A DNA stretch of 64,000 nucleotides, from assembly GCA_000023405.1 (NCBI GenBank), contig CP001643.1, positions 1,302,001 through 1,366,000 on the forward strand. Reading direction: 5' to 3'. Source of the stretch: Brachybacterium faecium DSM 4810 (GTDB lineage Bacteria; Actinomycetota; Actinomycetes; Actinomycetales; Dermabacteraceae). The notes under the pieces are model-generated. The model did no database searches. It was given only the letters and a program-made list of their open reading frames with translations, and was not told the origin of the DNA. This document shows, piece by piece, positions 1 to 64,000 of the stretch. Made by a program: the position numbers and the translations under genes. Numbering within the stretch: the stretch's first letter is position 1; every line of letters begins with the position of its first letter.

Positions 1-1
1 G

Positions 2-1012
2 GCGCACGCCGGCGGCGATCTGCTGGAGATCGGCGAGATCGTGGGCGAGGCCGTGTCCGGGTGGGAGAGCGCGGCCACCGACCTCTACCGCCTCGAGGAG
101 GGGCTGTGGGGTGTGCCCCAGGTCTGGGAGCAGAGCATCCTGGTGGCCCACGAGGGGCTGATCGCCGCGGTCGAGGGGGATCCCTCGGCGCTGAGCTTCG
201 AAGTCGACGCGCCGACGGATCCGCTGCGCGAGCTGGCCGGCGCGCTCACGGTCGACGGGGAGGGCCGCCACCCCGGCGACGAGGACTTCGACCCGGGCAG
301 CCGCACGCTCTTCGGGTTCAGCGCCCAGGCCGATCGTACCGCGCTGCTGGGCCCGTTCATCGCCGCACAGGGCGGGGGCTGGCAGGACGAGGAGGGGACC
401 TTCACCTTCGCCTCCGACGAGGGGGTCGCCGCCGTGCAGTACCTCGCCGATCTCGCCGCCGAGCACTTCGCGCCGGACGGCCACGAGACCGTGGAGGATC
501 CGAGCCTGTGCCGCTCCCTGTTCCTGCAGGGCAAGCTCGGGCTGCTGCAGACGGGCACCTACGACCTGCACACCCTCGCCGAGGAGATCGGGGAGACCTT
601 CGAATGGGGCATCCACCCGGTGGTCGCCGGGCCCGAGGGGTCGTTCCCGCTGGTGCACGCGATCGCGGCCGTCGGCGTGGATCCGCACGACGACGACCGG
701 GAGGCCGCGATCGGGGAGCTGCTGCGGTGGCTCGGCGGGGTCGACGGGCAGCGATCCCTGGCAGAGAACAGACTGGGCATCCCCGCGCACCGCGACCTGC
801 GCGGCGCCTGGGAGGAGAGCTGGTCCGCGGACGGTGTGGACGTCTCCGTGATCGAGGAGCCCACGCACGCCGCCCTGCCCGAGGTCGGGGACCGCTCCGC
901 GATCGCGACCGGCACCGCGATGCCGATCGTCGCCGAGGTGTTCCGCGGCGAGACCGACGCCGCCGAGGCGCTGCCCCGCGCTCAGCAGGAGGCCGAGACG
1001 GCGAGGAGCTGA
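2..1012 (+). CDS. ABC transporter solute-binding protein (5' end outside window)
   Basis: The frame is open from the window edge, so the GTG at 41 is internal and the signal peptide or lipobox is not visible. The 336 residues present look like the C-terminal part of a family 1 extracellular sugar-binding lipoprotein. They include an aromatic-rich ligand region (GWES, GGGWQDEEG), a helical core, and the near-C-terminal motif LGIPAHRDL, which resembles the 'G-I/Y-P-x-R' segment of that family. Such proteins capture a solute outside the membrane and pass it to a permease pair. No permease follows: the next gene, tesB, is convergent 38 bases away, so this is the last gene of its operon. The substrate cannot be told from what is present. 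Confidence 0.7.
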   Translation, partial: AHAGGDLLEIGEIVGEAVSGWESAATDLYRLEEGLWGVPQVWEQSILVAHEGLIAAVEGDPSALSFEVDAPTDPLRELAGALTVDGEGRHPGDEDFDPGSRTLFGFSAQADRTALLGPFIAAQGGGWQDEEGTFTFASDEGVAAVQYLADLAAEHFAPDGHETVEDPSLCRSLFLQGKLGLLQTGTYDLHTLAEEIGETFEWGIHPVVAGPEGSFPLVHAIAAVGVDPHDDDREAAIGELLRWLGGVDGQRSLAENRLGIPAHRDLRGAWEESWSADGVDVSVIEEPTHAALPEVGDRSAIATGTAMPIVAEVFRGETDAAEALPRAQQEAETARS

Positions 1013-1050
1013 CCCGCCGCCGTCGACCGCGCATCACGGCTCGGGGTCGC

Positions 1051-1986
1051 TCAGCGCGTCGGCGCGGTGCGGATCATCCCCTCCTGGGTGACGGTCGCGA
1101 CGAGGTCCCCGGCCCGATCGAACACCTGGCCGTGGGTGAGCCCGCGCCCCCCGGAGGCGGAGGGCGAGCGCTGCACGTACAGCAGCCACTCGCTGGGATC
1201 GGCGTGCTTGTGCCACCAGATCGCGTGGTTGATCGTGGCCATCTTCAGCCCCGGGGTCATCCAGCTCAGCCCCTGGCGGCGCAGGATCGGCTCGAAGGGC
1301 GTGTAGTCGCTCGCGAAGGCGAGGATCGCGTCGTGCAGCAGCGGGTCCGCGTGCACCGGGGCGACGGTGCGCATCCACACCATCTGCGCGTCCGCGGAGT
1401 CGGAGGCAGGGTCGGGCCGCAGGTAGATCGGGTCCGTGACGTGCCGGATGTCGATCGGCCGCTGCGTGGACCAGTACCGGGCCACCGGATGGTCGATGCC
1501 CGCGAGCACCTCGGCGGTGGTGGGCAGCCCCTCGGGGTCAGGGGCCTCGGGGGCGCGCTCCTGATGCTCGAGGCCCTCCTGCGTCTCCTGGAAGGAGGCG
1601 GTCATGGCGAGGATGGTGCGCTCCTCCTCGTCGGCCTCCCGCCCGGGCTGCGTGGCCAGCACGCGGCGCACCGAGAAGGAGCCCCCGTCCCGCAGCGCGT
1701 CGACGTGGAAGCGGATCGGATGCGAGGGATCGCCGGGGGCCAGGAAGTAGGAGTACATCGAATGGATGCGCCGCTCCGGGGAGACGGTGCGCCCCACGGC
1801 GGTGACCGCCTGCCCCATCACCTGCCCGCCGAAGACGTGCCCTCCCGGCTGGGGCGAGGACTCGCCCTGGTAGGCGGCGACCGAGGCGGGGGTCGAGAAC
1901 TCGCCGAAGGGGGCGATCTCGCCGAGGTCCAGCAGGTCCACGAGGCCGGCGGCGATCTCCGAGGGGTCGGGGTGCGGGATGGTCAT
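1051..1986 (-). CDS. tesB: acyl-CoA thioesterase II
   Basis: A 311-residue double hot-dog thioesterase that hydrolyses acyl-CoA to fatty acid and CoA in the cytosol. Visible family marks are the N-terminal 'GGHVFGGQVMGQA' region (about residues 50-62), 'RIHSMYSYFLAPGD', the second-domain 'ASDYTPFEPI' with the Asp of the TesB catalytic set, 'NHAIWWHK', and the C-terminal 'GLTHGQVFDRAG...TQEG' with its conserved Gln. I chose the ATG at 1986 (MTIPHPD) over an upstream ATG at 2007 because a TACGAT box ends exactly 7 nt before it, the spacing used by leaderless genes here. It is divergent from a single-domain hot-dog thioesterase 40 bp away, which suggests a shared role in acyl-CoA turnover. Confidence 0.9.
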   Translation of the reverse strand: MTIPHPDPSEIAAGLVDLLDLGEIAPFGEFSTPASVAAYQGESSPQPGGHVFGGQVMGQAVTAVGRTVSPERRIHSMYSYFLAPGDPSHPIRFHVDALRDGGSFSVRRVLATQPGREADEEERTILAMTASFQETQEGLEHQERAPEAPDPEGLPTTAEVLAGIDHPVARYWSTQRPIDIRHVTDPIYLRPDPASDSADAQMVWMRTVAPVHADPLLHDAILAFASDYTPFEPILRRQGLSWMTPGLKMATINHAIWWHKHADPSEWLLYVQRSPSASGGRGLTHGQVFDRAGDLVATVTQEGMIRTAPTR

Positions 1987-1993
1987 GCGCCTG

Positions 1994-1999
1994 ATCGTA
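1994..1999 (-). promoter_or_regulatory. -10 box (TACGAT) of tesB, leaderless
   Basis: On the minus strand TACGAT is followed by exactly 7 nt and then the tesB ATG. This predicts that transcription starts at or next to the start codon. It mirrors the box on the other strand at 2014-2019. Confidence 0.6.
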
Positions 2000-2013
2000 C
2001 TGGTCATGGCCTC

Positions 2014-2019
2014 TACGAT
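2014..2019 (+). promoter_or_regulatory. -10 box (TACGAT) of the 4HBT thioesterase, leaderless
   Basis: TACGAT is followed by 7 nt and the ATG at 2027. It is the same hexamer and spacing as on the opposite strand, so the 40-bp gap holds two back-to-back leaderless promoters. Confidence 0.6.
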
Positions 2020-2026
2020 GAGGGGC

Positions 2027-2548
2027 ATGGCCGCAGACACCGCTGAGGATGCACCCGATCTCACCTCCGGGGCGCTGGACGTCCCCGTCGCAGTCCGCTG
2101 GACGGATCTGGACGCCTACGGGCACGTGAACAACGCCGCGATGGTGCGCCTGCTCGAGGAGGCCCGCATCGCCGCGTTCTGGCAGCCCTCCGCGGAGCAG
2201 CTCGCGCTCGGCGCGCCCGCCCCGGCGGCGGCGCTGCCCGTCAGCGGTGCCGGGTCCTCGCTGAGCACCGTCATCGCCTCGCAGCGGATCGAGTACGCCC
2301 GCTCCCTCGACCACCGCCGCGACGGCGTGGTGGTGCGGCTGTGGCTGTCACGGATCGGCGGGGCCAGCCTGGGCGTGGACTACCTGGTCCTCACCCGGGA
2401 CGACCCGCAGGGCGAGGCGCCCTATGCGCGGGCCCGCACCGTGGTGGTGCTGGTCGACGCGGACACCGGCTCCCCGGTGCGGCTGGACGCCGAGACCCGG
2501 CGGACGCTCGAGCGCTTCGCGGGCGCGCCGCTGCGCTTCCGCGACTGA
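2027..2548 (+). CDS. 4-hydroxybenzoyl-CoA thioesterase-family (hot-dog) protein
   Basis: A 173-residue single hot-dog domain protein of the FadM/YbgC/4HBT group, expected to hydrolyse acyl- or aryl-CoA thioesters in the cytosol. The signature is 'RWTDLDAYGHVNNAAMVRLLEEAR' near residue 20: the Asp in 'DLDAYGHVNN' is the catalytic or oxyanion-side residue of the family. Strands with 'YLVLTRDD' and 'RARTVVVLVD' follow. In-frame ATGs also exist at 1985 and 2018. I chose 2027 because it leaves a sensible N-terminus and lies 7 nt after a TACGAT box. It is divergent from tesB. The native substrate is not deducible. Confidence 0.8.
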   Translation: MAADTAEDAPDLTSGALDVPVAVRWTDLDAYGHVNNAAMVRLLEEARIAAFWQPSAEQLALGAPAPAAALPVSGAGSSLSTVIASQRIEYARSLDHRRDGVVVRLWLSRIGGASLGVDYLVLTRDDPQGEAPYARARTVVVLVDADTGSPVRLDAETRRTLERFAGAPLRFRD

Positions 2549-2591
2549 GCCGCCCCGGAGTGCTTCGCCCCGTCCGGCAGGCGGTGCCGGG

Positions 2592-3038
2592 TCAGCGGAG
2601 GCGCTCCGGGACGGCCTGGCCCGCGGCCGGGGCCTCGCCGCCGTCGACGGTGTTGATCAGGGAGTGGGCGGCGCGGTCCAGGTAGTCCCACAGCGTCTCC
2701 GCGTGCAGCGGCGCGAGGTCGAGCGAGTCCACGGCATCGCGCATGTGGCGCAGCCACGCGTCCTTGGCCGAGGGGGAGACGGGGAACACGGCGTGGCGCA
2801 TCCGCAGCCGCGGATGGCCGCGCTCCTCGCCGTAGGTCTTCGGCCCGCCCCAGTACTGCTCGAGGAAGGTGCACAGGCGGTGCTTGGCCCCGGCGAGGTC
2901 CTCCTCGGGGTACATCGGCCGGAGCTCGGGATCCTCGGCGACCCCCTCGTAGAAGCGGTCCACGAGGCGCACGAAGGTCTCGTGACCGCCGACGGCCTCG
3001 TAGAAGGTGATCTGCTCGGGCGGGGTGGGGCTGCTCAT
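2592..3038 (-). CDS. glbO: group II truncated haemoglobin
   Basis: A 148-residue trHbO-type globin that binds haem and reacts with O2, NO or peroxide in the cytosol. It shows the '[21 protein letters not shown]' start with the B10 Tyr, '[12 protein letters not shown]' in the CD/E region, 'RMRHAVFPV' with the proximal F8 His, and 'DAWLRHM' with the G8 Trp typical of group II. A longer frame exists upstream, but the ATG at 3038 has a GGAGAA ribosome site and begins just before the globin domain. The mscS stop is 25 bases upstream on the same strand, so the two are probably co-transcribed. Confidence 0.92.
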
Positions 3039-3063
3039 GTGGGGTTCTCCGGGTGGTCGGGGG

Positions 3064-4014
3064 TCACTTCTGCACGGTCTCGACGAAGCGGGGCATCGCG
3101 AAGGCGATGTCGGCGTGCGCGAAGCCGGCGCGGATACGGGCGCGCAGCTCACGTTCCACGCCCCACTGCTGGCCGGGCGCGGTCTGGATGGTGACGCGGC
3201 GCTGGTAGCGGTTGCCGTCCACGTCGAGGATGCCGGTGACCGCTCCCGGCGCGAGGACGGTGTCGCTCCAGGCGGGGTCCTCGGAGATCTCGGCGGTGAC
3301 CTTCTCGACCACCTCGGTGACCAGCTCGTCGTCGGCATCGGCGTCGATGTCGAGCACGACCACGGCGATCGAGAAGCCGCGGGCGTAGTTGCCCACCCGG
3401 ACGATCTCGCCGTTGCGCACCGTCCACAGCACGCCGTCGATGCCGCGCACCTGCGTGGCGCGCAGGTTGATGGACTCCACGGTGCCCTCCGCGTACTCGA
3501 GGTCCACCCAGTCGCCCACGGCGACGATGTCCTCGAACAGCATCACCACGCCGGCGACCACGTCCTTGATGATCGTCTGCGCGCCGATGCCGGCGGCCAG
3601 GCCGACCACGCCGAGGCTCGCGATGACCGGCGCGATGTTCACACCGATCTCGGAGAGGATCATCATCGTGGCGATCGCCCAGATCATCACGTGCGCGATG
3701 TTGCGGGCGACGTTCGAGAGCGTGCTGGCGCGCTGCTCGCGCCGGGCCTGGGCGGCGCGCTGCGCCTTCGGGTCCCGACGGATCACGGTCCCGGTGACGG
3801 AGGAGATCTTCGAGCCGGACTGGACCATCGTGCGGAAGAAGCGCCGCAGGAACCAGCCCGCGAGGAAGCTCAGCAGCGTCGCGGCCAGCACGATGATCAC
3901 GATCTTCACGCCGCTGGAGGCCAGCCAGCGCACCAGCTGGTCGATCAGGGTCAGCGCGTCGTCGGTGGTGGGGGCGGACAGCAGCGGCCCGGGGTCCAGG
4001 GGGTCGTCGAACAT
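3064..4014 (-). CDS. MscS-family small-conductance mechanosensitive channel
   Basis: A 316-residue membrane protein. A first hydrophobic segment lies near residues 33-58, with further segments near 105-165. These run into the diagnostic pore helix and beta-domain entry: '[18 protein letters not shown]' followed by '[12 protein letters not shown]', matching the MscS 'GAQ..VKD..AG' and 'VGDWV' signatures. The C-terminal 150 residues form the cytosolic cage. The role is relief of turgor on osmotic downshock. A TATCGT box ends 7 nt before the ATG, so the transcript may be leaderless, although GGAGG also lies there. It is upstream of and close to glbO. Confidence 0.88.
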
Positions 4015-4021
4015 GCCTCCG

Positions 4022-4027
4022 ACGATA
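4022..4027 (-). promoter_or_regulatory. -10 box (TATCGT) of the mscS-glbO unit
   Basis: TATCGT on the minus strand is followed by 7 nt and the mscS ATG, the same geometry as other starts in this window. Confidence 0.5.
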
Positions 4028-4103
4028 GTCCCGGCCCGGGCCGCTGTCTGGGGCGGGACTGGGCGAGGTCAGTCACCGTGCCCGTCGCCGTCCCGTCGCG
4101 CGC

Positions 4104-6653
<2,550 letters not shown>

Positions 6654-6700
6654 GGGCTCCATCCTGCCACCCGCGGTGCCCGGGAACGGTCCCTCCCCGC

Positions 6701-7354
6701 TCAGCGATGGGTCAGATCGAGATCCCAGGTGTAGTGCTCGGGCAGGCGGGGCAGCGGCCACGAGGGGTCCGGGAAGAAGTACTCGTACCCGGCGGAGAAG
6801 GGGTAGCTCCACTCGGCGATGTGCTGCTCGGCCCGGCGCCCGGCGGCCCGGATCTCCGCGATCTCGGCGGGGGAGAAGTAGCCGGTGCGCTCGGCGCCCT
6901 CGAGCTCGTCCTCGTCCTTGTAGTGCCAGTCGCGGCGGGGCAGCACCACGAGGTCGAGCACGAGGTCGCGGGTCCGCACTCCCTCCTCGGTGCGCTCGTA
7001 GGGCGTCTCGAGGTTCACGTAGTAGCAGCCCAGCGAGCCGTCGTCCTTGTAGAACAGCCAGATCGAGTAGGGCGCGTCGGGCAGGCCGATCATGAGGATC
7101 CCGTTGCCCGTCCACAGCTGCTTGGACTGGAGGCGGGGGGCGGTGAACATGCCCTCGTCGCCCGCACGGCGCAGCGCCGCCCCGGATTCCAGGACGGGAA
7201 GGAGCACCTCGGTGCCGGGCGCGATCCACACCACCACGCCGCGATCGTCATCGAGCACGACGGTGCCGGGACGGACGGTGCGCGTGGGGTGCTGAAGGGT
7301 GTAGTAGGTCCAGGTCACCTGGTCGCCGGGCGACCAGCGCGGGGTGGAAGACAT
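6701..7354 (-). CDS. DUF402 domain protein
   Basis: A 217-residue soluble protein of the DUF402 family. Members seen elsewhere include nucleoside di/triphosphate phosphatases (Ntdp) and FomD; the activity here is unproven. Family traits visible are 'KQLWTGNGILMIGLPD', 'WLFYKDDGSLGCYYVNLETP', 'RDLVLDLVV' with acidic metal-site residues, and 'DWHYKDEDELE'. The ATG at 7354 was chosen; a GTG at 7408 would add 18 residues. It is upstream of pepN in the same direction, probably in one unit. The upstream gap to 7516 contains TATGGT and TACGCC boxes near 7450-7467 that could be its promoter. Confidence 0.72.
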   Translation of the reverse strand: MSSTPRWSPGDQVTWTYYTLQHPTRTVRPGTVVLDDDRGVVVWIAPGTEVLLPVLESGAALRRAGDEGMFTAPRLQSKQLWTGNGILMIGLPDAPYSIWLFYKDDGSLGCYYVNLETPYERTEEGVRTRDLVLDLVVLPRRDWHYKDEDELEGAERTGYFSPAEIAEIRAAGRRAEQHIAEWSYPFSAGYEYFFPDPSWPLPRLPEHYTWDLDLTHR

Positions 7355-7516
7355 GGTGGAGATCCCGGCCGGATCGGCCTCCACGGACGCCCCGTACCGA
7401 CCGGCCACCGAGCCGGGGCTGCGCTGCCCGTGAAGGGGTAGGCGTATGGGGCGACCATACCGCCTGCCCCGGGGCCTCGTGGGCGACGCGCCGATCAGGT
7501 GCGGCGACGGAGCAGG

Positions 7517-8623
7517 TCAGGAGATGGAGGCTCCGCGCAGCTGTGCCGCCAGCGGGCAGTCCATGGGATCGGCGTGGCCCAGACCCACTCGGTTGAGATA
7601 CCGGATGATGATCCCATAGGACGTCAGCAGGTTCGTCTCGGTATAGGTGATCCCGCGCTCGGCGCAGAACTCCTTGACGATCGGCTTCGCCTTGCGCAGG
7701 TTCGCCGAGGGCATGCGGGGGAACAGGTGGTGCTCGATCTGCAGGTCCAGCCCTCCCATCGCCCAGTTCATGAGCAGGCCGCCGGAGATGTTGCGGCTGG
7801 TGAGGACCTGGCGGCGCAGGAAGTCGACCTGGAGGCCCTTGGGGATCAGGGGCATGCCCTTGTGGTTCGGGGCGAAGGAGGAGCCCATGTAGATTCCGAA
7901 GACGGCCATCTGCACGCCCAGGAACGCCGCGCCCATCCCCAGTCCCAGGGTGGCCAGTACGATCGCCGGGAACCCGATGACGCGCACCAGCACGAGCGCC
8001 AGTTCGACCTTGCGGTGCTTGACCCGGCCCTTCGTGAGCAGAGCAGTGATCCCCTCGTAGTGCAGCACGAAGCCGAACAGGGTCAGGATCGGGAAGAACG
8101 CCCAGCCCTGCCGCTTCGCGAACCAGGCCATGAAGCCGGTGCGGGCGGCCTGCTCCTCGGGCACGAACACCAGCACGCCGCCGGCGATGTCGCCGTCGCG
8201 GCCGATGGTGTTGGGGTTCGCGTGGTGCTTGTTGTGCTTACGGGTCCACCAGGCGATGGCGAGGCCCACCACGAGGTTCCCGATGATGCGGGAGAACCAG
8301 GCGTTGTGCCGGCCGGAGGAGAAGACCTGCTGGTGCGCGGCGTCGTGGCCGATGAACGCGGCCTGGGTGAACAGGATCCCGAACAGCGCCGCCACGGCGA
8401 GCTGCCACCAGGTGCTCCCCAGGGTCACCAGCAGCACGAAGGCGCCGGCCAGGGCCAGCGCGAGCACCGCCGTGCGCACCACGTAGGACCGCACGTTGCG
8501 GCCCATCAGCCCGGCGTCCTTCACCCGTTGCGCCAGCTCGAAGTAGTCCCGGGTCTGGGCGTCGGCCCGAGGTCCCCGGGACCGAGAGGTGCGCGGGGGA
8601 CGCGACTGTGCAGTGGTGGTCAT
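7517..8623 (-). CDS. membrane fatty acid desaturase
   Basis: A 368-residue integral membrane di-iron desaturase that introduces a double bond into an acyl chain of membrane lipid or acyl-CoA. The three histidine clusters are all present: 'GHDAAH' near residue 92, 'HNKHHANPN' near 130, and 'QIEHHLFP' near 304. Hydrophobic pairs lie near 55-90, 105-120 and 190-245. The ATG at 8623 follows a TAGCGT box by 7 nt. The histidine kinase and response regulator immediately upstream recall the Bacillus DesK-DesR-des arrangement, suggesting that membrane fluidity controls this gene. That link is inferred from gene order only. An 18-bp inverted repeat lies about 60-77 bp upstream of the start. Confidence 0.9.
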   Translation of the reverse strand: MTTTAQSRPPRTSRSRGPRADAQTRDYFELAQRVKDAGLMGRNVRSYVVRTAVLALALAGAFVLLVTLGSTWWQLAVAALFGILFTQAAFIGHDAAHQQVFSSGRHNAWFSRIIGNLVVGLAIAWWTRKHNKHHANPNTIGRDGDIAGGVLVFVPEEQAARTGFMAWFAKRQGWAFFPILTLFGFVLHYEGITALLTKGRVKHRKVELALVLVRVIGFPAIVLATLGLGMGAAFLGVQMAVFGIYMGSSFAPNHKGMPLIPKGLQVDFLRRQVLTSRNISGGLLMNWAMGGLDLQIEHHLFPRMPSANLRKAKPIVKEFCAERGITYTETNLLTSYGIIIRYLNRVGLGHADPMDCPLAAQLRGASIS

Positions 8624-8630
8624 GCCCTCG

Positions 8631-8636
8631 ACGCTA
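8631..8636 (-). promoter_or_regulatory. -10 box (TAGCGT) of the desaturase
   Basis: TAGCGT on the minus strand is followed by 7 nt and the desaturase ATG at 8623. The gene therefore has its own, probably leaderless, promoter rather than depending only on read-through from the kinase gene. Confidence 0.55.
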
Positions 8637-8682
8637 GAGCCTCGGGTGATGCCGGCGCGTCCCCCGCGCGAGCGAACCTGCA

Positions 8683-8700
8683 CCCCTACCGGGGTAGGGG
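8683..8700. promoter_or_regulatory. 18-bp inverted repeat at the kinase stop, upstream of the desaturase promoter
   Basis: CCCCTACC-GG-GGTAGGGG is a perfect 8-bp-arm palindrome overlapping the kinase stop codon and ending about 47 bp upstream of the desaturase -10 box. It could be an operator for the neighbouring response regulator, in an activator position, or a transcript-end hairpin. No T-run follows on either strand, which favours an operator. Confidence 0.45.
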
Positions 8701-10524
8701 GCCCACCAGCGGGACCCGGGCGCGCAGGGCGAAGCCGCCGCCCGGCGACGCGCCGCTGACGACGGTGCCGCCGAGCGCGGCGACCCGCTCGCGGAGGCCG
8801 GCCAGCCCCAGCCCCGCGCCGGGGATCGGGCCGGGCTGGCCCTGGGCGGGCGGCGGGGCGTCGTTGCGGACCGTGATCTCCAGCGCGCCCTCGACGGCGG
8901 CGACGTGCACGGAGATCGTCGCCCCGCGGGCATGGCGCAGCGCGTTGCTCAGCCCCTCCTGCACCACGCGGTAGGCGGTCAGGCCGATGGTGGGCGGCAC
9001 CTCGGGGGTCTCGAGCTCCGCGGTGATCGTGGCGCCCGCGCTGCGGCTGGCGACCAGGAGCTCCTCGATCTGGGCCAGGCCCGGCATCGGCACCTCGGCG
9101 ACGGAGTCGTCGCTGCGCAGGATCGTCAGCAGCGAGCGCATCTCGCCGAGCGCCTGGCGGGCGGAGGCGGCGATGTCCTCGAACTCGCTCGCGGTCTCCG
9201 CGTCGAGATGCGTGAGGCGGTACGGGGCGGTGCCCGCCTGCACGGTGATGACCGACATCGAATGCGCCACCACGTCGTGCAGCTCCCGGGCGATGCGGCC
9301 GCGCTCCTCGAGCTCCAGGCGGCGGCGCATCTCCTCCGCGCTGAGGGTCTGCGCCTGCTCCGCCTGGCCGCGGGCGAGGAGCCACTGGCGCACCGTGAGG
9401 CCGAGGAGCACCACGCCGCCGCTGATGGCCACCAGCACCACGCCGTTGGTCATTACGGCGCGCAGCGTGCCGTCCGGCATCGTCGCGGGGTCGGTCACCA
9501 GCAGCGCCGCGAGGGTCAGCGTGGCCCCGGCGGACCAGGCGGACAGCGCCCAGTACCAGCGGTGGAAGATCGCCAGGACGGCCAGGCTGAGGCAGTGGGC
9601 GAGCAGCGCCGTCACCGGCCAGGGCCAGGGGGCGACCGCCTGTCCCGACGCGGTGAGGAGCATCGTCGCGAGCGCGGCGAGCGCCGAGAGGGCGAGCCCC
9701 GCCCAGGGCCAGCGGGCCCCCAGCAGCGCGGCGGCACCGGCCGCTGCGGTCACGAGCATCGCGGGCGCCGGATGCACCTCGTAGACGACGGTAATGACGG
9801 GCCAGCCGACCACCAGCAGCACGAAGGCCAGGAAGGCGATGGTCATGCGGGACCAGGCGCTCTCCCGCAGCCGCGGCAGGGAGGCGGCGGGGCCGGGGGC
9901 GCCGCGTCCCGGCGCGCCGTCGAGCCCCGGCATCCGGGAGCCGGGGGCCGCTCCGCCCAGCGCGGAGGCGGTCACGGCCGCGTCGATGCGGGCCAGGAGA
10001 TGCACCCCGGAGGGGAAGGACAGCAGGAGCACCAGCCCGGTGACCAGGGCGAGCGCCCATTGGCCCGGCACCTCCCACACGGCGGGGGGCAGCAGCCGGC
10101 CCCAGGCCCAGTGCGTCAGGCCCCCGAGCGCCGCGAGCGCCCAGGCGAGGGTCAGCGAGGCGGTGAGCACCCGCAGGGGCAGGGCGATGAGCCCTTCGAA
10201 GCCCAGGTCCAGCCAGCGGCGCGCATCGGCGGCGCGGCGTGCCAGGCCGGCCGCGCCGGAGCCCGTCGGCCGGTAGCGCGGCGCCGAGACCTCGAGCCCC
10301 CAGCGGCGCAGCCGGCCGCGGTCCCGGCCCGCGAACCAGGAGCCGAGGGTCAGCGCGAGCGGCAGCAGCAGCACGCCGATCCAGAGGATCGCGAACACGG
10401 CGGAGACCGCGGTGAGCGGCACCAGCACCAGCACGGCGAGCAGCGTGAGCGGGAGCCCGGTGAGCACGAGCGCCAGATCCGGGCCCAGCCGCCGCAGGCT
10501 GCGCCGATCAGGGACGAGGAACAT
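8686..10524 (-). CDS. sensor histidine kinase (NarL/LuxR-type, multi-span sensor)
   Basis: A 612-residue membrane kinase. The N-terminal half has about ten hydrophobic segments in two blocks (roughly residues 18-65 and 115-185, then 230-345) and contains a short 'putative sensor' style repeat. It is followed by a dimerisation helix with the phospho-acceptor 'RGRIARELHDVVAHSMSV' near residue 415, and a C-terminal HATPase domain with 'GLSNALRHA' (N box) and 'GAGLGLAGLRERV' (G box). It is divergent from its likely partner regulator at 10563 and upstream of a fatty acid desaturase. A multi-span sensor beside a desaturase suggests membrane-state sensing, as in DesK, but sequence alone does not prove the signal. 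Confidence 0.88.
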   Translation of the reverse strand: MFLVPDRRSLRRLGPDLALVLTGLPLTLLAVLVLVPLTAVSAVFAILWIGVLLLPLALTLGSWFAGRDRGRLRRWGLEVSAPRYRPTGSGAAGLARRAADARRWLDLGFEGLIALPLRVLTASLTLAWALAALGGLTHWAWGRLLPPAVWEVPGQWALALVTGLVLLLSFPSGVHLLARIDAAVTASALGGAAPGSRMPGLDGAPGRGAPGPAASLPRLRESAWSRMTIAFLAFVLLVVGWPVITVVYEVHPAPAMLVTAAAGAAALLGARWPWAGLALSALAALATMLLTASGQAVAPWPWPVTALLAHCLSLAVLAIFHRWYWALSAWSAGATLTLAALLVTDPATMPDGTLRAVMTNGVVLVAISGGVVLLGLTVRQWLLARGQAEQAQTLSAEEMRRRLELEERGRIARELHDVVAHSMSVITVQAGTAPYRLTHLDAETASEFEDIAASARQALGEMRSLLTILRSDDSVAEVPMPGLAQIEELLVASRSAGATITAELETPEVPPTIGLTAYRVVQEGLSNALRHARGATISVHVAAVEGALEITVRNDAPPPAQGQPGPIPGAGLGLAGLRERVAALGGTVVSGASPGGGFALRARVPLVGPLPR

Positions 10525-10550
10525 GGGAGCCCCCGTTCTCGGGGCAGGGA

Positions 10551-10556
10551 TACGGT
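10551..10556 (+). promoter_or_regulatory. -10 box (TACGGT) of the response regulator
   Basis: TACGGT is followed by 6 nt and the ATG at 10563 inside the 38-bp divergent gap with the kinase gene. This leaves no room for a ribosome site and suggests a leaderless transcript. Confidence 0.5.
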
Positions 10557-10562
10557 GTCGCC

Positions 10563-11240
10563 ATGGAGACTCCCCCCGCTGCTGTGCGCGTGCTGATCGT
10601 CGACGACCAGTCGATGATCCGCGGCGGGTTCGAGGCGCTGCTGGGCGCGCAGGAGGGGATCGAGGTGGTGGGCACCGCCGCCGACGGCGCCGGGATCGTC
10701 GACGTCGTGGCGCGCACCCGCCCGGACGTGGTGCTGATGGACATCCGGATGCCGCACGTGGGCGGGCTCGAGGCGACCCGCGAGGTGCTCGAGATGCCCG
10801 GCGCCGTGCCGAGGATCATCATGCTCACCACCTTCGATGCGGACGAGTACGTCTTCGCGGCTCTGCGGGCCGGGGCGAGCGGGTTCCTGCTCAAGGATTC
10901 CACACCCGAGGAGCTGGTCCATGCCGTGCGTGTCGTCGCGGACGGGCAGTCGCTCCTGGCGCCCCCTGTGACCCGAGCCCTGATCGCGGATTTCGTCGCG
11001 CGGCCCGAGCGGTCGGCCGGAGCGGATGCGAGCCTCGCCGTGCTCACCGAGCGGGAGCTGGAGGTGCTGCGCGGGGTCGCGCGGGGGCTCGCGAACCGGG
11101 AGATCGCCGCCGAGCTGGTGATGGCCGAGCAGACAGTGAAGACGCACGTCTCGCGCATCCTCGGCAAGCTGATGCTGCGCGACCGCACCCAGCTGGTGGT
11201 CGCCGCCTACGAATCAGGCCTGGTCATCCCGGGGGAGTGA
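10563..11240 (+). CDS. LuxR/NarL-family response regulator
   Basis: A 225-residue DNA-binding regulator. The receiver domain has the acidic pair in 'LIVDDQSMIRGGF', the phospho-acceptor Asp in 'VVLMDIRMP' near residue 61, the conserved Thr in 'MLTTFDADEYV', and the Lys in 'GFLLKDSTPEEL'. The C-terminal LuxR helix-turn-helix reads 'LTEREVLRGVARGL'-like, then 'ANREIAAEL' and 'EQTVKTHVSRIL'. It is divergent from the sensor kinase, so the two probably form one system. The adjacent desaturase is the obvious candidate target. It converges on the Ser/Thr kinase gene downstream. Confidence 0.9.
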   Translation: METPPAAVRVLIVDDQSMIRGGFEALLGAQEGIEVVGTAADGAGIVDVVARTRPDVVLMDIRMPHVGGLEATREVLEMPGAVPRIIMLTTFDADEYVFAALRAGASGFLLKDSTPEELVHAVRVVADGQSLLAPPVTRALIADFVARPERSAGADASLAVLTERELEVLRGVARGLANREIAAELVMAEQTVKTHVSRILGKLMLRDRTQLVVAAYESGLVIPGE

Positions 11241-11253
11241 CCCCGCAACGGCC

Positions 11254-11274
11254 GGGACGCGGAGGCCCCGTCCC
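11254..11274. terminator. weak hairpin between convergent genes
   Basis: GGGACG and CGTCCC form 6-bp arms around a 9-nt loop in the short gap between the response regulator and the convergent Ser/Thr kinase gene. It has no T-run, so termination is only a possibility. Confidence 0.3.
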
Positions 11275-11275
11275 C

Positions 11276-12553
11276 TCAGGACAGGGCCGCCCAGAGCAGG
11301 GCGGCGGCACCGGCGAGGCACAGGGCGGACAGCACCAGCAGCAGCACGCCCGCCCAGGTGGCGCGGCCGCGGCGCGGGGCCGGGGCGGTCGCCTGCGCCG
11401 CGGGGTTCCGGCGCGTCGGGTCATGGACGAGGCGTTTGGTCGTGTGCGCGCCATCGGCCGACGGCCCGCCGTCCGACGGTCCACCGTCCGGCGAGCCGGC
11501 GGCGGACGGCGCAGGCTGCGGCGGCGCGGCCGGGGGTTGCGCGGTCGACAGCGCGGTCGGTGGTGCGGCCGCCGGCGAACCGGCCGAGGCGGACAGCGCC
11601 GTGAGGCGCTCGTGGAGTCCCGGGGCGAGCCCGGCGAGGGACCCGGGGCCATCGAGCGGGACCTCCGGTCCCGCCTCTGCGGCCTCGAGACGGTCGGCCA
11701 CCACGAAGAGGCTGCCATCGGCGGCGCGCGACCACTGCGCCGTCGGTGCGGAGGGCGGCGGGATGAGGTCCCGCGCCTGTGCCGCGGTGGGGCGGGCCGC
11801 CGGATCGGGCCGGAGCATCTCCTGCAGCAGCGCCTCGAGCGGCCGGGAGGCCGGATCGGGGCTCGCGGCGAGGATGTCGTGCAGGCGTGCCGGCAGCTGC
11901 GCCGGGTCGGGGCGCTCCCGCGGCCGGGGCGGAGCGAGCGCTTCGAGCGCGCAGGCGGCGGCCGCCCACACGTCCTGCGCGGTGGAGGTGCCCGCCCCCG
12001 CGAGGACCTCCGGGGCCATGAAGCCGGGGGTGCCGTGCGCGAAGCCGGTCTCCGTCAGCCGCACGTCGCTCTCGTGCAGGGCGATCCCGAAATCGGCCAG
12101 CAGCAGGTGCGGGGCCTCCTCCCCGGTGGCGTCCAGCAGCAGGTTCGCCGGTTTGACGTCGCGGTGCACCCACTGCGCGGCGTGCATCGTCGCGAGCGCG
12201 TCCAGGAGCTGGCGCAGCAGCTGCGCGACCAGCGAGGGGGACAGGGCACCGTGCTCTGCGAGGGCGTCGGCCAGCGTCCCGCCGTGCACGAGCGGCATCA
12301 CCAGCACGACGGTGTCGTCCTCCGCGACCCAGGTGTAGGGCGGGAGCAGATGAGGGTGGCGGCCCAGCCCCTGCGCGGAGCCGACCGCCTGCTCGCGCAC
12401 GAAGCGCAGCACCTCGGCCCCGTCCCGCTGGCGCATCACCTTCGCCGCGCACACCGCCCCGTACCGGCGGTCCACCGCACGCCACAGGGAGCCGGAGGCA
12501 CCCCGGGCGAGGGGATCGAGCAGCGCGATACGGCCGGCGATGACATCGGACAT
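11276..12553 (-). CDS. Ser/Thr protein kinase, C-terminally membrane anchored
   Basis: A 425-residue Hanks-type kinase. The glycine loop is reduced ('LARGASGSLW'), the catalytic Lys is in 'CAAKVMRQ', the HRD loop is 'VHRDVKPANLLL', the metal loop is 'DFGIAL', and 'GTPGFMAPEVL' gives the activation-segment end. A Pro/Ala-rich linker of about 140 residues follows from residue 280. The last 25 residues form one membrane helix, so the kinase faces the cytosol. It lacks PASTA repeats. The ATG at 12553 was preferred; an in-frame ATG at 12565 overlaps a TAGCAT box that would place the transcript start close to 12556. It is divergent from a secreted, membrane-anchored protein, a plausible partner. 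Confidence 0.88.
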   Translation of the reverse strand: MSDVIAGRIALLDPLARGASGSLWRAVDRRYGAVCAAKVMRQRDGAEVLRFVREQAVGSAQGLGRHPHLLPPYTWVAEDDTVVLVMPLVHGGTLADALAEHGALSPSLVAQLLRQLLDALATMHAAQWVHRDVKPANLLLDATGEEAPHLLLADFGIALHESDVRLTETGFAHGTPGFMAPEVLAGAGTSTAQDVWAAAACALEALAPPRPRERPDPAQLPARLHDILAASPDPASRPLEALLQEMLRPDPAARPTAAQARDLIPPPSAPTAQWSRAADGSLFVVADRLEAAEAGPEVPLDGPGSLAGLAPGLHERLTALSASAGSPAAAPPTALSTAQPPAAPPQPAPSAAGSPDGGPSDGGPSADGAHTTKRLVHDPTRRNPAAQATAPAPRRGRATWAGVLLLVLSALCLAGAAALLWAALS

Positions 12554-12599
12554 GATGGTCGACATGCTAAGGCACCGCCCCTCCTGGACAGCTCGCCCC

Positions 12600-13910
12600 A
12601 TGACCCCGGCCCGGCGCGCGGCGACGGTCCCGCTCGCCCTGCTGGCCGTCTTCGCGCTGCTGATGGGGACGGCGCTGTGCGTCCCCGCCCGGGCGGAGCC
12701 GGGCGAGGAGCTGCCGGACGTTCCCGAGCACGCCTACCAGGCGACCGGCCCGGAGGTCGTCGGCGCCGGCTCCCAGGCGCAGGCGCCGCTCCTCGAGCCC
12801 GGGATCCACCGCGACAGCTACGCGCTCGGCGCGGTCGAGGAGGAGGGTGCGGAGCGGTCCGGCACCACGAAGTACTACCGCGTCGCCGTCGGGAACGGGC
12901 AGCGCGTGCACGCCGCGGCGACCATCGCCGCGCCCCCGCACCCGGACGGCCTGCCCGCGGAGACAGGCGCTCTGGGCCTGACGGTCTCCTTCCTCACCGC
13001 CGGCGGGGACGCCTGCCGGGCCACGGAGGACAAGGACGCCGGGCAGCGGCAGGACGGCGACGGCCCGATCACCACGAGCGCCGTCTCCGAGGTCATGGGG
13101 TGGGACGGCTGCCCCGGCGAGGAGCTGTTCCTCAGCATCCGCCGCACCGGCACGACCCTCGCCGACACCCCGCTGCCGGTCGAGATCCAGATCGCGATCG
13201 AGCCCGCGGGCGTCGGCGGCGGCGCGCCGTCGGTCACGGAGGAGATCGAGGACGAGGGCGCGACCCCGGTGCCTCCCGCCGATGACGAGCCGCTCGCGGC
13301 CGGCCGCTCCTTCGCCACGGCCCCCGAGCTCGAGCCCGGCTCCTATGTTCTCGAGCTGGTGCCGGGAGAGGCGTCCCTGGTGCGGATCGGGGTCCAGGAG
13401 GGGCAGCGCCTGCGCTGGCGGGTCGAGGAGACCTCCCAGCCCGAGGGGGCGGGGGAGCTCGCCCTGCGGGTCTTCAACCCTGCCCGCGAGCAGGTGACGG
13501 TGGGCGGAGGCAGCTGGCTGATGACCTCCGACGACCGGGTGGCGGGCGGCGCCATGACCGCGCCCGTGGACCTCGGGAACCGCAGCTCCGAGCTGAGATC
13601 CGTCGCGAGCGCCTGGCTCCCGGGCACGCACACCGTGAGCCTGCAGCGCCTGCAGCGGGACGCCGACGCGGACCCGGCCGGGAACGAGCCCGTCACCGTC
13701 GTGCTCACCCTCGAGGTCGAGGGGGCCGCGAGCGGAGGCGGTGCGGTGCTCGAGCTCGGCGAGACGACCCTCGAGCGCGGCCCCCTCGCGGGCCTCGGCA
13801 TCGAGGCGAGCTGGGGCCGGCTCGGGATGTACGCGGGAGCCGCGGCGCTCACCGTGCTGAGCCTGCTGTGCGCCCTCGCCGGCGTGCTGGTGCTGCGACT
13901 GCGCCGCTGA
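12600..13910 (+). CDS. secreted, C-terminally anchored protein of unknown function
   Basis: I do not recognise the family. The 436 residues begin with a signal peptide: Arg-rich n-region 'MTPARRAA', a hydrophobic stretch 'VPLALLAVFALLMGTALCV', and a likely cleavage after 'PARA'. They end with a membrane helix (about residues 412-432) and a short basic tail 'RLRR', leaving about 380 residues outside the cell. The body is acidic and beta-rich, with two Cys near 'GGDACRA' and 'WDGCPGEEL' that could pair, and repeats of the 'V-G-x-G-Q-R' kind. ATGs in frame at 12540-12564 would extend it; the one at 12600 places the signal peptide normally. It is divergent from a Ser/Thr kinase with which it may function. 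Confidence 0.7.
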   Translation: MTPARRAATVPLALLAVFALLMGTALCVPARAEPGEELPDVPEHAYQATGPEVVGAGSQAQAPLLEPGIHRDSYALGAVEEEGAERSGTTKYYRVAVGNGQRVHAAATIAAPPHPDGLPAETGALGLTVSFLTAGGDACRATEDKDAGQRQDGDGPITTSAVSEVMGWDGCPGEELFLSIRRTGTTLADTPLPVEIQIAIEPAGVGGGAPSVTEEIEDEGATPVPPADDEPLAAGRSFATAPELEPGSYVLELVPGEASLVRIGVQEGQRLRWRVEETSQPEGAGELALRVFNPAREQVTVGGGSWLMTSDDRVAGGAMTAPVDLGNRSSELRSVASAWLPGTHTVSLQRLQRDADADPAGNEPVTVVLTLEVEGAASGGGAVLELGETTLERGPLAGLGIEASWGRLGMYAGAAALTVLSLLCALAGVLVLRLRR

Positions 13911-13926
13911 GCTGATGCGCCGCTGC

Positions 13927-15759
13927 TCAGCCGGACCACGCCTCCCACAGGCGGGCGTAGTCCCCGCCGTGGGCGACCAGCTCCTCATGCGTGCCCTGTT
14001 CGACGACCCTCCCCTCGGCCATCACGAGGATCCGGTCGGCGACCTTCGCCTGCGAGAGGCGGTGGGCGACGATGATCGTGGTGCGGCCGCGGGCCACCTC
14101 GAGGGCGGCGCGCTCGAGCACCCGGGCGCCCGAGGAGCCCTCGTCGGCCGTCGCCTCGTCGAGGATCAGCACCTGCGGGTCCTGCAGGGCGACGCGGGCG
14201 AGCGCCAGCTGCTGCGACTGCTCGGCGGTGAGGCGTTCCCCCTTCTCGCCCACCTCGGTGTCCAGGCCGCGGGGGAGCCGGTCCACCCAGGCCAGCGCGT
14301 CCACGCGGCGCAGCGCACGGCGCAGCTCCTCGTCGGTCGCCCGGGGGGCGGCGAGCTGCAGATCCTCCCGGAGCGTCCCGCGGAACACGTGCACGTCCTG
14401 GCTGACGATCGAGGCGTGCGAGCGCACCGCCTCGAGGTCGGCGCGGGCCAGATCCGCGCCGCCGTGCACCACCCGGCCGTGGCGGGGCGCGAGGGTGCCG
14501 GCGAGGATCGCCGCGAGCGTGGACTTGCCCGCGCCGGAGGCACCCACGAGGGACACCACCTCGCCGGCGGCGATGTCGAGGTCGAGGGGCCGCAGCACGG
14601 TCCGCTCGGTGCCGTCCTCGTCCTCCCCGTAGGCGTGGGAGACCTGCTCGAGCCGGATCGAGGCGTCGGCCGGCGTCTCGGTGCCGGGGGAGGAGGCCGG
14701 GTCGATCGAGGTGATCACCCCGACCATGCGGGACACGCTCGCGAGCGCCGACTGCACGTCGTCGAGGTTGAAGATCACTGACATCATCGGCCAGAACAGC
14801 GTGACGAGGTAGACCGCGGCCGCGGTCACCAGGCCCACGGGCGCCCCGCCCACCTGCACCATCACGAAGCCGAGCAGGAGCACCATCGCCAGCGCCAGGT
14901 TCTCGGGCACGTTCAGCCCCACCACCAGGCGGCTCACCAGGAACATCACCCGCATGTTCAGCACCGCGGCAGTCTCCGAGAGCACCGCGACGTGGCGGGT
15001 CTCGCGCCGCTCGATGCCGTAGGCGTGCACGGTGGGGATCCCGTGGATCGCCGAGAGCAGGCCCTGCGCCCGAGCACCCATCGCGATCCGCTCCCGGCGG
15101 TAGATGGGCGCGGTGCGGCGCAGATACCAGACGGCGGCGACCACGTACATCGGGACGATGATCATCACCATCAGCAGCAGCCACGGGGACAGGGTCGCCA
15201 TCCCCACCAGGGTGATGACCACCAGGAAGCCGAGCTGGATGAGGTTCGGGACCAGGTTGTTCACGGCCCGTGCCGCGACGTCCACGTCATCGGCGACGCG
15301 GGAGAGGGCGTCGCCGATGCCGGAGCTCTCCATGGTCTGCGCCGGCAGGTCCAGCGCCCGGTCGATGACGTCCTCGCGCATCCCGGCGAGGATCCGCTGG
15401 CCGAGGGCGGAGATCATCGACCAGCCGAGCGCGGTGAGCACCGCCTGCAGCGCGCCGACGCCGAGGATCTGCCCGCCGAGCACCCAGATCCGGTCCCCGG
15501 ACCCGCCGGAGGCGACGACGTCCACCGCGGAGCCGATGAGCCGGGGGAGGATCGCGGCGGCGACCGCGCCCCCGATCGTGATCACGAGGGTGAGCAGGGT
15601 CGAGACCCAGTGCTCCCGCAGGCGGGCGAGCATGAACCGCACCGCCGTCGGCGCATCTGCGATGGGCAGCAGCTGCGCGTGCTCGGCGAGCTGGCGGTGG
15701 GCGGTCGCGTCATCGCCCAGCACCTGCTCGAGAGGACGCTTCCAGTCGATCTCGCTCAT
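13927..15759 (-). CDS. ABC exporter half-transporter, catalytic Walker subunit
   Basis: A 610-residue fused membrane and ATPase protein. Six predicted helices occupy about residues 60-330. The nucleotide-binding domain has a full Walker A 'GASGAGKST' and Walker B 'VLILDEATAD', but its signature is degenerate ('LTAEQSQQLALAR' in place of LSGGQ). Its start overlaps the stop of the next gene by ATGA, so the two subunits are translationally coupled and almost certainly form a heterodimer. In the dimer this subunit supplies the intact Walker site that pairs with the LSGGQ of its partner. The substrate is unknown; relatives export drugs, lipids or peptides. Confidence 0.9.
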   Translation of the reverse strand: MSEIDWKRPLEQVLGDDATAHRQLAEHAQLLPIADAPTAVRFMLARLREHWVSTLLTLVITIGGAVAAAILPRLIGSAVDVVASGGSGDRIWVLGGQILGVGALQAVLTALGWSMISALGQRILAGMREDVIDRALDLPAQTMESSGIGDALSRVADDVDVAARAVNNLVPNLIQLGFLVVITLVGMATLSPWLLLMVMIIVPMYVVAAVWYLRRTAPIYRRERIAMGARAQGLLSAIHGIPTVHAYGIERRETRHVAVLSETAAVLNMRVMFLVSRLVVGLNVPENLALAMVLLLGFVMVQVGGAPVGLVTAAAVYLVTLFWPMMSVIFNLDDVQSALASVSRMVGVITSIDPASSPGTETPADASIRLEQVSHAYGEDEDGTERTVLRPLDLDIAAGEVVSLVGASGAGKSTLAAILAGTLAPRHGRVVHGGADLARADLEAVRSHASIVSQDVHVFRGTLREDLQLAAPRATDEELRRALRRVDALAWVDRLPRGLDTEVGEKGERLTAEQSQQLALARVALQDPQVLILDEATADEGSSGARVLERAALEVARGRTTIIVAHRLSQAKVADRILVMAEGRVVEQGTHEELVAHGGDYARLWEAWSG

Positions 15760-17549
15760 CGCCGCACCACCTCCCGGTACTCCTCGCGTCCCATCAGCTC
15801 GCTGTGCAGGCCCTCGACGACCGTCTCGCCCTCCTGCAGGAAGACCACCCTGTCGGCCTCCTGCAGCAGCGCCGGCGCACGGGTGACCAGGAGGGTCGCC
15901 CGGTCCGTGCGGCGCCGCGCGGCGATCAGCGCCTCGGCGATGTTCTGCTCGGTGACGGCGTCCACCGCGGTGGTGGGGTCGTGCAGCACCAGCACCGGGG
16001 CATCCGCGGCGACCGCGCGGGCCAGGGCGATGCGCTGCCGCTGCCCGCCGGAGAGGTTCGCGCCGCGGTCCAGGATGCGGCTCTCGTAGCCCTCGGGCAG
16101 GATCCGCAGCAGGTCCTCGGCGCCGGCGGCGTGCAGGGCGCGGTCCGCCCAGGCATCGTCCTCCTCGGTCGCGGTGCCCTCCGGGGCGCGCGTGGCCAGC
16201 TGCTCGCGCAGCGTGCCGTCGAAGAGGTCCACGATGTGCGGCTCGACCAGCAGATCGGCGCGGAGGCGGAGCCTGTCGGCCGGGGTGATCGGGGTGTCGC
16301 CCACCCGGGCGCCGGCACCCAGGCGGCCGACGACGGCGTCGACCACGGCGGCGGCGTCCCGCGCATCGGCGCAGGCCAGGGCGACGATCTCGCCGTCGGC
16401 GACCGTGAGCTGCGGAAGGTGCAGCCCACCGGCCGCGCCGCGGCGGCCGTGCACCGCGCCGCCCGCGGCGCCGGCACCGTCCGTCCGGGCGTCGCCGCGC
16501 TGGTCCCGCTGGGTGGTGAGCACGTCGAGGCTCAGCTCGGGATCATCGACGGTGCGGCCCAGATCCGTGTAGAGATCGCGCACGCGCCGGGCGGAGGTGG
16601 ACATGCTCGCCCACCACACGGGCACCCCGGACAGGCCCTGCAGCATGCCCATCACGTAGCGGGCCACGCCCACCACGGCGATCAGCACGCCGATGGACAG
16701 CGCGCCGTCGAGGGTGCGCAGCGCGGCGAGCACCACCACGGCGGCCAGCATGGTGCCGGTGACGAGCGTGGTCAGCCCCGAGGAGATCCCCGAGTAGCGG
16801 GCGTTGACCAGCGCCGCCTGCAGGGCGGAGCGCGAGCGGCGGCGGTAGGTGGCCCGCGCCCGGCTCTGCACCCCCAGGCCCTGCAGCACGCGCAGCCCGT
16901 GCACCAGGTCGGTCGCCGTCGCGGCGGCCTCCGCGGCCTGGGACTGCTGATCGTCGTAGCGGGCGGAGAGGGTCGGCGTGATCACGCGGATCACCACCAC
17001 CATCACCGCGATCCCCAGCAGCATCGCCAGGCCCAGCCACAGATCCATCGCGGCGAGGTAGCCGGCCGCGCCCAGCACGGCGAGGGTCGACGGCACCACC
17101 CACGGCAGCATGTCCATGAGGTCGGAGGCCTTGTCCGCATCGGAGGTCGCGATCGAGAGCACCTCGCCGGCCGGGCGCTGCACCGGGCGGGAGCGCGGAT
17201 CGAGCACCGCCCCGGTGAGGCCCACGCGCAGCCGATGCCGCTCGTACATGCAGGCCTTCTGCGAGAGCAGGAAGGTCCACACCCACAGCAGCACCCCGAT
17301 CACGCGCAGGAGGATCAGGCCCGCCGCGCCGAGCACCGTGAGCCGCAGATCGCCCGCGAGCACGCCGCGATCGATGATCAGGCCCAGCACGATCGGCATC
17401 AGCAGCTCGACCACCTCGGAGACGGTGGCGGCCGGCAGCACCAGGGCCAGCGTGCGGCGGTGGGCGCGGACGATCGACCTCAGCACCCCGGGCGCGGAGG
17501 CGCGGGGGAGCGGGGGAGCCGCGACGGCGGCGGAGCGGGAATCGAGCAC
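15756..17549 (-). CDS. ABC exporter half-transporter, degenerate Walker subunit
   Basis: About 597 residues: six-helix membrane domain (about residues 35-330) then an ATPase domain. Here the signature is perfect ('NLSGGQRQRIALARA'), but the P-loop is lost ('LACADARDAAAVVDA' where GxxGxGKST is expected). Walker B reads 'VLVLHDPTTAVD', with His and Asp where Asp-Glu are usual. These changes are the mirror image of those in the partner gene, as in asymmetric heterodimeric exporters. I used a GTG at 17549 (VLDSRSAAV); the open frame continues upstream but is not protein-like, so the start is uncertain. The function is probably multidrug or lipid export. Confidence 0.85.
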   Translation of the reverse strand: MLDSRSAAVAAPPLPRASAPGVLRSIVRAHRRTLALVLPAATVSEVVELLMPIVLGLIIDRGVLAGDLRLTVLGAAGLILLRVIGVLLWVWTFLLSQKACMYERHRLRVGLTGAVLDPRSRPVQRPAGEVLSIATSDADKASDLMDMLPWVVPSTLAVLGAAGYLAAMDLWLGLAMLLGIAVMVVVIRVITPTLSARYDDQQSQAAEAAATATDLVHGLRVLQGLGVQSRARATYRRRSRSALQAALVNARYSGISSGLTTLVTGTMLAAVVVLAALRTLDGALSIGVLIAVVGVARYVMGMLQGLSGVPVWWASMSTSARRVRDLYTDLGRTVDDPELSLDVLTTQRDQRGDARTDGAGAAGGAVHGRRGAAGGLHLPQLTVADGEIVALACADARDAAAVVDAVVGRLGAGARVGDTPITPADRLRLRADLLVEPHIVDLFDGTLREQLATRAPEGTATEEDDAWADRALHAAGAEDLLRILPEGYESRILDRGANLSGGQRQRIALARAVAADAPVLVLHDPTTAVDAVTEQNIAEALIAARRRTDRATLLVTRAPALLQEADRVVFLQEGETVVEGLHSELMGREEYREVVRR

Positions 17550-17694
17550 CCTCCCGATCCAACCCGTCCGGCCAGCGCAGCGCAATGTTTTTTGCTCGGG
17601 CAGGGGTGTCGGCCCGGTCACCACGCAGACGATCGCCCGCGTCACGGCGACCGGTGACAGAATGGCCGCATCACCCCCGAGCCGAGGAGGCACC

Positions 17695-18315
17695 TTGACC
17701 GCGCGCACCGTCGAGCTGTTCGTCGATCCCGTCTGCCCCTTCGCCTGGATGACCAGCCGCTGGCTGCTCCACGCCGCGGAGGTCCGCGAGGTGACCCCGA
17801 AGTTCTCGGTGATGTCCCTGTCCGTCCTCAACGAGGGCCGCGACCTCGACCCCGGCTACCGCGCCTCGATGGACGACGCCTGGGGCCCGGCCCGCCTCGC
17901 GATCGCGATCGGCCGCGCCGAGGGCGAGGAGGCCGTCGCCCGCTGGTACACCGCCTGGGGCGAGCGCTTCCACGTCGGCGGCGAGAGCTCCGACCGCCGG
18001 GCGACCGCCGTCGCCGCGCTCGCCGACGCGGGCCTGCCGGAGTCCCTCATCGAGGCCTACGCCCCGGTCGCCGGGGATGAGGTCGACCAGGCGCTGCGTG
18101 CCTCGCACGCCAGGGCGCTGTCCCGCGTGGGCGACGAGGTGGGCACCCCGGTGATCTCCTTCGGCGAGGGCACCGCCTACTTCGGGCCCGTCGTCTCCCC
18201 GGCCCCGAAGGGCGAGGAGGCCGGAAAGCTGCTCGACGCGCTCGCGACCATGGCCACGATCGACGGCTTCTACGAGCTCAAGCGCTCCCGCACCGGCGGC
18301 GTCGACCTCAGCTGA
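17695..18315 (+). CDS. DsbA-family (mycothiol-dependent nitroreductase-like) protein
   Basis: A 206-residue thioredoxin-fold protein of the Rv2466c/FrnE type, acting in the cytosol on mycothiol-linked redox chemistry. The active-site region near residue 13 reads 'DPVCPFAW': the nucleophilic Cys is kept, but the second Cys of the usual CPWC is replaced by Ala, so it would work as a one-Cys enzyme. The helical insert with 'GEEAVARWYTAWGERFH' and the cis-Pro loop 'VGTPVISFGE' are visible. Translation probably starts at TTG 17695, 5 nt after GAGGAGG; no ATG sits nearby in frame. It heads a rightward group with rpiB and a Nei-like glycosylase. MshA/MshB-like genes at 37-39 kb fit a mycothiol-using host. 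Confidence 0.8.
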   Translation: MTARTVELFVDPVCPFAWMTSRWLLHAAEVREVTPKFSVMSLSVLNEGRDLDPGYRASMDDAWGPARLAIAIGRAEGEEAVARWYTAWGERFHVGGESSDRRATAVAALADAGLPESLIEAYAPVAGDEVDQALRASHARALSRVGDEVGTPVISFGEGTAYFGPVVSPAPKGEEAGKLLDALATMATIDGFYELKRSRTGGVDLS

Positions 18316-18360
18316 CCCGCCCCGCCCTCCCCACCCCCATCGAGAGAGAGACCCCCTGAC

Positions 18361-18843
18361 ATGCGCGTGCACATCGGTACCGACCACGCTGGTTTCGAGC
18401 TGAAGAACCGCCTGGTCGCCGTGCTGCAGAAGAAGGGCCACGAGGTCACCGACCACGGGGCCCACCAGTACGACGCCCTGGACGACTACCCGCCGTTCTG
18501 CACCGCCGTGGGCGAGGCCGTGGTCGCCGACCCCTCCTCGCTCGGCGTCGTCATCGGCGGCTCCGGCAACGGGGAGCAGATCGCGGCGAACAAGGTCGCC
18601 GGGGTGCGCGCCGCCCTGGTGTGGAACGAGGACACCGCGCGCCTGGCCCGCCAGCACAACGACGCCAACGTCATCTCCGTCGGCGCGCGCCAGCACTCCG
18701 AGGAGGAGCTCGAGGCGCTCATCGATCTGTTCCTCGCCGAGCCGTTCACGGGCGAGGAGCGCCACCAGCGCAGGATCGACCTCGTGGGCCTCTACGAGCG
18801 CACCGGCGGCTACACGGGGTCCGCCGCGCCCGCGACCGAGTAG
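18361..18843 (+). CDS. rpiB: ribose-5-phosphate isomerase B
   Basis: A 160-residue LacAB/RpiB enzyme interconverting ribose 5-phosphate and ribulose 5-phosphate in the pentose phosphate pathway. The N-terminal phosphate-binding 'IGTDHAGFELKN', 'YPPFCTAVGEAV' with the catalytic-loop Cys position, 'VIGGSGNGEQIAANK' (anion hole) and 'RQHNDANVISVGARQH' are all typical. The stop is 6 nt before the GTG start of the glycosylase gene, so the pair is co-transcribed. Confidence 0.95.
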   Translation: MRVHIGTDHAGFELKNRLVAVLQKKGHEVTDHGAHQYDALDDYPPFCTAVGEAVVADPSSLGVVIGGSGNGEQIAANKVAGVRAALVWNEDTARLARQHNDANVISVGARQHSEEELEALIDLFLAEPFTGEERHQRRIDLVGLYERTGGYTGSAAPATE

Positions 18844-18849
18844 AGCGTA

Positions 18850-19902
18850 GTGCCCGAGGGTCACACCGTCCATCGGCTGGCCGCCGCCTTCGACCGGGCC
18901 TTCGCCGGGCAGCGGGTGCGGACCTCGAGCCCGCAGGGACGGTTCTCCGAGGCGGCGCAGCTGGACGGGATGGTGCTGCTGGGCGCGGAGGCGGTGGGCA
19001 AGCACCTGTTCCTGCCCTTCGCCCCGGCGGCGGACGTCGACCCCGGTGCGCCCGTGGTGCGGCACGTCCACATCCACCTGGGCCTGTACGGCTCCTGGAC
19101 CTTCGCCGGCGATCCCGGCTTCGCCGACGCGCACGCGATCGGTGCGCCGCGGCTGCGGATGGGGGAGCGGGAGGAGGAGCTCGACGGAGCGGCCGACTGG
19201 CGCCGCCTGGTCCCGCGGCCGACGGTGCGGCTGCGGATCGCGGGGGCGCACGGCCTCGCGGACCTCACCGGTCCCACCGCGTGCGAGATCCTCGACGCGC
19301 AGGGCCGGCAGGCGGTGCTGGACCGGCTGGGCCCGGATCCGCTGCGCCCGGACCCCGGCGGCCGCGAGCGGCGCCGCTTCGTCGAGGCGGTGCGCCGCTC
19401 CCGCACCACGATCGGCGCGCTGCTGATGAACCAGAAGGTCGTGGCCGGGATCGGCAACATCTACCGCGCCGAGCTGCTGTTCCGCGCCCGGCTGGATCCC
19501 TTCGTGCCGGGGCGGGACCTCACGGCAGGGATGTGCGAGGAGATGTGGGAGGACCTGGTCGCGCTCATGGCCTATGGGGCGCGCACCGGCAGGATCGTCA
19601 CCACCCAGCCTGCGCACCGCGATGTCGAGGCCCGGATCGTCGAGCGCTCCCGCGGCACCCGCCAGAACGGGGACGAGGATCCGGAGGTGGTGCCGAGGGA
19701 GAAGTCCTTCTACGTCTACCACCGCCAGACCCTGCCCTGTCGGCTGTGCGGCACCACCGTGCGCTCGGGGGATCTCGCCGCCCGGACCGTGTTCTGGTGC
19801 CCCCGCTGCCAGAGCGTGCGCAGCCGGCGCGCGAGCTGGACCCGCGAGAACCCGGCCGCGCCCTGGGCGCTGGAGGCTCCCGCCCGCGCTCCCGCGGGCT
19901 GA
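18850..19902 (+). CDS. Fpg/Nei-family DNA glycosylase (endonuclease VIII-like)
   Basis: A 350-residue base-excision repair enzyme that removes oxidised bases and nicks the abasic site. It begins with the obligatory 'PEGHTVHR': the GTG start places Pro2 and Glu3 as nucleophile and acid, as in Nei. 'GKHLFL' supplies the Lys, 'LMNQKVVAGIGNIYRAELLF' is the helix-two-turns-helix, and a C-terminal zinc finger shows 'CRLCG' and 'CPRCQ'. The start codon is 6 nt after the rpiB stop. It ends just before the convergent lacI-type gene. Confidence 0.93.
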   Translation: MPEGHTVHRLAAAFDRAFAGQRVRTSSPQGRFSEAAQLDGMVLLGAEAVGKHLFLPFAPAADVDPGAPVVRHVHIHLGLYGSWTFAGDPGFADAHAIGAPRLRMGEREEELDGAADWRRLVPRPTVRLRIAGAHGLADLTGPTACEILDAQGRQAVLDRLGPDPLRPDPGGRERRRFVEAVRRSRTTIGALLMNQKVVAGIGNIYRAELLFRARLDPFVPGRDLTAGMCEEMWEDLVALMAYGARTGRIVTTQPAHRDVEARIVERSRGTRQNGDEDPEVVPREKSFYVYHRQTLPCRLCGTTVRSGDLAARTVFWCPRCQSVRSRRASWTRENPAAPWALEAPARAPAG

Positions 19903-19913
19903 GGAGCCGCCCT

Positions 19914-20924
19914 CTACCGGCGCGTGGACTCGCGCTCCTCGAGACGGAAGGCGATGACCTCCCGGCGATGATCCTCCGCCAGGCGCTCCCCGCGCAGGCG
20001 CGTCAGCAGCAGCTCGACCGGGACCCGCGCCAGCGCCGCATGGTCGGGGACGACGGAGGACAGCGACGGCGTCGAGTACCGGCCCAGGTCGAGGCCGTCG
20101 AAGCCGATCACCTTCACGTCCTCGGGCACGCGCAGCCCGCGCTCGTGGAGGGCGCGCAGGGCGCCGACCGCGAGCACGTCGGTGGCGCAGAAGATGCCGT
20201 CCGTGCGGGGATGCTCCTCGAGCAGCTCATGGGCGGCGGCCGCCCCGCCCGCGAAGGTGTACGGCGCGGGCAGCACCGCCGACGGCACGAGGGGGAGGGC
20301 GCGGTCCTCGAGCGCGCGGCGGTATCCCTGCGCCCGGACGGACAGCACGTCCTCGTGGCCCTGCGGGGTGCTGCGCCCGCCGATCATGCCCGGCCGGGTG
20401 CAGCCGGCGTCCAGGAGATGCGTCGTCGCGGCCCGCGCCCCGTCGACATTGGACAGCAGCACCTGATCGAACCCCTCGTCGTACTCGCGCTCCGAGAGCA
20501 CCACGACGGGGTGCCTCCCGCGCAGCAGCGGGAGGTCGTGCTCGTCGAGATGGGCGGAGTGGAGGATCAGCCCGTCGTGGTCGCGCAGCAGGGAGTGCGT
20601 GATCGCGTCCAGCTCGCCGGCGCGCCGATGCCCCGTCAGCTCGATGACCGGGTCGTAGCCGGCCCGGGCCACCTGCTCGGCGAGGGCCGCGCTGATCATG
20701 CCCTCGTAGGGGCTGGCCACGGTCGAGACCGCGATCGCGATGATCCCGGAGCGTCCGCGGCGCAGCCCGCGGGCGGCGGTGTTCATCCGGTAGCCGAGCT
20801 CCGTGATCGCGGCGAGCACCCGCGCCCGGGTCTCGGGGCGCACGTTCTCGTGACCGTTGACCACGTTGGAGACCGTCATGGGGGAGACCCCCGCTCGTCG
20901 AGCGACGTCGCGCATGGTCGCCAC
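19914..20924 (-). CDS. LacI-family repressor of arabinoside-degrading genes
   Basis: A 336-residue regulator. The N-terminal helix-turn-helix 'TMRDVARRAGVSPMTVSNVVNG' and hinge 'GYRMNTAARGLRRG' precede a periplasmic-binding-protein-like effector domain ('IIAIAVSTVASPYEG', 'DGIFCATDVLAVGALRALHERG', 'VIGFDGLDLGRY'). It probably starts at GTG 20924, 9 nt after GGAGGA; an ATG three codons later is possible. It is divergent from a GH127 gene. A TATCGATA palindrome lies between the two promoters and again in the GH51 promoter, so this protein likely represses both enzymes and itself until an arabinose-type sugar binds. Confidence 0.9.
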   Translation of the reverse strand: MATMRDVARRAGVSPMTVSNVVNGHENVRPETRARVLAAITELGYRMNTAARGLRRGRSGIIAIAVSTVASPYEGMISAALAEQVARAGYDPVIELTGHRRAGELDAITHSLLRDHDGLILHSAHLDEHDLPLLRGRHPVVVLSEREYDEGFDQVLLSNVDGARAATTHLLDAGCTRPGMIGGRSTPQGHEDVLSVRAQGYRRALEDRALPLVPSAVLPAPYTFAGGAAAAHELLEEHPRTDGIFCATDVLAVGALRALHERGLRVPEDVKVIGFDGLDLGRYSTPSLSSVVPDHAALARVPVELLLTRLRGERLAEDHRREVIAFRLEERESTRR

Positions 20925-20969
20925 GATGAGAGCTCCTCCCGGGTCGGTCTCGCAGAGAGTCGGAACCCC

Positions 20970-20975
20970 ATCTTA
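20970..20975 (-). promoter_or_regulatory. -10 box (TAAGAT) of the lacI-type gene
   Basis: TAAGAT on the minus strand lies about 45 nt before the repressor start. With a 17-bp spacer its -35 region falls on 20993-20998, inside the TATCGATA operator, which predicts autorepression. Confidence 0.45.
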
Positions 20976-20990
20976 CGGAGACGAGCGGCT

Positions 20991-21003
20991 TTTATCGATA
21001 TAA
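20991..21003. promoter_or_regulatory. LacI-type operator between repressor and GH127 genes
   Basis: TTTATCGATATAA contains the palindrome TATCGATA (20993-21000) with a central CG step as expected for LacI-family sites. It touches the GH127 -10 box and the probable -35 of the repressor. The same core recurs at 23356-23363. Confidence 0.65.
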
Positions 21004-21006
21004 CAT
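21001..21006 (+). promoter_or_regulatory. -10 box (TAACAT) of the GH127 gene
   Basis: TAACAT is followed by 6 nt and the ATG at 21013, so the mRNA is probably leaderless. It overlaps the right edge of the operator at 20991-21003, so a bound repressor would block RNA polymerase. Confidence 0.5.
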
Positions 21007-21012
21007 CGGGTG

Positions 21013-23271
21013 ATGACCACTGCGGCCACCCCGTCCCTGTTCCCCCTCGAGAGCGTCCGGCTGCGGGAGGGGCTCTTCGCCGCGGCGCAGCGCACCGATC
21101 TGGAGTACCTCCTCGGCCTCGAGGCGGAGCGCCTGCTCGCCCCGTTCCGCCGCGAGGCCGGGATCGCGACGACCGCCGCGCCGTACGGGAACTGGGAGTC
21201 GATGGGCCTGGACGGGCACATCGGCGGGCACGCGCTCGCGGCGGCCTCCCTGATGTGGGCGGCCACCGGGGACGAGCGCGCCGCGGAGCTGGCGCGGCAG
21301 CTCGTCGAGGGGCTGCGCGAGTGCCAGGCGCGCCTCGGCACCGGCTACGTGGGCGGCATCCCCGGCGGCGCCGAGCTCTGGGCGCAGATCCGGACCATCG
21401 CCTCCCAGGCCCAGACCTGGGACCTCGGGGGCGCCTGGGTGCCCTGGTACAACCTGCACAAGACCTTCGCCGGGCTGATCGAGGCGGTGCGCCATGCCCC
21501 GGCAGGAACCGCCTCCTGCGCGCTCGAGGTGCTGCGGGGGCTCGGGGACTGGGGCGCCCGGCTCGGCGAGCAGCTCGACGACGAGGCCTTCGCCCGCATG
21601 CTCCGCACGGAGTTCGGCGGCATGTGCGCCGCCTACGCCGACCTCGCGGAGATCACAGGCGAGGAGCGCCACGCGCGGATGGCGCGCCGGTTCGCCGACG
21701 AGTCGCTCCTGGCCCCGCTGCGCGCAGGGCGGGACGAGCTCGACGGGATGCACGCCAACACGCAGATCGCGAAGGTGATCGGCTGGCCCGCCCTCGGTGA
21801 GACCGCCGCCGCGGAGACCTTCGTGCGGACCGTCCTGGAGCGGCGGACCCTCGCCTTCGGCGGCAACTCCGTGGCGGAGCACTTCACCGCCGAGCCGCTC
21901 GCGCACGTCACCGACCGGGAGGGCCCGGAATCGTGCAACACCGTCAACATGCTCGAGGCGGAGCAGCGGCTCTACGAGCACGGCGGCGGCCCCTGGCTGT
22001 TCGACGCGATCGAGCGCCAGCTGGTGGGCCACGTCCTGTCCGCGCAGCACCCGGAGGGCGGGTTCGTCTACTTCACCCCGGCCCGCCCGGGCCACTACCG
22101 CGTCTACTCCACGCGCGAGAACGGCATGTGGTGCTGCGTGGGCACGGGACTGGAGGTGTATGCGCGCACCGGCCGCTTCACCTTCGCGGCCCAGGGCGGG
22201 GACCTGCTCGTGAACCTGCCGCTGCCCGCCTCCCTCCGCTGGGAGGAGCAGGGGATCGCCGCCCATCTCGACTCCCCGTACCCGCGGCCCGCGCCCGAGA
22301 CCCCGGTGACCCTGCGGATCGAGGCGGACGCCCCGAGCGACGTCGCCGTGCACGTCCGGGTGCCCGCCTGGGCGACGACACCCCCGACCGTGAGCGTCGA
22401 CGGCCAGGACGTCACCGCCCACGCCGAGCTCGACGGCTACGTCACGGTGCGCAGGCGCTGGCAGGGCGGCGAGGTGCTGCGGTGGACGCTGCACGCCGGG
22501 CCGTCCTGGGAGCCGCTGCCGGGGGAGGACAGCTGGGGCTCGCTGCGGTGGGGTCCCGTGGTGCTCGCCGCCCGCGACGGCGAGGAGGACCTCGCGGGCC
22601 TGTGGGCGGACGATTCGCGCATGGGGCACGTCGCCCACGGACCGCTGCGCCGCCTCAGCTCGACGCCCGTGCTCCTCGGCACCCCCGCGCAGATCGCCTC
22701 CCGGCTCCGTCCCCTCGCCGACGGCGGCTTCGAGCTGCACCGGCCCGACGGCCCTCCGCTCACCCTCGAGCCCTTCTACGACGTGCACGAGAGCCGATAC
22801 ACGCTCTGCTTCCCGCACGCCCCCGACCCCGCTGCCGCACAGCTGCGGCGCGAGGAGCTCGCGCGGATCGACGCCGCGCAGCTCGACCGCGCCGCCCGGG
22901 CCGTCGACGCGGTCGCCTGCGGGCAGCAGCAGCCGGAGACGGAGCACGCCTACCGCGGCACGGCGGCGCGCTCCGGGGTGACCGACGGACGGCAGTGGCG
23001 GGCCACGCACGAGGAGTTCTCCTACCTGCTCGCCGATCCCGCGCAGCGGGCGACGACGCTGCGCGTCACCTACCTGGCCGCCCCCGGCCGGGCCCAGGTG
23101 CTCGTGGACGGCGACGAGGTCGGGACGCTCGACGGCGGGGGCGCGGAGCACGAGATCCGGGACGTGGAGTTCCCGGTGCCCCGCGGCACGCACCGCGTGG
23201 CCGTCCGCGCGCTCGACGACGGGGGCGAGACGCCGCCCGTCCTCGAGCTGCTCCTGCTCGGCGAGGGCTGA
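21013..23271 (+). CDS. GH127 beta-L-arabinofuranosidase
   Basis: A 752-residue glycoside hydrolase of the DUF1680/GH127 family, which removes beta-L-arabinofuranosyl units by a cysteine nucleophile held at a zinc site. The family landmarks are present: 'GNWESMGLDGHIGGH' near residue 54, 'WYNLHKTFAGL' near 141, 'ESCNTVNM' near 303 (Glu and Cys metal ligands) and 'WCCVGTG' near 372 (nucleophile Cys and ligand Cys). A C-terminal beta-sandwich follows. No signal peptide is visible, so it acts on imported oligosaccharides. The ATG at 21013 fits the leaderless promoter better than GTG 21010. It is controlled with the GH51 gene by the divergent LacI protein. Confidence 0.93.
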   Translation: MTTAATPSLFPLESVRLREGLFAAAQRTDLEYLLGLEAERLLAPFRREAGIATTAAPYGNWESMGLDGHIGGHALAAASLMWAATGDERAAELARQLVEGLRECQARLGTGYVGGIPGGAELWAQIRTIASQAQTWDLGGAWVPWYNLHKTFAGLIEAVRHAPAGTASCALEVLRGLGDWGARLGEQLDDEAFARMLRTEFGGMCAAYADLAEITGEERHARMARRFADESLLAPLRAGRDELDGMHANTQIAKVIGWPALGETAAAETFVRTVLERRTLAFGGNSVAEHFTAEPLAHVTDREGPESCNTVNMLEAEQRLYEHGGGPWLFDAIERQLVGHVLSAQHPEGGFVYFTPARPGHYRVYSTRENGMWCCVGTGLEVYARTGRFTFAAQGGDLLVNLPLPASLRWEEQGIAAHLDSPYPRPAPETPVTLRIEADAPSDVAVHVRVPAWATTPPTVSVDGQDVTAHAELDGYVTVRRRWQGGEVLRWTLHAGPSWEPLPGEDSWGSLRWGPVVLAARDGEEDLAGLWADDSRMGHVAHGPLRRLSSTPVLLGTPAQIASRLRPLADGGFELHRPDGPPLTLEPFYDVHESRYTLCFPHAPDPAAAQLRREELARIDAAQLDRAARAVDAVACGQQQPETEHAYRGTAARSGVTDGRQWRATHEEFSYLLADPAQRATTLRVTYLAAPGRAQVLVDGDEVGTLDGGGAEHEIRDVEFPVPRGTHRVAVRALDDGGETPPVLELLLLGEG

Positions 23272-23309
23272 ACCGGCGCAGCGCCTCCCCGCGCCGGGGC
23301 GGCCCGGGC

Positions 23310-23337
23310 GATGTCGCGCGCCGCAGCGGCTGACATC
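23310..23337 (+). terminator. stem-loop after the GH127 gene
   Basis: GATGTC (23310-23315) pairs with GACATC (23332-23337) around a GC-rich loop, just after the GH127 stop and just before the GH51 promoter. There is no T-run on the plus strand, so this is a tentative terminator. Confidence 0.3.
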
Positions 23338-23341
23338 GCTC

Positions 23342-23370
23342 TTGACATCAGTGTGTATCGATAAAATACT
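23342..23370 (+). promoter_or_regulatory. promoter of the GH51 gene (TTGACA-17-AATACT)
   Basis: TTGACA at 23342-23347 and AATACT at 23365-23370 are separated by 17 bp, the best sigma-70-like promoter in the window. The LacI-type operator core lies inside the spacer. Confidence 0.65.
23356..23363. promoter_or_regulatory. second LacI-type operator (TATCGATA) in the GH51 promoter
   Basis: The core is the same 8 bp as at 20993-21000, here between -35 and -10, the classic position for repression. This places the GH51 gene in the regulon of the repressor at 19914-20924. Confidence 0.65.
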
Positions 23371-23438
23371 GGGCGGCGGCAACCTCCCGGGCCCTGCCCG
23401 GCGAGGCGTCCCCCGTACCGCGATCACAGGAGATCCCC

Positions 23439-25097
23439 TTGACCGTCAACCGCCGACGTTCTCTGACCACCGCCCTCGTCTCCAGCCTGCAGGCACCCGC
23501 CGCGGGCGAGACCGCCCCTGGCAGCGCTGCCGCCGCCACCGACGGGACCGGAGCGGCGCCGGTCAGCGGCGGCCCGGCCCGCGTCGTCGTCGACCTCGAC
23601 CGCCCCGGCGACACGATCAGCCGGCACGTCTACGGCCATTTCGCCGAGCATCTGGGCCGCTGCATCTACGGCGGCTTCTACGTGGGCGAGGACTCCGAGA
23701 TCCCGAACACGCGCGGCATCCGCGATGACGTGGTCGAGGCGCTGCGCGCGCTGCAGATCCCGAACCTGCGCTGGCCCGGCGGCTGCTTCGCCGACGACTA
23801 CCACTGGCGCGATGGCATCGGCCCGCGCGAGGAGCGGCCCCGCATGGTCAACTCCCACTGGGGCGACGTGGTCGAGGACAACTCCTTCGGCACCCATGAG
23901 TTCATGGACCTCGTGGAGCTGCTGGACACCGAGGCGTACGTCAACGGGAACGTCGGCTCCGGCACGGTCGTGGAGATGAGCGAGTGGATCGAGTACCTCA
24001 CCCGCGCCGACGACTCGCCGATGGCGTCCCTGCGCCGGGCCAACGGCCGTGACGAGCCGTGGAAGGTGCCCTACTTCGGCATCGGCAACGAGGCCTGGGG
24101 CTGCGGCGGCAACATGAAGGCCGAGGACTATGTCGCTCTCGCGCGGCAGTACTCGACGTACGTGCGGGATCATGCGGGCAACCAGGTCACCCGCATCGCC
24201 GCCGGCGCCTCCGACGGCGACGTCCACTGGACCGAGACCCTCATGCGCACCTTCGGGCCGGGCCTCGCCGAGAGCCCCGAGGGCGCTGCCGGTCCGTTCC
24301 AGGCCATCTCCCTGCACTACTACACGATGACGGGCCCGTGGGAGGACAAGGGAAGCGCCACCGAGTTCTCCGAGGACGAGTGGTACACCGCCCTCTCCCG
24401 CGCCTCCCACATGGACGAGCTGCTGTCCCGCCACAGCACCGTCATGGACCGGTACGACCCGTACCGCAAGGTGGGCCTCGTGGTGGACGAGTGGGGCACC
24501 TGGTGGAACGTCGAGCCCGGCACCAACCCCGGCTTCCTGTACCAGCAGAACACCCTGCGCGACGCCCTCGTCGCCTCGCTCCACTTCGATGCGTTCCACC
24601 GCCATGCCGGGCGCGTGGCGATGGCGAACATCGCCCAGACCGTCAACGTGCTGCAGGCGATGATCCTCACCGATCCGGACTCCGGCGCGCTCGTGCTCAC
24701 CCCCACGTATCACGTGTTCGCGATGAACGCGGGCCATCATGACGCCCGCGCCCTCCCCGCCCACGTGGTGCTGCCGGAGCAGCCCCAGGAGGTCGACGGC
24801 CGTCCGCTGCCGCTGCTGTCCGCGAGCGCCTCGACCGCGCAGGATTCCGCGCTCGTGTCGCTGTCCAACCTCGACGCCTCCGAGCCGCGCACCGTCGTGC
24901 TCGACCTGCGTGGACGCGAGGTCACGGGCCACCGTGCGCAGGTGCTCACCGCTGAGGACACCGCCGCCCACAACACACCCGAGAACCCGGCCGCGGTTGC
25001 TCCGACGGAGCTGACCGCGGTGCGGCCGCATGAGCGGGGCCTCGAGGTGGAGCTGCCCGCGCACTCGTACGCGACCATCGCACTCGACCTCGCCTGA
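23439..25097 (+). CDS. GH51 alpha-L-arabinofuranosidase
   Basis: A 552-residue enzyme releasing alpha-L-arabinofuranose from arabinan or arabinoxylan fragments. Marks are '[17 protein letters not shown]' near residue 65, '[15 protein letters not shown]' near 109, the acid/base Glu in '[12 protein letters not shown]' near 211, and the nucleophile Glu in '[10 protein letters not shown]' near 350. Translation probably starts at TTG 23439, 5 nt after AGGAGA. The first 45 residues are unusual for GH51: '[10 protein letters not shown]' resembles a twin-arginine motif, but no hydrophobic core follows, only an Ala/Gly/Thr-rich stretch. The enzyme is probably cytosolic. It works with GH127 on arabinose-containing oligosaccharides. 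Confidence 0.92.
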
Positions 25098-25127
25098 GCG
25101 GCCGCGGGGGCGCTCCCGGGCCCGGTC

Positions 25128-25133
25128 TAGGAT
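25128..25133 (+). promoter_or_regulatory. -10 box (TAGGAT) of the S33 peptidase gene
   Basis: TAGGAT is followed by 6 nt and the ATG at 25140, the leaderless geometry seen repeatedly in this window. Confidence 0.5.
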
Positions 25134-25139
25134 CGGCCC

Positions 25140-26183
25140 ATGAGCGCCCCCGCACCGCCACCGCCGGTCACGGCCGAGGGCATGCTGCCCCGCGGCGACC
25201 AGCGGATCCACTGGGAGGAATCCGGCACCCCCGACGGGGTGCCCACCCTCTACCTGCACGGCGGGCCCGGCGGGCGGCTCACGCCCGGCTACCGCCGGAA
25301 CTCGCCGGCCGGCAGTGCCCGGATCATCGGCCTCTCCCAGCGCGGCACCGGAAGGTCTGCTCCGTCGGCCGGTGCGCCGGGCCCGGTCGACCTCAGCGCG
25401 CAGACCACCGGCGATCTGGTCGCCGACCTCGAGGCCCTGCGCGTGCACCTCGGCATCGAGGCGTGGATCGTCCAGGGCGTCTCCTGGGGCAGCACCCTCG
25501 CCCTCGCCTACGCACAGGCCCATCCCGACCGGGCGCTCGGCCTGGTGCTGTTCGCCGTCACCACCACCTCGCGCCGAGAGGTCGAGTGGATCACCGAGGG
25601 TGTCGCTGCGCTGTACCCGGAGGCCTGGGACGCCTTCGCCGCTCTCGCCGAGACCCGCGCCGGATTCGATCGCCGTGATCGCTCCTCGCAGAGGCTGCGC
25701 CTGGTCGAGGCATATCGGCGGATGGTGACGGCGGAGGACGGGACGCTCGTGGATGAGGCGGTGCGCGCCTGGATGCGCTGGGAGGACGCGCACATCGGGA
25801 TCGGCGCAGGCGGTCCCGCCGCCCCGCATGCGGTACCGGAGGACGGGGAGGTCGACGAGCACGCGCGCCGATTCGCGCGCCTGGTCACCCACTACTGGGC
25901 CCATGACGGCTTCGTCGCCGACTGGGCCGTGCCCTGGGGTGCCTCACCGGGCAGCGGCCTGCTGGGCGGGATGGCGCGGCTGTCCGGCATCCCCGGCGTG
26001 CTCATCCACGGCCGTCGCGACGTCTCGGGCCCTGCGCTGACGGCCTGGGAGCTGCATCGCGCCTGGCCGGGCAGCGAGCTGATCGTCGTCGAGGACGAGG
26101 GGCACGGCGGGCCGCGCATGGCCGAGCACTGGCGCGCCGCCGTGGCCCGATTGGTGGACGCCTCGCGCCCGGGTCCGCAATAG
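25140..26183 (+). CDS. S33-family alpha/beta hydrolase (prolyl iminopeptidase-like)
   Basis: A 347-residue serine hydrolase. The oxyanion 'LHGGPGG' near residue 41, 'SQRGTGRS' near 67, the nucleophile elbow 'GVSWGSTLALAYAQAHP' near 109, a helical cap, and the C-terminal 'IHGRRDVS' (Asp) and 'EGHGG' (His) give the catalytic triad. These fit prolyl iminopeptidase, which cuts N-terminal proline, though related hydrolases share the pattern. Its last 21 codons are repeated, diverged, at 27707-27769. The TAG stop also forms the start of the -10 box for the following GNAT gene, or here its remnant. Confidence 0.85.
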   Translation: MSAPAPPPPVTAEGMLPRGDQRIHWEESGTPDGVPTLYLHGGPGGRLTPGYRRNSPAGSARIIGLSQRGTGRSAPSAGAPGPVDLSAQTTGDLVADLEALRVHLGIEAWIVQGVSWGSTLALAYAQAHPDRALGLVLFAVTTTSRREVEWITEGVAALYPEAWDAFAALAETRAGFDRRDRSSQRLRLVEAYRRMVTAEDGTLVDEAVRAWMRWEDAHIGIGAGGPAAPHAVPEDGEVDEHARRFARLVTHYWAHDGFVADWAVPWGASPGSGLLGGMARLSGIPGVLIHGRRDVSGPALTAWELHRAWPGSELIVVEDEGHGGPRMAEHWRAAVARLVDASRPGPQ

Positions 26184-26296
26184 CCTGTCGCCCATGCCCG
26201 ACCCCGTAACCACGCCCGACCCTGCGCCCACTTCCGCATCCGATGCCGCGCCCGCGAACCCGCACGGCGCCGACGGCCCCGTGCTTCGCCACGCGG
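26121..26296 (+). repeat. 176-bp direct repeat, left copy
   Basis: It matches 27707-27882 without gaps and with about 19 mismatches by eye (roughly 89%). It covers the 3' end of the peptidase gene, the GNAT promoter and the first GNAT codons. The two copies flank the AT-richer cassette. Confidence 0.85.
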
Positions 26297-26325
26297 GCGT
26301 GTGCCGTAGCCCAGCCGTACATTGA
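26194..26325 (+). pseudogene. 5' fragment of a GNAT acetyltransferase gene
   Basis: Starting at ATG 26194, the first 34 codons parallel those of the intact GNAT gene at 27780 (shared 'NPHGADGPVLRHA'-like stretch with scattered substitutions). The frame then leaves homology at about 26297 and stops at 26323-26325. The rest of the gene is replaced by the cassette. It keeps its own TAGCCT box, so a 43-residue product could be made, but no function is expected. Confidence 0.75.
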
Positions 26326-26358
26326 GAGATCGGGGCCAGTAGCCTGGAAAGTACCCAG

Positions 26359-26394
26359 AAAAACCCCGCCCGAGACCCATTGTCGCGGGCGGGG
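26359..26394 (-). terminator. rho-independent terminator of the cassette genes
   Basis: On the minus strand the 9-bp arms CCCCGCCCG and CGGGCGGGG (26386-26394 and 26364-26372) enclose a 13-nt loop and are followed by TTTTT. It lies 24 bp after the small membrane-protein gene. It is one of the few classical terminators in this GC-rich window. Confidence 0.8.
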
Positions 26395-26418
26395 CGTCTG
26401 TGCACAGGCACTCGCTGG

Positions 26419-26625
26419 TCAGGGCTTTGGATATTCGACAGGCCGCTCCTCCCGGCCGCGCGAGGATCTTTGTGTTCCAGTCTCTGCGCTGCTTTCGGAT
26501 CTCGGTGGGAGTCTTCGTAGGATAAGAATCCCCATCGCGACTATAGCGGCGGTTGGAAGGATGCCGCTAGCGCCATTAATTGCAATGTTCATAAATAAAA
26601 CTTCAAGCGGTGTGACGCCATCCAT
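26419..26625 (-). CDS. small single-span membrane protein (cassette)
   Basis: I recognise no family. The 68-residue product starts 'MDGVTPLEVLFMN', has one hydrophobic helix at about residues 8-36 ending in 'ILILRRL', and a polar, charged 30-residue tail, so the tail is likely cytosolic. The ATG at 26625 has a clear GGAGAG ribosome site with AAAA in front; a longer frame upstream lacks one. It follows the secreted-protein gene by 44 bp and precedes a terminator, so the two form a small operon. A role in export of, or protection from, the secreted product is possible but unproven. Confidence 0.65.
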   Translation of the reverse strand: MDGVTPLEVLFMNIAINGASGILPTAAIVAMGILILRRLPPRSESSAETGTQRSSRGREERPVEYPKP

Positions 26626-26669
26626 TGCCTCTCCTTTTGATCGCTGCGCAGGGCATATCTGGGGTGCTG

Positions 26670-27385
26670 TTAGTTCGTGGTTGTCCACGCGTCGTTCGCG
26701 AACACGTTAAGGTAAATTGCAGAATCTCCCTGAGCGACACCGCCGACAGCGGTGTATTTCCACTTGAGTTGCACTTGCGCGGGCGTGGAGCCGCTTGACG
26801 TTTTGCGTGTAATGGAAAAGGTCTTATTGGAGTAAGTTCCCAAATACACCTGCAGGCTGGAGTCCCAGGCCTTGGAGATGACGCCCGTACCGTTTTGCTG
26901 ATAGACCCAAGTTGCTCGAAAGTTCGCAGAGTACGTAGGTGCGTTTACGTAGACTAGGCAATTGGACATCTGTCGGTACCCGGAGCCGCCCGTCGAGGAG
27001 CATCCCTTGATTGCTTGCGGCTCGACGGCGCCCGGGGGTGCTGTCTCGCCGATTTCCACCGAAGACTCCATGAATGAGCCATCCGAATAGTCTTTTCGTG
27101 TCACCGTGAAGCCGTTTTGAGTGGTGGATGTTTCGCGAATCGGTATGGCTGATTTTATTTCCGACTCAAGGGGTTCGCCGGCCTCGATTTTATCTGCAAG
27201 GGTGTTCTGGCTCGATTCGGGAACTCCATTGGACTCGAGGTGCTCGATGAGGGCACTGCGTTGCTCTTCGGGTTGCTCTAGACCGCCCCCCCGGCCGCGA
27301 GGCTCGGCGTAATGCTCAAGGCGGAAACTGCCGCGATGGTGGCGCCCCATGTGACTGCTCGTGACAGTCGCGTGGAGATCTTCAT
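26670..27385 (-). pseudogene. secreted protein gene with a frameshift in a G7 tract
   Basis: From ATG 27385 (GGGAG ribosome site 5 nt upstream) the frame encodes a clean signal peptide, 'MKISTRLSRAVTWGATIAAV' onward to 'PSLAA', then hits TAG just after a run of seven G. Adding one G to the run joins it to a downstream frame ('LEQPEEQRSALIEH...') that continues to 26670, giving about 238 residues. The mature part is polar, has two Cys that could pair ('GCSSTGG', 'SNCLVYV') and a beta-rich C-terminus with many Tyr, Thr and Ser. I know no family. It may be phase-variable, a true pseudogene, or a sequencing error in the homopolymer. Confidence 0.7.
27286..27292 (-). repeat. homopolymeric G7 (C7 on plus) tract
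   Basis: It lies right after the signal-peptide cleavage region of the cassette secreted protein. With seven G the product ends at about residue 35; with eight the full protein is read. It is the kind of tract where slipped-strand mispairing can switch a gene. Confidence 0.7.
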
Positions 27386-27706
27386 AACAACTCCCTTGTT
27401 TGTGAGATTCCGGCAACAGGTGGTCACATATGAGGTCCCTTTAGGGGAGTAAACGTCCCGTCGTTGGTGGCGTTAGCCTCTCCGGCAACCCACTATAGCG
27501 CTGCCTGTGCGGACCCCTGTCGCGTCAACGTACCACCTAGCATGAGGCTTGTCGATATACCTACTGGAGAGACGGATGGGAGAGGAAGCAGGAATAAACG
27601 CCAGGCGTAGACGATCGACGCGACTGTTTGGCAGTGAGTGAGCAACGCGGAACTGTTGGCCGCGTGCCGCCAACTTCTGGATTTGTGACAAGTTGTCGCC
27701 GACGGA
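27386..27706. other. intergenic part of the cassette
   Basis: These 321 bp upstream of the secreted-protein gene contain no gene I can support. There is a short hairpin TCCC-TTTA-GGGGA near 27436-27450 and several AT-rich patches (CATATG near 27428, CGATATACC near 27552) that could hold the promoter. No hexamer pair is convincing. Confidence 0.5.
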
Positions 27707-27882
27707 GCCGAGCACTGGCGCGCTGCCGTGGCCCGGCTGGTGGAGGCCTCGCGCCCGGTCCCGCAGTAGCCTGTCGCCCATGCCCGACCCCGCAACCATG
27801 CCCGACCCTGCGCCCGTTTCCGGCTTCGAGGCCGCGCCCGTGAGCCCGCACGGCGCCGACGGCCCCGTGCTGCGACACGCGG
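27707..27882 (+). repeat. 176-bp direct repeat, right copy
   Basis: It begins with the last 21 codons of a diverged peptidase gene copy (27707-27769), continues through the promoter box and the first 34 codons of the intact GNAT gene. The partner is 26121-26296. Confidence 0.85.
27767..27772 (+). promoter_or_regulatory. -10 box (TAGCCT) of the GNAT gene
   Basis: TAGCCT is followed by 7 nt and the GNAT ATG. The TAG of the box is also the stop codon of the peptidase frame, so stop codon and promoter are fused. The arrangement is conserved in both repeat copies. Confidence 0.5.
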
Positions 27883-28343
27883 CGCTGGCCGAGATCGACC
27901 CGCGCACCGTGTACCTGCTGGCGATGCTGCGGCAGGACGTGTTCACCCTCGAGCAGCACGCGACTGACGCGGATCTCGACGGGCGTGAGCTCGAGGCCGG
28001 CACCACGCTGCTCTGGCTCGAGGTGCCCGGGCCGCTCGCCGCGCGGGCCGGGCTGGCCGGTGAGCCCGTCGCGCAGCTGCGGGTGCTGCGCGAGGCCGAC
28101 GGGACGGTGCGGATCGGTCGGGTCGCGGTGCGCGCCGATCACCGGCGCGCCGGGTATGGGCGGAGGCTCATGCAGGCCTCGCTCGACCATGTCACCGCGG
28201 CTCTGCCGGGCGCGGACGTGCACATCGACGCCCAGGCCCACCTCGAGCAGTGGTACGCCTCGATGGGGTTCGAGACCGTCAGCGGGCTGTTCCTGGAGGC
28301 CGGCATCGAGCACGTCGCGATGGTGCGCCGCGCCCGTTCCTGA
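27780..28343 (+). CDS. GNAT-family N-acetyltransferase (ElaA-like)
   Basis: A 187-residue acetyl-CoA-dependent transferase. After a 30-residue Pro/Ala-rich lead, the ElaA-type fold shows 'YLLAMLRQDVFTLEQH' near residue 46, the beta-strand 'AQLRVLREADGTVRIGRVAV', the acetyl-CoA loop 'RADHRRAGYGRRLMQ' near 118, and 'IDAQAHLEQWYASMGFE' at the C-end. The acceptor substrate is unknown. It is the intact right-hand copy of a gene whose 5' part is duplicated at 26194. Confidence 0.85.
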   Translation: MPDPATMPDPAPVSGFEAAPVSPHGADGPVLRHAALAEIDPRTVYLLAMLRQDVFTLEQHATDADLDGRELEAGTTLLWLEVPGPLAARAGLAGEPVAQLRVLREADGTVRIGRVAVRADHRRAGYGRRLMQASLDHVTAALPGADVHIDAQAHLEQWYASMGFETVSGLFLEAGIEHVAMVRRARS

Positions 28344-28367
28344 CAGCCGCCCGGAGAGCAGCGGGGC

Positions 28368-28790
28368 TCAGCCGCGAGGAGCCTCGAGGAGCGCCACGAT
28401 CTCCGCGCGCTCGAAGTAGCGCGCCGTCTCCAGGGCGCTGGGGGACCCCAGGTGCGGATCCGCCCCGGCCTCCAGCAGCGCCGTCGCCACGTCGGTGAAG
28501 CCCTTGAACGCCGCGCCGGCCAACGGGCTCTGGCCGCGGTCGTTGGCCAGGTCCGCGTCCGCCCCGCGGGCGGCGAGCTCGCGCACCAGCTCGGCGTGCC
28601 CGTGATAGGCGGCGAGCATGAGGGGCGAGTTGCCGGCGCTGTCGCGCAGGTCCACGGGAGCGCCCTGGTCGATGAGGGGGAGCAGGGTGTCGCCATCGCC
28701 CTGGCGGGCGGCGTCGAGCAGGGCGTGGGCCAGGGCGAGCACGGCCTCGTCCTCGGCATCGGCGGGCTGGGGCTGGGTGTCCTCGTTCAC
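28368..28790 (-). CDS. ankyrin-repeat protein
   Basis: A 140-residue cytosolic protein with about three ankyrin repeats: 'GDTLLPLIDQGAPVDLRD', 'GNSPLMLAAYHGHAELVREL' and 'GQSPLAGAAFKGFTDVATAL', the last with 'LLEAGADPH'. Such proteins act in protein-protein contacts; in bacteria some are immunity or oxidative-stress partners. The partner is unknown here. It starts at GTG 28790, 6 nt after TACCCT, so a leaderless transcript is possible. It lies 23 bp downstream of the ECF transporter gene on the same strand. Confidence 0.88.
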   Translation of the reverse strand: MNEDTQPQPADAEDEAVLALAHALLDAARQGDGDTLLPLIDQGAPVDLRDSAGNSPLMLAAYHGHAELVRELAARGADADLANDRGQSPLAGAAFKGFTDVATALLEAGADPHLGSPSALETARYFERAEIVALLEAPRG

Positions 28791-28796
28791 CGCTCC

Positions 28797-28802
28797 AGGG
28801 TA
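28797..28802 (-). promoter_or_regulatory. -10 box (TACCCT) of the ankyrin gene
   Basis: TACCCT is followed by 6 nt and the GTG start. A GGAG also lies there, so translation could equally be led by a ribosome site on a transcript from the ECF gene. Confidence 0.35.
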
Positions 28803-28813
28803 CGTCGCCCGCC

Positions 28814-30925
28814 TCATCCCACGAGCAGCTGGGCCAGCAGCGGCCACACCAGCAGCAGCGCGCCGATCCCGGCGCCCAGCAGGTCCGCACGGTGCAGCGG
28901 GCTGGGCTCGGCCCAGCTGCGCTGATCCGCGCCGGCGAACCCGCGTGCGTCCATCGCCAGGGCCTGCTGCTCCGCGCCGCGCAGCGTGTCCACCAGCAGG
29001 GCGAGCGTGGCCCCGGCGAGCAGCCGCGGGGAGCGGGCGCTGCCGAGGCCGCGCCGGATGCGGGTCTGCGTGATCGTCTCCCACTGGCGGCCGAGGTGTC
29101 CGACCCGCACCAGCGCCACCACCGCGGCGACGACCGGTCGCGCGGGCAGCCGCAGCCGCTGCCCGAGCGCGTCGCCGAGCGCGGTGGCGTCCACGCTGCC
29201 CAGCGCGAGCACCCCCGGGGCGACGAAGGCGATGATCCGCGCGGCCTCCTTCAGCCCCACCAGCCATGCCTCGTGGGACAGGGCCGGGGCGTCGCCGAGC
29301 AGGGCCGTGGTCCAGGCGAGCCCCGCGGCGGAGAGCAGAATCGGCACCAGGCGCAGCGCACCGCCGCGCAGGGTCCGCACCGCGAACGGTGCCAGGAGCA
29401 CGGTGGGCAGCAGCGCCAGCAGCCCGCCCTGCCAGGTCTGCACGGCGAAGGAGCCGATCGCGGCGAGGATCCCGAGCAGGCACAGGGTCAGCGGGTTCAG
29501 GGCGTCGGCCGGGATCCTCCGCCGCGGCGGCGGGGGAGGGCCGCTCGGGTCGGGGGCGGGCAGCGCGAGGTGGTCGTCGGCGGCGGCGATCAGCTCCGGG
29601 TCGTGGGTCGCGACGAGGACAGCGGTGCCGCGGGCCGTCGCCTCGGCGAGCAGGGTGCGCACGGCCTCGCGCCGGTTCGCGTCGAGCCCGACGGTCGGCT
29701 CGTCGAGCACCAGCAGCTGCGGGGCCTGGGCGAGGGCGGCGGCGATCGCGAGGCGGCGCTGCTCGCCGCCGGAGAGGCGGTGCGGCTGCGCATCGGCCAG
29801 ACGGGCGAGCCCCGCCCGCTCGAGCAGCTGCTCGGCGAGGGGAAGATCCTCCGCCCAGGGGGAGGCGGTGAGCTCCGCCCGCACGGTGGCGGCGACGAAG
29901 GAGTGCTCGGGGTTCTGGGGGACGGCGGCGATCCGGGCCGGCTCCGGCCGCACCGCTGTGCCGGTGGTGGGATCGGCGTCGCCGAGCAGCGTGCGCAGCA
30001 CAGTGGTCTTGCCCGCACCGGAGGGGCCGGTGAGGGCGGTGAGCCGGCCGGTGCGGAGCTCGAGGTCGAGCGGCGCGGTCAGGCCGCGGGAGGGGACGGT
30101 GACCCGGTGTAGGGAGGCGGTGACCGCAGCCGCCTGCCGCCCGGTGCCGGGGCGCGTCGCCGGGGGAGCGGCAGGGCCCGCCGGGAGCACGCCCGCCGCG
30201 CGCAGCCGCTCCTGCTGCGCGCGGAGCACGGAGTCGGGCTCTCCGTCGGCGATGATCCGCGCCTGCGGGCCGAGCACCACCAGGCGGTCGACGTGCGGGA
30301 GCCACGGCTCCAGGTGGTGCTCGGCGATCACGAGCGTCGCCCCCGGGGCGGCCTCGAGGATCGCCTCGCGCACCTGCTGCGCGGTGGCGGGATCGAGCAT
30401 GCTGGTGGGCTCGTCCAGCAGCAGGAGGTCGGGCTCCAGCGCGAGCGTGCCGGCCAGTGCGATCCGCTGCTGCTGGCCGCCGGAGGCGTCGAGTGGGGCC
30501 CGGGACGGGTCGATCCCGACGCGCGCCGCGGCGAGGGCCTGTGAGACGCGCCGGCGGATCTCGGCGCGCCCCAGCGCCGCGTTCTCGGGGCCGAAGGCGA
30601 CGTCGCGGAAGATCGTCGCCGCGACCAGGGCGTGGGCCGGGTTCTGCAGCAGGAGGCCCGTCTCGCCGGGGCGCGTCGGCGGGGCGGGCAGGCCGGCGCC
30701 CTCGCCGCTCTCCTCGTCGAGGAGCCCGGCGAGGGCGCGCAGCACGGTCGACTTCCCGCTGCCGCTGGCACCGGCCAGCAGCACCCGCTGACCGGCCGGG
30801 ATCTCCAGATCGAGCCCCGCGATGGTGGGCTCGGACCGGGTGAGGGGTCGCCAGGTCAGACCGGCCAGGTGCAGGCCGGTCGCGGAGGGGGAGCGGGGCG
30901 CGGGGATCGTGGGCCGCCCGGTCAG
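28814..30925 (-). CDS. fused EcfA-EcfA-EcfT energising module of an ECF thiamine-precursor transporter (YkoD-YkoC fusion)
   Basis: About 703 residues combine all three energising parts of an ECF importer. ATPase 1 has Walker A 'GASGSGKST', signature 'ASGGQQQR' and Walker B 'LLLLDEPTS'. ATPase 2 has 'GPSGAGKTT', 'LSGGEQRR' and 'LLVLDEPTVG'. A C-terminal EcfT membrane domain (about residues 445-700) has four or five helices and the coupling motif 'AMDARGF'. In Bacillus these are separate ykoD and ykoC genes. The start is unclear: no ATG, GTG or TTG lies at the gene junction. A CTG overlapping the ykoE stop (30925) fits best; the nearest GTG in frame is at 31024, about 100 nt inside ykoE. Confidence 0.88.
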   Translation of the reverse strand: MTGRPTIPAPRSPSATGLHLAGLTWRPLTRSEPTIAGLDLEIPAGQRVLLAGASGSGKSTVLRALAGLLDEESGEGAGLPAPPTRPGETGLLLQNPAHALVAATIFRDVAFGPENAALGRAEIRRRVSQALAAARVGIDPSRAPLDASGGQQQRIALAGTLALEPDLLLLDEPTSMLDPATAQQVREAILEAAPGATLVIAEHHLEPWLPHVDRLVVLGPQARIIADGEPDSVLRAQQERLRAAGVLPAGPAAPPATRPGTGRQAAAVTASLHRVTVPSRGLTAPLDLELRTGRLTALTGPSGAGKTTVLRTLLGDADPTTGTAVRPEPARIAAVPQNPEHSFVAATVRAELTASPWAEDLPLAEQLLERAGLARLADAQPHRLSGGEQRRLAIAAALAQAPQLLVLDEPTVGLDANRREAVRTLLAEATARGTAVLVATHDPELIAAADDHLALPAPDPSGPPPPPRRRIPADALNPLTLCLLGILAAIGSFAVQTWQGGLLALLPTVLLAPFAVRTLRGGALRLVPILLSAAGLAWTTALLGDAPALSHEAWLVGLKEAARIIAFVAPGVLALGSVDATALGDALGQRLRLPARPVVAAVVALVRVGHLGRQWETITQTRIRRGLGSARSPRLLAGATLALLVDTLRGAEQQALAMDARGFAGADQRSWAEPSPLHRADLLGAGIGALLLVWPLLAQLLVG

Positions 30926-31503
30926 GCCGCGGCCACCCGGGAGTGCTCCCGGCCCGCGGCGAGGGAGTCCACCGCCCCGGTGGAGACCAGTGCGCGGGTC
31001 GCCGCCCAGCCCAGCACCCCGCACAGCAGGGCGCCGGAGAGCAGGAAGAACCCGAGCATCGCGCCGGAGTAGGCCCAGCTCATCTCCTGGTAGTAGGCGA
31101 ACTTCTCCCAGCCCCACTCGAGCAGGGCGGAGAGCATGCCGCCGAGGATCGCGACGGGCAGGGTGAAGCGCCGGTAGCGGGTGAGCAGGAAGGCGAGCTC
31201 GACCCCGCCGCCCTGCATCAGGCCCGAGATCGCGGTGCCCCAGCCCCACTGGCTGCCCAGCAGCATCGAGAGCACGGCGGCGATCATCTCGGCGAGCAGG
31301 GCGGCGCCGGGCTTGCGGACGATGAGCCCCGCGAGCATCGCCGGCAGGAACCAGATCCCCGCCAGCAGGCCCTCGGCGGGCTTGAACGCGGCGGTCAGCG
31401 GGCCGATGAGGGTGTACAGCTGCCCGTACCCCAGGAACGCGACGCCGAAGGCGGCCCCGATCAGAACGGTGACCAGCAGGTCCACGGTGCGGAAACGAGT
31501 CAT
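30922..31503 (-). CDS. ykoE: ECF transporter S component, YkoE family (thiamine/HMP)
   Basis: A 193-residue membrane protein with about six hydrophobic segments. It begins 'MTRFRTVDLLVTVLIGAAFG', followed by 'GLLAGIWFLPAMLAGLIVRKPGAALLAEMIAA' and 'QGGGVELAFLL', the typical YkoE pattern. It binds thiamine or its pyrimidine precursor and docks on the fused EcfA-EcfA-EcfT product encoded by the overlapping next gene. A strong AAGGAG site precedes ATG 31503. A TPP riboswitch lies directly upstream, which supports the thiamine assignment independently. Confidence 0.9.
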   Translation of the reverse strand: MTRFRTVDLLVTVLIGAAFGVAFLGYGQLYTLIGPLTAAFKPAEGLLAGIWFLPAMLAGLIVRKPGAALLAEMIAAVLSMLLGSQWGWGTAISGLMQGGGVELAFLLTRYRRFTLPVAILGGMLSALLEWGWEKFAYYQEMSWAYSGAMLGFFLLSGALLCGVLGWAATRALVSTGAVDSLAAGREHSRVAAA

Positions 31504-31561
31504 CACTTCTCCTTCCTCATGGAAGGGGCGCGGGGCACCGGCGGTGCTCCACGGAAATCCC

Positions 31562-31646
31562 GACTCCCTACGCCGGTGTGAGCCGGATCAGGTTCGAGGG
31601 TCTGCGCCGTCTCGCGCACTCTCAGCACCGCGGCGGTGCTCCCCTG
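31562..31646 (-). promoter_or_regulatory. TPP riboswitch (thi box)
   Basis: On the minus strand the conserved TPP aptamer blocks appear in order: GGGGAGC, a GC stem, CTGAGAG, ACCCTCGAACCTGATC, the CCGG-CTCACA-CCGG region, and GCGTAGGGAG. It lies about 60 nt before the ykoE start. A GCACC-GCC-GGTGC hairpin at 31535-31547, whose arm matches part of the aptamer, may be the expression platform. TPP binding would switch off the transporter genes. Confidence 0.95.
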
Positions 31647-31666
31647 TCAGTGGATGACGATCCCCC

Positions 31667-31672
31667 AGTCTA
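31667..31672 (-). promoter_or_regulatory. -10 box (TAGACT) upstream of the TPP riboswitch
   Basis: TAGACT on the minus strand predicts a transcript start near 31660, about 14 nt before the aptamer. Confidence 0.5.
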
Positions 31673-31695
31673 GCCGCTCGCGACGAGGCGGAGGA

Positions 31696-32262
31696 TCAGC
31701 GCCGGGCCCGGATCGCCTGGTCGACCGCCGCAGCGGTGGCCTGCGGGTCCTCGGGGGACAGGAGATAGTGGGTGCTGCCGCGGCCGATGATCTCGACCAT
31801 CGTGCCGGGCCGGGTGATGAGCAGCCGGTAGCGGGCCTGCACGTCCTCGAGCGTGAAGATCTTCCGCGTCCCCACCGGGGTCAGCTCTGCGGGCTGGGGC
31901 GTCGAGGCGCGTCCGCGGCGCCAGCCGTAGCCGCCCACCGCGAGCCCCACCTGCGAGCGCGGCAGCTCGCGCAGCTGGACGGTGCGGAAGTCCTCGAGCG
32001 GCCAGGGACGGCGCGGCAGGAACCCGCCGAGGCTCACCGTCAGCCCGTGCTCGTCGACGATGAAGCGCGTCCACTGCCCCATCCACGTCCACAGCGTCAG
32101 CAGCGCGAACAGCGCCACCACCAGCAGCGCGCCGAACACGGTGGAGCGCTGGGACATGAGCACGGCGAGCACCGCGCCCGTCACCACGGTGATCGCGATG
32201 CGGGTCCAGCCGATGGTGGAGGGCCGGGTGCGGCCCACGTAGAACGGCGGGTCCGGCCTCAC
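31696..32262 (-). CDS. small membrane protein with a PH-like domain
   Basis: A 188-residue protein with two membrane helices at about residues 20-60 ('ITVVTGAVLAVLMSQ' and 'LLVVALFALLTLWTW'), then a cytosolic beta-rich domain ('RFIVDEHGLTVSLGG', 'RTVQLRELPRSQVG', 'YRLLITRPGTMVEI') resembling a bacterial PH domain. The GTG start at 32262 overlaps the stop of the M13 peptidase gene (GTGA), so the two are translationally coupled. No specific function is recognisable. Confidence 0.7.
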   Translation of the reverse strand: MRPDPPFYVGRTRPSTIGWTRIAITVVTGAVLAVLMSQRSTVFGALLVVALFALLTLWTWMGQWTRFIVDEHGLTVSLGGFLPRRPWPLEDFRTVQLRELPRSQVGLAVGGYGWRRGRASTPQPAELTPVGTRKIFTLEDVQARYRLLITRPGTMVEIIGRGSTHYLLSPEDPQATAAAVDQAIRARR

Positions 32263-34289
32263 CAGATCGTCACCCGCTCCTCGGGGGCGCGGTACATCCC
32301 GTCGCCCTCGCGGACGTCGAAGGCGGTGTGGAACTCGTCGAGATGGCCGACGACGGTGTTGCAGCGGAACTCCATCGGGGCGTGCGGGTCCACGGCGAGG
32401 CGTCGGATCGCCTCCTGGGTGCGGTTGCGGCCGCGCCACACGGTGGCCCACGACCAGAACACGCGCTGCAGGCCCGTGAAGCCGTCGATCTCGGCCTCCG
32501 CCTCGGCGGCGTCCCGGCTGGCGAGGTAGGCCTTCACCGCGATCGACAGCCCGCCCAGGTCGCCGATGTTCTCGCCGATGGTGAGCGCGCCGTTGACGCG
32601 ATGGTTCTCGTCGAGCTCGCGGGGACTGAGCTCGGAGTACTGGGTGATCAGCTGCGCGGCGCGGGCGTCGAAGGCCTCGCGATCCTCGGGGGTCCACCAG
32701 GAGCGGAGGTTGCCGTCGCCGTCGTACTTCGAGCCCTGGTCGTCGAAGCCATGGCCCACCTCGTGCCCGATCACGGCTCCGATGCCGCCGAAGTTCACGG
32801 CGTCATCGGCCTCCGCGTCGAAGAACGGCGGCTGGAGGATCGCGGCGGGGAAGACGATCTCGTTGCGGCCGGGGTTGTAGTACGCGTTGACCGTCTGCGG
32901 CGTCATGTGCCATTCGGTCTCGTCGATCGGGCCGCCCACCTTGGCGTACTCGTGATCCGCCTCGAAACGGCGGGAGGCGCGTGCCGTGGCGACCAGATCG
33001 CCGGGCACGATCTCGAGCCCGTCGTACTCGCGCCACTGCTCCGGGTAGCCGATCTTCGGGGTGAACTTGGTGAGCTTGGCGAGCGCCTTCTGCCGCGTCG
33101 CCGGGGTCATCCACGGCAGATCCTCGATGGAGTCGCGGTAGGCGTCCATCAGCGCGTCGACCAGCTCCGTCATGCGTTCCTTGTGGGAGGCCGGGAAGTG
33201 GCGGGCGACGTACTCGCGGCCGACGGCGAAGCCGACCACGCCCTCGACGAAGGCGACGCCGCGCTTCCAGCGCTCACGCAGCTCCTCGGCGCCGGAGAGC
33301 ACCTTCCCGGAGAAGGCGAACTCCTCCTCGACGAGCTCGGCCGGGCCGAAGGCGGCGTAGGAGGAGATCGCATGGACGGCGAGCCAGGTGCGCAGCACCG
33401 CGAGGTCCTCGCCGGCCAGCAGCTCGGCGGCGGCGGAGACGAACTCCGGCTGACCGATCGAGACCACCTCGAAGGCCGATGCCGGGGCGCCGGTGCCCTC
33501 GATGTAGGCGTCCCACGGGAAGGCGGGGGCGAGCTCCCGGCGCTGGGCGGCGTCCATCGGGTTGTAGGACTTCTCGCGATCGCGCAGGCGCACCACGTCG
33601 ACGTGGCAGGCGGCCAGGCGGGTCTCGAAGTCCATCACGGCGGCGGCGAGATCCTCGGCCTCGCCGGGGACCAGGCCGGCGCGGCCGGGCAGCCCGGAGA
33701 GGCGGGCGAGGTTCGCCAGGTGCGCGGTGTACGCGGAGCGGATCTCGGCGTAGCTGTCCTCGCGGTAGTAGGACTCGTCCGGCAGTCCCAGCCCGCCCTG
33801 GTGGATCTTGACCTGGTAGCTGCTGGAGTCCTTGTCATCGGTCCACACGTAGGCCAGCAGCGCGGAGGCGCCGGAATCCGCCGCGGCCATGGCGCGGGTG
33901 ATCGCCTCCAGGTCGGTGGCGGAGGTGATCGCGGACAGCAGCTCCTCGAACACCTCGAAGCCGGCGCGCTCGATCGCCTCGGTGTCCATGAACATGCGGT
34001 AGAGGGCGCCCACCCGGGCGTGATCGGTGGTGGGGACCTGCTCGCCGCGCGGGTCCGCGGCCTCCGCGTCCCGCGCCGCCTCCTCGACGACCTCCCGCAC
34101 CCGCTCCTCGGAGAGGTCGCGCAGGGCGTGGAAGGCACCGTCGCTCGACCGGTCCGCCGGCATCACGTGCTCGCGCAGCCAGGTGCCGTTGACGTGGCCG
34201 AAGAGGTCGTCCTGGATCCGCACCCCCTCGTCGACCTGGTCGAGGGAGAGGCCCGAGGGGCGGGCGGCGGGGGTGGGGGCAGCGGTCAT
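32259..34289 (-). CDS. M13-family zinc metallopeptidase (PepO/neprilysin-like)
   Basis: A 676-residue endopeptidase. The N-terminal 'QDDLFGHVNGTWL', the central 'NAYYNPGRNEIVFPAAILQPPFF', the zinc motif 'GHEVGHGFDD' near residue 520, the distal Glu in 'GENIGDLGGLSIA', and the C-terminal substrate loop 'RCNTVVGHLDEFHTAFDV' match the neprilysin family. No signal peptide or membrane anchor is visible, so it is likely cytosolic and cleaves short peptides. An AGGAG site precedes two adjacent ATGs (34292 and 34289). It is followed, with a 4-nt overlap, by a PH-like membrane protein gene. Confidence 0.92.
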   Translation of the reverse strand: MTAAPTPAARPSGLSLDQVDEGVRIQDDLFGHVNGTWLREHVMPADRSSDGAFHALRDLSEERVREVVEEAARDAEAADPRGEQVPTTDHARVGALYRMFMDTEAIERAGFEVFEELLSAITSATDLEAITRAMAAADSGASALLAYVWTDDKDSSSYQVKIHQGGLGLPDESYYREDSYAEIRSAYTAHLANLARLSGLPGRAGLVPGEAEDLAAAVMDFETRLAACHVDVVRLRDREKSYNPMDAAQRRELAPAFPWDAYIEGTGAPASAFEVVSIGQPEFVSAAAELLAGEDLAVLRTWLAVHAISSYAAFGPAELVEEEFAFSGKVLSGAEELRERWKRGVAFVEGVVGFAVGREYVARHFPASHKERMTELVDALMDAYRDSIEDLPWMTPATRQKALAKLTKFTPKIGYPEQWREYDGLEIVPGDLVATARASRRFEADHEYAKVGGPIDETEWHMTPQTVNAYYNPGRNEIVFPAAILQPPFFDAEADDAVNFGGIGAVIGHEVGHGFDDQGSKYDGDGNLRSWWTPEDREAFDARAAQLITQYSELSPRELDENHRVNGALTIGENIGDLGGLSIAVKAYLASRDAAEAEAEIDGFTGLQRVFWSWATVWRGRNRTQEAIRRLAVDPHAPMEFRCNTVVGHLDEFHTAFDVREGDGMYRAPEERVTIW

Positions 34290-34341
34290 CATCGGCTCCT
34301 GCGCGGTGGGGGTGAGGGGGTGCGAGATCGTGGGGCGGCGC

Positions 34342-35136
34342 TCAGAGGGCGAGCACGCCGAAGACGGCGAGCGCCAGGGTGAGCAGTCCGAGGGCGATCG
34401 GGGCGTAGGCCCAGGGGCTGCGGGAGCGTTCGGCCGGCGCGCGGCGGTGCAGCACGAGCGTGGACAGGCCCACGCCGATCGAGAGCACCGCGGTGCCCGC
34501 CACGAGGATCGGCGAGAGGATCACGAGCACGGTCGCACCGACCTGGAACAGCGCGGTGCCGGTCACGTCGAGCAGGCGCATCACCACGGTGGAGCGGGCG
34601 CCGACGCGGTGCGCGAGCATCGTCGAGATCGCCTCCTCGGACCATTCGCCGGGGCGGGCGATGCGGCGGCGGGTGGTGACCGTCTGCGCGGTGGCGAGGG
34701 CCAGCCACACCAGGGCGCAGCCGGCACCGACCCAGATGCCCAGGTGCGTGCGCAGATCGGCGGGCCACAGCAGCAGCGCCATGAGCACCGCGGCGACGCG
34801 CAGCAGCTCCTCGACGATGCTGCGCACGGCGAGCAGGCCGGGGTTCACAGCCAGCTGCTTGCGGGTGCGGGCCACGAAGAGGCTCGTGGCGACCAGGGAC
34901 AGCAGCTGCACCGCGCCGAGCGCGATGCCGAGCAGCAGCGGCACCGGGGTGAGCGGGGCGAAGGGCAGGATCGCCAGCAGCAGCACCACGCCCAGCGCGG
35001 GGATCAGCAGCGCCTGGATCGACAGGCCCTTGACGAGATCCCGGACGAGATCCGCGCCCGTGGGCGGATGGTCGTGGCCGGAGTGGTCGTGGGGGTCGTC
35101 ACAGTGCGGTCCGGCCGCGGCGGGGGTGTCGGTCAT
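34342..35136 (-). CDS. integral membrane protein of unknown function, His-rich N-terminus
   Basis: I do not recognise the family. The 264 residues begin with a His/Asp-rich cytosolic tail ('HCDDPHDHSGHDHPP', possible metal contact). They then have about seven hydrophobic segments: near residues 38-60, 65-88, 108-125, 130-150, 185-205, 205-225 and 240-262. Basic loops such as 'TTRRRIARPGEW' suggest the cytosolic face. An AGGAGCTCC site precedes the ATG. It is a lone minus-strand gene between the M13 peptidase and a divergent ADP-ribosylglycohydrolase gene. Confidence 0.7.
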   Translation of the reverse strand: MTDTPAAAGPHCDDPHDHSGHDHPPTGADLVRDLVKGLSIQALLIPALGVVLLLAILPFAPLTPVPLLLGIALGAVQLLSLVATSLFVARTRKQLAVNPGLLAVRSIVEELLRVAAVLMALLLWPADLRTHLGIWVGAGCALVWLALATAQTVTTRRRIARPGEWSEEAISTMLAHRVGARSTVVMRLLDVTGTALFQVGATVLVILSPILVAGTAVLSIGVGLSTLVLHRRAPAERSRSPWAYAPIALGLLTLALAVFGVLAL

Positions 35137-35217
35137 GGAGCTCCTTCTGGGTCCCGACCAGCGTACCGGGGACGGACCGGACGCTGGCTGTCAGCAGGGG
35201 TGTGGAACGATGGTGTC

Positions 35218-36279
35218 GTGAGGACGGATGTGATGAACACCAGCGGAGAGGGCCTTTCCCCCCTCCAGCGCCAGCGTGCGGCCGGCGCCGTCGTGGCGGC
35301 CGCTGCGGGGGATGCCCTGGGCGCCCCCTATGAGTTCCAGCCGCCCGTGCCCGACTCGGAGGACATCGACATGATCGGCGGCGGGGTGCTCGACTGGCAT
35401 CCCGGCGAATGGACCGATGACACCGCGATGGCGATCGTGGTGCTCGAAGCCTCCCTCGCCGCCTCCGACGGCCACGACCTGCGGGTCGAGACGGCCCAGG
35501 ACCACATCTCGCGCGAGTGGTACTCCTGGTCGCTGGGCACCCCGGACATCGGCACGCTCACCTCGCAGGTGGTGCGCACCGCCGCGGACCTCGCCCGCGT
35601 GGACGGCCACTACGCGCCCCGCGCGAAGGATTTCCGGATCGCCGCCGATTCCGCGCACGAGCAGCTGCCGGCCTCCGCCGGGAACGGCTCGCTCATGCGC
35701 GTGCACGCCTCGGTGCTGCCCTACCTGCTCTCCCCCGAGGAGGACGCGGTCGAGGCGATCATCGCCGTGTGCCGCCTCACACATGTGCACCCCGACACCA
35801 TCGAGGCGAGCGTCCTGTGGGGCCTGGCCGTGCGCCACGCCATCCGCACCGGCGAGATCGACGTGCGGCAGGGCCTGCCGCACCTGCCCGAGGAGCGGCG
35901 CGACCTGTGGAGCGACCGGATCGCGGAGGCGGAGCAGTCCACCCCGGTGATGTTCCGCCGCAACGGATGGGTGGTCGGCGCCTTCCAGGCGGCCTGGTCG
36001 GCGATCGTCGGGGTGAGCCCGATCCCCGAGGGCAAGTTCGCGCAGCGCGACGCGATGGTCGCGGCGCTGAGATCCGCGGTCCGCGCCGGCTACGACACCG
36101 ACACGGTCGCCTGCATCACCGGCGCGCTGATGGGCGCGGCGCTGGGCCCCAAGGCGGTGCTGCCGGAGTGGCACCGGATGCTGTTCGGCTGGCCGAGCTA
36201 TGAGGTCGACGAGCTCTACGGGCTGGTCGAGAGGGTCATCGCGCCCATGGTCCGCGACACCGAGGGGACGCTGCCGTGA
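35218..36279 (+). CDS. ADP-ribosylglycohydrolase family protein
   Basis: About 353 residues of the ARH/DraG fold, a di-metal hydrolase that removes ADP-ribose from proteins or small molecules. The N-terminal 'RAAGAVVAAAAGDALGAPYEF', the metal-binding 'EWTDDTAMAIVV' near residue 70 and the C-terminal pair in 'YDTDTVACITGALMGAALG' are diagnostic. I took GTG 35218, which follows AACGAT by 6 nt; ATG 35233 is an alternative with AGGA upstream. The next gene starts within the stop codon (GTGA), implying coupled translation with an EEP-family enzyme. The target of de-ADP-ribosylation is unknown. Confidence 0.9.
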   Translation: MRTDVMNTSGEGLSPLQRQRAAGAVVAAAAGDALGAPYEFQPPVPDSEDIDMIGGGVLDWHPGEWTDDTAMAIVVLEASLAASDGHDLRVETAQDHISREWYSWSLGTPDIGTLTSQVVRTAADLARVDGHYAPRAKDFRIAADSAHEQLPASAGNGSLMRVHASVLPYLLSPEEDAVEAIIAVCRLTHVHPDTIEASVLWGLAVRHAIRTGEIDVRQGLPHLPEERRDLWSDRIAEAEQSTPVMFRRNGWVVGAFQAAWSAIVGVSPIPEGKFAQRDAMVAALRSAVRAGYDTDTVACITGALMGAALGPKAVLPEWHRMLFGWPSYEVDELYGLVERVIAPMVRDTEGTLP

Positions 36280-37010
36280 GCGCCGCGCCCTGGCGGCTGC
36301 GGATCCTCACCTGGAACCTCTGGGAGCTGCGCGGCGACATCGCCGCGCTGATCGAAGCCGTGGAGGACCTGCAGCCCGACGTGCTGCTGGTCCAGGAGGC
36401 GCCGCGCTTCGTGCTGCCCACGGCGCGCCTGCAGTGGTTCGCGCGCCGCATCGGCCGACGGGTGCTGCTCGGCGGGGCGGGCGGTCGCGGCCTTGCGATC
36501 CTCGGGACCGACGAGGTGGCCGCGCAGGTGATCCGCCGCGGCACGCACCCGGTCGCCCAGACGCTCTCGGACCTGAACTCGACCTACCCGCGCGGCGTCG
36601 CCGCGGTGCGGCTCTCGATCCCCGGCGGCGGCGCGGCGGTGGTCGCCTCCACCCATCTGGCGCTCCAGGAGGACAACCGCCGGCATCATGCGGAGCACCT
36701 GGCCGCCCTGGTGCGCGGGGCCGGGGCCCCGGTCATCGTCGGCGGCGACCTCAACGAGACCGCGCAGGGCGCGGCCCGCCGCTTCCTGGCACCGCTGCTC
36801 GCGGATCCCGCGGCGCAGACCGAGCACACCTTCCCGGCCGCCTCCCCGACCCGCCGCATCGACGCGGTGCTCGTCACGGAGGGGGCGCGGGTGCTCGAGG
36901 CGCGGGCCGTGCGCTCGACCGATCGGGTGGAGGAGGCCCGCCTGGCGGGCGCCTCGGATCACCTGCCCACGCTGGTGGACGTCGAGCTGACGGGCCCGTT
37001 CAGGGCCTGA
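36276..37010 (+). CDS. endonuclease/exonuclease/phosphatase (EEP) family protein
   Basis: A 244-residue metal-dependent hydrolase of the EEP fold. 'ILTWNLWELRG' near residue 10 (Asn), 'PDVLLVQEAPRF' near 40 (the Glu metal ligand), 'ASTHLALQED' near 127, 'VIVGGDLNETAQG' near 158 and 'GASDHLPTLVDVEL' at the C-end give the catalytic set. It lacks a signal peptide. The substrate could be nucleic acid or a phosphodiester metabolite. It overlaps the ADP-ribosylglycohydrolase stop by 4 nt, and its end overlaps the convergent deacetylase gene by 11 nt. Confidence 0.85.
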   Translation: MSAAPWRLRILTWNLWELRGDIAALIEAVEDLQPDVLLVQEAPRFVLPTARLQWFARRIGRRVLLGGAGGRGLAILGTDEVAAQVIRRGTHPVAQTLSDLNSTYPRGVAAVRLSIPGGGAAVVASTHLALQEDNRRHHAEHLAALVRGAGAPVIVGGDLNETAQGAARRFLAPLLADPAAQTEHTFPAASPTRRIDAVLVTEGARVLEARAVRSTDRVEEARLAGASDHLPTLVDVELTGPFRA

Positions 37011-37806
37011 CGTGCAGCCCGGTGCGCAGGGCGACGAGATCGTCCTGCCCGCCGACGTGCCGGATCGCGATCCCCTCGGCGCTCGTGTCGCGGACCGTGA
37101 GCTGTGTGCGGTACGAGTCCACGGCGCGGTGCACGGCCTCGGCGGTGCCGGGATGCTCGCGCCACTGGATGTGCGGGTCCGTGGAGCCGCCGCTGGCGAT
37201 CTCGACCAGGGGCACCCCGGTGCGGGCGCAGGCGCCGACGGCGACATGATGGGCGCGGACGTGGTCGGGATGGCCGTAGGTGCCCTCGTCGTCGTAGCCG
37301 ATGACGGCGTCGGGCCGGACGTGCGCGAGGAGGGCGACGAGGTCGTCGACCGCGTCCTCGAGCGGGCGGAGCGAGAAGCTGTCGGCCCCCGCGGAGTCGG
37401 ACGGGCCGGCGAGGCCCTCGCGCACCCAGCGCATGCCGGAGTCGCGGTAGCGGCGCGGCGCGGCGCCGGGGGCCAGGGCCGGGGCGGTGCCGAGCCAGTG
37501 CCGTTCGGCGATCCCCAGCGCGCTCGTGGCCGCGTCGATCTCGGCCTCCCGGATCTCCTCGAGCGGGCGCGTCTCCTGTGCGGGGATGGAGCCGGGGACG
37601 ATCTCGCCCTCCTCGCCGCGGGTCGCGGTCACCAGCACCACGCGCGTCCCGGCCGCGACCAGGGAGGTGAGCAGCGCGCCGGTGGAGAGCGATTCGTCGT
37701 CGGGGTGCGCGTGGACGGCGAGGACGGTCGAGGCGTCCTCGAGCAGCTGCCACGGCGCGGGGACCGGCACGGGGGTGTGGCCGGGGAGGGCGGAGTCGGA
37801 GGTCAT
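37000..37806 (-). CDS. PIG-L family deacetylase, MshB-like
   Basis: A 268-residue zinc deacetylase. The motif 'AVHAHPDDESLSTGALL' near residue 31 and 'DDEGTYGHPDHVRAH' near 165 supply the metal ligands and catalytic Asp. 'TATRGEEGEIVPG' and 'YRDSGMRW' also match MshB, which deacetylates GlcNAc-inositol in mycothiol synthesis. The ATG overlaps the stop of the MshA-like glycosyltransferase gene (ATGA), which would make two consecutive mycothiol steps an operon. MshB-type enzymes can overlap in activity with mycothiol-conjugate amidase, so the exact member is not certain. Confidence 0.85.
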   Translation of the reverse strand: MTSDSALPGHTPVPVPAPWQLLEDASTVLAVHAHPDDESLSTGALLTSLVAAGTRVVLVTATRGEEGEIVPGSIPAQETRPLEEIREAEIDAATSALGIAERHWLGTAPALAPGAAPRRYRDSGMRWVREGLAGPSDSAGADSFSLRPLEDAVDDLVALLAHVRPDAVIGYDDEGTYGHPDHVRAHHVAVGACARTGVPLVEIASGGSTDPHIQWREHPGTAEAVHRAVDSYRTQLTVRDTSAEGIAIRHVGGQDDLVALRTGLHVRP

Positions 37807-39038
37807 GAGGCGGCTCCCGGAGCGGTGTGGCGCGCGGTGACGGTGGTGTACAGGCTCGCGAGGGCGTCGGCGGCGCTGTCCCAGGTGCGGGTGGCGGCGA
37901 ACTCGCGGGCGGAGCGCACCGCGGCACGGTAGCGGTCCTCGTCGTGCAGCAGCGACTGCAGCGCCTCGGCCCAGACGTCGGGGTCGCGGCTGTCGAGCAC
38001 GAGCCCGTCGGGGGCGACGGCCTCCTGCACCCCGCCGGCGCAGCGCCAGGCGATCACGGGGGTGCCGCTCGCCTGGGCTTCGAGGGCGACCAGACCGAAA
38101 GTCTCCGACCAGCTGGTCAGCAGCAGGGCACCCGCGCACCGCATCGCCTCGGCGAGCTCGTCGCGTCCCAGCGAGCCGACGATCTCCACGCGGTCCTCGA
38201 CCCCGAGCTCGCGGGCGAGGGCGCGCAGCTGCTCGAGGTACTCGGCGAAGTCCTGGGAGATGCCGCCGGCGAGCACGAGGCGGGCCTCGAGGGAGGGGTC
38301 GAGGTGGGCGAGGATCTCGAGCGCGAGATCGGGGCCCTTGAGGGGCTGGAGTCGGGCGGTGAACAGCAGGGTGGGGCGGATCCGTCGCTCCTGCACGTCG
38401 GGGCAGGGGCGGAAGCGTTCGACGTCCACGCCGGGGCGGACCACGCTCAGCCGGGAGCCCGGCACGCCGTACCGCTCGCCGACGGTGCGGGCCTCCGCCT
38501 CGGAGACCGCGACGACGAGATCGGAGCCGGTCGCGGCGAACTGCTCGCCGGGGATGCGGCCCTCCGATTCGGCGGGCTCCCCGGCGTCGAGGGTGCCCGC
38601 GCCCTCCGGGGCGGCGACCGAGTGGAAGGACTGCAGGTGGGGGATGCCGAGCTCGCGGGCGATCGGCAGCGCGGCGACTCCGCTGAACCAGTGATGGGAA
38701 TGGAGGAGATCCCAGCCGCCGGCGGAGTCCGCGGTGAGGACCTCGCGCAGGGCCGCGCGGAAGGGACGGATCGCCTGCTCCATCGCGCTCTTGGCCAGCG
38801 GCCTCGCCGGTCCTGCATCGAGGTGGAACAGGCGCACGCCCTCGGCGACCTCGACGACGTCCGGCGCGGCGGGGTCGCTGCGCCGGGTGAAGAGGTCGAC
38901 CTGGTGCCCGAGCCGCGCGAGGGCGAGGGACTGCTCGAGCACGACGACGTTCATGCCGCCGGCGTCCGCGCCTCCGGGCTCCTCGAGCGGGGAGGTGTGC
39001 AGGGAGACCGCGGCGATGCGCAGAGAGGGGGAGGACAT
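37803..39038 (-). CDS. GT4-family glycosyltransferase, MshA-like
   Basis: A 411-residue GT-B enzyme resembling D-inositol-3-phosphate glycosyltransferase, the first step of mycothiol synthesis. The N-terminal 'SLHTSPLEEPGGADAGGMNV' is very close to the MshA donor/acceptor loop. 'LLHSHHWFSGVAAL', 'VVRPGVDVERFRP', 'LFTARLQPLKGPDLALE' and 'SWSETFGLVALEAQASGTPV' (E-x7-E) follow. I chose ATG 39038 because TAGGAT ends 7 nt upstream; ATG 39047 would sit inside the box. It is coupled to the MshB-like gene downstream. Other GT4 roles cannot be excluded without alignment. Confidence 0.85.
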   Translation of the reverse strand: MSSPSLRIAAVSLHTSPLEEPGGADAGGMNVVVLEQSLALARLGHQVDLFTRRSDPAAPDVVEVAEGVRLFHLDAGPARPLAKSAMEQAIRPFRAALREVLTADSAGGWDLLHSHHWFSGVAALPIARELGIPHLQSFHSVAAPEGAGTLDAGEPAESEGRIPGEQFAATGSDLVVAVSEAEARTVGERYGVPGSRLSVVRPGVDVERFRPCPDVQERRIRPTLLFTARLQPLKGPDLALEILAHLDPSLEARLVLAGGISQDFAEYLEQLRALARELGVEDRVEIVGSLGRDELAEAMRCAGALLLTSWSETFGLVALEAQASGTPVIAWRCAGGVQEAVAPDGLVLDSRDPDVWAEALQSLLHDEDRYRAAVRSAREFAATRTWDSAADALASLYTTVTARHTAPGAAS

Positions 39039-39045
39039 GCCCGCC

Positions 39046-39051
39046 ATCCTA
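39046..39051 (-). promoter_or_regulatory. -10 box (TAGGAT) of the MshA-MshB-like operon
   Basis: TAGGAT on the minus strand is followed by 7 nt and the ATG at 39038, giving a leaderless transcript. Confidence 0.55.
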
Positions 39052-39156
39052 GGCGCGCGGCGCGGTGACGGTGCGGGCGATCGCGGTGCCGTGGATCGTG
39101 ACGCGGGCGGGGGAGCGGCGGCATAGGATGTCATGGTGTTCGCCTGTGACGAAACT

Positions 39157-39173
39157 TGACGCGGCCTGCGTCA
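39157..39173. promoter_or_regulatory. inverted repeat upstream of a methyltransferase gene
   Basis: TGACGC-GGCCT-GCGTCA is a perfect 6-bp-arm palindrome, about 44 bp before the methyltransferase start. TTGAC and TTGAAA, which could serve as -35 elements, lie within and beside it. It is a possible operator for an unknown regulator. Confidence 0.35.
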
Positions 39174-39216
39174 CGGGAAGTTGAAACGGGCATCAGCATG
39201 ATAGAGCCTGAAACGC

Positions 39217-39816
39217 ATGGAGACGGCGGAGAAGGTTGACTGGGCTGCACTGAACGCCCATGCGGCGGGCCGTCCTGCTCGCCGCTTGGTGTCCAAGGCG
39301 ATCGCGGCGGCCGGTGGTGACCGACACCCCGGGGTGGTGCTCGACCTCGGTGCCGGCGCCGGTGCCGACTCCCTGCAGTTCGCCCGACGCGGCTGGACGG
39401 TGCACGCCTACGACAGCGACGACACCCTCGCCGCACGCCTGGTGGAGAACGAGCGGATGACCGGCTCTGTCCAGTTCCACCACACCGATATCGCCGATGT
39501 GCCGGTGTTCCCGGCGGCGCAGATCGTCTACTCGACCTACACCCTGGGCCTGTTGGGCCCGTCGGCGCTGCCCGAGGTGTGGCGGAAGCTCGTGGCCGCC
39601 CTCCCGCGCGGAGGCGTGATGGCGGTGGACTTCTTCGGCACGAACGACACCTGGGCGGAGCGCTCCGACGTGGCGACCCTGCCGCTCGAGGAGATCGACG
39701 AGATGTTCCGGGGCTTCCAGGTGATTGATCGTTCCGTGCGCGACGAGGACGGCCGCTTCCTGGCCGACAAGAAGCACTGGCACGTCATCACCACCCTCGC
39801 CCGGAAGCTGCACTGA
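39217..39816 (+). CDS. SAM-dependent methyltransferase (TehB-like class I)
   Basis: A 199-residue enzyme with the class I fold: motif I 'VVLDLGAGAGADSLQFARRG' near residue 40, the acidic strand end in 'HAYDSDDTLA', motif 'FHHTDIADVPV', and 'LPRGGVMAVDFFGTND' as motif III. The C-terminal 'HWHVITTLARK' is typical of small TehB-type thiol or tellurite methyltransferases. The substrate is not deducible. Before the IS481 insertion its end lay about 125 bp from the convergent DUF222/HNH gene. Confidence 0.75.
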   Translation: METAEKVDWAALNAHAAGRPARRLVSKAIAAAGGDRHPGVVLDLGAGAGADSLQFARRGWTVHAYDSDDTLAARLVENERMTGSVQFHHTDIADVPVFPAAQIVYSTYTLGLLGPSALPEVWRKLVAALPRGGVMAVDFFGTNDTWAERSDVATLPLEEIDEMFRGFQVIDRSVRDEDGRFLADKKHWHVITTLARKLH

Positions 39817-39939
39817 GGCTGTCCGGCTCGTCCCCTCGAGCGGCGCAGCCCGCACTCCCTGCATGACGCGGTGCCGCCGACTCCCTGCGCCGGCGACTTC
39901 CGGTGCCGGCGACCCTCGGTGCGCGGTGACGTGTGGCGA

Positions 39940-39945
39940 TCTAGG
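39940..39945. repeat. 6-bp target-site duplication (TCTAGG), left
   Basis: TCTAGG borders the left inverted repeat of the IS481 element and is repeated at 42464-42469. The CTAG in it supplies the stop codon TAG of the transposase frame on the minus strand. Confidence 0.8.
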
Positions 39946-40043
39946 TGTAGTTGGTCATGACGTTGTCGACGCTGGCGTGGAGACGTGAGGCCGGGGGCTG
40001 ATCGCCGCAGGCGGTGTGGGGCCGATGGACTCTTCTATGTCTG

Positions 40044-41114
40044 TCAAGCCATGGCCGGTGCCGCGTGGAGGGCTTCGAGGGTTCGGTATATCCGGCGGGC
40101 GAGATAGCGCTTGAGGCAGCGTCGGATTTCTTTTGTCGTGAGCCCCTCAGCCCGCCGCCTGGCGACGTAGGCGCGCGTCTCAGGGTCGTGAACCATCCGG
40201 GTGACCGTGGCCATGTGGAGCGCGCGATTGAGTCTTCGATCGCCTCCGCGATTCAGTCTGTGGCGAGTGGTGTTTCCCGACGACGCAGGGATCGGACTCA
40301 CGCCTGCCAGTGCCGCGAAGGCAGCTTCATCCCGCATGCGCCCACGGTGTGACCAGGCTGAATAGGCGACTGCGGCGGTCACGGGCCCGATGCCCGCGAG
40401 GTCCAGCAGCGGGGCGGCCTTGCTCTGATGCAGAAGGTCTTCAAGCCGGGAGCGGTTCTCCGCGAGCTCGGCATCGAGTGCACGAATTCGCTTGGCCAAC
40501 CGATGAGCCTCGGCTCGTGCAGCCGAGAGCGCAAGGTTTTCAGAACGAGTGCGCCAAGCAGCCACTTCGATGATCTGACCGTTGGTCAACGGCCTTCGAG
40601 CATCGAGACCGAGATCGGCGGTGCGAAGCAGGGCCGTAAGCGCGTTGACGTTAGCAGTACGTTCAGTGCTCATGTGCTCCCTCGCGGTCGTCAGGACGCG
40701 TAACGCTGGGCGCAAGCCATCATCGGCGCGGGGGTGGCGTAGCCGGTCGTTCTCCAGCGGCAGGACCGCAGCGCCGATGCGGTGCGCATCGAGGGGGTCC
40801 GACTTTCCGACGCTGTGATGTGCCCGTGCATTCATGCGGGCTGCCTCGGCCACCTCGTAGCCGGTGTCGGCGACTATTCGTGCGAGCCGTGCGCCATAGG
40901 TAGCAGCGCCTTCGATCACCCATAGGGCGGCTAGGTCTCCGCCTACGAGACGAGAAGCCCAGTCCACGGCGCGATTCAGGCCGGCGGGCGTCGTCGGGAA
41001 CTGCTTAGCAGCGTTCTGTTCACCGGTGGCTGCGGTCAGGATTGCGTAGCTGTGGCTGCGGGCATGGGTGTCCACTCCGATGACGAACGGGCGGGTATGC
41101 GCGACGATGGCCAT
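40044..41114 (-). CDS. IS110-family transposase (DEDD recombinase)
   Basis: A 356-residue recombinase. The N-terminal RuvC-like DEDD domain shows 'FVIGVDTHARSHSYAIL' (first Asp), 'WVIEGAATYG' (Glu) and 'KSDPLDAHRIGAAV' (Asp pair). A coiled-coil linker follows. The C-terminal Tnp domain has 'LLDLAGIGPVTAA', 'EAAFAALAGVSPIPASSGN' with the conserved Ser, and 'RHRLNRGGDRRLNRAL'. It works with an RNA made from the region just upstream, which specifies donor and target. The frame is complete, so the element looks active. The ATG at 41114 opens the conserved start. Confidence 0.92.
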   Translation of the reverse strand: MAIVAHTRPFVIGVDTHARSHSYAILTAATGEQNAAKQFPTTPAGLNRAVDWASRLVGGDLAALWVIEGAATYGARLARIVADTGYEVAEAARMNARAHHSVGKSDPLDAHRIGAAVLPLENDRLRHPRADDGLRPALRVLTTAREHMSTERTANVNALTALLRTADLGLDARRPLTNGQIIEVAAWRTRSENLALSAARAEAHRLAKRIRALDAELAENRSRLEDLLHQSKAAPLLDLAGIGPVTAAVAYSAWSHRGRMRDEAAFAALAGVSPIPASSGNTTRHRLNRGGDRRLNRALHMATVTRMVHDPETRAYVARRRAEGLTTKEIRRCLKRYLARRIYRTLEALHAAPAMA

Positions 41115-41166
41115 GGCGGTTCGTACTTCCTTCCGAGACGAGACTGATGACGCGGCCGCAAAGGGC

Positions 41167-41369
41167 CGGCGCGAGCCTGGATGGAAGTCACTTCGGGGCA
41201 ATACTGTGATGGGTCACGACCTCGCCGAAGAGACGCGGGACGGACAGTCTTCTGATCAAGCCATCGGAGTGGGCCGGGCGAGCGCCAGCCGCCCTGCGCC
41301 GGAGTCGGACATGTCCATCGAAACGCACCCGTTGGGGGCGAATAGTTGTATGAGCCACGACCTCGGCGC
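41167..41369 (-). ncRNA. candidate bridge RNA of the IS110 element
   Basis: Two similar stem-loops occur on the minus strand in the 5' non-coding end. Both begin with a CGAGGTCGTG-type stem, then a short variable stretch ending TATT, then a small hairpin. The upstream loop (41369-41296, stem GCGCCGAG with CTCCGGCGC) contains TACAACTA and CGATGG. TACAACTA is identical to the 8 bases left of the actual insertion core, and CGATGG is complementary to the core plus right flank (CCATCG). The second loop (41227-41167) contains TCACAG, complementary to the element end CTGTGA. RNA ends are not determined; these coordinates mark the structured core. Confidence 0.7.
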
Positions 41370-42463
41370 GGGAGCGGCACAGTGCCCACCCTGCCAGCCA
41401 GTTCCAGACCAGCCGCTCCAACACTCACAGTAGTTGTAGTGGTGCAGCCAGACGCCGTGACGGTTCCGGCGCTCCTGCTCGGACTCGAACACCTCTGCGT
41501 AGAGGAACTCGTCGACGGTGATCCGCTGGAACCGCTCGACCTTCCCGTTGTGGCGGGGCGTGTAGGGGCGGGTCCGCTGATGGCGGGAGACCTTCCCGCG
41601 AATCGACCTGGCGAACGCGTTTGAGCGGTAGTTCGGTCCGTTGTCGCTGATCAGGCGCGTGATCCGGGTGATCCCGTGCGCGGCGAAAAACGCGAACGCC
41701 CGATGGAGGAATCCGATCGTCGTCGCCGCTGTCTCGTCCTCGAGTGGTTCGGTGTAGGCCAGGCGCGAGAACCCGTCGATCGCCGAGTGAAGGTAGGTGT
41801 AGCCAACCCGCCGGCCCTTCCCCCGCTTCGACGCCCGCCCGAGGGCGCTGTCGCGTCCGTGGACCTTCCAGCCGCCGCCGTCGGGGATCTTCCCGACCTT
41901 CTTCACATCGACGTGGATCATGTGCCCGGGATAGCGGGCGGTGATCGTGCCCGGCTGACGCAGGTTCCCTCCGTCGGGAGTGATGTCGCGGATCCGGTTC
42001 AGGCCCAGGCGGTCCAGCCACCGGGTCACGGTCCGCACGCAGCAGTGGACCCCATGGCCATCGGCGAGCTCACGAGCGATCCGGCGGGCGGACCACTTCT
42101 GTTTCCGCCGCCAGTGCTCGATCAGCTCCACCACCCACCCCTCCAAGCGGGACGGGCGGTGCGCGGGGGCGCTGGAGTGCTCCTCGAGCCCGGCTGCACC
42201 GGCAGCCCGGTAGCGTCCGACCCACTTCGAGAGCGTGGCGCGAGCTATGTGGAACTCCGCAGCGACGTGCGCGATCGGACGACCCCTCGCGAGCACCTGG
42301 TCGACCGCACGCCGCCTTCCGACAGCCGTCAGTGGAGCATTACGGTGGGTCATGGAACGGGTCTCCTCCCAGCAGATGAATGGCTTCAGCACCACCCATC
42401 GTGCCGGTCAGGGACCCGTTCCTTCATCCCCGCTCCGTGACTACAACGTCATGACCCGCAACA

Positions 42464-42469
42464 TCTAGG
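42464..42469. repeat. 6-bp target-site duplication (TCTAGG), right
   Basis: This is the partner of 39940-39945. It contains the TAG stop codon (42465-42467 on the minus strand) of the DUF222/HNH gene. Confidence 0.8.
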
Positions 42470-44249
42470 CGGGAGGCGGGGCCGGCGGAGGATCTGCTTC
42501 AGGTGGTGAGCCCGCCGGCGGCTCGTCGGCCTCCGAGGAGGGCGGCTCCTGCGCGGTGCTGGTCGCCGAGTGCAGCAGCGGCGGCCGCCAGGAGATCCCT
42601 CGCGCGCCGTGCGGGCTGGTCCAGACCCAGGCTGCGGGCGGTGCGTCCGCGCTGCCGGGTGCCTGTGCAGGCCCCGAGGTCTCTCCGGACGCCGTGGAGA
42701 CGGACGCCGAGGAGGCCTCGCCGGTGAGCACCTCGAGCAGCCACAGCCCGTGCTCCTTGAGCAGATTGCAGCGGACGCAGAGCCCCTGCCCGTTCGCGTA
42801 GCTGGTCGGGCCGCCGCGGTGGTAGGGCACGACGTGATCGCTGTGCCGGATCCGCGCGTTGCACCAGGGGGTGCGGCAGGTGGAATCCCGCCACCGGATC
42901 ATCCGGGCCAGCCCGGCCGGGAAGGCGCGCGCCCGTGACTCCATCCCGACCAGATCGCCGGTGCGGGGGTTGACGTAGAGGCGGCGGAAGAAGGCGGAGA
43001 CCTCCTCATCGGGATGGTCGCCCTCGTCATGGCGCAGATGGCCGGGCGGTCTGCCCAGGAGCGTGTCCCGGACGATGTGCGCGGGAATGCTGCCGTAGCC
43101 CTCCAGATGGGCGCTCTCGGCCTCGTCGTCGCGGTCGAAAAGGGCCCTCTCGGTGATGACGATGCCGATCTCGATCCCCGGCGTGGTCCGCGGCCGTCGG
43201 GGAGGCTCCGAGGGTGCGGTCGCTTCCAGCTCCTCTGCTGGGACGATGCCCTCGAAGGCGTCCGGAGCGCTCGCGGCGCTCGAGGTGCGTGCTGCATCCT
43301 CTGTGCTCATCGCCTCGGCGGCAGGTGCCGTGCCCGAGGAGGCTGTGCCCTCGCGCCGGGCGAGGACGGCGTCGACCAGCAGATCGGCCTCGAGCGCGGG
43401 CACCGAGGTCTTCGCCCCGGCGGCGCGCAGCGATTCGGCCTCGGCCTGCAGCGCCGACATCATGCCCACGGCGTCGATCCCGCGCAGCACGGCGCTCACG
43501 CGGGCCATCCCGTCGGCCAGCGGCGTCATGCTCAGGTGTCGGCCCCTCGCCGCGCGCTCCGCACGCTCACGGGAGGTCTCCGGCTCGAGCCGCTGGACCA
43601 TCTCGTCGATGTTCGAGCGCAGGCGCTTGTGCCCTTTCCCGTGCAGGGTGAGGGGAGAGACGCGGATGAGCTCGTCGATGCGCCGGCAGGTCTCCGGCGA
43701 TGCCGTGGACAGCGCACCCGCGACCGTCGAGGCCTGCTGTGCCGTCACCGCGCCCTCCCACAGCGCATCGACCGTGCCCGGCATGTGCTGCACGAGCCGC
43801 CGCGCGGAGGCGAGGGAGAAGGAGGAGGCGGCGGGGGAGACACGACGAGCCAGGGCGATCTCGTTGTTCGCGCCCCTGCCCTGCGCCGCGGCGGGCACGC
43901 CGCGCTGCTCGTCCGCGCGGCGGATCCGCTGCTCGGCGGTGACCTGCCAGGCGGCGTCCATCGCGGAGAGCGAGGAGCGGAGATGATCGAGCCCCGCGAG
44001 CACGGAGAGGGCCTCCTGCGGGGATCCGGGTGCGGTCTCCGGCAGCGGATCCCGCACCGAGCCGGTGCGGGTGAAGGCGGTGAGGGTGGCTGTGAGGAGC
44101 TGGGCGAGGACCACGCGCGCGGCTGCGCTGGCCTCGATCTCGGTGAGGGTGGAGGCGACCGTGTCCAGCACGTCCACCGGCCGCGCGGCGGCGTCCCGGC
44201 GGGGGTCGTCACCACCGGGGCGGGGTCCGTCGCTGTTCGTCGCATCCAT
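42465..44249 (-). CDS. DUF222 / HNH endonuclease domain protein
   Basis: A 594-residue protein of the 13E12-repeat type common in actinobacteria. An alpha-helical DUF222 domain (about residues 60-290) is followed by an acidic linker and a C-terminal HNH nuclease motif: 'STCRTPWCNARIRHSDHVVPYHRGG' begins near residue 480, then 'GLCVRCNLLKEHG' with the paired Cys and the His-Asp-His set. A low-complexity Pro-rich tail ('PPPAPPPA') ends at a TAG that lies in the IS481 target duplication. The biological role of this family is unknown. The ATG at 44249 follows TACGAT by 6 nt. Confidence 0.88.
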   Translation of the reverse strand: MDATNSDGPRPGGDDPRRDAAARPVDVLDTVASTLTEIEASAAARVVLAQLLTATLTAFTRTGSVRDPLPETAPGSPQEALSVLAGLDHLRSSLSAMDAAWQVTAEQRIRRADEQRGVPAAAQGRGANNEIALARRVSPAASSFSLASARRLVQHMPGTVDALWEGAVTAQQASTVAGALSTASPETCRRIDELIRVSPLTLHGKGHKRLRSNIDEMVQRLEPETSRERAERAARGRHLSMTPLADGMARVSAVLRGIDAVGMMSALQAEAESLRAAGAKTSVPALEADLLVDAVLARREGTASSGTAPAAEAMSTEDAARTSSAASAPDAFEGIVPAEELEATAPSEPPRRPRTTPGIEIGIVITERALFDRDDEAESAHLEGYGSIPAHIVRDTLLGRPPGHLRHDEGDHPDEEVSAFFRRLYVNPRTGDLVGMESRARAFPAGLARMIRWRDSTCRTPWCNARIRHSDHVVPYHRGGPTSYANGQGLCVRCNLLKEHGLWLLEVLTGEASSASVSTASGETSGPAQAPGSADAPPAAWVWTSPHGARGISWRPPLLHSATSTAQEPPSSEADEPPAGSPPEADPPPAPPPA

Positions 44250-44255
44250 ACCTCA

Positions 44256-44261
44256 ATCGTA
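44256..44261 (-). promoter_or_regulatory. -10 box (TACGAT) of the DUF222/HNH gene
   Basis: TACGAT on the minus strand is followed by 6 nt and the ATG. The DnaA-box-like cluster lies just upstream of it. Confidence 0.55.
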
Positions 44262-44299
44262 TGGAAGTTCGAAACCCGCAACCAGGCCCCCGCAGTTTC

Positions 44300-44350
44300 T
44301 GTGGATAACCTTCCGGCCGCCACCAGAAATGTGGAAACACCTGTGGAGAA
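44300..44350 (-). other. cluster of three DnaA-box-like 9-mers
   Basis: On the minus strand TTATCCACA (44300-44308, perfect), GTTTCCACA (44330-44338) and TTCTCCACA (44342-44350) lie in the same direction within 51 bp, in the gap upstream of the DUF222/HNH promoter. No dnaA, dnaN or AT-rich unwinding region is near, so this is not an obvious origin. Confidence 0.45.
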
Positions 44351-44422
44351 ATGTGCTCGGTGGAGGAAAGGTCGCGGCAGATCACGCCCCTCCGTCCGTC
44401 AGGTCTCGACCTCCACCGCCGC

Positions 44423-45064
44423 TCAGCGGCCGAGCAGCGTGAGCACCGCCGTCACCCGGCGATGCACGCTCGCGTCCTCGCTGAGCCCGAGCTTCGCGAA
44501 CAGGCGCTGAGTGTGCTTCTCCACCGCGCCCCCGCTGATGAACAGCCGCTGCGAGATCCCGGCATTCGTCAGGCCCTCGCCCATCAGCTCGAGCACCTCG
44601 CGTTCGCGCGGGGTGAGCTCGTCCAGCGGGGTGCGCCGGCGGGAGGCGATCACCTGGCCCACGACGTCCGGATCGATCGCGACCCCGCCGGCCGCCACCC
44701 GCTCGATGGATTCGAGGAAGGCGCTGATGTCGAACACCCGGTCCTTGAGCAGGTACCCCGTGGACCGTTCCCCGGATTCGATGAGCTCGGTCGCGTACCC
44801 CACCACCACGTACTGGCTGAGCAGCACGATCGGCGCCTCCGGCCACTCCCGGCGGATCTCCTGGGCGGCGCGCAGCCCCTCGTCGGTGTGGCTGGGCGGC
44901 ATGCGGATGTCGGAGATGATGAGGTCCGGCCGCAGCTCGAGCGCACGGACCATCAGCTCGGTGCCCGTCGCGGCGGTGCCCGCCACCTCGTGGTCGTTGT
45001 CCTCGAGCACGAGCCGGAGCCCCTCGCGGATCAGCGCGGAATCATCGGCGATCAGGACCCGCAC
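44423..45064 (-). CDS. LuxR/NarL-family response regulator
   Basis: A 213-residue regulator: receiver with 'LIADDSALIREGL', phospho-acceptor Asp in 'LIISDIRMPPSH', 'VLLSQYVVVGYA' and the Lys in 'GYLLKDRVFDI'. The LuxR helix-turn-helix carries 'LTPREREVLELMGEGL' and 'SGGAVEKHTQRLF'. It starts at GTG 45064 inside the 3' end of the kinase gene (13-nt overlap), so it is co-expressed with and phosphorylated by that kinase. The output genes are not evident from the neighbourhood. Confidence 0.9.
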   Translation of the reverse strand: MRVLIADDSALIREGLRLVLEDNDHEVAGTAATGTELMVRALELRPDLIISDIRMPPSHTDEGLRAAQEIRREWPEAPIVLLSQYVVVGYATELIESGERSTGYLLKDRVFDISAFLESIERVAAGGVAIDPDVVGQVIASRRRTPLDELTPREREVLELMGEGLTNAGISQRLFISGGAVEKHTQRLFAKLGLSEDASVHRRVTAVLTLLGR

Positions 45065-46395
45065 GGGATCACCGCCTCGACCCGCGTGCCCTGCTCCGTC
45101 GGAGAGGTCACCGTGAGGCGACCCTCCAGGGAGGCGACCCGGCCGGCCAGCCCGGCCAGCCCGCCGCCGGTGCGCATCTCGGCGCCGCCGCGCCCGTCGT
45201 CCTCGATCCTCACCCGGGCATCATCGCCGATCCGCGCCACCTCCACGACCACCGACCCGGCGTCGGAGTGTTTGGCCGCATTGGTCAGCGACTCGGAGAC
45301 GACGTAGTAGATCCCGATCTCGACGTGCTCGGGCAGGTCGAGGGCGGGGCACTCGATGCTGGTGGGGAGCGGCGAGATCGCGGCCAGCTCGGTGAGCGCG
45401 GCGGCGAGGCCGCGATCGACAAGGATCGGCGGCGCGATGCCCCGGGAGAGCCGGCGCAGGTCGTCCAGGGTGAGTCCCAGCTGTTCGCGGGTCTCGCGCA
45501 GCACGGCCTGCGCCTTCTCGGGATCCTTCACCGCGAGCGCCTCCACCCGGGCGAGATCCATCGAGGCGCGCACCAGGCGCTGCTGCGGTCCGTCGTGCAG
45601 GTCGCGCTCGAGGCGTCGCAGGGCGGCGGATTCGGCGGAGCGGCCGGCGGCGCGCGACTCCTCGGTGCGCAGCAGGCGCTGCTGCTCCTGGTGGCGCGAG
45701 CTCAGCAGACCGCGCGCCACCCCCTGATGCAGGGCCGTGAGCCCGCGCACCACCGGGCCGAGGGTCAGCAGGAACACCAGCCCGATGGCGAACTGCAGGA
45801 GCAGATCCGCCGGGAGCGCGTACTGCTCCGGCACGCCCAGCAGCGTGCCGAGGCCGTCGCCCTGCACGTCGGGCAGCACCCGGTCCAGCACGAGCGTCGC
45901 CAGCGGTGCGCCGATCGTGGCGATCGCGCCGAGGGTCCAGGCGAGCGCCAGCGGGAAGGTGACCATGGCCAGCAGGAAGTTGACCAGCACCCACAGCGAA
46001 TCCAGCCATTTCTGGGGATCGGTGAGCGGGGTGAGCAGGCGACGGATCCGGCCGGCGCCCGACGGGGCGCGCACCGGCTCCGGGGTGGGCAGCTCGGTGC
46101 CGAGGACGGCGCGCTGCAGCGCCCGCTCGGCTCCCGCGAAGCCGTGGGCCACGTGCACGCCGGCCACGAGGATCGGCAGGCCCACCCAGACGACGACGGA
46201 GGAGACGCCCGCCGCGAGCAGCCCGATGAGGAGGGAGAAGCCGACGGCTCCCAGCAGCAGGGCGACGAACCCGTAGGCGAGGAAGCGGCCGATGCGGGAC
46301 GCCCAGGCGCCGACGGACCAGCGCTCGGACGGCGGCGACGGCTCCGTGGAGGAGGGAGGGGCGTCGAGGGTGTCGGGCAGGGGCATCGTGGTCAT
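45052..46395 (-). CDS. sensor histidine kinase (NarL-type)
   Basis: A 447-residue membrane kinase. About five or six hydrophobic segments (residues 35-80, 130-170 and 190-215) belong to a short 'putative sensor' domain. Then come the acceptor helix 'ALRRLERDLHDGPQQRLV' near residue 255 and an HATPase domain with 'SESLTNAAKHSDA' (N box) and 'TGGGLAGLAGRV' (G box). ATG 46395 has GTGGAG in front; an upstream extension is not protein-like. It overlaps its regulator gene by 13 nt. The signal is unknown. Confidence 0.9.
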   Translation of the reverse strand: MTTMPLPDTLDAPPSSTEPSPPSERWSVGAWASRIGRFLAYGFVALLLGAVGFSLLIGLLAAGVSSVVVWVGLPILVAGVHVAHGFAGAERALQRAVLGTELPTPEPVRAPSGAGRIRRLLTPLTDPQKWLDSLWVLVNFLLAMVTFPLALAWTLGAIATIGAPLATLVLDRVLPDVQGDGLGTLLGVPEQYALPADLLLQFAIGLVFLLTLGPVVRGLTALHQGVARGLLSSRHQEQQRLLRTEESRAAGRSAESAALRRLERDLHDGPQQRLVRASMDLARVEALAVKDPEKAQAVLRETREQLGLTLDDLRRLSRGIAPPILVDRGLAAALTELAAISPLPTSIECPALDLPEHVEIGIYYVVSESLTNAAKHSDAGSVVVEVARIGDDARVRIEDDGRGGAEMRTGGGLAGLAGRVASLEGRLTVTSPTEQGTRVEAVIPCGS

Positions 46396-46447
46396 GTCTC
46401 CACTCTGGCGATGGATGCTCGCGCGACCCATCCTGTCACCGGGTGGA

Positions 46448-46879
46448 TCATTGTCGGGCTGGCCCGACGCCGGTGCTGCTCGCGTCGCTGCCATCCGCCT
46501 CGGCGAGCGCCCGGGCGCCGTCCCACAGGGTGAGGCAGAAGGGGTGGCCGACGGGATCGGCGCAGACCAGGCAGTGGTCGGCGTTCGACTGGGCGGCGTA
46601 TCGGGTCGCTCCCGCCGCCAGCACCCGCGGCTCCGCGGCGGTCAGGTCGTCGACGAGGAAGTCGAGGTGGATCTGCATCGGAGGGTCTCCGGACGGCCAG
46701 CTCGGCGGCCGGAAGCCGTCCACCTGCTGGAACCCGATCTCGGTGCCGGGGGTCCGGACGGTCGCGAAGCGGGCGTCACCCCGTGCGGTGCCGCCAGTGA
46801 TCTCCGCGTAGAACCCGGCCAGGGCGAGAGCGTCCGGTGCGTTCACGGTGACGGCGTCGAGCGTGATGGCCGTCGACAT
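46448..46879 (-). CDS. VOC-superfamily (glyoxalase/dioxygenase-like) protein
   Basis: A 143-residue protein with the paired beta-alpha-beta-beta-beta units of the vicinal oxygen chelate fold: 'LDAVTVNAPDALALAGFYAEITGG' at the start and 'IHLDFLVDDLTAAEPRVLAAGAT' in the middle, ending 'DPVGHPFCLTLW'. Members include glyoxalases, fosfomycin-resistance enzymes and binding proteins; the activity here is open. Its ATG shares a base with the stop of the SRPBCC gene (TGATG), so it is the last gene of an arsR-SRPBCC-VOC operon. Confidence 0.82.
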   Translation of the reverse strand: MSTAITLDAVTVNAPDALALAGFYAEITGGTARGDARFATVRTPGTEIGFQQVDGFRPPSWPSGDPPMQIHLDFLVDDLTAAEPRVLAAGATRYAAQSNADHCLVCADPVGHPFCLTLWDGARALAEADGSDASSTGVGPARQ

Positions 46880-47364
46880 CACGCCACGTCCGCATCCTGG
46901 TAGGCGGCGATCAGCTCGTTCCAGCGGTCCTCCCAGAGGGACGGGAGGCCGATGAGGGAGCGCGCGAGGTCCTCGAGGTGTGCCTGCCAGCCCGCCCCGT
47001 GGGCGGGCAGCTCGGCCACGGGAAGGCCGCGCTCCTCGACCACCAGCCTGGTCCGCTCGCCCTCCTGGGTGAGCCACGCCTCGATCTGCGTCTCCCCGTC
47101 GGTCCCGGGGTCCGAGGTGAGTCGGAGGTGACGGGGCGGTTCGCAGGCGTCGATCCGTGCCGGGCCCGACCAGCCGCTGGTTCAGGAGGACCGGACGATC
47201 TCGCCGGGGCGCAGATCTCCCGCGACCTCGCCGATCCAGCGTGCGAGGCGCTCGGGCTCGGTGCAGGCGCGCCACAGGTCCTCGATGTCGGTGTCGTAGA
47301 GGTCCTCGACCCGTACGGCGCCTCGGGTGTCGTCGATCCGACGCATGCTGCCGATGATGGTCAT
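46879..47364 (-). pseudogene. SRPBCC (AHSA1-like) protein gene with an in-frame stop
   Basis: From ATG 47364 (overlapping the arsR stop as ATGA) the frame encodes 'DLYDTDIEDLWRACTEPERLARWIGEVAGDLRPG', typical of ligand-binding START/AHSA1 proteins. TGA at 47182-47184 interrupts after 60 residues. Reading on in the same frame gives 'TSGWSGPARIDACEPPRHLR...' and a normal family ending at 46879, for 161 residues in all. So a single nonsense change, perhaps TGG to TGA, separates it from an intact gene. The operon overlaps on both sides are preserved. It could be a recent pseudogene or a base-call error. Confidence 0.8.
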
Positions 47365-47678
47365 CTCCGTGCCTTCTTCCCTCGGGCGATCTCGGTGTGG
47401 AGAGCGTCGAGCCGGTGCTCCCAGAGCGCGCGATACGCCCCGAGCCACTCGTCCAGCTCGGCCAGCGGCGCGGGGCGCAGGCTGTAGATCCGGCGCTGGG
47501 CGTCCTGCTCGACCTCGACCAGTCCGGCGTCCCGCAGCACCCGCAGGTGGCGTGACACCCCCGGCCGGGCGATGGGGAGCGCCTCGGCGAGCTCGCCGAC
47601 GGTCGCCGGGCGATCCCGGAGGATCTCCAGCACCGTGCGTCGATTCCCGTCGGCCAGGGCCTGCAGCATCGCATCCAT
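47361..47678 (-). CDS. ArsR-family winged-helix regulator
   Basis: A 105-residue repressor of the ArsR/SmtB type that often pairs with SRPBCC proteins: 'ALADGNRRTVLEILRDRPATVGELAEAL' then the recognition helix 'ARPGVSRHLRVLRDAGLVEVEQ'. No metal-binding Cys motif is present, so it senses something else or acts constitutively. TACATT ends 6 nt before the ATG, suggesting a leaderless start. The imperfect inverted repeat GTAACC-GAAA-GGGTAC at about 47704-47719 may be its operator. It is the first gene of the operon. Confidence 0.88.
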   Translation of the reverse strand: MDAMLQALADGNRRTVLEILRDRPATVGELAEALPIARPGVSRHLRVLRDAGLVEVEQDAQRRIYSLRPAPLAELDEWLGAYRALWEHRLDALHTEIARGKKARR

Positions 47679-47684
47679 GACCTG

Positions 47685-47690
47685 AATGTA
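47685..47690 (-). promoter_or_regulatory. -10 box (TACATT) of the arsR operon
   Basis: TACATT on the minus strand is followed by 6 nt and the arsR ATG, the leaderless spacing used elsewhere here. Confidence 0.5.
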
Positions 47691-47757
47691 TCCGACCGGC
47701 TACGTAACCGAAAGGGTACATAAGGGGCCCGGAGTCGGGCCGGCCGGCCCGGCGTCC

Positions 47758-48216
47758 TCAGGCCCGCTCGCAGATCTCCTTGAGCGTCGCGAGGTCCTCG
47801 GCGACGGCGGCGGCGTCCTCAGTGAACTCCTCCTCGGTCATCGTCCCCCGGCGCAGCGTGAACACGACCTCGCACGAGGTGTCGTCGAGGGCCATCACCC
47901 GCAGCGGGTTGAGCACGGATTCGCCGCTCGGGAGGGTGACCGTGTGGTCCATGACCCCGTGGACGTTCTCGGGGACGAAGCTGACCAGCACCCGTCCCAT
48001 CGGCGAGTTCATCGACCACTGGGAGACCTCGCGCTGCACCTCGCTGCCGGCGAGGCCCCCGGCCCAGCGCGGCAGGTTCCGCGGATCGGAGGCGAAGGCG
48101 TACACCTCGCGCCAGGGGCGGTCGATGACGACGTCGAGATGACGGGAGCTGCCGGTGGGGGAGACGGGCGCGTCGGGCTCGGTGGTCCGGTCGGTGGGCT
48201 TCTCGCTCTCGTTCAT
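47758..48216 (-). CDS. SRPBCC-family protein
   Basis: A 152-residue START-like protein. After a polar lead of about 25 residues, 'HLDVVIDRPWREVYAFASDPRNLPRW' opens the helix-grip fold. 'GVMDHTVTLPSGE' and 'CEVVFTLRRGTMTEEEF' form the sheet, and the C-terminal long helix 'AAVAEDLATLKEICERA' closes the ligand cavity. The ligand is unknown. The ATG at 48216 is preceded 7 nt upstream by TAGGTT. It lies 26 bp after the SDR gene stop on the same strand. Confidence 0.82.
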   Translation of the reverse strand: MNESEKPTDRTTEPDAPVSPTGSSRHLDVVIDRPWREVYAFASDPRNLPRWAGGLAGSEVQREVSQWSMNSPMGRVLVSFVPENVHGVMDHTVTLPSGESVLNPLRVMALDDTSCEVVFTLRRGTMTEEEFTEDAAAVAEDLATLKEICERA

Positions 48217-48223
48217 GGCCGTG

Positions 48224-48229
48224 AACCTA
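48224..48229 (-). promoter_or_regulatory. -10 box (TAGGTT) of the SRPBCC gene
   Basis: TAGGTT on the minus strand is followed by 7 nt and the ATG at 48216, so the gene probably has its own leaderless promoter. Confidence 0.5.
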
Positions 48230-48242
48230 ACAGACCCGCCGG

Positions 48243-49211
48243 TCACGCGGCGGCGCCCTCCGAGGCGCTCGCCGGTGCGCTCGGCAGGGCAGTGGTGAGG
48301 CGCACGGCCTCCTTCCACGCCGTCGGTGCGAGCCCCTCCTGCGAGGTGAGCACCCCGGGCCGCAGCACGCACGGCGCGTACCAGAGCTCGGAGATCCCGG
48401 ACAGCTCGCGCGCGAAGGTGCTCACCCCGTTCAGGGCGCGGACCGACCAGCGGGGGATCCGCCACGGCCGGCGGGGGCGCCGTCCGGTCAGCGCCGAGAC
48501 GGCCCGGATCAGCTCCTGCTGGGTCCGCGCGGGGGCCGACGGGGCGTGCAGGACCGCATCGCCCTCGCCGTGCGCCGTCAGCCGGTCCCCATGGCGGGCG
48601 GCGTGGAGCATCGCCCGCGCGAGGTCCGGGACGAAGGTGAGGGTGTGCGGCGCGTCGGGCGCGCCGAACACGATCGGGCGACGCCCGGCGAGGATCGGTT
48701 CGATCACCATCGCGCAGGCCACCGAGGCGCCCGTGCCCATCGTCGTCGGTCCCACGAGATCCGAGGCGATGATGCTGAGCGTCTGCGCGGGGTGGGCCCG
48801 GCGCTGGGAGAGCAGCGCGATCCGCACCGCGCCCTTGGCGTCCAGCGGCGAGGGCGCGGCGCCCTCGGCCAGGTCGCGGGCCGCGCCCTGGAAGCCGTAC
48901 ATCGACTCCGGGAACACCGCCGGGATGCCCCGCTCGGCTGCGGCATCCAGCACCGCGAGCTCCCGCGGAGGCAGGTCCCGTGCCCACTGCCGGGCGTCGT
49001 ACGGGGCGTGGAAGCAGGCCTGGATCGAGTCGGCGCCCTCGAGCGCCTCGGCGAGGGCGGCGGGATCCCGGACGTCCCCCGCGATGCGGCGCAGGCCCGG
49101 GCTCGGCTCGACCTCGCGCCGGCGCAGCACCGTGACGGCGTCCCCGTCGGCGAGCGCGCGGGCGATGACCTCGCTGCCGATCTGTCCTTCTCCGATGACG
49201 AGGTGGTGCAT
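48243..49211 (-). CDS. NAD(P)-binding SDR / epimerase-like protein
   Basis: A 322-residue Rossmann protein of the extended/atypical SDR group. The nucleotide loop is 'LVIGEGQIGSEVIARAL' at the N-terminus (G-x-G-x-x-G), 'DVRDPAALAEALEGAD' follows, and 'PESMYGFQG' near residue 110 supplies the Tyr of the active-site region without a usual YxxxK. The substrate is unknown; relatives include nucleoside-sugar epimerases and NmrA-like sensors. A GGAGG site lies 5 nt before ATG 49211. It is divergent from a TetR gene, with two matching palindromes in the gap, so it is the likely target of that regulator. Confidence 0.82.
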   Translation of the reverse strand: MHHLVIGEGQIGSEVIARALADGDAVTVLRRREVEPSPGLRRIAGDVRDPAALAEALEGADSIQACFHAPYDARQWARDLPPRELAVLDAAAERGIPAVFPESMYGFQGAARDLAEGAAPSPLDAKGAVRIALLSQRRAHPAQTLSIIASDLVGPTTMGTGASVACAMVIEPILAGRRPIVFGAPDAPHTLTFVPDLARAMLHAARHGDRLTAHGEGDAVLHAPSAPARTQQELIRAVSALTGRRPRRPWRIPRWSVRALNGVSTFARELSGISELWYAPCVLRPGVLTSQEGLAPTAWKEAVRLTTALPSAPASASEGAAA

Positions 49212-49227
49212 GGCATCCTCCAAGTGT

Positions 49228-49238
49228 GAGCAGTGCTC
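49228..49238. promoter_or_regulatory. TetR-type operator 1 (GAGCAGTGCTC)
   Basis: An 11-bp palindrome 17 bp before the SDR start. Its sequence matches the site at 49284-49294 except for the central base. Confidence 0.6.
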
Positions 49239-49282
49239 TCGAAATGAGGATCTCAGTGAACACCGCTCTCACTCCCGAGTCA

Positions 49283-49295
49283 AGAGCACTGCTCT
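49283..49295. promoter_or_regulatory. TetR-type operator 2 (AGAGCACTGCTCT)
   Basis: A palindrome 23 bp before the TetR start. Centre-to-centre distance to operator 1 is 56 bp. The pair suggests joint control of the SDR gene and autoregulation. Confidence 0.6.
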
Positions 49296-49317
49296 CGTTC
49301 TGTGGGAGGATGACTCC

Positions 49318-50073
49318 ATGTCTGCTGATCACCCGCCCCACAGCGCCCCTCGCCCGGGCTCCCGCGTCGCCGCTCGGGAGAGGACCATGGCGCGCATCAT
49401 CGAGCTCGGCAACGCACAGCTGCGCGAGCACGGGGCGGCGGAGCTGAGCGTCCGCGAGATCGCACGAGGGCTGGGCATGGTCTCCTCGGCGATCTACCGC
49501 TACGTGACCAGCCGGGACGAGCTGCTCACGCTGCTCATCGTCGACGCCTTCGAGGACCTCGCCGGCACGGTCGAGAACGCCGTCGAGCAGGCCGCGGGGG
49601 AGGAGCGGGCCGGGGGCCCGCGAGCACGATTCCTCGCCCTCGGCGACGCGATGAGCGCCTGGGCGATCGCGCACCCTGAGCGCTGGACGCTGCTGTACGG
49701 CACCCCGGTGCGCGGCTACGCGGCCCCTGCGGAGAGGACCAACGACGCGGGGACGCGCGTGATCCGGGCGGTGCTCGCCATCGCGGCGGACGCCCACGCG
49801 CAGGGCGGCCCGCCGGGCGCGGAGACGGGGCGAGGCGCAGCAGGGGCCGACCTCCCGCCGGGCGTCACCGCGCTGCTCGAGGACCACGTGGACGAGTTCG
49901 GGATCGCCACCCCCGCGCACGCGGCGTTCGAGGCGCTCACCGCGTGGAGCAGTCTCGTCGGTGCGATCAGCGTCCACGTGTTCGGCCAGCTCGGCCCCGA
50001 TGCCGTCGCCGTCGGCGAGCAGATCCTCGCTGCTCAGGTGCGGAGGCTCGCGGACCTCATCGCCCCTCGCTGA
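49318..50073 (+). CDS. TetR/AcrR-family regulator
   Basis: A 251-residue repressor. The N-terminal helix-turn-helix reads 'MARIIELGNAQLREHGAAELSVREIARGLGMVSSAIYRYVTSRDELLTLL'-like in pieces: 'LSVREIARGLGM', then 'SSAIYRYVTSRDEL'. The C-terminal ligand domain has 'ALGDAMSAWAIAHPERWTLLYGTPVRGY', as in the TetR_C_33/WHG group. A GGGAGG site lies 8 nt before ATG 49318. It is divergent from the SDR gene with two operators between. The effector is unknown. Its end overlaps the next, convergent gene by 17 nt. Confidence 0.88.
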   Translation: MSADHPPHSAPRPGSRVAARERTMARIIELGNAQLREHGAAELSVREIARGLGMVSSAIYRYVTSRDELLTLLIVDAFEDLAGTVENAVEQAAGEERAGGPRARFLALGDAMSAWAIAHPERWTLLYGTPVRGYAAPAERTNDAGTRVIRAVLAIAADAHAQGGPPGAETGRGAAGADLPPGVTALLEDHVDEFGIATPAHAAFEALTAWSSLVGAISVHVFGQLGPDAVAVGEQILAAQVRRLADLIAPR

Positions 50074-50398
50074 TCCCGTCGTCGAGGACCCCGATCCCGT
50101 CGAGCGCGCCGAGCGCCGTGCGCGCCACGGCGCGGAGGGTCTGCGGCTCGCGCAGCACCGCCCCGTCGGCCGACGGGGCCACCACCACCCAGCGCGCCGC
50201 ACCGCGCCGGCGCATCCGGCCGATCTCGATGCTGCGGCCCCCGGTCAACGGGATCACCAGGGCACCGCTCGGACCGGTCACCAAGCGTCTGTCCAGCTCA
50301 GGGCGGTGTTCGAGCAGGAGGGCGCGGATCGCCTCCCGCTCGGCGAGCGCTGTGCTGCCCGAGGCGGGGTGCGAGAGGATCGAACCCGAGGAAGCCAT
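50057..50398 (-). CDS. small hypothetical protein
   Basis: I recognise no family. The 113-residue soluble protein starts 'MASSGSILSHPASG', has a helix 'ALAEREAIRALLLEHRPELD', then strands 'TGPSGALVIPLTGGRSIEIG' and 'ARWVVVAPSADGAV', and a final helix. A TACGCT box ends 6 nt before the ATG. It is convergent with and overlaps the TetR gene. Coding is supported by the promoter box and codon use, not by homology. Confidence 0.55.
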   Translation of the reverse strand: MASSGSILSHPASGSTALAEREAIRALLLEHRPELDRRLVTGPSGALVIPLTGGRSIEIGRMRRRGAARWVVVAPSADGAVLREPQTLRAVARTALGALDGIGVLDDGISEGR

Positions 50399-50404
50399 GC
50401 CCTG

Positions 50405-50410
50405 AGCGTA
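50405..50410 (-). promoter_or_regulatory. -10 box (TACGCT) of the small hypothetical gene
   Basis: TACGCT on the minus strand is followed by 6 nt and the ATG at 50398. Confidence 0.4.
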
Positions 50411-50516
50411 GGGACGGGGTGCGACAGCCGAGCGATGGCGCGGCCGGTGCTCTCAGGCCTCGACGGCGGGCGCGAGAGCGCGACCATCGCGGCGGGGCGC
50501 GCGGCGCGGGGGTGCC

Positions 50517-50522
50517 TACGAT
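50517..50522 (+). promoter_or_regulatory. -10 box (TACGAT) of a methyltransferase gene
   Basis: TACGAT is followed by 7 nt and the ATG at 50530, which fixes the start against an in-frame ATG at 50521 inside the box. Confidence 0.55.
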
Positions 50523-50529
50523 GAGAGGC

Positions 50530-51306
50530 ATGGACCAGCGCACAGAGGACGGCAGCGCGGGCGACGCGGACTACGGAGCCATCGGCTCCGCGTACTCGAG
50601 ATATCGCCGCCCGGACCCGCGGATCGCGGCCGTGATCGCCGATGCGCTCGGCGAGTCCCGCACCGTGCTCAACGTCGGTGCCGGCACCGGCTCCTACGAG
50701 CCGCAGGGCCGCGAGGTCACCGCCGTCGAGCCCTCGGCCGCGATGCGCGCCCAGCGCCCGGAGCATCTGCCCCGCGCCGTGGATGCGACCGCCGAGCAGC
50801 TCCCCTTCGCCGACGGCGACTTCGATGCCGCGATGGCCACCTTCAGCGTCCATCAGTGGAAGGACCCCGCCGCCGGGCTGCGTGAGATGCGGCGGGTGAC
50901 CCGCGGACCCGTCGTGGTCCTCACCTGCGATCCGCGGCGCGTCGAGGAGTTCTGGCTGGCCGAGTACGCCCCCGAGATCCTCGCGGCCGAGGCGCGCCGC
51001 TACCCCGCGCTCGAGGATCTCGCCGCCGGGCTCGGGGGCCGGGTCTCGACGAGCACCGTGCTGATCCCGCAGGGATGCACCGACGGATTCACCGAGGCTT
51101 ACTACGGCCGGCCCGAGAGCCTGCTCGATGCGGAGGCGCAGCTGGCCTGCTCGGCGTGGAACCTCGTCGAACCGGCGGTCATCGACCGCTTCACGCGGCA
51201 CCTCGCCGCCCATCTGCTCGACGGCACCTGGGATGCCGCGCACGGAGCGCTGCGCACCCGGCCGCGCTACGAGGGATCGCTCGTGCTGCTGGTCTCGCAG
51301 CCCTGA
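50530..51306 (+). CDS. class I SAM-dependent methyltransferase
   Basis: A 258-residue enzyme. 'DYGAIGSAYSRYRRPDPRI' opens the substrate-cap helix; 'VLNVGAGTGSYEP' near residue 46 is motif I, 'VTAVEPSAAM' the acidic strand, 'AEQLPFADGDFDAAMATFSVHQW' motif II, and 'REMRRVTRGPVVVLTCDP' motif III. This resembles UbiE/BioC-like small-molecule methyltransferases; the substrate is unknown. It converges on ilvD 19 bp downstream. Confidence 0.82.
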   Translation: MDQRTEDGSAGDADYGAIGSAYSRYRRPDPRIAAVIADALGESRTVLNVGAGTGSYEPQGREVTAVEPSAAMRAQRPEHLPRAVDATAEQLPFADGDFDAAMATFSVHQWKDPAAGLREMRRVTRGPVVVLTCDPRRVEEFWLAEYAPEILAAEARRYPALEDLAAGLGGRVSTSTVLIPQGCTDGFTEAYYGRPESLLDAEAQLACSAWNLVEPAVIDRFTRHLAAHLLDGTWDAAHGALRTRPRYEGSLVLLVSQP

Positions 51307-51324
51307 GCCCTGGGTCCTGAGCCC

Positions 51325-53064
51325 TCACTCCCCGAGGATCGCTCCGCGGGACGCGGACTTCACCAGCTGCACGTACTTGCCCAGCACGCCCTTGGTGAAC
51401 TTCGGCGGCAGCGGCTCCCAGCCCTCCCAGCGGGCGGCCAGCTCCTCCTCATCCACGAGCAGGTCGAGCGCCCCGGTGCTCACGTCCAGGCGGATCCGGT
51501 CCCCGTCCCGCACGACGGCGATCGGGCCGCCGTCCACGGCCTCGGGCGCGATGTGCCCGACGCACAGCCCGGTGGTGCCGCCGGAGAAGCGTCCGTCGGT
51601 CATCAGCAGCACGTCCTTGCCCAGGCCCGCGCCCTTGATCGCGCCGGTGATCGCGAGCATCTCGCGCATGCCGGGCCCGCCCTTGGGGCCCTCGTAGCGG
51701 ATCACCACCACGTCGCCGTGGTCGATGGTGCCGTCGTTCAGGGCATCCAGGGCGTGCTGCTCGCGCTCGAACACGCGCGCCGTGCCCTCGAAGACGTCCT
51801 CCTCGAAGCCGGCGGACTTCACCACCGCGCCCTCGGGCGCCAGGGAGCCGTGCAGGATCGTGATGCCGCCGGTGGGGGCGATCGGCGCCGAGGCCGGGCG
51901 CAGCACCGTGCCGTCGGCCGGCCGCGGCTGCAGCACCTCGAGGTTCTCGGCGATCGTGCGCCCGGTGACCGTCAGGCAGTCCCCGTCCAGCAGGCCCTCG
52001 TCCAGCAGCGTCTTCATCACCACCTGGATGCCGCCCACGTGGTCGACGTCGTTCATCACGTAACGGCCGTAGGGCTTGAGATCGGCGAGGTGGGGGACCT
52101 TCGCGCCGATCCGGGCGAAGTCGTCCAGGGTGAGGTCCACCTCCGCCTCGTGCGCGATCGCGAGCAGGTGCAGCACCGCGTTGGTCGAGCCGCCGAAGGC
52201 CTGGACCACCGCGATCGCGTTCTCGAAGGCGGCCTTGCTCATGATGTCGTGGCTGGTGATGCCCTGGCGGAGCATGCCGACCACGGCCTCGCCCGCGCGC
52301 CGTGCGTCCGCGTCGCGGCGGCGATCGGCCGAGGGGGGAGTGGCGGAGCCGGGGATCGACATGCCGATGGCCTCGGCGACCGTCGACATGGTGTTGGCCG
52401 TGTAGTAGCCGCCGCAGGCGCCCTCGCCCGGGCAGATCGAGCGCTCGATGCGGCCGACGTCCTCCCGGCTCATCAGCCCGCGCGCGCAGGCGCCGACGGC
52501 CTCGAAGCCGTCGATGATCGTCACGTCCTTCTCCTCTCCGGTGGAGAGGGAGACCCGGCCCGGCATGATCGTGCCCGCATAGACGAACACGCTGGCCAGG
52601 TCCAGACGGGCCGCGGCCATCAGCATGCCGGGCAGGGACTTGTCGCAGCCGGCCAGCAGCACCGAGCCGTCGAGCCGCTCGGCGCTCATCACCGTCTCGA
52701 CGCTGTCGGCGATCAGGTCGCGGGAGACGAGCGAGTAGTGCATGCCGTCGTGCCCCATGGAGATGCCGTCGGAGACGGAGATGGTGCCGAACTGCAGCGG
52801 GTAGCCGCCGCCGGAATGCACCCCCTCCTTCGCCGCCTGCGCGAGGCGGTCCAGCGACAGGTTGCAGGGGGTGATCTCGTTCCAGGAGCTGGCGATGCCG
52901 ATCTGCGGCTTGTCCCAGTCAGCGTCACCCATGCCCACCGCGCGCAGCATGCCGCGCGAGACCGTCGCGCCCAGGCCGTCGGTGACCTGGCGGCTGCGCG
53001 GTTTGATGTCGGGGGCGGAATCCCGAGTGGTGGCAGGGGCAGTGGTCTCGTCGTCGGCGTCCAT
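51325..53064 (-). CDS. ilvD: dihydroxy-acid dehydratase
   Basis: A 579-residue Fe-S dehydratase that makes 2-oxoacids in the valine, isoleucine and pantothenate routes. Cluster Cys residues are visible in '[13 protein letters not shown]', '[13 protein letters not shown]' and '[14 protein letters not shown]'. '[17 protein letters not shown]' and the C-terminal '[17 protein letters not shown]'-type region (with '[11 protein letters not shown]') are typical of IlvD/Edd. The start is ATG 53064 with TAGGGT 6 nt upstream. It stands alone without other ilv genes, as is common in actinobacteria. Confidence 0.95.
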
Positions 53065-53070
53065 GCTCCG

Positions 53071-53076
53071 ACCCTA
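53071..53076 (-). promoter_or_regulatory. -10 box (TAGGGT) of ilvD
   Basis: TAGGGT on the minus strand is followed by 6 nt and the ATG, indicating a leaderless mRNA. Confidence 0.5.
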
Positions 53077-53129
53077 GGACTCCGCACCCCTGATGTACAC
53101 GGGCGACGCGCACGGCGCGCCGCGCCGAC

Positions 53130-54386
53130 TCAGCGCACGCGGGGGCGGGGCTCCTCCTCGAGGCGGCGCACCCGGCTGAGCTGGGTGACGTGCTCGGGGC
53201 CGAGGTCCTGCAGGGTGGGGACCTGCAGCAGCTTCATGGTGCGCTCCACCTGATCGGAGAGGATCGCGATCGCCCGGTCCACGCCCTGCCGGCCGCCGGC
53301 CATGAGGCCGTACAGGTAGGCGCGGCCGATGAGGGTGAAGTCCGCGCCGAGCGCGATCGCGGCGACGATGTCGGCGCCGCTGCGGATCCCGGTGTCCAGG
53401 ATGATCTCCATGTCATCGCCCACCTCGCGCGCGACCTGGGGCAGAAGGTGGAAGGGGACCGGGGCCCGGTCCAGCTGCCGGCCGCCGTGGTTGGACAGCA
53501 CGATCGCGTCGACCCCGAGATCCGCGAGCTTCTTCGCGTCCTCGAGCGTCTGGACGCCCTTGACCGCGAACTTCCCCGGCCACATGCGGCGGATCTCGGC
53601 GAGGTCCTCGACGTCGATCGAGGGATCCATCGCGGAGTCGAGCAGCTCGCCGACGGTGCCGCCGGTCTGGGACAGGGAGGCGAACTCGAGCTTCGCGGTG
53701 GTGAGGAAGTCCCACCACCACCAGGGGCGCGGGATCGCGTTGATGACGGTGCCGAGGCTCAGCTGCGGCGGGATGGAGAAGCCGTTGCGGGAGTCGCGCA
53801 GCCGGGCGCCGGCCACGGGGGTGTCCACGGTGAAGTACAGGGTGTCGTAGCCCGCCTGTGCCGCCCGCTCGACGAGGCCGTAGGAGATCTCGCGCTGCTT
53901 CATCACGTAGAGCTGGAACCAGTTGCGGCCCAGCGGGTTCGCGGCGTGGACCTCCTCGATCGAGGTGGTGCCCAGCGTCGAGAGGGTGAAGGGGATGCCG
54001 GCCGCTCCCGCGGCGGAGGCGCCCGCGATCTCGCCCTCGGTCTGCATGAGCCGGGTGAAGCCGGTGGGGGCGATGCCGAAGGGCTGTGCGGAGCTGCCGC
54101 CGAGGATCTGCGCGGTGGTGTCCACCGTGGAGACGTCGTGCAGGATCGAGGGGTGGAACTCGATGTCCTCGAAGGCTTCGACGGAGCGGTCCATCGAGAT
54201 CTCGCCCTCGGCGGCTCCGTCGGTGTAGTCGAAGGCGGCCGCGGGGGTGCGCCGCTTGGCGATCGTCCGCAGATCCTCGATGGTCAGCGCCGAGGAGAGG
54301 CGGCGGCGCTTGCCGTCGAGGTCGATCGGCTTGAACGTCATCAGCTCGAGGATCTCGGCGGGGCGGGGGATCTGGCGCTGCACCAT
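53130..54386 (-). CDS. lldD: FMN-dependent L-lactate dehydrogenase / alpha-hydroxy-acid oxidase
   Basis: A 418-residue membrane-associated flavoprotein that oxidises L-lactate to pyruvate and feeds electrons to the respiratory chain. Landmarks are '[16 protein letters not shown]' near residue 47, '[19 protein letters not shown]' near 105, '[10 protein letters not shown]' near 150, the active-site '[15 protein letters not shown]' near 305 with catalytic His and Arg, and '[20 protein letters not shown]' for the FMN phosphate. A divergent GntR/FadR gene 195 bp away and a GTGGTC-A-GACCAC palindrome between them match LldR control of lactate use. Confidence 0.92.
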
Positions 54387-54435
54387 GGGCTCTTTCCGTC
54401 GTCGTCGTGCCGACCTCGAACTGGTCGACAATTCT

Positions 54436-54448
54436 GTGGTCAGACCAC
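54436..54448. promoter_or_regulatory. FadR/LldR-type operator (GTGGTCAGACCAC)
   Basis: A 13-bp palindrome with the TGGTC-N-GACCA core typical of FadR-subfamily GntR regulators, 50 bp upstream of lldD and 134 bp from the regulator start. It probably mediates lactate-responsive control. Confidence 0.7.
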
Positions 54449-54569
54449 ACCGGGAGCGTACGTCTCCGCGACTGCCGACGGCAAGCAGCGCCCGCCGCCG
54501 GCGCCCCGCGCAGCGTCCCTGCCGTGCTCGGCACCCGCCGCCCGGGGCGCTCGGCGCAGGGCGCTGTGC

Positions 54570-54575
54570 TAGAAC
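54570..54575 (+). promoter_or_regulatory. -10 box (TAGAAC) of the FadR-type regulator gene
   Basis: TAGAAC is followed by 6 nt and the ATG at 54582. Its last base departs from the TANNNT pattern. Confidence 0.4.
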
Positions 54576-54581
54576 AGGGCG

Positions 54582-55367
54582 ATGGTCGAGAGCACGAGAC
54601 CCGCCGCGGCGGGGGAGCGGTCCGCGAAGCCCGCGGGGAAGGACGTCCCCTGGCGGCCGGTCGCACGGTCCAGCACCCACGAGCTGGTCATCGCCGCGAT
54701 CGAGGACCAGATCATGAACGGCACCCTCGCCGTCGGCGATCTCCTCCCTCCTGAACGTGAGCTCGCCGCACACCTGCAGGTCAGCCGGGCAGGGGTCCGT
54801 GAGGCGATCCGCGTCCTCGAGGGCCATGGCGTGCTGCGCTCCGACGTCGGCTCCGGGCGGGGCGCGGGGACCTTCGTCGCCGCGCTGCCGAGCGCCGCTC
54901 TCGCGCGCTTCCTGCGCCTGCATGTCGCCCTGTCGAACTTCCGCCTCCAGGAGGTCGTCGAGGCGCGGCTCCTGCTCGAACAGACCAGCGCCGCGCTCGC
55001 TGCGGAGCGCGCCGACGCCGCGGCGCTCGCCGAGATGGAGCGGCTGCTGGCGGTGATGGACGAGCCCGGGGTGAGCCGGGAGGCGTTCAACGACGCGGAC
55101 ACCGCCTTCCACGTCGCGATCGCCGAGGCCGGCGGCAACAGCCTCTTCTCGGACATGACCGGCGCGATCCGCGGCTCCCTGCGCGCACCGATCCTCGCGG
55201 CGCTGACCCAGGTCTCCGACTGGGAGGCGGTGGCGCAGAGCCTGCGGGCACAGCATCGCGGCATCCTCGAGGCGATCGCCGACGGGCAGGCGGGCCTCGC
55301 CCGCCGGCGCACCGAGGAGCACATCCGCAGCGCCTCGGCGATGCTCCCCGGCCTGCCGGCCGAGTGA
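54582..55367 (+). CDS. GntR-family (FadR subfamily) regulator, LldR-like
   Basis: A 261-residue regulator. The winged helix-turn-helix '[32 protein letters not shown]' is split over residues 52-85. The FCD effector domain follows, with '[18 protein letters not shown]', '[14 protein letters not shown]' and '[13 protein letters not shown]', whose Asp and His residues usually bind a metal and a carboxylic acid such as lactate. It is divergent from lldD with a matching operator between, so lactate control is likely. It is convergent with prpC. Confidence 0.9.
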
Positions 55368-55420
55368 CGCCTGCGCCGCCTCGGTGACCCACCGGCCGTC
55401 CCCGCGGCTGGTCGGGACGC

Positions 55421-56590
55421 TCAGGCGCCGGGCACCTGCCGCTCGTCGGGGCCGACGTACTCCGACAGCGGCCGGATCAGCGCGTTCTCCGCGCGCTGCT
55501 CCATCACGTGCGCCGTCCAGCCGGTGATCCGTGCGGCGATGAACAGCGGGGTGAACAGCTCGGTGTCGAAGCCCATCAGGTGATAGGTGGGGCCGGCCGG
55601 GTAGTCGAGATTGGGTTTGATGCCCTTGGCCTCGTCCATCGCCTGCTCGAGGCCGTTGTACAGGCCGAGGATCTCGTGCCGGTCGAAGTGGGCGATCATC
55701 GCGTCCATCGCCTGCTTCATCATGGGCACGCGGGAGTCGCCGTGCTTGTAGACGCGGTGGCCGAAGCCCATCACCTTCTTCTTCTGCGCGAGGGCGTCCT
55801 CCATCCACGTCTTCGCGCGCTCCTTGGCCTCGGCCTCGGATTCCTCGGGGCGGATGCCCAGCTCGTCGAAGGTGTGCATCACCGCCTCGTTCGCCCCGCC
55901 GTGCAGCGGGCCCTTGAGGGCGCCGATCGCCCCGGCGACCGCGGAGTGCAGGTCCGAGAGGGTCGAGGTGATGACCCGGGCGGTGAAGGTGGAGGCGTTG
56001 AAGGAGTGCTCGGCGTACAGCACCATCGAGATGCGGAAGGCATCGACCACCTCGGCGGCGGCCTCCTCCCCGAAGGTCATCCACAGGAAGTTCTGGGAGT
56101 AGTCCAGGTCATCCCGCGGCGGGATCGGCTCCGTCGGCCCGCCGGCGCGGCGGCGGCGCTGCTCGTAGGCGATCACGGCGGGGAGCCGGGCGAACAGCTG
56201 CCTCGCCTTCTCGAGCTCCGCCTCGCGGGAGGAGTCCTGGGCGCGGGGGTCGAGCGCGCCGAGCACGGAGACGGCGGTGCGCACCGCGTCCATGGGGTGG
56301 CAGGTGGTCGGCAGCGAATCCATCGCCGCGCGCACCTGCGGGACGAGGTCGCGGTGGGAGCGCTCGTGCGCGACGGCCTGGGCGAGCTCCTGCTCGTCAG
56401 GCAGCTCCCCGGTCCACAGCAGGTGGGCGACCGCCTCGATGCTCTGGGTCGCCGCCAGCTGGGGGACGGGGTACCCGCGATAGAGCAGGGAGTTGGTCTC
56501 GGGGTTCACCTTGGAGATGGCGGTCGTGTCGGCCACGACGCCGTTGAGCCCCTTGCGGATCTCGGGGCCGGAGGTGGTCTCGGTGGTCAT
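55421..56590 (-). CDS. prpC: 2-methylcitrate synthase
   Basis: A 389-residue citrate-synthase-fold enzyme condensing propionyl-CoA with oxaloacetate. '[12 protein letters not shown]', '[18 protein letters not shown]', the active-site His in '[13 protein letters not shown]' and in '[10 protein letters not shown]', and '[15 protein letters not shown]' with catalytic residues are visible. Its place as the last gene after prpD and prpB favours methylcitrate over citrate synthase. GGAGTGA precedes the ATG, and only 3 bp separate it from the prpB stop. Confidence 0.93.
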
Positions 56591-56593
56591 TGC

Positions 56594-57532
56594 TCACTCC
56601 TTCGAGGACGGCGGTGTCTGGTCAGGGCGGTGGGCGGCTGGGACCTCGAAGTCGAAGACCGAGCTGTCGAAGCGCGTGTAGGACTCATACTCCACCAGTT
56701 CGTACAGTCGCGCACGGGTGAGCATCTCGGGCACGCGCGGTTCCTGGGTGCCCTCGGCCGCGATCGTCTCCAGCACCCGCTCGGCCGCGCCCATCGCGGC
56801 GCGCAGCAGGGTGACGGGGTAGATCACCATCGCGACCCCCGCCGAGGCCAGCTGCTCGCGGGTGAACAGGGCGGATTTCCCGAACTCGGTCATATTCGCC
56901 AGCACCGGCACGTCCAGCGCCGCGCACACCTGCTCGAACTCCCCGAGATCGACCAGAGCCTCGGGGAAGATCGCATCGGCCCCGGCGTCGACCAGGGCCT
57001 TCATCCTGTCGATGGCGGCGTCGAGCCCGTCGGTGGCGCGCAGGTCGGTGCGGGCCATGACGAGGAAGTCCCCATCCCGTCGGCCGTCGGCGGCGGCGCG
57101 GATGCGCTGCGCGGCGGTGTCGAGATCCACCATGGTCTTGCCGTCGAGGTGGCCGCACCGCTTGGGGTTGACCTGGTCCTCGATGTGGCAGCCGGCCAGG
57201 CCCGCGTCCTCGAGCTCCTGGATCGTGCGGGCCACGTTCATCGGCTCGCCGAAGCCGGTGTCGGCGTCGATGAGGCAGGGAAGATCGGTGGAGCGGGCGA
57301 TCTGCGCGCCCCGGCCGGCGACCTCGCTGAGGGTGGTCAGCCCGATGTCCGGCAGCCCCAGCTCATTGGCGATCACCGCGCCGGAGACGTAGACGCCGGG
57401 GAAGCCCTTCTCCTCGATCAGCTTCGCGGACAGCGGCGTGAACGCCCCGGGGAAGGGCTGCGCCGCACCGGGGGTGAGCAGCTCGCGCAGCGCGCGGCGC
57501 TTCTGGGAGGGGGAGAGGGTGCTCGACAGCAT
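56594..57532 (-). CDS. prpB: 2-methylisocitrate lyase
   Basis: A 312-residue ICL/PEPM-family lyase that splits 2-methylisocitrate into pyruvate and succinate, the last step of the methylcitrate cycle. 'PGAFTPLSAKLIEEKGFPGVYVSG', 'LIDADTGFGEP' (Mg site), 'HIEDQVNPKRCGHLDGK' with the catalytic KRCGH, and 'ARTDLRATDGLDAAIDR' are diagnostic. The ATG shares a base with the prpD stop (TGATG), showing translational coupling. Confidence 0.95.
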   Translation of the reverse strand: MLSSTLSPSQKRRALRELLTPGAAQPFPGAFTPLSAKLIEEKGFPGVYVSGAVIANELGLPDIGLTTLSEVAGRGAQIARSTDLPCLIDADTGFGEPMNVARTIQELEDAGLAGCHIEDQVNPKRCGHLDGKTMVDLDTAAQRIRAAADGRRDGDFLVMARTDLRATDGLDAAIDRMKALVDAGADAIFPEALVDLGEFEQVCAALDVPVLANMTEFGKSALFTREQLASAGVAMVIYPVTLLRAAMGAAERVLETIAAEGTQEPRVPEMLTRARLYELVEYESYTRFDSSVFDFEVPAAHRPDQTPPSSKE

Positions 57533-59049
57533 CAGAACAGCCCCTTCGGTGCGGCCGACGGATCGAGGACCCCCGCGGCGGCCAGGACGTTCAGCCTGCC
57601 GAGCTCCCCGGCGGGCAGCTCCGCCAGGTGCGCCGCCGCCTCGAGGAAGCGGTCGATCTCGGCCTCCGCGACGAGCCCGTCGGCGAGGGTGCGGAACTTG
57701 TGCACGTACTGCTCGCGCGCGAAGGGGCGGGCGCCCAGCGGGTGGGCATCGGCCACGGCGATGCTGTCCTCGATCACGGTCCCGTCGGTGAGGGTGATGA
57801 CCACGGCGCCGCCGAAGGCCTTCTCCGCGAGGTCCAGGGAGTGGTACCGGCGGGTCCACTCCGGGTCCTCCTCGGTGGTGACCTTGTGCCAGAGGGCGAC
57901 GGTGTCCGGGCGGCCCGCGCGCTCGGGGGCGTAGGAGTCCACGTGGTGCCAGGCGCCGTCCTGCAGGGCGACGGTGAAGATGTACGGGATCGAGTGGTCG
58001 AGGGTCTCCCGCGAGGCTGTCGGATCGTACTTCTGCGGATCGTTCGCGCCGGAGCCGATCACGTAGTGGGTGTGGTGCGAGGTGCGGATGAGGATCGAGG
58101 CGACCTGCTCCGGATCGGCGGCCTCGGGGTGCTCGGCGTGCAGCTTGCGGGCCAGGTCGATCCACGCCTGGGCCTGGTATTCGGCGGAGTGCTCCTTGGT
58201 GTACGTGTCCAGGATGGCGCGCTTGGTCTCGCCGGCCTCGGGCAGCGGCACGGTGTAGCGGGCGTCGGGGCCGTCCAGCAGCCAGGCGATCACGCCGTCC
58301 TCGCCCTCGTAGATCGGGACCGGGGAGGTCTGTCCGCGCATCGCCCGGTCCGCGGCCTCGACGGCCATCTTCCCGGCGAACGCGGGGGCGTGCGCCTTCC
58401 AGGTGGAGATCTCTCCCTTGCGGGACTGGCGCGTGGCGGTCGTGGTGTGCAGGGCCTGGCCGATGGCCTGGAAGATGGTCTCGGTGTCCAGGCCCAGCAG
58501 CGTGCCGATCCCGGCGGCGGCCGAGGGGCCGAGATGCGCCACGTGGTCGATCTTGTGCTGGTGTAGGCAGATCGCGCGCACCAGGTCGACCTGCAGCTCG
58601 TAGCCGGTGGCGAGGCCGCGGATCAGGTCGCGGCCGGAGCGGCCGGTGTGCTCGGCGACCGCGAGGATCGGGGGGATGTTGTCGCCGGGGTGGGAGTAGT
58701 CCGCGGCGAGGAAGGTGTCGTGGTAGTCGAGCTCGCGCACGGCGACCCCGTTGGCCCAGGCGGCCCATTCCGGGGAGGTGCGCTCCTCGGCGCCGAACAC
58801 GGAGGCGCCGTGACCGCCGCGGGAGACGGGATGGCTGAGCGCCTGTGCGCGGGCGGAGACGATCGGGTCGCGGGTCACCGAGGCGATCGCGACGGAGGCG
58901 TTGTCGATGATCCGGTTGATGATCATCTCCTCGACGTCGGCTTCGACCTCGACCGGGTCGACGGCGACCTCGGCCATCTTCCAGGCCAGCTGGCCCTCGT
59001 GCGGCAGGTTCTCGTCGGAGCGGTGGACGCGGACGTCGTGGTCTCTCAT
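57532..59049 (-). CDS. prpD: 2-methylcitrate dehydratase
   Basis: A 505-residue MmgE/PrpD enzyme converting 2-methylcitrate to 2-methyl-cis-aconitate. '[12 protein letters not shown]', '[21 protein letters not shown]' near residue 105, '[22 protein letters not shown]', '[20 protein letters not shown]' and '[18 protein letters not shown]' match the family. The start overlaps the regulator stop by ATGA, and the end overlaps prpB. It is an internal gene of the [16 protein letters not shown] operon. Confidence 0.95.
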
Positions 59050-59807
59050 GGTGCGGTGTCCTCGAAGGTCGGGGGTGATGTGGGGCGGGCTGGGGGTTGG
59101 TCGGTCTGCGCGCCTCGCAGCTGGGCGAGGGCGTGGCGGAGGTGGACGGTGGTCGTGGCGGCGGCGAGCTCGGGATCGCCGGCGGCGATCGCGCGGGAGA
59201 TCGCGGAGTGCTCCTGAGCCGAGGCCGCGAGCCGGGTGGGGGAGTTGCGGGCCAGGCGGCGCAGTCGTCCGAGGTGCAGGCGCAGCCCGCGCAGCGAGTC
59301 GGCGAGGTAGGGGTTGCCGCAGGCGGTGTCGAGGGCGGCATCGAGCTCTTCGGTCAGGGTGTAGTACGCGGTGGGGTCGGTGCCCGCTGCGAGCGCGGTG
59401 GTGGCCTCATCGAACCGGGCGGCCAGGTCCGTGAAGAGCGTGCAGAGACCGGAGCCGCCGGTGGGTGCGGCGTCGTCGTCGCTGTGTGTACCGGCGGTGG
59501 CGGTAGGGCCGGGGCGGTGTGCGGCGCGCTCGGCGGCGCGGCGCGCGGCGAGGGTCTCCAGGGCGATGCGGAGGTCGAAGAGGTGGGGTGCCTCGTCGAG
59601 GGACACGGCGGTGACGACGAGCCCGCGGCCGCGGGAGGGGGCGGCGAGACCGTTCGCGGTGAGGCGGGAGAGGGCTTCGCGCAACGGCGTGCGGGAGATC
59701 CCGAGGCGCGCGGACTGCTCGACCTCGCCCAGCACGGCGCCGGGCTCGAGGGTGCCCTCGACGATCTCCTCGCGGAGCGTCGTGTAGGCACGGTCGCTGG
59801 CACGCAT
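59046..59807 (-). CDS. GntR-family regulator heading the prp operon
   Basis: A 253-residue FadR-type regulator. The winged helix-turn-helix '[39 protein letters not shown]' spans about residues 11-50, and an FCD domain with '[21 protein letters not shown]' and '[15 protein letters not shown]' follows. A low-complexity insert with Thr/Asp/Ser lies near residue 110. It is the first gene of a four-gene methylcitrate operon and overlaps prpD. TGTATACA palindromes on and upstream of its -10 box point to autoregulation, probably relieved by a methylcitrate-cycle intermediate. Many prp operons use other regulator types, so this choice is notable. Confidence 0.88.
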
Positions 59808-59813
59808 ACCGTC

Positions 59814-59819
59814 AGTGTA
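59814..59819 (-). promoter_or_regulatory. -10 box (TACACT) of the prp operon
   Basis: TACACT on the minus strand is followed by 6 nt and the regulator ATG at 59807 (leaderless). It overlaps operator 1. Confidence 0.5.
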
Positions 59820-59823
59820 TACA
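59816..59823. promoter_or_regulatory. prp operator 1 (TGTATACA)
   Basis: A perfect palindrome overlapping the -10 box; the core is repeated at 59879-59886. Confidence 0.6.
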
Positions 59824-59877
59824 GCCGGCGAGAGGTGAGGTCGAGTTGGGGGTGATTGTCGAGCGCTGGGGCGCCGT

Positions 59878-59887
59878 GTGTATACAC
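59878..59887. promoter_or_regulatory. prp operator 2 (GTGTATACAC)
   Basis: A perfect 10-bp palindrome. Centre-to-centre distance to operator 1 is 63 bp, six helical turns, which allows same-face binding or looping. Confidence 0.6.
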
Positions 59888-59919
59888 GACGCGGCTGGTG
59901 TCCTCGGTTGTCGGCGAGG

Positions 59920-60969
59920 TCAGATGGTGCGGTGGGTGGCGTGCGGGTCGCTGGGGCCCTCGGTGTCGGCGGTGCGTGCGGGAATCCAGGGATCCTCGTC
60001 CTCGTCGACGGGGACGTCGCCGTTGACGAGACGGGATTCGAGGGATTTGGAGTAGACGGGGACGGGATCGGAGGAGATCTCGATCGTGCCGTCGATGTCC
60101 TGCCATTCACCGCCTGCGACGGAGAACTGCCCGGAGAAGGTGGTGGTGAGGGTGATGTCGTACCAGCCTTCCTGGGTGTAGGAGGCGGAGATCGTCTCGG
60201 ACGGGTACGGCTTGCCGGGGTTGCTGGTGGTGATCGTGTTCCCGTCGCCGAGATCCCAGTGATAGGAGACCGGGGTGGCGCGGATGGCCACCGGGGTGTC
60301 GAGCAGCTCGACACTGAGCTCCTGCGGCCCGGACTCGGCGTAGAGGACGTTGACCATGTTGACCGGAAGCCAGCCCTCGGCAGGGCCCGCGTGGGCTTCG
60401 AGGGCCTTGACCGGCATGCGAGCGAAGTCCTCCTGCGTCACCGTGATGACGACGGGCGGTGCTTCCTCGTATTCCGCTGTGCCCGGCAGAGCGCAGCGGA
60501 CGCCGAGGTCGGTGCTCTCGCCGCTCTCGTTGTCAATACGTGTTCCTCGCTGAGTGACACCCTCGACGGGACTCTCGACGGCGTCATTCATCTCCAGCGC
60601 ATCGCCGCGGCCGGCGAGCCTGTTGCCGGTCCCTGCTTCGCAGGACTCGGGGTGTGGGGCACAGTCCCATGCGGCCCCACCCGTGCTGAGGTCAGCGTCG
60701 CAACCAGAGAATTGGGAGACCGGGACCCAGACGTAGCTGTACTTGGACTGAGTTCTATTTCCGGGAAGTGCTGGAGCGTTGTCAGTGTTGGTGCTATCGA
60801 CCGTCTTCTGGGTCTGGCCATCACGCGTCTCCATCTCGATGTCGCTGTCGTTGACCTTCCCGTTTGTTTGGCCAGCAAAGGAGGCGGGTAAAAAAACTAT
60901 TAACGTCAGGCCTAAAGAAAGTGCTAGGAGCGACTTCAGTGGTAGGCGACGGTCAGCTCGTGAGGACAT
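59920..60969 (-). CDS. secreted protein with a PKD-like domain
   Basis: A 349-residue exported protein. The signal peptide 'RRLPLKSLLALSLGLTLIVFL' is followed by 'PASFAG' as a likely cleavage site. The middle is Asp/Ser/Thr-rich with two pairs of Cys ('SGCDADL', 'WDCAPHPESCEAG') that could form disulfides. Near residue 240, 'SYHWDLGDGNTITTSNPG' and 'ASYTQEGWYDITLTTTFSG' form a PKD fold, common in cell-surface adhesion or carbohydrate proteins. Its ATG overlaps the stop of the upstream lipoprotein gene by 17 nt, so the two are an operon. The specific role is unknown. Confidence 0.8.
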   Translation of the reverse strand: MSSRADRRLPLKSLLALSLGLTLIVFLPASFAGQTNGKVNDSDIEMETRDGQTQKTVDSTNTDNAPALPGNRTQSKYSYVWVPVSQFSGCDADLSTGGAAWDCAPHPESCEAGTGNRLAGRGDALEMNDAVESPVEGVTQRGTRIDNESGESTDLGVRCALPGTAEYEEAPPVVITVTQEDFARMPVKALEAHAGPAEGWLPVNMVNVLYAESGPQELSVELLDTPVAIRATPVSYHWDLGDGNTITTSNPGKPYPSETISASYTQEGWYDITLTTTFSGQFSVAGGEWQDIDGTIEISSDPVPVYSKSLESRLVNGDVPVDEDEDPWIPARTADTEGPSDPHATHRTI

Positions 60970-61600
60970 CGTTCCCCCACTCCGCGCTGATTCCCTTAAC
61001 GAGCCAGGATGTTCCGGTCCATGTCATCCCGCCGACCGTGCTGTACTCGAGTTCCCCGACGTCCACGCTTCCCGAGAAGTCATCCTTGGGTCGCTCGTGC
61101 GGAGTGGTCGTGAAGTCGTAGGCGACTTCATAATCAAAGTTGTTAGATTCGTGTGCTCGGATGGAGATGTCGGCGACCGTGAACTCTCCCCACGTTTCGT
61201 CGTGCTCGATGAGTTCCCGGTAGGTCTCCAAGAAATCATCGCAACTATTGCAAGACTGGTCCTGCAGGTTGGTCGCGAGCGAGTCATCCCCGCTCTGGTG
61301 TGCCCACATGGACACAGCGATGTAGTACCGGAACGCCTGCTCGGCTCCCTCAGGCGTGTTCTCGTCCATTCCCGCGAAGTCCGCCGGGTCGGGCGGTGGG
61401 ATGTCCGGGGCGTCCGCTGAAGGGTCGGTCTGCTCCCCTCCGCCGTCGCTCGGAGCCGGGTCGCCGCCGCCGTCGCTCGGGGCGGCGATGCCGAGGTCGG
61501 GCGGGGGAGCGGTGACAGGGCCGTCCGTGGTGTCGCCGCATGCCGCGAGGCCGAGCAGGAGGGCGCCGGCTGCAGCGGCGCTGAAGAGGCGTCGTGGCAT
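60953..61600 (-). CDS. lipoprotein, DUF6318-like
   Basis: A 215-residue lipoprotein: 'MPRRLFSAAAAGALLLGLAA' then the lipobox Cys ('LGLAACGD'). A low-complexity linker with a repeated 'PAPSDGGG/APSDGGG' unit extends to about residue 75. Then a folded domain starts 'PEGAEQAFRYYIAVSMWAHQSGD', with a Cys pair 'QSCNSCDDFLETYRELI' and 'TVGGMTWTGTSWLVKGI', similar to the actinobacterial DUF6318 lipoproteins. The function is unknown. It is translated with the PKD protein gene downstream. Confidence 0.8.
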   Translation of the reverse strand: MPRRLFSAAAAGALLLGLAACGDTTDGPVTAPPPDLGIAAPSDGGGDPAPSDGGGEQTDPSADAPDIPPPDPADFAGMDENTPEGAEQAFRYYIAVSMWAHQSGDDSLATNLQDQSCNSCDDFLETYRELIEHDETWGEFTVADISIRAHESNNFDYEVAYDFTTTPHERPKDDFSGSVDVGELEYSTVGGMTWTGTSWLVKGISAEWGNDVLTS

Positions 61601-61691
61601 GGGGAGTGCCTTCCGGGAGTGTGTCAGATCACCGACACGCTACCCAGGGAACTCCCAACTTCGCACCGGTTCGCGACGAATGTGGACAACT

Positions 61692-62510
61692 TCAGCGGTC
61701 GAACGCCGCCGCGGTCTCGGTCGGATCGAGCACCGCCGCCGGGTGGGGGCCCGCCTTCTTCCAGGCCTCACGCCACTGCTCGACCTTCGGGGAGGAGAGC
61801 GCCCCGCCGGCGATCAGCACCATGTTCCCGTCGGCCGGAGTGGTCAGGAGCGAGGCGTGCGTCAGCGTCCACACCCCCGAGAGGCCCAGCTCCTCGGCCG
61901 CGCCCTCGAGCTCCCCCACCTGCGCGGCGAGGAAGCGCTGCCCGGCGTCATCACCCACGTTGACCAGAAGCAGTCCGTCATCCTCCAGATGCGCAAGCGC
62001 TTCGAGATAGAAGTCCTTCGTGGCCAGGTGGGACGGTGACTCCTCGCCGGAGAACACATCCAGCACGATCGCATCGAAGCGGCGCCCCTCCATCGCCGCG
62101 AGCTCCTCGCGGGCGTCCCCGCTCACCACCTCCACCACGGTGCCCTCGGGCAGCGGCAGCGCTGTCGTGACCAGCGTGGGCAGCTCCCTTTCGATCTCGA
62201 CGACCACCTGCTCCGAACCCGGCCGGGTCACCTGGACGTACCGCACCAGCGTGAGCGCCCCTCCTCCCAGGTGCGCGATACGCAGCGGCTGCCCGGCCGG
62301 CCACACGGCATCGAGCACGTTCCCCATCCGGCGCAGATATTCGTGCACGAGGCGCGTCGGATCCTCGAGGTCGACATGCGACTGCTCCACGCCCCCGATC
62401 TGCAGCACCCAGCCGCCCACGACCTCGTCCTTCACGATCCACGCCGCCTGGTCGGAGAAGCTCAGCTGGGCAGTGCGCTGAGCGCCGGGCAGGAAATCAC
62501 TGGTGACCAT
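61692..62510 (-). CDS. spermidine-synthase-like methyltransferase-fold protein
   Basis: A 272-residue soluble protein with the polyamine-synthase Rossmann fold. 'DPTRLVHEYLRRMGNVLDA', 'RIAHLGGGALTLVRYVQVTRPGS' (G-x-G-x), 'VVEIERELPTLV', 'VVSGDAREELAAMEGRRFDAIVLDVFSG' and 'HLATKDFYLEALAHL' align with spermidine synthase strands. It lacks the aminopropyl-site motif GG-E/D and the N-terminal beta-domain, so spermidine synthesis is not assured. GACAAT lies 6 nt before the ATG. It is divergent from a GNAT gene. Confidence 0.78.
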   Translation of the reverse strand: MVTSDFLPGAQRTAQLSFSDQAAWIVKDEVVGGWVLQIGGVEQSHVDLEDPTRLVHEYLRRMGNVLDAVWPAGQPLRIAHLGGGALTLVRYVQVTRPGSEQVVVEIERELPTLVTTALPLPEGTVVEVVSGDAREELAAMEGRRFDAIVLDVFSGEESPSHLATKDFYLEALAHLEDDGLLLVNVGDDAGQRFLAAQVGELEGAAEELGLSGVWTLTHASLLTTPADGNMVLIAGGALSSPKVEQWREAWKKAGPHPAAVLDPTETAAAFDR

Positions 62511-62593
62511 GCCGCCATTGTCGACGATCCCTGCCCCGCCCCGCCCCGCGCGACGGCCTGCCCGCCAGCGACGGCACCGGCCACAATGGGCCC

Positions 62594-63067
62594 ATGGACA
62601 CCCTCACCCTCGAAGGGCGGCGCTACACCGTCGGCCGCGCGACCGCCGCCGACCTTCCCGAGCTGGTCGCGCTCCTGGCCGACGACGTGCTCGGGCGCGA
62701 GCGGGAGAGCACCGAGCTCGCCCCGTACGAGCAGGCGTTCGCCCGGATCGATCGTGACTCGAATCAGCTGCTCGTGGCCGTCCGCGACGCGTCGGGCGGG
62801 CTCGTCGCGACGACGCAGCTCACGCTCCTGCCCTCGCTGTCCCGCGGCGGCGCGACCCGCCTCCAGATCGAGGCGGTGCGGGTCGCGGCGGCGACCCGCG
62901 GCAGCGGCCTCGGCTCCGCCCTCCTCGCCTGGGCCCACGACTGGGGCAGGGCCCAGGGCGCGACGCTCGCGCAGCTGACCACCGACACCGCCCGCGCCGA
63001 CGCGCTGCGCTTCTACGAGAGGCTCGGCTACGTCCCGAGCCACGTGGGCCTCAAGCTGCCGCTGTGA
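62594..63067 (+). CDS. GNAT-family N-acetyltransferase
   Basis: A 157-residue acetyltransferase. 'YTVGRATAADLPELVALLADD' opens the fold, 'QLLVAVRDASGGLVATTQLTLLPS' gives the central strands, 'IEAVRVAAATRGSGLGSALLAWAHDWGR' holds the acetyl-CoA Q/R-x-x-G-x-G/A loop near residue 100, and 'LRFYERLGYVPSHVGLKL' is the C-terminal signature. The substrate is unknown. CACAAT lies 6 nt before the ATG. Confidence 0.87.
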   Translation: MDTLTLEGRRYTVGRATAADLPELVALLADDVLGRERESTELAPYEQAFARIDRDSNQLLVAVRDASGGLVATTQLTLLPSLSRGGATRLQIEAVRVAAATRGSGLGSALLAWAHDWGRAQGATLAQLTTDTARADALRFYERLGYVPSHVGLKLPL

Positions 63068-63108
63068 CGGCCGAGCGGCCGCCGGGCTGAGGGCGGCCCC
63101 GCCCGCGC

Positions 63109-63462
63109 TCAGCGCTGCGGCCCGGAATGCACATGGATGTGCAGGTGCTTGGAATCCTGATACGCGCCGAGATTCGTGAGCACCGCTGCGGCCCCGTGCT
63201 CGTGCTCCACCTGCCGGGCCACCTCGGCCACCACCTGCAGCACGGCGCGCAGATCCTCCTCGTCCTCCGGCCCGGCCGTGGTCAGCGACCCGATGTGGCG
63301 CTTGGGCACCACCACGAGGTGCACCTGCCAGAACGGGCGGGTGTGGTGGTACGCGAGCACCCGCTCGTCCTCGTGCACCACCTCCAGCGCGCCCGGGTTC
63401 GGGATCGCCACGTCGCAGTAGAAATCGGTGCCGGCGTATGCGGAAGCAGAGGAGGTCGACAT
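63109..63462 (-). CDS. HIT-family protein (histidine-triad hydrolase)
   Basis: A 117-residue nucleotide-phosphoramidate hydrolase or related enzyme. 'DFYCDVAIPNP' at the start, 'VLAYHHTRPFWQVHLVVVPKRHIGSL' in the core, and the catalytic triad 'KHLHIHVHSG' at the end are all intact. GATACT lies 6 nt before ATG 63462, so the mRNA may be leaderless. An upstream extension of the frame is an artefact of GC-rich sequence. Confidence 0.92.
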   Translation of the reverse strand: MSTSSASAYAGTDFYCDVAIPNPGALEVVHEDERVLAYHHTRPFWQVHLVVVPKRHIGSLTTAGPEDEEDLRAVLQVVAEVARQVEHEHGAAAVLTNLGAYQDSKHLHIHVHSGPQR

Positions 63463-63585
63463 GTCCCGAGTATCCCCTCCAGCCGGCTTGGGCACCCCGC
63501 TTCGACGAAACACTCGCGGAGGCGGCGCGTGCGCTCTATGGTGGGCGCATCCCGATGATGTGATGTGCACGACAAGGAGCCTCGA

Positions 63586-63873
63586 GTGCCGATCTACGAG
63601 TTCCGCTGCGAGAGCGCCCACGAGTACGAGCGCACCGTGCCCATCAGCGCCCGCGACGAGGACCTCACCTGTCCGCGCTGCGGCGCCCGGTCGCGCCGAC
63701 GGATCAGCGCGCCCCGGCTGAGCACCCTCGGCTCGCCCGCGGCCACGCTCCTGGACCGCACCGCGGCCAGCGCCCACGAACCGGCCGTCGTCGACCGGAT
63801 CCCGAGCACCGGCCGGGCCGCCGGTGCCCGCACCACCACGGATCCGCGCCACGCGCGGCTGCCGCGGCCCTGA
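63586..63873 (+). CDS. fmdB: FmdB-family zinc-ribbon protein
   Basis: A 95-residue putative regulatory protein. Translation probably begins at GTG 63586 ('VPIYEFRC'), with AAGGAG 6 nt upstream. The FmdB zinc ribbon is recognisable, but the first knuckle has one Cys ('FRCESAHEYE') while the second keeps 'CPRCGARSRRR'. A polar tail follows. It lies 57 bp upstream of the formamidase start, the classic fmdB-fmdA order from amide-using bacteria. Confidence 0.85.
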   Translation: MPIYEFRCESAHEYERTVPISARDEDLTCPRCGARSRRRISAPRLSTLGSPAATLLDRTAASAHEPAVVDRIPSTGRAAGARTTTDPRHARLPRP

Positions 63874-63930
63874 GTCCGGCCCGCTCTCGGCGCGCCCGCA
63901 CCGCGGACCCGCCGCTGTGGAAGGAGAAGC

Positions 63931-64000
63931 ATGCCCCAGAACGTGTTCCCCCTCGACTCCGCGAAGCCCTTCACCGAGCAGAAGATCCTCGGTCACAACC
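63931..64000 (+). CDS. fmdA: formamidase/acetamidase (FmdA), 3' end outside window
   Basis: Only 23 codons are visible. 'MPQNVFPLDSAKPFTEQ' followed by 'GHN' matches the N-terminus of FmdA/AmdA amidases, which hydrolyse formamide to formate and ammonia. AAGGAG lies 4 nt before the ATG. The upstream fmdB gene supports the call. Confidence 0.75.
   Translation, partial: MPQNVFPLDSAKPFTEQKILGHN

What the first reader, a model, noticed from the sequence alone, without database searches (positions are those of the whole stretch)
41167..41429. Bridge RNA of an IS110 element whose guides match its actual insertion site
Reassembling the interrupted IS481 frame gives the pre-insertion target on the minus strand as TACAACTA-CC-ATCGG. 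In the element's 5' non-coding end, one stem-loop contains TACAACTA (identical to the left target, 8 of 8) and, after a small hairpin, CGATGG (complementary to CCATCG, core plus right target, 6 of 6). A second loop of the same architecture contains TCACAG, complementary to the element end with core CTGTGA, and GAAGTGACT, which matches GAAGAGTCT at the other end in 7 of 9 positions. IS110-family bridge RNAs with target and donor loops are established knowledge. Here the guide-target match can be read from one natural insertion.
Basis: partly seen in the sequence, partly recalled or inferred. Interest (0 to 1): 0.88.

Follow-up and report, generated by a model that had tools for sequence, protein, structure and literature searches.

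The report
IS110 bridge RNA with matching guides
A jumping gene of the IS110 family sits inside another jumping gene, and the guide RNA it appears to encode carries short stretches that spell out that landing site and its own ends; this is a well-supported natural example of a mechanism known since 2024.

Summary
A 1,402-bp IS110 element (40029-41430, minus strand) interrupts an IS481 transposase gene. Its left end encodes a bridge RNA: a 5' hairpin, then two stem-loops with internal loops. One donor guide is right (RDG TCACAG). The other is wrong: GAAGTGACT overlaps the closing helix of the donor stem-loop and carries no information about the right end (155 of 288 positions, permutation mean 155.1). 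The true LDG is AGAAGA at 41253-41248; its variable base agrees with the right end in 32 of 32 guide families. Two handshake dinucleotides also fit. Across 36 guide families from 70 relatives, guides match their own flanks far better than others' flanks (0 of 20,000 permutations). A covariance model built without this element finds it at 131 bits. Three about 99% identical relatives sit at the same base of differing IS481 copies; 11 of 11 uninterrupted IS481 sites show the empty target without duplication. Expression and activity are untested. Known kind (IS621-like); aiming at transposase codons has a precedent (ISEc21).

The parts
40029..41430 (-). IS110 element, 1,402 bp, inserted in an IS481 transposase gene without target duplication
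   Evidence: junctions read directly; length and boundaries by comparison with 3 near relatives; uninterrupted sites
40044..41114 (-). IS110 recombinase/transposase CDS, 356 aa (DEDD_Tnp_IS110 + Transposase_20)
41431..42392 (-). 5' part of the interrupted IS481 transposase gene
   Evidence: 41433-42392: NF033577 IS481, 257.9 bits, cut-off 224
39940..40028 (-). 3' remainder of the IS481 gene and element end (begins CCATCGG); low end approximate
41431..41438 (-). left target half TACAACTA
40022..40028 (-). right target half CC-ATCGG (core + right target)
41396..41414 (-). 5' stem-loop of the bridge RNA
   Evidence: consensus fold, (columns 18-36)
41272..41395 (-). target-binding stem-loop
   Evidence: columns 37-171
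41343..41350 (-). left target guide (LTG) TACAACTA
41315..41320 (-). right target guide incl. core (RTG) CGATGG
41313..41314 (-). target-loop handshake guide AC, complement of the last two bases (GT) of the element's right end
41189..41271 (-). donor-binding stem-loop
   Evidence: columns 172-262; held-out model match 41358-41188
41248..41253 (-). left donor guide (LDG) AGAAGA, identical to AGAAGA of the right end
41204..41209 (-). right donor guide (RDG) TCACAG, complement of left end CTGTGA
41202..41203 (-). donor-loop handshake guide TA, complement of the last two bases (TA) of the left target
41187..41195 (-).
41425..41430 (-). left end of element CTGTGA (right donor half)
40029..40035 (-). 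right end of element GAAGAGT (left donor half)

Best explanation
This is an IS110-group insertion sequence whose left non-coding end encodes an IS621-type bridge RNA. The RNA's first internal loop pairs with the target (LTG with the bottom strand on the left, RTG with the top strand on the right), the second with the joined ends of the element (LDG with the right end, RDG with the left end). The recombinase, bound to both loops, exchanges top then bottom strands at a two-base core (donor CT, target CC). Two extra dinucleotides, one in each loop, pair with the other partner's DNA after strand exchange (handshake). Here the guides name the codons Y-N-Y-H-R of IS481 transposases, and the element sits exactly there. 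Shown: gene, ends, empty site, guide-site matches, their covariation over relatives, conserved RNA fold. Inferred from IS621: transcription, binding, donor core in the circle, order of strand exchange.
For: Recombinase domains; similarity to IS621 and ISCro4 of solved structure. Guides match own flanks: left 7.09 of 8 on average over 34 families against 3.19 for other families' flanks, right 5.47 of 7 over 32 families against 2.61; 0 of 20,000 permutations each; left 7.06 and again 0 of 20,000 when a circular case is replaced. RDG is the complement of the left end in 34 of 34 families with four alleles, 7 changes each on the transposase tree. LDG variable base agrees in 32 of 32 families. Handshake pairing 62 of 64 and 58 of 68 with G-U allowed, 0 of 20,000 permutations. 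Consensus fold: 36 of 60 pairs have a sequence with both sides changed and the pair kept. Held-out covariance model finds the window at 131 bits, E 4.8e-32, once in the whole genome. Insertions of 98.9-99.6% identical elements at the same base in differing IS481 copies. 11 of 11 uninterrupted sites abut.
Against: No RNA data. The single-sequence fold is not more stable than shuffles (z -0.97; 13 of 100 fold as well). No Rfam match. In the window RTG pairs for six bases only (the next base mismatches). Three of 34 families do not match their left flank in the allowed register and 10 of 32 score 5 or less of 7 on the right. Permutations ignore relatedness; on the tree most independent-pair tests have too few pairs to reach 0.05, and for a left-target base G the handshake partner did not follow in 3 of 3 pairs. 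The N-terminal part of the IS621 alignment is weak by itself (9.8 bits). Only one copy exists in this genome.
Confidence: 0.95

Rival explanations
1. Site choice is made by the protein alone (it recognises the IS481 sequence), and the matching stretches in the left end are coincidence or remnants.
For: The closest relatives share the same target, so this site alone cannot separate protein from RNA; no RNA data.
Against: Guides change in step with targets over 36 families, with 26 changes of LTG on the transposase tree; permutation control 0 of 20,000.
Confidence: 0.02
2. The element and its IS481 host move as one composite unit, so the shared target of the four closest copies is common descent rather than repeated RNA-guided insertion.
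For: The four closest copies all lie in IS481 at the same base. Their right flanks (up to 100 bases) are 85-96% identical.
Against: Elements L003, L004 and L014 are 98.9-99.6% identical, yet their left flanks are only 50.4-81.0% identical over 889-999 aligned bases and 62.9-77.7% over the last 300; two of them lie in one genome. Other families sit in unrelated targets that match their own guides.
Confidence: 0.03
3. One reading: TCACAG (5') and GAAGTGACT (3') are the two donor guides, so the donor loop is read in reverse order compared with IS621.
For: TCACAG is a true donor guide; GAAGTGACT resembles GAAGAGTCT in 7 of 9.
Against: 155 of 288 matches over 32 families against a permutation mean of 155.1; no association. 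The segment overlaps a helix strand that pairs with CACnnCGATGGC in the consensus fold. AGAAGx upstream agrees at x in 32 of 32.
Confidence: 0.01
4. A bridge RNA that is intact in sequence but no longer active in this strain (relic).
For: Single copy in the genome; no exact free target in the genome.
Against: Open reading frame, ends, all four guides and both handshake dinucleotides are present and mutually consistent.
Confidence: 0.25

Closest known systems
IS621 bridge RNA and recombinase (Durrant 2024 PMC11208160; Hiraizumi 2024 PMC11208158)
   Same: Non-coding RNA in the left end; 5' stem-loop plus two stem-loops with internal loops; order LTG, RTG, LDG, RDG; donor core CT; handshake dinucleotides after RTG and RDG; recombinase family with DEDD-type N-terminus and serine conserved.
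   Different: Only weak protein similarity (38.7 bits); target is a transposase gene rather than REP; target core CC against donor CT; the LDG base two before the core matches the right end in only 3 of 32 families.
ISEc21 (IS110 group; Siddiquee 2024 PMC11187229)
   Same: Upstream non-coding RNA; targets conserved catalytic-domain codons of other transposases (IS3); no target duplication; bottom-strand match 5' of top-strand match (section 12).
   Different: Here IS481 codons Y-N-Y-H-R rather than codons around the second D of DDE in IS3; donor guides are read here as well.
ISAar29, ISPpu10, ISHne5 (three of the six elements named in a figure legend of Durrant 2024; taken here as its IS110-group examples)
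   Same: Bridge RNAs with predicted LTG, RTG, LDG, RDG (legend seen).
IS1111 group
   Same: Same recombinase superfamily, RNA-guided.
   Different: There the RNA usually lies downstream of the gene and the guide order is reversed (PMC11187229 abstract); here upstream and not reversed.

Membership tests
IS110 group (IS621-like bridge recombination system) | DEDD (RuvC-like) N-terminal and Transposase_20 C-terminal domains | tested here: met
   Pfam PF01548 and PF02371 above cut-off; NCBIfam NF033542 'IS110 family RNA-guided transposase' 167.7 bits over cut-off 140
IS110 group (IS621-like bridge recombination system) | Catalytic D-E-D-D and serine conserved | tested here: met
   Aligned with IS621 8wt6: GVDTHA/GIDTAK, IEG/IEA, KSDPLDA/NKTDTVDA in a weak stretch (9.8 bits), PASSG/YESG in the stronger one (29.8 bits); S241 as catalytic serine from PMC11208158 passages, DEDD roles recalled
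IS110 group (IS621-like bridge recombination system) | Long left non-coding end, short right end | tested here: met
   316 nt from 41430 to the ATG at 41114; 15 nt from the stop codon to 40029
IS110 group (IS621-like bridge recombination system) | ncRNA: 5' stem-loop, then two stem-loops with internal loops | tested here: met
   RNAalifold on 27 sequences; held-out model match
IS110 group (IS621-like bridge recombination system) | Target loop pairs with bottom strand left (5' side) and top strand right (3' side) | tested here: met
IS110 group (IS621-like bridge recombination system) | Donor loop pairs likewise with right end (LDG) and left end (RDG) | tested here: met
IS110 group (IS621-like bridge recombination system) | Handshake guides pair with non-cognate DNA, not with cognate DNA | tested here: met
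   non-cognate 57/64 and 49/68 Watson-Crick against permutation means 38.7 and 18.1; cognate 16/68 and 12/64 against 17.3 and 17.9 (with G-U 23/68 and 29/64 against 22.0 and 34.9)
IS110 group (IS621-like bridge recombination system) | Insertion without target duplication | tested here: met
   flanks abut in 11 of 11 uninterrupted IS481 sites
IS110 group (IS621-like bridge recombination system) | RNA is transcribed and bound by the recombinase; circular intermediate | not testable with these tools
   needs RNA sequencing, pull-down or PCR
IS1111 group | ncRNA downstream of the transposase gene | tested here: not met
   RNA is upstream; only 15 nt follow the stop codon
IS1111 group | Long subterminal inverted repeats | not tested
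   not examined
Rfam bridge-RNA family | Match to a curated covariance model | tested here: not met
   no match in the element at gathering score; only two chance-level matches at a lax threshold

The most novel reading that the evidence does not exclude
The element belongs to an actinobacterial clade in which several families aim at other mobile elements (IS481, IS3 and ISL3 transposase codons; by eye also ends of other IS and REP-like palindromes) and follow their host's codons: the Mycolicibacterium plasmid relative L064 aims at homologous-looking Y-N codons spelt TACAATCA-CC-ACCG, and its guides spell that version. Retargeting in nature would involve coordinated changes in three places: LTG, RTG and the handshake dinucleotide of the donor loop (which follows the target), while the target loop's handshake follows the element's right end. 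The clade would thus be a set of natural re-programming experiments.
Probability: 0.4. Interest if true: 0.5.

Novelty: new member of a known kind. Interest (0 to 1): 0.35.

Why it matters
One natural insertion, with its relatives, lets all guide segments of a bridge RNA be read without experiment, and gives 36 natural guide families from a lineage with only weak protein similarity to IS621. That includes separate support for the published handshake rule, with depletion of cognate pairing in the donor loop. Such sets help to choose new bridge recombinases and show how natural elements change target. It does not change the accepted mechanism.

Tried and rejected
They have low absolute match and relatedness is ignored; not pursued.

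Rfam gave no bridge-RNA match. The single-sequence fold of 41432-41118 was unremarkable against shuffles; the fold was taken from the alignment instead. A sigma-70-type promoter scan found none in 40000-41500.

Cases kept in the counts: L009, L068 and L072 fall outside the allowed register on the left (1, 3, 2 of 8); L038 and L066 apparently have a wrongly parsed RTG (1 of 7). L062's left flank is a tandem copy of its own LTG segment, so its 8 of 8 is circular; with L063 of the same family in its place the mean is 7.06 and 0 of 20,000 permutations reach it. Six family representatives are usable on one side only (L066 and L071 right; L039, L040, L069 and L074 left). My search patterns demand AG[AG]AG in LDG, ATA[GA][AG]AG and TTGAC in the right end, CTG[TC][AG]A or CTCTAA in the left end and T[CT][AG][CG]AG in RDG; only the bases left free there count as evidence, and '30 of 30 with TTGAC' is by construction.

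Data dropped: of loci L001-L075, L001 (the window itself), L023 and L024 (same places as L003 and L014), L059 and L061 (not parsed). Of 42 plasmid records with a match, 12 were fetched. One place at a contig edge (G372:C13) was not fetched. The alignment for the fold used 27 of 34 families with a parsed left end; model R1 used 26 families, without L002 and L003. Four of six flank pieces gave no convincing Pfam family (L012, L033, L064, L066).

Full report
What is there. The window lies in a 3.61-Mb genome held as one contig. Its genus appears to be Brachybacterium: G006 of the same genus has a contig of 602,396 bases, the length of the B. epidermidis record that holds the same relative (inference). 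On the minus strand, 41114-40044 encodes a 356-aa IS110 recombinase. It is similar to IS621 and ISCro4 transposases of known structure at 38.7 and 38.1 bits; the D, E, D, D and S positions align, the first four in a stretch that is weak by itself. The gene lies in an element of 1,402 bp, 41430-40029, which interrupts an IS481 transposase gene (5' part NF033577, 257.9 bits). There is one copy in the genome.

Junctions and empty site. On the minus strand the left junction reads TACAACTA|CTGTGAG and the right one GAAGAGT|CCATCGG. The exact string TACAACTACCATCGG occurs 11 times in 7 of 38 genomes of the genus searched. At all 11 places the reading frame runs through ..HYNYHRPH.., and the window's two flanks, compared separately, abut there with no gap and no duplication in 11 of 11. 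In the window's own genome there is no exact free target, and three places with two mismatches (the backward control pattern has two).

Repeated insertion at one base. Three relatives (L003 and L014 in one genome, L004 in another) have elements 98.9-99.6% identical to each other and 87% identical to the window's. All are inserted at the same base of IS481 genes. Their left flanks are only 50.4-81.0% identical over 889-999 aligned bases, and 62.9-77.7% over the last 300; the right flanks (69-100 bases) are 85-96% identical. The left flanks speak for separate insertions rather than one composite that spread.

The guides in the window. After GTGGCTCA comes LTG TACAACTA (41350-41343), identical to the left target. 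After a small hairpin comes RTG CGATGG (41320-41315), the complement of CC-ATCG. In the second stem-loop LDG AGAAGA (41253-41248) is identical to AGAAGA of the right end. After a hairpin and GTGACCCA comes RDG TCACAG (41209-41204), the complement of the left end CTGTGA. The order LTG, RTG, LDG, RDG is that of IS621 (PMC11208160: section 6 read; passages of other sections).

GAAGTGACT (41195-41187) was taken as the guide for the right end. Over 32 guide families its similarity to the right end is 155 of 288 positions, against a permutation mean of 155.1. In the consensus fold this segment overlaps the 3' strand of the helix that closes the donor stem-loop (columns 252-262 with 172-183; five of its nine bases are in paired columns). 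The AGAAGx segment upstream agrees with the right end at the variable base x in 32 of 32 families, against a permutation mean of 11.3. As six-mers, 31 of 32 are identical; the exception, L071, has AAAAGC at its right end.

Test over relatives. I collected 75 loci from genome and plasmid searches (the genome searches examined 47, 396 and 394 genomes, the plasmid search found 42 records of which 12 were fetched). Of these loci, 70 elements were parsed, forming 36 guide families. With the first member of each family, LTG matches the own left flank at 7.09 of 8 positions on average (34 families), against 3.19 for other families' flanks. RTG matches the own right flank at 5.47 of 7 (32 families), against 2.61. 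None of 20,000 permutations reached either sum. 27 of 34 families have 7 or 8 matches on the left and 22 of 32 have 6 or 7 on the right. One circular case (L062) was replaced in a recount: 7.06, again 0 of 20,000. RDG is the exact complement of the first six bases of the left end in 34 of 34 families, with four alleles (17, 11, 3, 3); on a transposase tree both traits need 7 changes. Independent-pair tests of the donor guides go the expected way, but have too few pairs (2-4) to reach 0.05.

Handshake dinucleotides. In IS621 the bases next to RTG and RDG pair, after strand exchange, with the other partner's DNA; cognate pairing blocks exchange (PMC11208158, section 11 read in full). Here the two bases after RTG pair with the last two bases of the right end in 57 of 64 cases by Watson-Crick rules (62 with G-U); the permutation means are 38.7 and 49.1. 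The two bases after RDG pair with the last two bases of the left target in 49 of 68 (58 with G-U); the means are 18.1 and 26.7. None of 20,000 permutations reached these, and the second count is the same with L063 in place of L062. Cognate pairing is not enriched in the target loop (16 of 68 against 17.3; with G-U 23 against 22.0) and is depleted in the donor loop (12 of 64 against 17.9, 19,986 of 20,000 permutations as high or higher; with G-U 29 against 34.9). The window has both dinucleotides: AC at 41314-41313 for GT, and TA at 41203-41202 for TA. On the tree, the right-end base and its handshake partner agree in 29 of 30 families with 10 and 11 changes; independent pairs reach p 0.016-0.03 for two of three alleles (6-7 pairs) and not for the third (2 pairs). 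The left-target base and its partner agree in 24 of 34, with 12 and 8 changes; no allele reaches 0.05, and for G the partner did not follow in 3 of 3 pairs.

RNA structure. RNAalifold on 27 sequences gives a 5' hairpin and two stem-loops with internal loops. There are 60 pairs, of which 36 have at least one sequence with both sides changed and the pair kept. A covariance model built from 26 families without this element or its closest relatives' family finds the window at 41358-41188 with 131 bits, E 4.8e-32; the only other match in the window is at chance level (11.6 bits, E 0.12). It finds nothing else in the whole genome at E 0.001. It also finds 11 of 11 parsed relatives that were given to it and not used to build it, at 93-135 bits, none of the two unparsed loci and none of eight IS481 loci; one further match is at chance level. 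The single-sequence fold is unremarkable, and Rfam has no match. Both loops carry the same GTGAC/GUCC helix: outside the internal loop in the target stem-loop, inside it in the donor stem-loop. So LTG and RDG follow GTGRCYC, and RTG and LDG precede TGYCC. Pseudo-symmetry of the two loops is already described for IS621 (PMC11208158, passage).

What the clade aims at. By flanking gene pieces: IS481 (window, L003, L004, L014; L064 by eye from HTYN, no Pfam match), ISL3 (L005, L026: Pfam DDE_Tnp_ISL3 above cut-off), IS3 (L033: NCBIfam IS3, 53.7 bits for a fragment, below the whole-protein cut-off). Others lie at what look like ends of other IS (TGAATCGCC|CCGGG) or in REP-like palindromes (L032, L034, L049-L051, L055-L058), by eye. 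This is a selected set and no rate is claimed. ISEc21 is a published precedent for aiming at transposase codons (PMC11187229, section 12 read; section 13 read). Searches for print on IS110 nested in IS481, or on this clade, were looked at as listings only, the best 10-15 rows where there were more. The one listed paper that holds IS110, IS481 and Brachybacterium (PMC10581053, passages) counts IS families per genome and does not mention bridge. This is weak evidence of absence, because most subscription papers are not held.

Mechanism and status. Shown by sequence: ends, target, guides, covariation, conserved fold, repeated insertion at the same base. Inferred from IS621: transcription of the RNA, binding by recombinase dimers, top- then bottom-strand exchange at the core (donor CT, target CC), circular intermediate. 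The finding is a sound and instructive natural example of a known system, with one donor guide corrected and two handshake guides added. I rate it a new member of a known kind.

Noticed in passing
L062 (G534), upstream of the element: The left-end segment up to the LTG is duplicated in tandem. Because the LTG repeats the left target (TGAATCGCCTG), short-homology recombination between flank and guide could explain it: guide-target identity may make the element prone to such duplications.
   Followed up: partly
L055-L058 and L034 (all genome G153): Two different IS110 families in one genome aim at two different positions of what looks like the same REP-like palindrome (outer end CTGACGGCGGCCCAG and centre CCTCGCG|CGAGG); by eye.
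   Followed up: partly
L015 (G002): Insertion with a fair left-guide match but only CAAC on the right, apparently inside a gene for a transporter-type binding protein (by eye): looks like an off-target insertion.
   Followed up: no
L007 (G033): Left flank resembles the ISL3 target of its family (5 of 8), right flank does not (3 of 7) and looks like an IS end: perhaps a later rearrangement.
   Followed up: no
L029 and L030: Very similar left ends, but the donor-loop handshake dinucleotide differs (GT and TT) although the left target end is the same (GA); only TT can pair fully (with wobble).
   Followed up: no
L064 (Mycolicibacterium chubuense plasmid pMYCCH.01): Three IS110 transposase genes within 4 kb; the middle one is the best plasmid match to the window's protein and targets IS481-like codons with its own spelling.
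   Followed up: partly
window 31548-31655, minus strand: TPP riboswitch (RF00059, 72.4 bits).
   Followed up: no
window 42465-44249, minus strand: 594-aa ORF that by eye resembles HNH-endonuclease-like repeat proteins, next to the IS481 end (no family search run).
   Followed up: no
right ends of relatives, e.g. window 40043-40029: TTGACN at or next to the stop codon, 13-17 nt before the end, in the 30 families examined (required by my search pattern); it could be a -35 box of a promoter formed at the circle junction, but no -10 box is evident.
   Followed up: partly
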